IMG/VR virus record: IMGVR_UViG_3300005824_000045
Coordinates: 1-21,229 of that record
Reading direction: 5' to 3' (one strand)
DNA length: 21,229 nt
Origin: a virus
Shown: piece by piece, positions 1-21,229 of the stretch
Numbering within the stretch: the stretch's first letter is position 1
Layout of the letters: each line of letters opens with the position of its first letter
Notes under the pieces: model-generated
What the model was told of the DNA's origin: nothing
The model's database searches: none
The model's input: only the letters and a program-made list of their open reading frames with translations
Made by a program: the position numbers and the translations under genes

Positions 1-57
1 CAAGATCACGCAGCAATGGCGAATTTTTATGGGTAAACGATCGTAAGGAGAAACATC

Positions 58-516
58 ATGGTACAACAACGCAGAATCGCGAAGAACACCGTGGCCGGAC
101 ATCGAGAGTCCCTCGAAGCGGCCAAACGAGCAATCGAACCGTCCAGCCCTTTGCCGGCGCGCGCGCGGATTCTCTTTGATAACATTCTTGAGGGGAAGGA
201 ACGCAGCTGCTGGAACAAGAACGACGTCTGGTTAGCAACCCGTCTCGCGGTTATGTGCGTGCGGCTCGAGGAAGTCAGCGCGGAAGTCGACGAGGAAGGC
301 TTCACGATCCGGAACGACCGCGGAACCATGGTCGCAAATCCGAAGTTCGCGGTTATGGAGCAGACGATCCGCTCAATCCAATCGCTCAATCGGCTCCTCG
401 GACTCTCGGCAGGAGGCCGCGGTCAGAACTCGACCGAGCAGAAGCAGCGTAACGCCTCCGAGACGATCGCCAAGAACGCGATCGAAGATGCGCAGGACGA
501 GAGTCTGCTAGCATGA
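58..516 (+). CDS. terS: Terminase small subunit (P27-like)
   Basis: This 152-residue protein is most likely the small terminase subunit, which recognises phage DNA and loads the packaging motor. The family call rests on the C-terminal half: a helical segment, then 'EEGFTIRNDRG' and 'ANPKF', then a helix ending in 'LNRLLGLSAGG'. This matches the 'G...NP......L...LGL' pattern of P27-type small terminases, which are usually about 150 residues. The N-terminus is basic. AAGGAG at 45-50 lies 7 nt before the ATG and fixes the start. The last four bases overlap the large terminase start (ATGA), as expected for a terS-terL pair. Sequence conservation in this family is low, so the adjacent large terminase carries much of the confidence. 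Confidence 0.82.
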   Translation: MVQQRRIAKNTVAGHRESLEAAKRAIEPSSPLPARARILFDNILEGKERSCWNKNDVWLATRLAVMCVRLEEVSAEVDEEGFTIRNDRGTMVANPKFAVMEQTIRSIQSLNRLLGLSAGGRGQNSTEQKQRNASETIAKNAIEDAQDESLLA

Positions 517-2096
517 GCAACGAAGCGATCATATGCGGCCCGATCCCGAAGCTGCGCAACGTCGATCGCCTCGCGATCCGGAACCTGACCCGAGGCGAGC
601 GCGTTATCCGGTTCGCCCATGACAACCTCGTCGTTCCGGAAGGCATCCACGTGGGGAAGAAGTTAAAGCTGGATCCATTCCAGCAGGCTTTCATCCTTTC
701 GATATTCGACAACCGGACGCCGACCACCCTCGCCATCCTTTCGATCGCGAGACGGAACGGCAAGACCTTCCTCGTCGCGGTTATCCTCCTTGCCTTCATA
801 ATCGGGCCGGAGGCAGTCGAGAACTCGACCTTGGCGTCCGCGGCTATGAGTCGGGAGCAGGCCGCGCTCGTCCACGGTCTGATGACGAAGATGCTCCACT
901 TGTCTCCGAAGGTTCGCGGCCGGTACAAGATCATCCCATCCACCAAGCGCATCTTCGGACTCAGCAAAAACGTCGAGTATTTGGCCTTGGCCGCGGACGC
1001 GAAGACCGGCCACGGGAAGGCGCTGCTGGTCGTCCTCCTCGACGAAGCCGGACAGATCAAAGGCCCACAGAGCGACTACGTTGACATGCTAGTCTCCTCG
1101 CAGGGATCGTATGAGAAGCCGCTCTTCATCGTAATCTCAACCCAAGCCCCAACCGACGCCGACCTCCTCTCGACGTGGATCGACGCAGCCGCAACCTCCG
1201 GCGACCCAGCGACCGTTTGCCACGTGTATACGGTGCCGGAGGAGGCGGAGATCGACGATAAAACGCAATGGGTAAAGGCGAACCCAGGCATTGGGCGCTT
1301 CCGTTCCTACGCGGACGTGGAGAAGCAGGCGAAAAAGGCGAAGGAGATTCCAGCCTCAGAGGCAGGCTTCCGGAACCTCATCCTCAACCAACGCATTTCC
1401 CTCGAGCGGCTCTGGATGGGGCCATCGCTGTGGAAGCTCGGCGCGGGTCTTCCGGACATGGACGCCTTCCGTCAGTTTCCGGTCGTCCTCGGCCTCGACC
1501 TCTCGAGTCGCCAAGACTTGACAGCCGCGGTCGCCTCCGTAACCGACGACGACGGACTCGTCCATGTCGTTCCGTTCGTCTTTACGCCGATGCAAGGTTT
1601 AGCGCAACGAGCGAGGCGCGATCGAGCGCCATATGAGCAATGGGTCTCGGAAGGCAAGTTGATCGCGGTGCCTGGCCCCACGGTCGACTACGATTGGGTT
1701 TGCGAGTTCCTGATCCGCGAGACAAACGGCTGGAACCTCCGCTCGCTCGCCTTCGACCGTTGGCGGATCGACGACTTCAAACGCTCCGCGGAAGACAAGC
1801 AGCTGCGGCCGGAGGAGTGGGAGCAGGTCGGTCAAGGGTACAAGGACTTCTCGCCGCGCATGGAGAGGTTCGAGGAGGAACTCGTCGCCGGTAAAATCCG
1901 CCACGGCATGCATCCTCTCCTGACGATGTCGGCCTCCAACGCAATCGCCGTCGCCGACCCTGCCGGCAACCGCAAACTCGACAAGTCCAAGTCCACGCTC
2001 CGGATCGACCCATTGGTCGCCGCGGTCATGTCCGTCTCCTCGCCGAAGCATCACGAGACCGCCGGTGTGCAGGATGGAAGTTTCATGATTTTGTAG
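513..2096 (+). CDS. terL: Terminase large subunit (HK97/P27-type packaging ATPase-nuclease)
   Basis: This 527-residue protein is the motor that pumps DNA into proheads and cuts it at packaging start and end. The ATPase domain shows a variant Walker A 'ARRNGKT' (residues 79-85), a Walker B 'LLVVLLDE' ending D177-E178, and a coupling-like 'IVISTQA' (206-212). The nuclease domain begins at 'VVLGLDLSSRQDLTA' (D329 the likely first metal ligand), continues with 'LAFDRW' (D415) and ends with 'RIDPLVAA' (D499), the expected three-acidic RNase H-like arrangement. Length is normal for the family. The start overlaps terS by ATGA and has no strong Shine-Dalgarno, so translation is probably coupled. Nothing looks truncated. 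Confidence 0.96.
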   Translation: MSNEAIICGPIPKLRNVDRLAIRNLTRGERVIRFAHDNLVVPEGIHVGKKLKLDPFQQAFILSIFDNRTPTTLAILSIARRNGKTFLVAVILLAFIIGPEAVENSTLASAAMSREQAALVHGLMTKMLHLSPKVRGRYKIIPSTKRIFGLSKNVEYLALAADAKTGHGKALLVVLLDEAGQIKGPQSDYVDMLVSSQGSYEKPLFIVISTQAPTDADLLSTWIDAAATSGDPATVCHVYTVPEEAEIDDKTQWVKANPGIGRFRSYADVEKQAKKAKEIPASEAGFRNLILNQRISLERLWMGPSLWKLGAGLPDMDAFRQFPVVLGLDLSSRQDLTAAVASVTDDDGLVHVVPFVFTPMQGLAQRARRDRAPYEQWVSEGKLIAVPGPTVDYDWVCEFLIRETNGWNLRSLAFDRWRIDDFKRSAEDKQLRPEEWEQVGQGYKDFSPRMERFEEELVAGKIRHGMHPLLTMSASNAIAVADPAGNRKLDKSKSTLRIDPLVAAVMSVSSPKHHETAGVQDGSFMIL

Positions 2097-2154
2097 GCTT
2101 CCCTTTCGCGCTGGAATGGACGATACTCAGAGGAGAATTCGCGGAGATCGTCCC

Positions 2155-2745
2155 ATGCTCAAGCCTGTACAGAAGTCAGCCGAGATCGAAGAAGTCCAGA
2201 AGGAGGAGCGAGCGTTCACCGTTGTCGCTTCCGACGAAACGGTCGACCGATACGGCGACATTGTCAGAGCTTCTGGTTGGGATTTGAAAGCCTTCAAGAA
2301 CAACCCCATTGCCTTGTTCGGCCACGACCATCGGAGTCCCATCGGGACGGTTCCCGAGGTCGAGGTCAAGAACAAGCAGCTGCTCGCGAAGATGGTCTTG
2401 GCTCCGGAAGGAACCGACCCGTTCATCGACAAGCTCTGGCGCTTGATCGAGGCAAACGTCCTTCGCGCCGTCTCCGTCGGCTTCATGCCGACCGTCCAGC
2501 CCAAGATGATCCGCGACGAAGAGAACGACCGCATCATCGGCTTCGACTACGATGGCCAAGAGCTGCTCGAACTCTCCCTCGTTACTGTACCGGCGAACCC
2601 AGCAGCATTGGCGGTCGCGCGGTCTCTCTCCTTTGACGACGCTTCCACGCGTCGCATCTTCGACTTCGGCGACCGACTCCGCAAGGCGAAGCTAATGAAC
2701 TGCGAACTCAATTTGGCAGTCGCCGAGAGTCCGCACGCCCAGTAG
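2155..2745 (+). CDS. HK97-type prohead protease
   Basis: This is the maturation serine protease that cleaves capsid N-terminal segments inside the prohead and then itself. Seen in the 196-residue protein are an N-terminal 'VASDETVDRYGDIV', the His motif 'ALFGHDH' (H57/H59), the Ser motif 'LRAVSVGF' (S107) and 'ELLELSLVTVPANP', which together form the signature of the S78/U35 family. The ATG at 2155 was chosen because GGAG at 2143-2146 lies 8 nt before it. The in-frame ATG at 2116 would add 13 residues but has no good ribosome binding site. It sits directly before the capsid gene, as usual. The C-terminal 25 residues look variable and may be removed on maturation. Confidence 0.93.
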   Translation: MLKPVQKSAEIEEVQKEERAFTVVASDETVDRYGDIVRASGWDLKAFKNNPIALFGHDHRSPIGTVPEVEVKNKQLLAKMVLAPEGTDPFIDKLWRLIEANVLRAVSVGFMPTVQPKMIRDEENDRIIGFDYDGQELLELSLVTVPANPAALAVARSLSFDDASTRRIFDFGDRLRKAKLMNCELNLAVAESPHAQ

Positions 2746-2791
2746 GGCAGACCGCAGCAAGTCCCTTTTCCTATTGGATGGAGTACACGAC

Positions 2792-4162
2792 ATGAACGAA
2801 GCAATCCAACGCCTGATGGCACAACTCGGCGACTTCCGCGCGAAGGCCGAAGTCATCAAAGGCTTCCTCAACGATCGCGATTTGACCGACGCTGAGGACA
2901 AAGAATTCGCCGAAGTGCTTGGCGAGATTCGCAAGATCAACGGCCGCATCGAGCAGCTCCGTCAAGCCGAGCTTCTGCTGGTTGACAAGTCCGTAATCCT
3001 CCCGACTCCGGCAGGCGTACAGACTCCTGTCTCCGACATCGTCGAGGACGCGAAGCTGGACAAAGGCGTCGCGATGGCTCGCGCTCTGCGTTGCTTGCTA
3101 CAGGCGAAAGGCTCCTTGGCTCTGGCTGGCGAGATCGCTGAGCAGTTCTGCAGCGACACTCCGTCGATGGCCAAGATGTTCAAGGGCCAAGCGATGGGCC
3201 TCCTGCCGAAGTTCGGCGAAGAGAAAGCCGCGGTCGCCGCAGCCACTACAACCGGCGCCACTTGGGCCGCTCCTCTGATCTGGCAAACCAACCTCGTCTC
3301 CGAGTTTGTCGGTCTGCTGTATCCGAAGACCATACTGGGCAACATGACCGGCTTCACCGAAGTCCCGTTCAACGTCTCGATCCCGCGCATGACCGGCGGC
3401 GTTACCGGCGGTTGGGTTGGGGAAGGCGGCTGGAAGCCAGTTAGCGCCGGAGCGTTTGATCGGATCGAGCTGAAGTGGAACAAGCTCGCTGTGATCGTGG
3501 TCTTCACCGATGAGATGCTGCGCTGGTCAAGTCCCGCGATCGACGCTCTGATGCGCGACAACATCGTCGAGGCGTTCGGCGAGATGGTTGACCAAACCTT
3601 CATCCTGTACACCGGAACCGCGAGCACGGCCAAGCCTGGCCCGATCAACGGCAACGGCGCAGGCGCGGCTCTTCAGGCAGTCCCTTCGACCGGCATCACG
3701 GTCGACTTCGTAACCGCGGATTTGAACTCCGCGATCGGCAACCTGACCGCGTCCGGTATTCCGATGCGCAACCCGTACTGGGTAATGTCGCAGCGGACGT
3801 ATCAGTCGCTGCTGACCCTGCCTGGGGTTAATGACGAGTACGCCTTCCGCGCCGAGATGTTGCAAGGTCGTCTGCTCGGTTATCCGTTCATCGCGTCGAC
3901 CTCCGTGCCGATCAACATGGGCGTCGGGACTGACGAGTCGTTCATCACGCTGCTGGATGCGTCGCAGTTCTTCCTCGCTCGTGAAGGCGTTTCGTTCGAC
4001 ATGAGCAACCAAGCGACGCTCGAGATGGATTCTGCGCCTTCCGGCCCAGCGACCGTTTCGATGTGGCAGACCAACATGACGGCGCTGAAAGGCGAGCAGT
4101 ACATCACTTGGCGCCGGAAGCGCGACACGATGGCCTCCACCATCACTGGCGTAGCCTACTGA
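2792..4162 (+). CDS. Major capsid protein (HK97 fold)
   Basis: This 456-residue protein forms the icosahedral shell. Residues 1 to about 62 are charged and helical ('KGFLNDRDLTDAEDKEF', 'KINGRIEQLRQAELL'), resembling the HK97 delta/scaffolding domain that the upstream protease removes. The core appears to start near 'AATTTGATWAAPLIWQ' (about residue 150) and continues with 'FTEVPFNVSIPRM', 'GGWVGEGGWKP' and 'VFTDEMLRWSS', a typical HK97-family path through N-arm, E-loop and P-domain. The start is the ATG at 2792, because GGATGGAG (2776-2783) lies 8 nt upstream; the TTG at 2774 lies next to that site and is unlikely. A strong terminator follows 7 nt after the stop. The exact cleavage site is not visible. 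Confidence 0.94.
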   Translation: MNEAIQRLMAQLGDFRAKAEVIKGFLNDRDLTDAEDKEFAEVLGEIRKINGRIEQLRQAELLLVDKSVILPTPAGVQTPVSDIVEDAKLDKGVAMARALRCLLQAKGSLALAGEIAEQFCSDTPSMAKMFKGQAMGLLPKFGEEKAAVAAATTTGATWAAPLIWQTNLVSEFVGLLYPKTILGNMTGFTEVPFNVSIPRMTGGVTGGWVGEGGWKPVSAGAFDRIELKWNKLAVIVVFTDEMLRWSSPAIDALMRDNIVEAFGEMVDQTFILYTGTASTAKPGPINGNGAGAALQAVPSTGITVDFVTADLNSAIGNLTASGIPMRNPYWVMSQRTYQSLLTLPGVNDEYAFRAEMLQGRLLGYPFIASTSVPINMGVGTDESFITLLDASQFFLAREGVSFDMSNQATLEMDSAPSGPATVSMWQTNMTALKGEQYITWRRKRDTMASTITGVAY

Positions 4163-4168
4163 CCGACT

Positions 4169-4193
4169 GCGGCTCCTTCGGGAGCCGCTTTTT
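4169..4193 (+). terminator. Rho-independent terminator after the capsid gene
   Basis: An 8-bp perfect stem (GCGGCTCC / GGAGCCGC) closed by a TTCG tetraloop is followed by TTTTT. It starts 7 nt after the capsid stop and its T-tract runs straight into the GGAGG of the next gene. It lies within an otherwise uninterrupted + strand operon, so it probably reduces rather than stops transcription beyond the capsid gene. Confidence 0.9.
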
Positions 4194-4202
4194 GGAGGAC
4201 TC

Positions 4203-4382
4203 ATGAAGACTGTTATCACAGCCGTTTGTTTCCGTCGTAACGGCGAAAAGATTAAGCCACGAACCATCCTCGAACTCGAAGACGCAGAAGCCGACCGTTT
4301 GGTGGCTGCTCGTTATGCAAACTACCACTCCGCCATTCCGGCGAAGGGCAGATCCAAGCGTCGCGATATGCGAGCTGAATGA
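4203..4382 (+). CDS. Small head-region protein, 59 residues
   Basis: This short gene is supported by GGAGGA at 4194-4199 just before its ATG and by an ATGA overlap with the portal gene. The protein begins 'MKTVITAVCFRRNGEKIKPR', then 'TILELEDAEADRLVAARYA', and ends in a basic tail 'KGRSKRRDMRAE'. The first 40 residues fit the common small phage domain pattern 'F...G..i.P...leL.d.eAdrLv..g.a', found in many small proteins near capsid and connector genes. It may be a minor head or connector accessory protein, but no specific role can be assigned. Its position between capsid and portal and the shared ribosome-start overlap argue for a real late gene. Confidence 0.8.
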   Translation: MKTVITAVCFRRNGEKIKPRTILELEDAEADRLVAARYANYHSAIPAKGRSKRRDMRAE

Positions 4383-5905
4383 TGAGTTGGCTCTCGCGGA
4401 TATTCGCGTCGAAGCCCTCAGAGACCAAAGGCGTGTCGCCATACGGCGGCGTCAATTGGCCTCCAGAGGCTGGCTTCCAGCATAACGTGATGCGCTCTCC
4501 GAACGGAGCCGGCATCACGCCGACTGCGTGGAGCATTATTCTCGGGATCAGCCAAGACATCTCAACGCTCCCTCTCGCGGTCGGCATTCGCGAAGCTGAT
4601 GGCGTTTTCAAGAAGATGCCCAACAGCGAGATTCAAGGCGTCATCGACGTCCCAAACCCGTACCAAACGAACATCGACATGCTGGCGTATTTGGTCGCCT
4701 CGCTCCTCCTCCGCGGTAACTGTTACGCATACACGCCGAGGAACCGAGAAGGAACCATCACCGCCATCCACCCTTTGCCGCCAGACGCGGTTCGACCGTC
4801 GGTTGTCAACGGCGAGGTTTACTATCAAGTAACCTTCGGCGACATGGTCAACCGGCAAAGCGCGTTAGTACCGAAGCGCGAGTTGTTCCACGTCCCATAC
4901 CTTTTGCTGACCAGCTTGGTCATAGGCTCCTCTCCTCTCGAAGCGGCTGCCCTTCCGCTTCTACAGCAGGGTGCGATCAGCGAAAATATGGCGGCTTTTT
5001 TCCAAAACGCAGCGCAGCCTGGAGGCGTCCTTTCAGCCCCAGGCACCATCAGCCCAGAACTCGCTTCGAGGATGAAGAAGGAATGGACTGAGAAGTTCAG
5101 CGGAGGCAAGTTTGGTCAGGTCGCCGTTCTCGGCGAAGGTCTCGCGTGGTCGCCGATGATGATGACGGCCGCGGACGCGCAACTGATCGAGCAGCTCAAG
5201 TTTACGACGATTGACATCAGTCGCGTCTTCCGCTATCCGCTCGTCAAGCTCAACGCTCTCGAGAACGCGACGTACAGGAACACGGAAGCGCAGCAGCGCG
5301 ATTATTACATCTCATGCCTCCGGCCTCTCATCGAGAAGCTCGAAAGCGCGATGGATCGCCATTGGGGCTTCCCTTACGAAAACCAACCGCGCATGTTCGA
5401 GTTCGACATGACCGCGTTCCTCCGCTCCGAGGCAGACGTCCGCGCGACGACGTACAAGACCATGCTCGACTCCGGCGTCATTTCGATTAACGAAGTCCGC
5501 GCCGCAGAAGGTCTCGCATCAGTCGATGGCGGAGAGTCTCCGCGGCTCCAAGCGCAGTACGTTCCGATCAACGAAAAGCCAGAACCTACTCCGCCAGCTC
5601 CGGACGCGCCGCCAGACACTCCCTCCGGCGATCCTGCACCAGAACCGGCCAAGTCCTTCTCCGACGCTGGGGTCTGGGACTCGGAACGCTCCTACAAGCT
5701 CGGAGAGGCTGTCACGAAAAGCGACGCCTATTGGATCTGCAAGGAGGATACCGATGATGAGCCTGGCACCAGTCCGGCATGGCGTATGATTCTCTCTCGA
5801 GGGAAGCGCGGCCCAGCCGGAAAAGACCACACAGAGGAGCTTGCCGACCTCCGCGAGCAGATTCGCATTTTGAAGGAGAGCGTTGATGGCCCGTTATCTG
5901 ACTAA
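4379..5905 (+). CDS. Portal protein with C-terminal CBM-like and collagen-like extension
   Basis: This 508-residue protein forms the dodecameric ring at the DNA-entry vertex. Portal features are 'VPNPYQTNIDMLAYLVASLL' followed by 'RGNCYAYTPRNREG' and 'IHPLPPDAV', then 'DISRVFRYPLVKLN', 'TYRNTEAQQRDYY' and 'LRPLIEKLESAMDRHW', the usual HK97-type series ending near residue 395. After that come a Pro/Glu-rich linker (about 395-425), a module at about 433-470 with 'WDSERSYKLGEAV', 'YWICKEDTDDEPG' and 'PAWRMI', a short Gly-X-Y stretch 'GKRGPAGK' (475-482), and a charged helix to the end. The module resembles CBM5/12-like domains seen in some phage structural proteins. The start is ATG 4379 or the adjacent ATG 4382; both have weak Shine-Dalgarno and rely on the ATGA overlap. 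The portal lies after the capsid rather than after the large terminase. Confidence 0.93.
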   Translation: MMSWLSRIFASKPSETKGVSPYGGVNWPPEAGFQHNVMRSPNGAGITPTAWSIILGISQDISTLPLAVGIREADGVFKKMPNSEIQGVIDVPNPYQTNIDMLAYLVASLLLRGNCYAYTPRNREGTITAIHPLPPDAVRPSVVNGEVYYQVTFGDMVNRQSALVPKRELFHVPYLLLTSLVIGSSPLEAAALPLLQQGAISENMAAFFQNAAQPGGVLSAPGTISPELASRMKKEWTEKFSGGKFGQVAVLGEGLAWSPMMMTAADAQLIEQLKFTTIDISRVFRYPLVKLNALENATYRNTEAQQRDYYISCLRPLIEKLESAMDRHWGFPYENQPRMFEFDMTAFLRSEADVRATTYKTMLDSGVISINEVRAAEGLASVDGGESPRLQAQYVPINEKPEPTPPAPDAPPDTPSGDPAPEPAKSFSDAGVWDSERSYKLGEAVTKSDAYWICKEDTDDEPGTSPAWRMILSRGKRGPAGKDHTEELADLREQIRILKESVDGPLSD

Positions 5906-6452
5906 CCCGCTCATTGCGTTGATCGAGGCGTCGCTGCCAGACAACAGCACAGGCGAGATTACACCGGCCATCGTCCGCCAGTTACTCGTCGACATGGTCG
6001 AGTCCCTCCGGCCCACCGGCGCGTATTTGGCGAACGGGAACACGATCACGCATACCTTCTCGACCACCAACTGGGAAGTCGTGCCAGGCGTGTTTACTTC
6101 CGGAGAGACTCGGGACGCGACAGAGATTGGGGTCAACGTCGGCGCGAACAGTTTCACGGCGCTCTTCTCCGCGGACTACAACAGCGAGGTCTCCGTCACG
6201 ATCGCCGGAGGCGCGTCTGAGGTTATCGACTTGGCCATCGGCGTGAACGGCGTCCCAACCACCTTCTTCCGCGTCGAAGCACAGATGCTTGGCGCGACCG
6301 AGCCGGTCTCCGTAAACATGACCGCGTACAACGCATTGGCCGCAGGCGATGTCGTGACGCTGATGATGGCTTCGCGGACGGCTCCGGCCAACGGCGTCGT
6401 TATCGGGCCTGCTGGATTTATTTTCCGGCTTATTCCGTCGAGAGGTGTATGA
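5886..6452 (+). CDS. Putative beta-rich virion protein (head decoration or fibre candidate)
   Basis: I do not recognise this 188-residue protein by name. AAGGAG at 5873-5878 lies 7 nt before ATG 5886, so the gene starts inside the last 20 nt of the portal gene. The N-terminus carries a helical segment 'GEITPAIVRQLLVDMVESL', a style of oligomerisation helix that precedes beta domains in phage fibre and decoration proteins. The rest is rich in Thr, Val, Ala and Gly with alternating hydrophobic residues ('SEVSVTIAGGASEVIDLAI', 'VSVNMTAYNALAAGDVVTL'), suggesting a beta-sandwich. The position between portal and connector fits a minor head or decoration protein. That role is inferred from composition and position only. 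Confidence 0.72.
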   Translation: MARYLTNPLIALIEASLPDNSTGEITPAIVRQLLVDMVESLRPTGAYLANGNTITHTFSTTNWEVVPGVFTSGETRDATEIGVNVGANSFTALFSADYNSEVSVTIAGGASEVIDLAIGVNGVPTTFFRVEAQMLGATEPVSVNMTAYNALAAGDVVTLMMASRTAPANGVVIGPAGFIFRLIPSRGV

Positions 6453-7081
6453 TGGCGACCGATTACTCGCTCCTCACGCTCGCACAAGTCAAGGAATACC
6501 TCGGCATTACCGATACCGCGAACGATGCGACGATCGAGAAGATGCTGCCGGTCGTCACGCAGTGGTTTGAGAACTACTGTTCGCGCGGTCTCGCCTTCCT
6601 CGCAGGAGTCGTGGAGGAGGTCTGGGACTACTCCGGCAACGAGCTGTTCCTGTCTCGTTTCCCGATCGCGTCGGTTGCGTCGGTTATCGTTGAGGGCGGC
6701 GGCGAGATCAGCGACTACAAAATCAACAAGCGCCAAGGTTATCTGTTATCCAGTCCATACGGGTTTTATGCGCCTCGCATGAACGGTCTCCAGATCGTCG
6801 TGACGTATGACGGAGGCTATCCTGACGTGGATGTTCCTTCCGACCTCGGGATGGCCTTTGCGAACTGCGTCGCTGTACAGGCCGGACTTACGCCTGCCGG
6901 CGTCGGTGTAGCGGCTCCGATCAAGCAGCTGGGCCTCGGGTCAGGCGCTCTCTCGATCGGCTTCGATACCGGCTCTACAGCCGGAGGGACGACGGGAGGC
7001 TACAACGTGTCGGGAGTTCCTCCGATGCTCCAGCCTTTCGCTGCGACGTTGGACAGATACAAGGCGAGGGAGGTTGCCTGA
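6452..7081 (+). CDS. Head-tail connector (gp6/adaptor-like)
   Basis: This 209-residue protein probably forms the adaptor ring below the portal. The N-terminus 'SLLTLAQVKEYLGITDTAND' followed by a helix ('TIEKMLPVVTQWFENYCSR') is the typical opening of gp6-like connectors. It continues with 'EEVWDYSGNELFLSRFPIA' and 'GLQIVVTYDGGYP', a frequent adaptor motif, then 'PSDLGMAFANCVAVQ'. GAGGTG at 6442-6447 favours ATG 6452 over ATG 6449, which would be only 1 nt from the Shine-Dalgarno. The stop of the previous gene overlaps the start (TGATG). The segment between about residues 160 and 190 is Gly/Ser/Thr-rich and probably a flexible loop. Confidence 0.85.
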   Translation: MATDYSLLTLAQVKEYLGITDTANDATIEKMLPVVTQWFENYCSRGLAFLAGVVEEVWDYSGNELFLSRFPIASVASVIVEGGGEISDYKINKRQGYLLSSPYGFYAPRMNGLQIVVTYDGGYPDVDVPSDLGMAFANCVAVQAGLTPAGVGVAAPIKQLGLGSGALSIGFDTGSTAGGTTGGYNVSGVPPMLQPFAATLDRYKAREVA

Positions 7082-7437
7082 TGGCTACTCTTCCATACAT
7101 CGACTTTCCCGCGATCAGCGCGACGGCCAAGGCAGCCATCCAATCCTATGGAACGCCGGTCGAGTTTCTCGAGGTCGGCCAGACGTCCGGCCGCGTCGTC
7201 AAGGCAGTCATCTACAAAGACCAAACATCGGCTATCCTTCTTCAAGATGCTGACAGTTCTCCTGCGCTCGCGCTCCTCGATCCGGACGACTTCCCGACTC
7301 GCGGCCCGCAGAAGTTCGACATCATCAAGTGCGCCGTCGGAGGATTCGCCGGCATCTGGACGCTGACAGCGGACGCCCATCCGATACTCGCGGCCGATAC
7401 GTTGCCGCTGTACATCGTCGAGCTTCGGAGGAACTAA
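7081..7437 (+). CDS. Probable head-closure (stopper) protein
   Basis: This 118-residue protein lies between connector and tail terminator, the usual place for the small beta-barrel protein that closes the filled head and receives the tail. Seen are an N-terminal helical part ('ATAKAAIQSYGTPVEFLEVG'), then short strands 'VVKAVIYKDQTSAILLQ' and 'GIWTLTADAHPILAADTLPL'. This is compatible with lambda FII or HK97 stopper proteins, but no diagnostic residue is visible. GGAGG at 7069-7073 precedes the ATG by 7 nt, and a TGATG overlap couples it to the connector. The assignment depends mainly on size and gene order. Confidence 0.68.
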   Translation: MATLPYIDFPAISATAKAAIQSYGTPVEFLEVGQTSGRVVKAVIYKDQTSAILLQDADSSPALALLDPDDFPTRGPQKFDIIKCAVGGFAGIWTLTADAHPILAADTLPLYIVELRRN

Positions 7438-7847
7438 TGGCCAGCCAAGACGTAAGGCTCGCGTTCAGGGCATCTCTTCAGGCAGAATTCCCTTCAGTGG
7501 CGTTCGTCGAGTCGATCGCCGTGCGGGTCGACAACAACTCGCTCCCTCCGCTCTGGATGAGCCTCGAGTTCATCCAAGGCGTTGATCAGGCGATGTGTAT
7601 CGGGAAGCCGACCTTGTGGCGTGAGACCGCGGTCGTCCGCGTTTGGGTCGTCGCGCAATCTGGATCCGGAGACGGAGCCGCGGTCGCGCAAGGAGACGCG
7701 GTCGCCGCGTTTTACCGGAACTGGTCGAGCAGCTCTCCGTCGATTCGCACACAGAATGTTTCATCGCCCAACAGCCAGATCGAGAGTGACGGGAAATGGG
7801 CGATGTTCTATGTAGATGTACCGTACCAATATGATTATTACGTGTAA
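7437..7847 (+). CDS. Tail terminator / tail completion protein (U-like)
   Basis: This 136-residue protein probably caps the tail tube and joins it to the head. It shows an N-terminal helix ('VRLAFRASLQAEFPSVAFV'), then 'RETAVVRVWVVAQSG', a helix with 'VAQGDAVAAFYRNWS', and a final strand 'WAMFYVDVPYQYDYYV', matching the alpha/beta order of tail terminators. The open frame extends upstream to 7329, but the real start is ATG 7437: GGAGG at 7427-7431 lies 5 nt before it, and it overlaps the preceding stop as TAATG. It precedes the tail tube gene, as in lambda (U-V). Confidence 0.78.
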   Translation: MASQDVRLAFRASLQAEFPSVAFVESIAVRVDNNSLPPLWMSLEFIQGVDQAMCIGKPTLWRETAVVRVWVVAQSGSGDGAAVAQGDAVAAFYRNWSSSSPSIRTQNVSSPNSQIESDGKWAMFYVDVPYQYDYYV

Positions 7848-7859
7848 GGAGTAAGCCAC

Positions 7860-8801
7860 ATGCCCATTTCCGCAGACAGCGCGTCGCTGGCCATCGTGGC
7901 CATGACAGGAACGCCTCCAACCGTTCCCGCAACTCCGGTATTCATCAGCGCGAGAATGACTGGCGAAGCCGTCAATTATGCGCCGACGACTACAACCTCC
8001 GGCGAGCTTGATCCGTCCATGCAGGTTCGCGACTCGATCCTGACCGGCGGCGAAACTACCGGCGACATCAGCTACGAAGTCAGCACCAACGACTTCTTTG
8101 AGACGGCCATGGCGGCAGTCTTCGGCGGAACTTGGACTGCCGACGTTCTCGAGCCTGGCACGTTGCTCCCTCAGTACCTCCTCGAGAAGAAGTTTCCAGA
8201 CATTCCAACCGTCGGCTCCACAGCGTACCATCGGTTTGAAAATACGGTCTTCAGCGGCATGACGATGGAAGTCACGCCTGGTGCGCCGATTACCGGCAGC
8301 CTGAGCGTTTCCGGCGGCGTCCTCGAGCTTGATACGACTCAGATCACCGGCGCGACGTACCCATCTGCCGGCGACGACGCAATCCTCGTTCCGTCCGACG
8401 TTACTATCGCGATGGACGCTTGGGGCGCAACCTCTTGCTTCGGTACGCTGACCATGACCTTCGACAACGCAGCTCGCGGTCTCCAATGTATCGGTACGCT
8501 CGGAACGGCGCAGCAAGTCCGCGGTCGGTTCAACTGTACGATCGAGGCTGAAGCGTATTACTCGAACGACGCACCGCTCCAAGAGCTGCTTGATCAGGAC
8601 GGCTTCCCAGTCTCGGTCGTAATGTCGGACAGCGCAGGCGTCCCGCAATACACGTTCGTCTTTCCGTACTGTAAGCTGACAGCCGCTCCGGTAAACGCCG
8701 CGGGAACGGACACCGACGTGATTATCGCGTTGTCCATCCAAGCGTTGTACTCCGAGGCTGACGGCTACACTTGTCAGGTTACTCGAGCGACGACCCCATG
8801 A
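7860..8801 (+). CDS. Major tail tube protein
   Basis: This 313-residue protein forms the stacked hexamers of the tail tube. Seen are 'FISARMTGEAVNYAPTTTTS', 'RDSILTGGETTGDISYEVS' and 'FFETAMAAVFGGTW', the common tube-protein opening, followed by 'ENTVFSGMTMEVTPGAPITG'. The second half repeats the theme with 'VPSDVTIAMDA', 'TMTFDNAARGLQ' and 'RFNCTIEAEAYYSND', as expected for tube proteins with a duplicated beta fold. AAGGAG at 7846-7851 lies 8 nt before the ATG. This is one of the few genes with a separate strong ribosome binding site instead of an overlap, consistent with high expression. It is longer than lambda V and lacks an obvious Ig-like add-on. Confidence 0.88.
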   Translation: MPISADSASLAIVAMTGTPPTVPATPVFISARMTGEAVNYAPTTTTSGELDPSMQVRDSILTGGETTGDISYEVSTNDFFETAMAAVFGGTWTADVLEPGTLLPQYLLEKKFPDIPTVGSTAYHRFENTVFSGMTMEVTPGAPITGSLSVSGGVLELDTTQITGATYPSAGDDAILVPSDVTIAMDAWGATSCFGTLTMTFDNAARGLQCIGTLGTAQQVRGRFNCTIEAEAYYSNDAPLQELLDQDGFPVSVVMSDSAGVPQYTFVFPYCKLTAAPVNAAGTDTDVIIALSIQALYSEADGYTCQVTRATTP

Positions 8802-9292
8802 GCAATCTCTTCAAGAAGTTCGAGTCAGACGTCGAGAAGGAGCGCGATGGGGTTCCGGTTTTCATCGAGGACTCCGTGATTTGGGTACGTCGCGCCGGAG
8901 GTAATAACCGCGCGTACAGGTACGCAATGGCCGTCGCCGCTCGACCGTATGCCGAGCAGCTCCGCGGCGAAGTCGGGCCGGAACTCTTCAACATCCAAGA
9001 GGCGATCCTCCAGCAGACCTTCGCGGACTGCGTGGTCGTTCGCTGGGAGAACGTCGACGACCGGAACGGCGACCCGATGGACTGTACGCCGGAGAACTTC
9101 CTCGACCTCGTCAGGAGTTGTCCGAGTGTGTGGGACGCGATCAAGGAAGCCGCGGTCGACGACTCACAATTTCGCGTCGCCGCGGAGGACGGAGAGCTGC
9201 TGGGAAAGCCGTTGTCTGGGAACTTGAATGGGGGCCGCGTCGAGAAGACCTCGAGCGACTCGCAGCAAGAGGCCAGCACGTCCAAGCATTAG
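8798..9292 (+). CDS. Tail assembly chaperone G (unshifted product)
   Basis: This 164-residue protein is the unshifted form of the tail-assembly chaperone that coats the tape measure before tube polymerisation and is absent from the finished virion. It lies between tube and tape measure genes, is acidic and helical ('PELFNIQEAILQQTFADC', 'FLDLVRSCPSVWDAIKEA') and has a low-complexity C-terminus ('TSSDSQQEASTSKH'). ATG 8798 overlaps the tube stop (ATGA) and its Shine-Dalgarno is weak. The open frame reaches back to a TTG at 8771, but that would lengthen the overlap without a better signal. The slippery heptamer at 9202-9208 covers residues 136-137 (Gly-Lys). Confidence 0.86.
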   Translation: MSNLFKKFESDVEKERDGVPVFIEDSVIWVRRAGGNNRAYRYAMAVAARPYAEQLRGEVGPELFNIQEAILQQTFADCVVVRWENVDDRNGDPMDCTPENFLDLVRSCPSVWDAIKEAAVDDSQFRVAAEDGELLGKPLSGNLNGGRVEKTSSDSQQEASTSKH

Positions 9293-9537
9293 CCAATCGG
9301 CCGGAGATTCCAATATATTTGGCTCCGGCTTGGGATTGTTACCTCGACCTCGATTGCGCGGTCAATTGGATGGAGGTCTCGGCTTGGGCAACGTATCACG
9401 CCGTTGATTTTGATTGGCTCTGGTCGGTTCTCCGGATCGTCAGAAGCGAGGTAACAGAATGGCAGCGCCAGAGGTCATCCAAGGCTTCAACAGCACGAGA
9501 AAAATTCTCAAAAAAGGCCAGCTCCAAAAAGACTTGA
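8798..9537 (+). CDS. Tail assembly chaperone GT (-1 frameshift product)
   Basis: If the ribosome slips back one base at GGGAAAG (9202-9208), the first 137 residues of G are joined to 109 residues read in the next frame (from the GCC at 9208 to TGA at 9535-9537), giving a 246-residue fusion. The T part is protein-like and different from the G tail: 'REDLERLAARGQHVQALANR', 'PIYLAPAWDCYLDLDCAVNW', 'VDFDWLWSVLRIVRSEVTEW', then a Lys/Ser-rich end. In lambda, gpGT carries the tape-measure and tube contacts, and the G:GT ratio matters for assembly. The T frame has no credible start of its own: before the slip site it reads an Arg-rich nonsense stretch. The end overlaps the next gene by 79 nt. Confidence 0.88.
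9202..9208 (+). promoter_or_regulatory. Programmed -1 ribosomal frameshift site GGGAAAG
   Basis: The heptamer is in exact phase with gene G (G GGA AAG, shifting to GGG AAA) and is identical to the lambda G-T slippery sequence. It lies 84 nt before the G stop, inside the region where both frames are open. No clear pseudoknot was made out downstream; the lambda site also works without an obvious one. Confidence 0.9.
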
Positions 9538-10181
9538 TACAGGTCGCCGAGAATGATTATCTGCATCTGCTCCGCGGTATCGCCTCGCAAGAGACCGCTG
9601 AGCAGATTCGCCTCGGGAACAAGCCCACCAACATCATCGTCGACAAACGCCGCAACAAGCCAATCTCTCAGGCGACGTTCTCCATTCAGGTCTTCTTCGT
9701 AACCGCGACCGACATGATCAACGCGCTCAAGGACGGCTGGGCGATGATGCAGCGGCTCATGGCTCGCGAGACCGGACTCGCAGCCAAGTCTCTCGAGGTT
9801 TGGCAGAGCCAGAACGGCAAGAACTCGAGAGCAGGCAACCATCCCTCTTCGATTCGCGAAGCCGGCATCACGCGCGGAACCGGCTTGTACATCGCTGGGC
9901 CGATGGTTCCATACTCTCGGAAGTTCCAGTGGCAGTCTTCGCGCGGCAAGAAGTTTGCGCCGAGTCGCCGCTCCGAGTTGAAAGGGATGAAGGCCGCGGC
10001 CAGACCGAAGACGACGGTTAGCATCCAAACTCAGGTCGCGAAAATGTTGCGTTCAAAGTATCCTCAACTCAGGTTCGTGGTGGCTTGGATCGACGTCCCG
10101 AACCTTAACACGTCAGGCAAAACCGCTGTGAGCAAAGTCCCGACGATCGGCATCTGGCAAGCTAAAAAAGGACGCATATAA
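9459..10181 (+). CDS. Unrecognised basic protein between GT and tape measure
   Basis: I do not recognise this 240-residue protein. GAGGT at 9448-9452 lies 6 nt before ATG 9459, supporting that start over an upstream ATG at 9414. It overlaps the end of GT by 79 nt in another frame and ends in a TAATG overlap with the tape measure. It is strongly basic, with clusters 'TRKILKKGQLQKD', 'VDKRRNKP' and 'SSRGKKFAPSRRSELKG'. Its middle alternates strands ('ATFSIQVFFVTATDMIN') and helices ('DGWAMMQRLMARETGLAAK'), and near the end is a hydrophobic strand 'RFVVAWIDVPN'. Lambda has no gene here. Position suggests a tail assembly or minor tail protein; a DNA-binding role cannot be excluded. Confidence 0.75.
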   Translation: MAAPEVIQGFNSTRKILKKGQLQKDLIQVAENDYLHLLRGIASQETAEQIRLGNKPTNIIVDKRRNKPISQATFSIQVFFVTATDMINALKDGWAMMQRLMARETGLAAKSLEVWQSQNGKNSRAGNHPSSIREAGITRGTGLYIAGPMVPYSRKFQWQSSRGKKFAPSRRSELKGMKAAARPKTTVSIQTQVAKMLRSKYPQLRFVVAWIDVPNLNTSGKTAVSKVPTIGIWQAKKGRI

Positions 10182-12415
10182 TGGCCGCAGTTACGCAGCG
10201 CATTTATGAGCTTCAAGTAAAGCTCGCGGCCCAATCCCAGCGCGATCTCGAGAAGCTCCAGAAGACGGCGAAGAAGACCGGCGACAGCATGAGCTCTCTC
10301 GCGAACGCGATGAAGGCGGTTGCCGGAACCTACGCGATCAGCAAGACCATCACGGCCGTTATCGACGCGACCATCGAGTCTGAGCGCGCATTCAAGCAGC
10401 TCGAGACCGTCGTGGAGTCGACCGGCGGCGTCGCAGGCTACACGGCCGAGGAACTCCGGACGATGTCCTCGGCTCTCCAAGCCGTTACGACTTACGGCGA
10501 CGAGACAATCCAAGGCGCACAGGCGCTGCTCCTTACGTTCACCAAGATCGGCCACGACACATTCCCAGCCGCGACCGAGGCTGTCCTTAACGTCGCGACC
10601 GCGATGGGAACCGACCTCAAGTCGGCCGCGCTCCAAGTCGGCAAGGCGCTCAACGATCCCGTCCTCGGCATGACCGCTCTCTCGCGGTCAGGCATTCAGT
10701 TTACGGAGGAGCAGAAGGAGGTCGTCAAGGCTCTCGCCGAGACCGGCAAAGTCGCACAAGCGCAGGCCATAATCCTCGCCGAACTCGAGACGCAGTTTGG
10801 CAACTCCGCTCGAGCGGCTCGCGAGACTTTCGGCGGCGCGTTGAAGGCTCTCCAAAACGCATTCGGCGACCTCCTCGAAGGCGACACGAGTTCAGGCGCT
10901 CTCACGCAGTCGATCAACGACCTGACTGATGCGCTTTCTGATCCGCAAGTCAAGCAGGCCTTTTCAGAAATAACATCTGCCGTCCTTACGCTCGCGACGA
11001 CCGTTGCCAATGCCCTTCCCACGTTCCTCGGCTTCACCCGTTGGGCAGCCGAAGAATTGGCAGCCTTCTCCACCGGCGCAGCGATCGGCGACATCGTCCG
11101 GCTCGAGGAGGAACTTGGGAAGCTCCAAAAGCGGCTGTCCTACGTCAACCCCAAAGACTCTGTCGGCATCGAGCGGCTCAACGCCGAGATCGCTGCTGTA
11201 CAGCGCAAGATCGACATAACAAACGAGCTTGCCGCGGCCGACGCCATCGCTGCCAAAGAACGGCAGAACATGGAGGAAGACCGGAAGGAGGCGGCAGAGT
11301 TTGACCGGCAATACTTCGCCGAGCAAGGCGAGAGGGAAGCTGCGCGAGCCAAGGCTCTGGTTGAGCGCAAAAAGCTCGAGGAGGAGCTGGCCAAGATTTA
11401 CGCGAAGGAGCGCGAGACTGCCGCCAACAAAATCCAGCAGATGACGAAGGAGCTGGAGCTGCTACAACTCGGCGCGGACGCGCTCACGACTTACGCGCAG
11501 CTACAGGTCGACATTTCGACCGGCGTGATCAAGCTGACTGAGGAGGAACGAGCGCGGCTCGAGAACTTAGCCGAGCTGATCGACGCAGAGAAGGCGCATA
11601 ACGAAGAGCTGGCGATTGGCGAGACGATCACCGCGGAATACGCAACGGCCGCGGAAGTTCTCCAGCAGCGCTTCGTCGTTCTCAATCAGGCGCTCGCCGC
11701 TCAAACGATCAGCCAAGAGACGTACAACCGCGCCGTCGCCGGAGCCGCGGACGCATACGTGGTCGCGGACGAAGCCGCGAGGAAGGCGAACGAAAACCTG
11801 ACCATACAAGAGGACATCCTCAAGAATCTCGAAAGCTCCATGCCGCAGTACGTCGGACAGATGTCCAGCGCCATGGTTGATTTCGCGACCTCCTCCGGCA
11901 ACGTCGCGGACAACTTCGCTGATATGGCGGCTTCGATCCTGAGCGACATCGCGAAGATGATCACGCAGATGCTGCTGATGAAGGCGATTAAGGCGAGCCT
12001 TGCTGGGACGGGCTTTGGCGCGTTCCTCGGGTTCGCAGAAGGAGGCGCGGTCGAGAACGGCAAGCAGGTCAAGCCATTCGCGAAGGGAGGAGTGGTTACC
12101 AAGCCAACCATCTTCCCGATGGCGAACGGAACAGGCCTGATGGGAGAGGCTGGGCCGGAAGCAATCATGCCTCTGTCGCGCCTCGCAAACGGCAAGCTCG
12201 GCGTCGAGTCGTCCGGCGACAGTTCCGGCGGCAGCGTTACGGTCAACGTCATCAACAACAGCGACGCGACCGCGACCGCGGAGAAGACTACTGGGCCGGA
12301 CGGCGAGACGATCATCAACGTCATGGTCGAGAAAGCGGTCGAGAAAGGCATCGCCGCGGGACGCTTCGACAGTACGTTGTCGACAACTTACGGCTTGACG
12401 CGGAAGGGGAGGTAA
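10181..12415 (+). CDS. Tail length tape measure protein
   Basis: This 744-residue protein sets tail length and is later ejected. Its N-terminal third has the tape-measure pattern 'AFKQLETVVESTGGVAGYTA', 'QGAQALLLTFTKIG', 'QVGKALNDPVLGMTALSRSG' and 'NSARAARETFGGALKALQNA'. A long Glu/Lys/Ala-rich coiled-coil region follows (about residues 300-560). The C-terminus carries 'FAEGGAVENGKQVKPFAKGG', 'PTIFPMANGTGLMGEAGPEA' and 'IMPLSRLANGKLGVESS', the lambda-H-type C-terminal motif. AAGGA at 10168-10172 is 8 nt from ATG. Using about 0.15 nm per residue, the tail would be near 110 nm, somewhat shorter than that of lambda. It is followed within 2 nt by the M-like gene. Confidence 0.94.
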   Translation: MAAVTQRIYELQVKLAAQSQRDLEKLQKTAKKTGDSMSSLANAMKAVAGTYAISKTITAVIDATIESERAFKQLETVVESTGGVAGYTAEELRTMSSALQAVTTYGDETIQGAQALLLTFTKIGHDTFPAATEAVLNVATAMGTDLKSAALQVGKALNDPVLGMTALSRSGIQFTEEQKEVVKALAETGKVAQAQAIILAELETQFGNSARAARETFGGALKALQNAFGDLLEGDTSSGALTQSINDLTDALSDPQVKQAFSEITSAVLTLATTVANALPTFLGFTRWAAEELAAFSTGAAIGDIVRLEEELGKLQKRLSYVNPKDSVGIERLNAEIAAVQRKIDITNELAAADAIAAKERQNMEEDRKEAAEFDRQYFAEQGEREAARAKALVERKKLEEELAKIYAKERETAANKIQQMTKELELLQLGADALTTYAQLQVDISTGVIKLTEEERARLENLAELIDAEKAHNEELAIGETITAEYATAAEVLQQRFVVLNQALAAQTISQETYNRAVAGAADAYVVADEAARKANENLTIQEDILKNLESSMPQYVGQMSSAMVDFATSSGNVADNFADMAASILSDIAKMITQMLLMKAIKASLAGTGFGAFLGFAEGGAVENGKQVKPFAKGGVVTKPTIFPMANGTGLMGEAGPEAIMPLSRLANGKLGVESSGDSSGGSVTVNVINNSDATATAEKTTGPDGETIINVMVEKAVEKGIAAGRFDSTLSTTYGLTRKGR

Positions 12416-12417
12416 AC

Positions 12418-12771
12418 ATGGCAGCCACAGTACACGCTTGGCCAGCAGACGCGCCGCAATTCGCGAACGGATGGGAGGAGGAAAAAGATCCAGTCACGAT
12501 CCGGTCGACGATGGATATTGGCCCTCCAAAGGTTCGCCGGAGGTATACTCGTTCCATGAGCAAGTTCACCGTCTCGATGGTCGGAAGCCACGCAGAAGGG
12601 AACGCTGTCCAAAGGTTCTTCGAGTCGGAGATTCAAGGCGGCGTAAACTTCCATACATTCCTCCATCCTTTCGAGGGAACCGTCCAACAGTTTCGTTTCG
12701 TCGAGGCTCCAGCGATCAGCAACTTGAGTTCGCAAGCCGTTTCGATAGCCATGCAATGGGAGCAGCTCTGA
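12418..12771 (+). CDS. Minor tail protein (lambda M-like)
   Basis: This 117-residue protein directly follows the tape measure, where lambda M lies. It contains 'RSTMDIGPPKVRRRYTRSMS', a strand 'KFTVSMVGS', a helix 'EGNAVQRFFESEIQ', then 'FHTFLHPFEGTVQQFRFVE', in line with tail-tip hub proteins of this family. GGGGAGG just before ATG 12418 gives a strong ribosome binding site, with only 2 nt between the tape measure stop and this start. The sequence match to lambda M is loose, so order carries much of the call. It ends in a TGATG overlap with the next gene. Confidence 0.75.
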   Translation: MAATVHAWPADAPQFANGWEEEKDPVTIRSTMDIGPPKVRRRYTRSMSKFTVSMVGSHAEGNAVQRFFESEIQGGVNFHTFLHPFEGTVQQFRFVEAPAISNLSSQAVSIAMQWEQL

Positions 12772-13244
12772 TGCCGCGCGATATTACGACGTTTGCGAGG
12801 GAACAGATTTTTGCGACGACGTCTGATCAGGCGTTCCTCGTCCTCGCGACCGTCCGCCACGAGCCAACCAACACCGTCTTCCGCGTCGTCAACAACACGG
12901 AGAATATCATCTCCCGCGGCGAGGAGTTCGTCGCGTATCCATTTTCGCTGATCCTGCCTTCCGAGTCCGGCGAGGGCATCGGCGCGGCGACCTTCGAGAT
13001 CGACAACGTCGACCTGACGCTGATTGATATGCTTCGTGGCGCGATCCAAGCTCCGCGGATGGACATCGAGGTAATCCTGTCCAGCATTCCGGACGTCGTC
13101 GAGATCGGCGTGTATGACCTCGCGATGCGCGAGGTGACGTGGGATGTTTCGACGATCCGCGGCAAGCTGCTGAATGAGGACGTCCTCTCATCCGGCTTCC
13201 CAGGGTACTCTTACACGCCAGCCGAATGGCAAGGACTCTTCTGA
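12771..13244 (+). CDS. Tail tip protein, DUF1833-like (lambda L position)
   Basis: This 157-residue protein shows 'SDQAFLVLATVRHEPTNTVF', 'RVVNNTENIISRGEEFVAYP', 'LPSESGEGIGAATFEIDNVD' and 'MDIEVILSSIPDVVEIGVYD', closely following the DUF1833 pattern of short phage proteins between the M-like and NlpC/P60 genes. It most likely forms part of the tail-tip hub, as lambda L does, although it lacks the iron-sulfur-type Cys cluster of lambda L: no Cys is present. The open frame reaches upstream to 12438, inside the previous gene, but GGGAG at 12758-12762 sits 8 nt before ATG 12771, which overlaps the preceding stop as TGATG. Confidence 0.83.
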   Translation: MPRDITTFAREQIFATTSDQAFLVLATVRHEPTNTVFRVVNNTENIISRGEEFVAYPFSLILPSESGEGIGAATFEIDNVDLTLIDMLRGAIQAPRMDIEVILSSIPDVVEIGVYDLAMREVTWDVSTIRGKLLNEDVLSSGFPGYSYTPAEWQGLF

Positions 13245-13636
13245 TGGAGCTTCAAGACTTCGTCGGCATCCCGTATGTTTCTGGCGGTCGCGTTATCGAA
13301 GGTCTGGACTGCTGGGGTCTCGTCCTCCTCGCGGCCAAGGAGCTGTACGGTTTTGATCTGCCGGATTATTCCGCGTACAAGGACAGCGACAACCTCGAGC
13401 AGATCAAGCCGCTGTTCGAGGCGCGGTCGGATTGGTCGCGCGTCGATCTCGAGGACGCGGTCGATGGAGACGTCGTCGTGTTGACGATGATGGGACATCC
13501 GATTCACGCAGGGCTTTACGTCGGAGGAGGCCGCATGCTCCATTCGATGTCCGGCCGCGATTCTTGCGTCGAGCGGTACACAACCAGCAACTGGGCACGC
13601 CGCATCGAAGGAGTCTACAGATGGCAAACGCGCTGA
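13244..13636 (+). CDS. NlpC/P60 peptidoglycan hydrolase of the tail tip (lambda K C-domain-like)
   Basis: This 130-residue protein is a single NlpC/P60 cysteine peptidase domain, likely cutting peptidoglycan stem peptides during infection or acting in tip assembly. The catalytic Cys is in 'IEGLDCWGLVLL' (C23), the His in 'MMGHPIHAGLYVGG' (H88), and a third polar residue is likely in 'RMLHSMSG' (H100). Lambda K has an extra N-terminal JAB-like domain that is missing here. AAGGA at 13231-13235 lies 8 nt before ATG 13244, which forms a TGATG overlap; an in-frame ATG at 13226 is less likely. It overlaps the following tip gene by 16 nt. Confidence 0.9.
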   Translation: MELQDFVGIPYVSGGRVIEGLDCWGLVLLAAKELYGFDLPDYSAYKDSDNLEQIKPLFEARSDWSRVDLEDAVDGDVVVLTMMGHPIHAGLYVGGGRMLHSMSGRDSCVERYTTSNWARRIEGVYRWQTR

Positions 13637-16600
13637 TCCGTCCGCACCCGCTATCCGACAGAGGACAGATCGAACTCGTCATGCCTTCCGGATCGAATCT
13701 GCAGGACATCGCAGACGCGGTTTGGGCCCAAGATGCGCAGACCTGCGTCGTCCTTACGATCAACGGCGACATCATCCCGTCGAAGTACTGGAAGCAGGTA
13801 CGGCCGAAAGACGGCGCGATGGTTCGCGGCACGTTGACGTTCGCGGGAGGCGGAGGCGGAGGCAAAAAGATTTTGGCGCTCGTCGCGATTATCGCCATAG
13901 CCGTCTTCGCGCCATACGCCGCCATTGCGATGGGCTTCACGACGACCGCGGGAGCTTTGACAGGTCTCGGTTACGCAGTCGCAGCCGGCATCAGTATGGT
14001 CGGCAACATGCTGGTCAACTCTCTCTTCAAGCCAGCAGGCGTTTCGGCCGGAAGCTCCGGCAGCTCGACCGACCCGAAGGAGAGCCAGACCTACAGCATC
14101 ACGTCGCAGTCGAACCAATCCACGCCATACGCGGCGATCCCTCGCGTGTACGGCAAGCATCGCCTCTTCCCTCGCCTCGCAGCGACTCCGTTTGTCGTCA
14201 GCGAGAGCGGCGAGCAGTACCTGTACATGCTCCTCGACTTCGGCTTTGGGCCGCTGTCCCTGAGCGATCTCGAGATCGGCGACACGCCGCTGTTAAACTA
14301 CCAAGAGGTCAGTTATCGCATCCACAAGGAGTTCGTCGCAGGAGATCGCCTGTCCATCTACACCAGCGACGTTTACGTCGAGACGATCGGCTCCGAGCTT
14401 CAATACAACCAACCGGTCATTCGCGTCTCCGCTCCGGAGTCGATCAAGCTCGGCGTCGACCTCGCCTTCCCTCGCGGCCTCGTGACGTACAACGACGCTG
14501 GCAATCGCACGCCGCGGTCTGTCAGCTTCGACATCCAGCTGCGGTTGGAGGGATCGCCGACATGGATCGGTTACGGCGCATTCCCTTACACAACCTCCAG
14601 TAACCTCACGACCACAGTCACCGCAAACGACGTCCTCGTCGACGCAAACGTGCGAATGACCGAGGCGGACGAGAAGCCGATTTATGGCTTGCCGAAAGGG
14701 ACGCTGACGCTGACGGTCAAGGCTGGCTTCGTCCCGACGCCGTCATACACGCTCGTCTTCCCGAACGGAGAAGCCTACTCAATCGCCTCCGTCGCAGGCA
14801 ACATCATCACGCTCGCCCAACCGCTCAGCGAGGACTTCTTCGTCGGCACGACGTCCTCGACCACCTTGTCCCTTCCCGCGACGGCGACCACCAGCTCCGC
14901 CTCTCGTCTGACCGTCAAGGCGTCCTCCGCAGAGCCGGTCTTCGTGAGTCTTTCTCTCTCGGTTCCGAAGGGCAAATATGAGATCAGCGTCAATCGCGTA
15001 ACCGCGGACAACACCAGCTCGAGAACGCAAGACCTTGCCGCGTTCAACTCGCTCCGGAGTTCCGCCGATCGTCCGCCGATCGCGCCTCGCGTCCCGCACA
15101 CCATCATGGAGCTTCGGATCAAGGCGAGCGAGCAGTTGAGCGGTCAGATTCGCACCCTTTCCGCGATCGCTACTGCTGAACTCGCGTCTTGGGACGGAAC
15201 CGTTTGGGCGAAAGCCCCAACGAGAAGCCCTGCAGCAGCGTTTCTCGACGTTTTAATCGGTACGGCGAACCGGAGACCCATGCCGGCCTCTGCAGTCGAT
15301 TTAGACAGCCTGCAGGAGTGGTCGGAATATTGCGAGACGATTTACCAAGGCGAACCGCTGTACCTCTTCGACCACGTCGTCGACTACAACACGACGATTT
15401 ACCAGCTGCTCAACTCGATCGCCTCCGCCGGACGAGCGACACTCAGCTGGCGCGACGGGAAGATCGGCGTCATCATCGACCGCAACCAGACCGTTCCGGC
15501 GCAAATGTTTACGCCTCGCAACTCTTGGAACATGAGCAGCCAGCGAATGTACCTCGAGACGCCTCACGCGCTCCGGATCGCCTTTGTTGATCCGGCGATC
15601 GGTTATGGCGAGTCGCAGCGGATGGTCTACGCGGATGGATACGACGAGAACACCGCAACCGTCTTCGAGGACTTGAAGTTGTTCGGCGTTACTCGAGCGA
15701 CCCAAGCTTGGCGGGATGGCCGATACATGCTCGCCCAAGGACTCCTCCGGCGCGAGGAGTTCACAATCGAAGTCGACATCGAGAACCTCGCATGTATTCG
15801 CGGCGACCTCGTTTGGGTACAGCACGACGTCCTCCGCGTCGGCGGCGACTCGAGCCGGATCACCGACGTGATCTCTGATACAGAGTTCTACCAATACGAC
15901 CCGTTGCCCAATCTCGCTGCCGACGAGTACGGCGTCCGCATTCGCCGCTCGAGTGACGGCTCCCTCGTCGGGCCGATCAAGGCGACCGCGTCTCCTCCTT
16001 ACGGCTGGGTGCTGGACGAGCCGGTCGAGCGTATGCAGCCGGACGACCTTATTGTTTGGGGAACGCTGACGAAGGAGACCGGCGAATATCTCGTCAAGAA
16101 CATCCAGCCTGGCAAGGACTTTACCGCGTCGATGACCATGGTCGAGATCGCACGCGCGATTTACTCCGCGGACACAGGCCCAATCCCGCCATACTTCCCT
16201 CCGCAAAACGGTCGGCCGGACGGAGTCCTTGCGCAACCGCCAACAAACGTCCGCGTTGTCCAGAACAACAAGACGATCGCACGCAGACCCGCGGCCGACA
16301 TCGTGCTGCTTTGGGATACACCGGACGTCGGCGTGTATGAGCGTTACAATACGTTTACCCGAGGGAACGACGGCTCCATCATCTCGCTCGGCACATATGA
16401 CGACTTCCGCGTCGTTCTCGCGGCGAACGAGGACTTGCTGACGTCCGACTATGTCAGCCAGTCGTTCGAGTTCGCGGTCAGCTCCGTCGATTACACCGGC
16501 GGTTCTTCGACTCTCGTCTGGACAACGGAGGAGATTTACAACCCCAACTACGTTCCCGACGCGGTCGACTTCTTGGCGAGCAACGTTCAAGGCGAGATGA

Positions 16601-17685
16601 CGACGCTGACTTGGCGCGATCCGCTCCCGAACGGGAACGTGGGCAACGACCAAATCATCGGTTACGACGTCCGTTGGGCGCCACAGGTCGACGCCTCCTT
16701 CACGACCGCGACTCGGATTGCTGACCTTGTTCCTTGGCCAGCATCGTCTCTCTCGGTTCCGACCCGCAACGGCGCATACCTTATCAAGCCATACACCTCG
16801 TCCGGCATTTACTCGGTCGAGGCGAAGCGAACCGTCATCCAGACCGAAGACATCCAGCGGATCGACTACTACACGACGCCGCGGTTCAACCCAGATTGGC
16901 AAGGGCAGCTCATCGATACGGAGATCGTCGGCGGAGAGCTTCGTCTCAAGCCGCTCGCAGACGGCAGCTATCCAGGCACCGGATATTTTATCGCGGCATA
17001 TCGGGAGGAGTTCAACCAAGTCCTCATCTGTCAGATCGCCGCACAGATGGCTGTGTACGGGTTTACGACCGGAGACGTCTTGGGTGGGCCGAAGTTCAAC
17101 CCGCTCGCGAACGCAACGCCGCTCGGCGCGGTCGGCGGCGCGAACAATTACGATGCGAAGCTGTGGGTGGCGAGTTCCGATCGGAGAGGAGAGACGCTGA
17201 GCGATTGGCAGCCCATCGCAATCGCCGATCCTCTTGCCGGTTCAACCGTCGATCTCAGCGCAGACGCTCGACCGATTATCAACGGGCAGTTCGAGGGGCA
17301 AGAGATTTGGTTCCTGATCGAGCTTCGGAGTTTCGACCTGCTGACGACTCCTTCGGTCGTTGTCGGCGGCGCAAACATCGACTTCCCAGAACGCGAGGAG
17401 AGCCTGAGCGATTATTTCGTCCCAGCAGGCGGAACTAGGATAACATTCAGTTATCCATTCGTGTACGCTCCTTCGGTCGCGGTCAGCCTACAGAACGCTG
17501 GAACGTATGACTTTGTCCGCAGAGGCGCGGTCGACCAATACGGGTTTGACATCGAGGTTCTCGCCGGAACCGCCAAGTCAATATTCAGCAATGGCTTCAG
17601 CGACGGCTTCTTCAAACAATCCGGCGAGCCGGTCGACGGCAGTGTCGATATTATCATCCAAGGCGTCGGGAGGGTTGTTGTATGA
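13621..17685 (+). CDS. Tail tip/central fibre protein: I-J-like fusion
   Basis: This 1354-residue protein is the tail-tip and host-specificity protein. Residues 16-75 look like the beta-grasp domain of lambda I ('GQIELVMPSGSNLQDIADAV'). A six-Gly stretch (76-81) and hydrophobic segments at about 84-106 and 111-136 follow, as in I-type proteins. The J-like part starts near 158 with 'STPYAAIPRVYGKHRLFPRL'. At about 643-738 is a phage-tail_3-like segment ('YGESQRMVYADGYDENTA', 'YMLAQGLLRREEFTIEVDIE'). Two FN3-like domains start near 866 ('QPPTNVRVVQNN') and 976. The end (1261-1354) is a beta-rich, H-lectin-like module. AAGGAG at 13608-13613 supports ATG 13621; the open frame to 13432 is a shadow of the NlpC/P60 gene. 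Confidence 0.93.
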   Translation: MANALIRPHPLSDRGQIELVMPSGSNLQDIADAVWAQDAQTCVVLTINGDIIPSKYWKQVRPKDGAMVRGTLTFAGGGGGGKKILALVAIIAIAVFAPYAAIAMGFTTTAGALTGLGYAVAAGISMVGNMLVNSLFKPAGVSAGSSGSSTDPKESQTYSITSQSNQSTPYAAIPRVYGKHRLFPRLAATPFVVSESGEQYLYMLLDFGFGPLSLSDLEIGDTPLLNYQEVSYRIHKEFVAGDRLSIYTSDVYVETIGSELQYNQPVIRVSAPESIKLGVDLAFPRGLVTYNDAGNRTPRSVSFDIQLRLEGSPTWIGYGAFPYTTSSNLTTTVTANDVLVDANVRMTEADEKPIYGLPKGTLTLTVKAGFVPTPSYTLVFPNGEAYSIASVAGNIITLAQPLSEDFFVGTTSSTTLSLPATATTSSASRLTVKASSAEPVFVSLSLSVPKGKYEISVNRVTADNTSSRTQDLAAFNSLRSSADRPPIAPRVPHTIMELRIKASEQLSGQIRTLSAIATAELASWDGTVWAKAPTRSPAAAFLDVLIGTANRRPMPASAVDLDSLQEWSEYCETIYQGEPLYLFDHVVDYNTTIYQLLNSIASAGRATLSWRDGKIGVIIDRNQTVPAQMFTPRNSWNMSSQRMYLETPHALRIAFVDPAIGYGESQRMVYADGYDENTATVFEDLKLFGVTRATQAWRDGRYMLAQGLLRREEFTIEVDIENLACIRGDLVWVQHDVLRVGGDSSRITDVISDTEFYQYDPLPNLAADEYGVRIRRSSDGSLVGPIKATASPPYGWVLDEPVERMQPDDLIVWGTLTKETGEYLVKNIQPGKDFTASMTMVEIARAIYSADTGPIPPYFPPQNGRPDGVLAQPPTNVRVVQNNKTIARRPAADIVLLWDTPDVGVYERYNTFTRGNDGSIISLGTYDDFRVVLAANEDLLTSDYVSQSFEFAVSSVDYTGGSSTLVWTTEEIYNPNYVPDAVDFLASNVQGEMTTLTWRDPLPNGNVGNDQIIGYDVRWAPQVDASFTTATRIADLVPWPASSLSVPTRNGAYLIKPYTSSGIYSVEAKRTVIQTEDIQRIDYYTTPRFNPDWQGQLIDTEIVGGELRLKPLADGSYPGTGYFIAAYREEFNQVLICQIAAQMAVYGFTTGDVLGGPKFNPLANATPLGAVGGANNYDAKLWVASSDRRGETLSDWQPIAIADPLAGSTVDLSADARPIINGQFEGQEIWFLIELRSFDLLTTPSVVVGGANIDFPEREESLSDYFVPAGGTRITFSYPFVYAPSVAVSLQNAGTYDFVRRGAVDQYGFDIEVLAGTAKSIFSNGFSDGFFKQSGEPVDGSVDIIIQGVGRVVV

Positions 17686-17909
17686 TTCCGTTAAGAATGA
17701 GCGTGAACTTTCATGTCGGGAGGACGCCGGTTATTAAGTTTGCTATGGGCGACGATCTCGGCAACGGCGTCTTCGTCGGGCGAGGGAACGCGCTGTTGAA
17801 GATGGACGACGGAGTACAGCTCACGTTGCCGGACGGAACCGTTTTGACTGGAGTACAATTACGCCAAGCGTTAGTCGCATTGGCCACCATCGCGGAGCAA
17901 ACCACATGA
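17682..17909 (+). CDS. Small protein between tip and fibre genes, 75 residues
   Basis: I do not recognise this protein. GGAGG at 17669-17673 lies 8 nt before ATG 17682, and both ends are ATGA overlaps, so it is very likely translated. It begins with beta-like sequence ('MSVNFHVGRTPVIKFAMGDD'), then 'MDDGVQLTLPDGTVLTGVQL', and ends in a short helix ('RQALVALATIAEQTT'). An in-frame ATG at 17697 is a less supported start. Its place between the tip protein and the fibre suggests an adaptor or fibre-attachment role, which is inference from position only. Confidence 0.75.
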   Translation: MIPLRMSVNFHVGRTPVIKFAMGDDLGNGVFVGRGNALLKMDDGVQLTLPDGTVLTGVQLRQALVALATIAEQTT

Positions 17910-19135
17910 GCCAGTATCAACTGCCCAACATCGATCCGGACGTAAACACCGGCACGCAACTTTCCCAATGGCTGAACCTTTGGGCAAACGCTCTTGAGAC
18001 GACGCAGATTGGACCGACTCGTCCGGTCGGCGTCTCTGCTGGCTTCCTGTGGATCGAAGACGTCAGCCCGACGCTATGGAACATGAAGGTGTTCGACGGC
18101 GTTCAGGACATCACCATCGCGAGCATGAACCCAAGTACCGGCCAGCCAATCGTCGGCGGTCTCGGAACCGCGGCATATGCCGACCTGATGGAGACGTTGT
18201 TCGACGCGACACCTGGCGCGGTAATGACGACCGGCGCATTTGGTCTCGCAGGCAACGCGCTCAACACGACGAACTACGACACGCTGTCGGCCTCCGGATT
18301 TTATTACAACGCAGCCGCATCGACTTCCGGCGCTCCATCGGCCGCGGCCAACTTCCGCGTCTTCCACCACAACATCAGCGCCAACGAGGCGTCGCAGATC
18401 GCCGTCCTCGGTCTCCTTTCTTACTCGAGGAGCAAGGCGGCTGGGACGTGGGGCGCGTGGGTAACGAATTGGAACTCAAGCAACCTCGTCAAGCAGACGT
18501 CTTCTTCCGACGGCGCGGTCGGTCGCGCTCTCTTGACAGGCGCGTTCGGGATCGGCGGCAGCGTCATTGCGAGTGCCGACGCCAACGCGATCGGCTTTGG
18601 CGGTTTGTACGGAGTAACCGCGGGAACCGCGAACATTCCGGTTGGGCAGGCTGGGGCGATCATCAGCTGCGTCTCGGGAACCTCCGCGGCAACGCAGCTG
18701 TACGTCGCCGACGTCGACTCCGCGATGTACGTCCGGTCGAAGGCCGCGAACGTATGGGGCGCATGGAAGACCGTCTCGCTCAGCGGAGGCAATCCACAAG
18801 TCAACAACACGCTCGACAAATGGATAAACAAGGGGAGCGTTACCGGCTCCGCGGCCGTCAACCCGCTGGATGGCGGCGCGCAATCAGCAGCGATGATCGG
18901 CGACACCTCGTTCACCTTCACGACCGCGGGCATCCCTTCGGGCTATTCGTGCGTGATGACGCTACAGCTGTATGGCGGGTTTGTGCCGACCTTTCCGGCC
19001 GGCATTAGCTGGCCAGACGCAACGGTGCCTGCTTACGACACAGCAGCAACCTACACGTTCGAGTTCGTAAACAAATCCGGAACGGTTAGTGTTTCCGGCT
19101 TCCAATCCGGAAACAAGATGGGAGTCCCAGCATGA
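17906..19135 (+). CDS. Tail fibre with two pyocin-knob-like repeats
   Basis: This 409-residue protein opens with a likely attachment region ('NTGTQLSQWLNLWANALETT', 'GFLWIEDVSPTLWNMKVFDG'). It then shows two similar domains at about residues 110-187 and 211-288, each beginning 'GAFGLAGNA'/'GAFGIGGSV', with a 'SGFYY'/'FGGLYG' turn, and ending 'YSRSKAAGTWGAW'/'YVRSKAANVWGAW'. This is the pattern of pyocin-knob modules in phage and tailocin fibres. The C-terminus (from about 300) is beta-rich. GCGGAG at 17891-17896 lies 9 nt before ATG 17906. It is probably a trimeric fibre contacting the cell surface; whether it binds a receptor or carries the following protein is not visible. Confidence 0.82.
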   Translation: MSQYQLPNIDPDVNTGTQLSQWLNLWANALETTQIGPTRPVGVSAGFLWIEDVSPTLWNMKVFDGVQDITIASMNPSTGQPIVGGLGTAAYADLMETLFDATPGAVMTTGAFGLAGNALNTTNYDTLSASGFYYNAAASTSGAPSAAANFRVFHHNISANEASQIAVLGLLSYSRSKAAGTWGAWVTNWNSSNLVKQTSSSDGAVGRALLTGAFGIGGSVIASADANAIGFGGLYGVTAGTANIPVGQAGAIISCVSGTSAATQLYVADVDSAMYVRSKAANVWGAWKTVSLSGGNPQVNNTLDKWINKGSVTGSAAVNPLDGGAQSAAMIGDTSFTFTTAGIPSGYSCVMTLQLYGGFVPTFPAGISWPDATVPAYDTAATYTFEFVNKSGTVSVSGFQSGNKMGVPA

Positions 19136-20136
19136 GTCGGAGAGCGATGTTAATGGCCGCAGCCGGATCGGGCGGCGGTGGGGGCGGCGGATCGGGCGGC
19201 AGCATTTGCAAATACGGGGTCGCGGCCAACGCGCTGAAATTGTTTTCCGGTCTATCCATGACACAGCTCCCAGCTCTAAACGGTACGATGCCAGTAGTGG
19301 CTCTTGATCCGTTGGGCAAGATCGTTATCGGCGCGGCAGCACAACTTCTTTACGTTTGGACGTTCAACGGAACCGGCTGGACGCGACAAACTTTCCCTTA
19401 CACCAACAGCGCTTGGCAAGGCGTATTCCACGGCAAGTTCAGCGGCGATGGTCAGACCCTGTTCATGGGAGCAGCGACGGACGCTTATGCCGACATTTGG
19501 ACGTCCTTCAAGCGTGTGGGCGATAACTTCTTCGAGTCGGAGAAGCTGATTTCGCCCACCAGAATATTCCAGTGCGTTCCGTCGTTCGACGGCAATACGG
19601 TGCTGCTTGATAGCGTCTTAAACCCAGTTACGTTCCGCGAGTACAACTTCAACGGGTCGAGCTGGACGCAGGGCATCGCGGTCGGTAACGGGCCTGCCGA
19701 TACGGCTATCGTTTCGCCCACCCTCGGTTTTAACACGGTAAACGGCAGCTTGTACGACCGCGTGCTTGGCGTCAATTCTTGGGTTCCGACGGGCGCAGGA
19801 CTTCCGACGCCGTCGTCGGGGTGGGTGATTGTGCCGACGGGCAGCGACAACGCATTCAAAGGCGCGTCGATAAATTCGTCGTGGAACCAGATCACGTTCC
19901 TCGTCGGCAGCGCGACCGGCGGCGGTTCCGAAACGGGCGACACGGTGGTGTTGTCTCCACCATTGGATACCTTCAACGCAATGACGTGTGGGCCGACCGG
20001 AGAGATCGCGGTAAACCGCTTTTTCTTCTATGACACCGGAGCAGCATTCCCCGTTGCGCTGTTGGGCAACGCAACCAGCGTCAGCGTCACGCCGAACGCC
20101 GGAGATGCGCTCATTTATGGCGGTGATTATTTATGA
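19132..20136 (+). CDS. Probable receptor-binding protein: Gly-rich linker plus propeller-like domain
   Basis: This 334-residue protein has a short basic N-terminus, a Gly/Ser linker at residues 12-23, and then repeating units of about 45 residues in which a 'DG/G' turn and hydrophobic strand are followed by a Trp-containing strand. Examples are 'LDPLGKIVIGAAAQLLYVWT', 'FSGDGQTLFMGAA', 'PSFDGNTVLLDSV' and 'EYNFNGSSWTQG'. This suggests a beta-propeller, although no named family was recognised. The linker and the place after the fibre gene suggest a distal fibre subunit or receptor-binding protein. GGGAG at 19120-19124 lies 7 nt before ATG 19132, which overlaps the fibre stop (ATGA). Val GTG codons look more frequent than in the upstream tail genes. 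Confidence 0.75.
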   Translation: MSRRAMLMAAAGSGGGGGGGSGGSICKYGVAANALKLFSGLSMTQLPALNGTMPVVALDPLGKIVIGAAAQLLYVWTFNGTGWTRQTFPYTNSAWQGVFHGKFSGDGQTLFMGAATDAYADIWTSFKRVGDNFFESEKLISPTRIFQCVPSFDGNTVLLDSVLNPVTFREYNFNGSSWTQGIAVGNGPADTAIVSPTLGFNTVNGSLYDRVLGVNSWVPTGAGLPTPSSGWVIVPTGSDNAFKGASINSSWNQITFLVGSATGGGSETGDTVVLSPPLDTFNAMTCGPTGEIAVNRFFFYDTGAAFPVALLGNATSVSVTPNAGDALIYGGDYL

Positions 20137-20321
20137 TTTACGCCGTCATGTTTTCGCTGGTGTTTTTGGCTGGCTGTTCCAGCGGCTATACCCGCGACGG
20201 TGTGACGGTGGTGACTTATTGCTTGCTCGGTGGATCTTACATCGACGATACGAAAACCACTCTCAACCACGAAACAGCCCCGCAGCAATGCGACTCAATC
20301 CAGAAGGAGAAACACCCATGA
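20133..20321 (+). CDS. Small outer-membrane lipoprotein
   Basis: This 62-residue protein starts with a hydrophobic segment and a good lipobox, 'MFSLVFLAGC', so Cys15 would be lipidated by the host. Residues after the Cys are Ser-Ser, which by the +2 rule favours the outer membrane. The mature part is about 48 residues with two more Cys (C30, C53) that could form a disulfide, and ends in a charged tail. ATGA overlaps join it to the genes on both sides; its own Shine-Dalgarno is weak. It lacks the Pro-richness of Rz1-type spanins. A superinfection-exclusion role, as for phage T5 Llp, is possible from its class and position, but the sequence does not prove it. Confidence 0.8.
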   Translation: MIYAVMFSLVFLAGCSSGYTRDGVTVVTYCLLGGSYIDDTKTTLNHETAPQQCDSIQKEKHP

Positions 20322-20920
20322 AGAAGTTAATCGCATTAACCGCGCTGATGATCGTCTCGACGTTCGCTTTCAGTTCGCAAGGCGACGACGGTTGCGTCGG
20401 CAATTGTTCCGGCTCCTCGCCGACGACGATCGAACAATGGCAGGCCAACATCCAAGCCCAGCAGCAGAAGCAGCAGCAAACCGCTACCGCAGACAGTCGC
20501 TCCGACAGTCGCTCCACGTCAGTGTCTGGCAGCGTCAGCAACGCAACGGGAGGTAGCGCGGACAACTCGGTCGTCGTCGACGCCTCGAGCGACTACAACG
20601 GCCCCAAGGCTTCCTCCGCGGCGAGCGTAGTGGTTGGAAACTGTCAGAGCGGAGGCTCGGGACAGACGCAGTCCGGCGGTCTCTCGACCGTGTTCGACTC
20701 GACCCAATGTCAGGCTCTCCGGCAAGTAACGGCCGAGCAGCAGCTGTACGTCTTTTACACGGAGATCGGCGACGCTGAGCAGGCCGCGGTTCATCTCGAG
20801 AATATGAAGAAGTTCAGCAAGCAAGCCGCCAACGCCGTCGATAACTCCGAAGTGACCAAGACGGTTGGTGGCGGCTTCCTCGATCTGATCCCAGTCGGCG
20901 TGATCGCCTTCCTGCTGTAG
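20318..20920 (+). CDS. Secreted/periplasmic protein of unknown function
   Basis: This 200-residue protein begins with a clear Sec-type signal ('MKKLIALTALMIVSTFAFSS'). The mature part holds four Cys (26, 30, 109, 131), a Gln-rich helix (about 39-55, 'NIQAQQQKQQQTATADS'), a Ser/Thr/Asn-rich region (56-120), a helical part 'CQALRQVTAEQQLYVFYTEI' with a following Ala/Lys helix, and a hydrophobic C-terminus 'FLDLIPVGVIAFLL'. AAGGAG at 20304-20309 lies 8 nt before ATG 20318; the frame is open back to 20030, but only as a shadow of upstream genes. It overlaps the lipoprotein stop by ATGA. I cannot name a family; the protein may act in the periplasm or at the envelope, possibly with the lipoprotein. 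Confidence 0.8.
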   Translation: MKKLIALTALMIVSTFAFSSQGDDGCVGNCSGSSPTTIEQWQANIQAQQQKQQQTATADSRSDSRSTSVSGSVSNATGGSADNSVVVDASSDYNGPKASSAASVVVGNCQSGGSGQTQSGGLSTVFDSTQCQALRQVTAEQQLYVFYTEIGDAEQAAVHLENMKKFSKQAANAVDNSEVTKTVGGGFLDLIPVGVIAFLL

Positions 20921-20924
20921 TAAA

Positions 20925-20951
20925 AGGAACGGCCCATTGCGGGCCGTTCTT
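20925..20951. terminator. Two-way terminator between convergent genes
   Basis: A stem of nine perfect pairs (GAACGGCCC / GGGCCGTTC), extended by a G-T and an A-T pair, has a 5-nt loop ATTGC. On the + strand it is followed by CTTGTT, and on the minus strand by CCTTTTAC. It lies just after the last structural gene and 2 nt from the minus-strand stop, so it can end transcription from both sides. Confidence 0.85.
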
Positions 20952-20952
20952 G

Positions 20953-21210
20953 TTAGGCGCGAGTTATCCGTCGTCCGTCGACGAGGAACTCGGCATAGTC
21001 GCCGTCCGGCATCAGAAGACAGCAGACGCGGACGTTGAGCGGCATATCAAAGGCCGCGGTTCCCGCGCTCGCCGTTCGGTCGATAACCGGAATGTCCAGA
21101 ACGTCAACCACGTACATCTTCGCGCCTTCTTCCGGAAGACTCATGGGGCGAAGCTGCTCGCACTTCCATTTCACTTCGTCGCCGTGGACGAACTTCTCGA
21201 GACGGCTCAT
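20953..21210 (-). CDS. Small protein on the opposite strand, possibly continuing past the window edge
   Basis: This 85-residue frame faces the structural block. From ATG it reads 'MSRLEKFVHGDEVKWKCEQL', then 'GAKMYVVDVLDIPVIDRTAS' and ends 'MPDGDYAEFLVDGRRITRA'. The arrangement 'F..GDeVkWk......KMyVvdV' loosely recalls small single-domain DUF2158-like proteins, a weak match. The frame stays open upstream (about six codons) to the window edge, and no Shine-Dalgarno is at a good distance, so the true start may be beyond the window. It probably belongs to another transcription unit, such as early or replication genes. It is a real gene candidate because a terminator serves its 3' end. Confidence 0.62.
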   Translation of the reverse strand: MSRLEKFVHGDEVKWKCEQLRPMSLPEEGAKMYVVDVLDIPVIDRTASAGTAAFDMPLNVRVCCLLMPDGDYAEFLVDGRRITRA

Positions 21211-21229
21211 CTTTGCGAAGAGTTCCTCG

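Follow-up and report, generated by a model that had tools for sequence, protein, structure and literature searches.

The window analyzed here, meaning the whole stretch of DNA under study, is the 21,229-base virus record IMGVR_UViG_3300005824_000045, in which the genes run from the terminase to the tail on the plus strand. The anchor of the region of interest is a J-like central tail-tip protein, which matched PHROG 31 (central tail fiber J, E 4e-106) and the Pfam entries FNIII-A_GpJ and Phage-tail_3. The 3′ end of the operon comprises, after J, a 75-aa protein, a tail fiber, a Gly-linked candidate tip protein, a small lipoprotein, and a secreted 200-aa protein; beyond it lie a hairpin and a convergent gene (Table 1). 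The fiber carries repeated WGAW-containing segments and matches PHROG 18794 and PHROG 30316. Four-base (ATGA) overlaps occur at 8 of the 22 gene junctions in the window, and each of the five junctions between J and the operon's last gene has one, so the overlap at the tip/lipoprotein junction is nothing special here. The large terminase (513-2096) is 49% identical to that of lambdoid coliphages such as HK75 and mEp390, while the J protein is nearest to those of phages of Rhizobium and Bradyrhizobium, which indicates a mosaic genome.

Table 1. Features at the 3′ end of the tail operon and its right border.
Feature	Position	Strand	Basis or remark
J-like central tail-tip protein (anchor), 1354 aa	13621..17685	+	PHROG 31, Pfam
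75-aa protein, ATGA-joined to both J and fiber	17682..17909	+	Family search without match
Tail fiber, 409 aa	17906..19135	+	36% identical to the L100 fiber over its length
Candidate receptor-binding (tip) protein, Gly-linked, 334 aa	19132..20136	+	Body without known relatives
Tag MSRRAM and Gly/Ser linker, proposed docking peptide	19132..19200	+	Common to L100 and L111
GCGGTGA, possible Shine-Dalgarno within the 3′ end of the tip gene, 6 bases ahead of the lipoprotein ATG	20120..20126	+	Sequence; inference
Lipoprotein precursor, 62 aa, MIYAVMFSLVFLAGC...	20133..20321	+	Predicted mature 48 aa, Cys 1, 16, 39
Lipobox LAGC	20166..20177	+	Sequence
AAGGAG, ribosome-binding site of the third gene, within the end of the lipoprotein gene	20304..20309	+	Sequence
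Secreted protein, 200 aa, ATGA-joined to the lipoprotein	20318..20920	+	N-terminal signal peptide, GDDGCVGNC motif
Hairpin GAACGGCCC...GGGCCGTTC, probable terminator between convergent operons	20927..20949	.	Hairpin at the equivalent place in L100
Convergent gene, 85 aa, right border of the variable slot	20953..21210	-	Conserved in L100, 43% identical

The tip protein begins with MSRRAMLMAAAGSGGGGGGGSGG, and its TGA stop codon forms the ATGA overlap with the ATG of the lipoprotein gene. A preliminary description of this DNA had placed both genes at the same coordinates and noted the Gly linker and the overlap, all of which are seen in the sequence; it had also called the tip propeller-like, a fold that we treat as a possibility. 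The tip protein gave no family match and no PDB match, the AlphaFold2 single-sequence model (pLDDT 33) was unusable, and its internal repeat similarity is weak, being reached by 8 of 300 shuffles. No relatives of the protein were detectable in the phage collection or in the viral contigs. The one part of it seen elsewhere is its start, MSRRAM(L/M) followed by poly-Gly, which is common to the window and two further loci, L100 (the closest relative found, described below) and L111. The corresponding DNA pattern was absent from 398 genomes of one phylum and occurred at 10 loci in the viral contigs, where only L110, on the contig of L100, and L111 were genuine. The remaining eight were set aside as chance, mostly representing one repeated unrelated sequence. 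At L111, the start reads MSRRAMM and poly-Gly and precedes a 463-aa three-repeat body (2744-4135 in oriented coordinates, reverse strand), accompanied by a different fiber; the tag thus seems common to unlike phages.

The 62-aa product of the next gene had been described beforehand as a small lipoprotein with outer-membrane sorting residues, and its N-terminus agrees with this. An uncharged stretch leads into a lipobox (FSLVFLAGC) with Cys15, well inside the first ~35 residues as in bacterial lipoproteins, and Ser-Ser follows at positions +2/+3. With both strands of the window considered, no other ORF of 40 aa or more has a lipobox. When its bases were shuffled with dinucleotides preserved, 10% of the shuffles kept the frame open, and 0 of 20,000 combined an open frame with a lipobox. 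The ATG is the only possible start in its frame, and both ends of the ORF lie exactly on ATGA overlaps. The signal peptide is short. A positive residue (Lys or Arg) is expected early in bacterial lipoprotein signal peptides, and the first seven residues here (MIYAVMF) have none. No homologue was found in the 50,697 phages, 72,556 plasmids, or viral contigs searched. Weak matches to an Rz-like spanin, YgdI/YgdR, and PHROG 15961 were discarded, as they covered little beyond the signal peptide, and a 30% match at L107, on the L091 contig, was read as chance because it sits within a 328-aa open frame.

The third gene encodes a low-complexity protein with a Gln/Ser-rich middle and a hydrophobic C-terminal end. 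A protein on another phage contig (L002, 5962-6804), not near tail genes, shares its N-terminal motif (..GDDGCVGNC.., 48% over 29 aa); it is likewise secreted and otherwise different. The preliminary description had proposed a cassette of two genes, the tip protein and the lipoprotein. These do adjoin, but the third ORF is joined by an ATGA overlap like the others, and the unit is thus one of three genes.

Codon usage sets these genes apart from the tail genes before them. GTG makes up 8 of 26 valine codons in the tip gene and 4 of 5 in the lipoprotein gene, a combined 12 of 31, compared with 24 of 232 over the tape-measure-to-fiber genes (Fisher p = 1.6e-4), which bears out a richness in GTG that had been remarked on earlier. 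The share is also raised in the third gene (5 of 19). Across synonymous codons generally, usage in the tip and lipoprotein genes together deviates beyond that of all 113 structural-gene stretches of equal length.

The closest relative, IMGVR_UViG_3300049855_000064 (L100), was found via an alignment of near J relatives, and its J is 57% identical over the full length. It shows the gene order of the window: J, a protein of ~74 aa (73 aa in L100), fiber, MSRRAM-Gly tip protein, small lipoprotein, hairpin, and convergent gene. The flanks, represented by the fiber and the convergent gene, are conserved (Table 1). Between the two tip proteins, which start with MSRRAMMTAGGGGG in L100 and MSRRAMLMAAAGSGGGGGGG in the window, BLASTP aligns the first nine residues only; conservation ends behind the tag and restarts at the next gene beyond the operon. 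Unlike in the window, the L100 tip gene is followed by a 181-aa PHROG 4998 protein, in place of the secreted 200-aa one, and then by the small lipoprotein (MRNLLLLVALTLVGCTAIY..., 16827-17063) and the hairpin. This lipoprotein has its own ribosome-binding site, no extra cysteine, and a low-complexity look, and it showed no homology to the lipoprotein or to the third gene of the window. The lipoproteins of relatives, therefore, need not share a function. A second, larger lipoprotein (~145 aa) is encoded on the minus strand of L100 (17583-18065), near the start of the minus-strand genes; the window stops short of that position.

In this one pair, the tip body and the lipoprotein differ together while their flanks are conserved, and the opposite pattern, in which the lipoprotein would stay constant next to a tip that varies freely, did not appear. 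Exchange as one unit, as had been suggested, thus fits both the break in conservation, which resumes past the operon, and the atypical codon usage. We consider it well supported, at the level of sequence comparison, that positions 19132 to ~20925 represent an exchangeable cassette, in which the tag and the Gly linker are kept and the tip body and all later genes are replaced between relatives up to the convergent gene.

Among 90 J-bearing loci, we noted 16 lipobox ORFs on the same strand within 6 kb downstream of J, of which at least one (L015) is spanin-like by context, several more look so from their sequence, and a few probably arose by chance. At L097 and L098, where J is ~30% identical, the fiber genes end with a 65-aa lipoprotein bearing two further cysteines. 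No lipoprotein follows the 463-aa tagged protein of L111, and none is present at L009, where the downstream region is complete and tip/fiber genes occupy the equivalent slot. Tail genes that end with a small lipoprotein are hence recurrent, but not general, among these relatives. Two of the records, IMGVR_UViG_3300045944_000167 and IMGVR_UViG_3300045944_000276, hold two J-like loci each (L092/L095 and L096/L098), representing either two related phages or a joined assembly. A genome scan with the J alignment returned one distant prophage only.

A small lipoprotein next to a receptor-binding protein recalls the superinfection-exclusion systems of coliphages. In E. coli phages with tested receptors, receptor-binding loci and their cognate exclusion proteins lie just 3′ of gpJ, with alleles that match the receptor (PMC8594841). 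Llp attaches to FhuA on its periplasmic side and folds the outer loops of the receptor, such that pb5 cannot bind (PMC9586334), and Rtp45 does likewise at LptD through another conformational change (PMC12685063). Unrelated FhuA phages carry Cor-type loci immediately behind their tail genes, and near relatives that use other receptors lack them (PMC13164509). The window shares this arrangement, as its lipoprotein gene adjoins a candidate receptor-binding protein gene downstream of a J homologue.

The likeness differs in detail from system to system. The preliminary description had drawn the analogy with T5, and this holds for the layout, where the small lipoprotein gene (llp) likewise adjoins the gene of the receptor-binding protein pb5 (oad); however, the two are on opposite strands in T5, and Llp shows no detectable sequence similarity to the lipoprotein of the window. 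In the Rtp phage (LptD receptor), a lipoprotein and a receptor-binding protein of ~310 aa, Rtp45 and Rtp44, are encoded by overlapping neighbors just after J, as in the window, but there the lipoprotein gene precedes its partner, and both genes are oriented against J. The T1 locus similarly has two proteins and the Cor lipoprotein straight after J, although Cor is convergent and belongs to the same PHROG 1119 family as Llp. The PHROG 1119 profile recovered T1 Cor (3e-30) and T5 Llp (1e-19), and that of PHROG 4281 recovered Rtp45 (1e-32); the window lipoprotein gave no match to the former at E values up to 1 and none to the latter. In pairwise comparisons with Llp, Cor, and Rtp45, no score exceeded those of shuffles, and the likeness to Rtp45 is limited to CSSGxxxDG at the mature N-terminus, which is not significant (p 0.06-0.21). 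The mature proteins are near one another in size, with a predicted 48 aa in the window, 62 in Llp, 59 in Cor, and 57 in Rtp45, each with two further cysteines. The Cor/Llp family is marked by two such cysteines able to tie together the ends of the mature chain; in the window, the cysteines are placed and spaced differently (1, 16, and 39 of 48 in the window; 1, 11, and 58 of 62 in Llp; 1, 9, and 57 of 59 in Cor). The window lipoprotein may, therefore, work like these three proteins, but it falls outside their families by sequence.

We infer that the cassette from 19132 to ~20925 serves host recognition. The MSRRAM tag would dock the tip protein on the tail, with the flexible Gly linker behind it, and the body of the tip protein would bind the host surface. 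Less certainly, the lipoprotein, made from the same transcript as the tip protein, would receive its lipid and reach the outer membrane; there it may attach to the phage's own receptor from within the periplasm and close it to the tip protein. Such closure would prevent superinfection and keep progeny phages off cell debris, as do Llp at FhuA and Rtp45 at LptD. The secreted product of the third gene may help in this or act separately. Given that the layout of the window matches that of coliphage receptor-binding and exclusion loci, blocking of the phage's own receptor appears to be the best single explanation of the lipoprotein, one we hold tentatively and as falling a little short of probable.

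The lipoprotein and the third secreted protein may instead be cell-envelope morons, involved for example in lysogenic conversion or in protecting the envelope during infection, which the chance of exchange placed here and which do not act on the phage receptor. This would account for a lipoprotein unrelated to the known exclusion lipoproteins, for a third gene that is likewise secreted and has no assigned function, and for the different, low-complexity type of lipoprotein in L100. Chance placement fits less well with the fact that three lineages of this group (the window, L100, and L097/L098) each close their tail genes with a small lipoprotein, in a position typical of exclusion lipoproteins in phages with known receptors, and we regard this explanation as somewhat unlikely.

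Small size and a lipobox would also suit a lysis accessory such as an Rz1-like outer-membrane spanin subunit, and spanin-like lipoproteins lie 2-4 kb after J in several of the J-bearing relatives. Among named PHROG families, an Rz-like spanin matches the window lipoprotein best (E 0.09, signal peptide only), but T1 Cor matches that family better (0.022), also via its own signal peptide, and the match thus carries no information. A true spanin-like case, that of L015, overlaps a small membrane protein and follows a lysozyme, whereas no inner-membrane spanin, holin, or endolysin adjoins the lipoprotein in the window or in the L100 operon, which likewise ends at this point (both records being fragments). 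The mature lipoprotein, with two prolines in 48 residues, is also not proline-rich, and a role in lysis is, in our view, improbable. About as improbable is that the ORF is unlipidated or without a role, as a translated spacer coupling the tip gene to the third gene or as a small inner-membrane peptide, which would suit the uncharged N-terminus and the absence of homologues in the collections searched but not the shuffling result, the single possible start, the exact ATGA ends, or the possible Shine-Dalgarno sequence.

Should the lipoprotein block the receptor as proposed, an uncultivated phage group, with lipoprotein families unrelated to those of coliphages, would join the coliphages tested so far in coupling a receptor-binding protein to a lipoprotein that blocks its receptor. 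In that case, the lipoprotein could offer a lead on the receptor of a phage with no known host. A broader and, at present, unlikely generalization is that MSRRAM and poly-Gly form a standard plug of unlike phages, behind which receptor-binding bodies are swapped, often along with blocking lipoproteins of their own, which would form several new families, unrelated to one another and distinct from Cor, Llp, and Rtp45. Whatever the role of the lipoprotein, the sharp border behind the MSRRAM-Gly tag marks a point of exchange of the tip protein.
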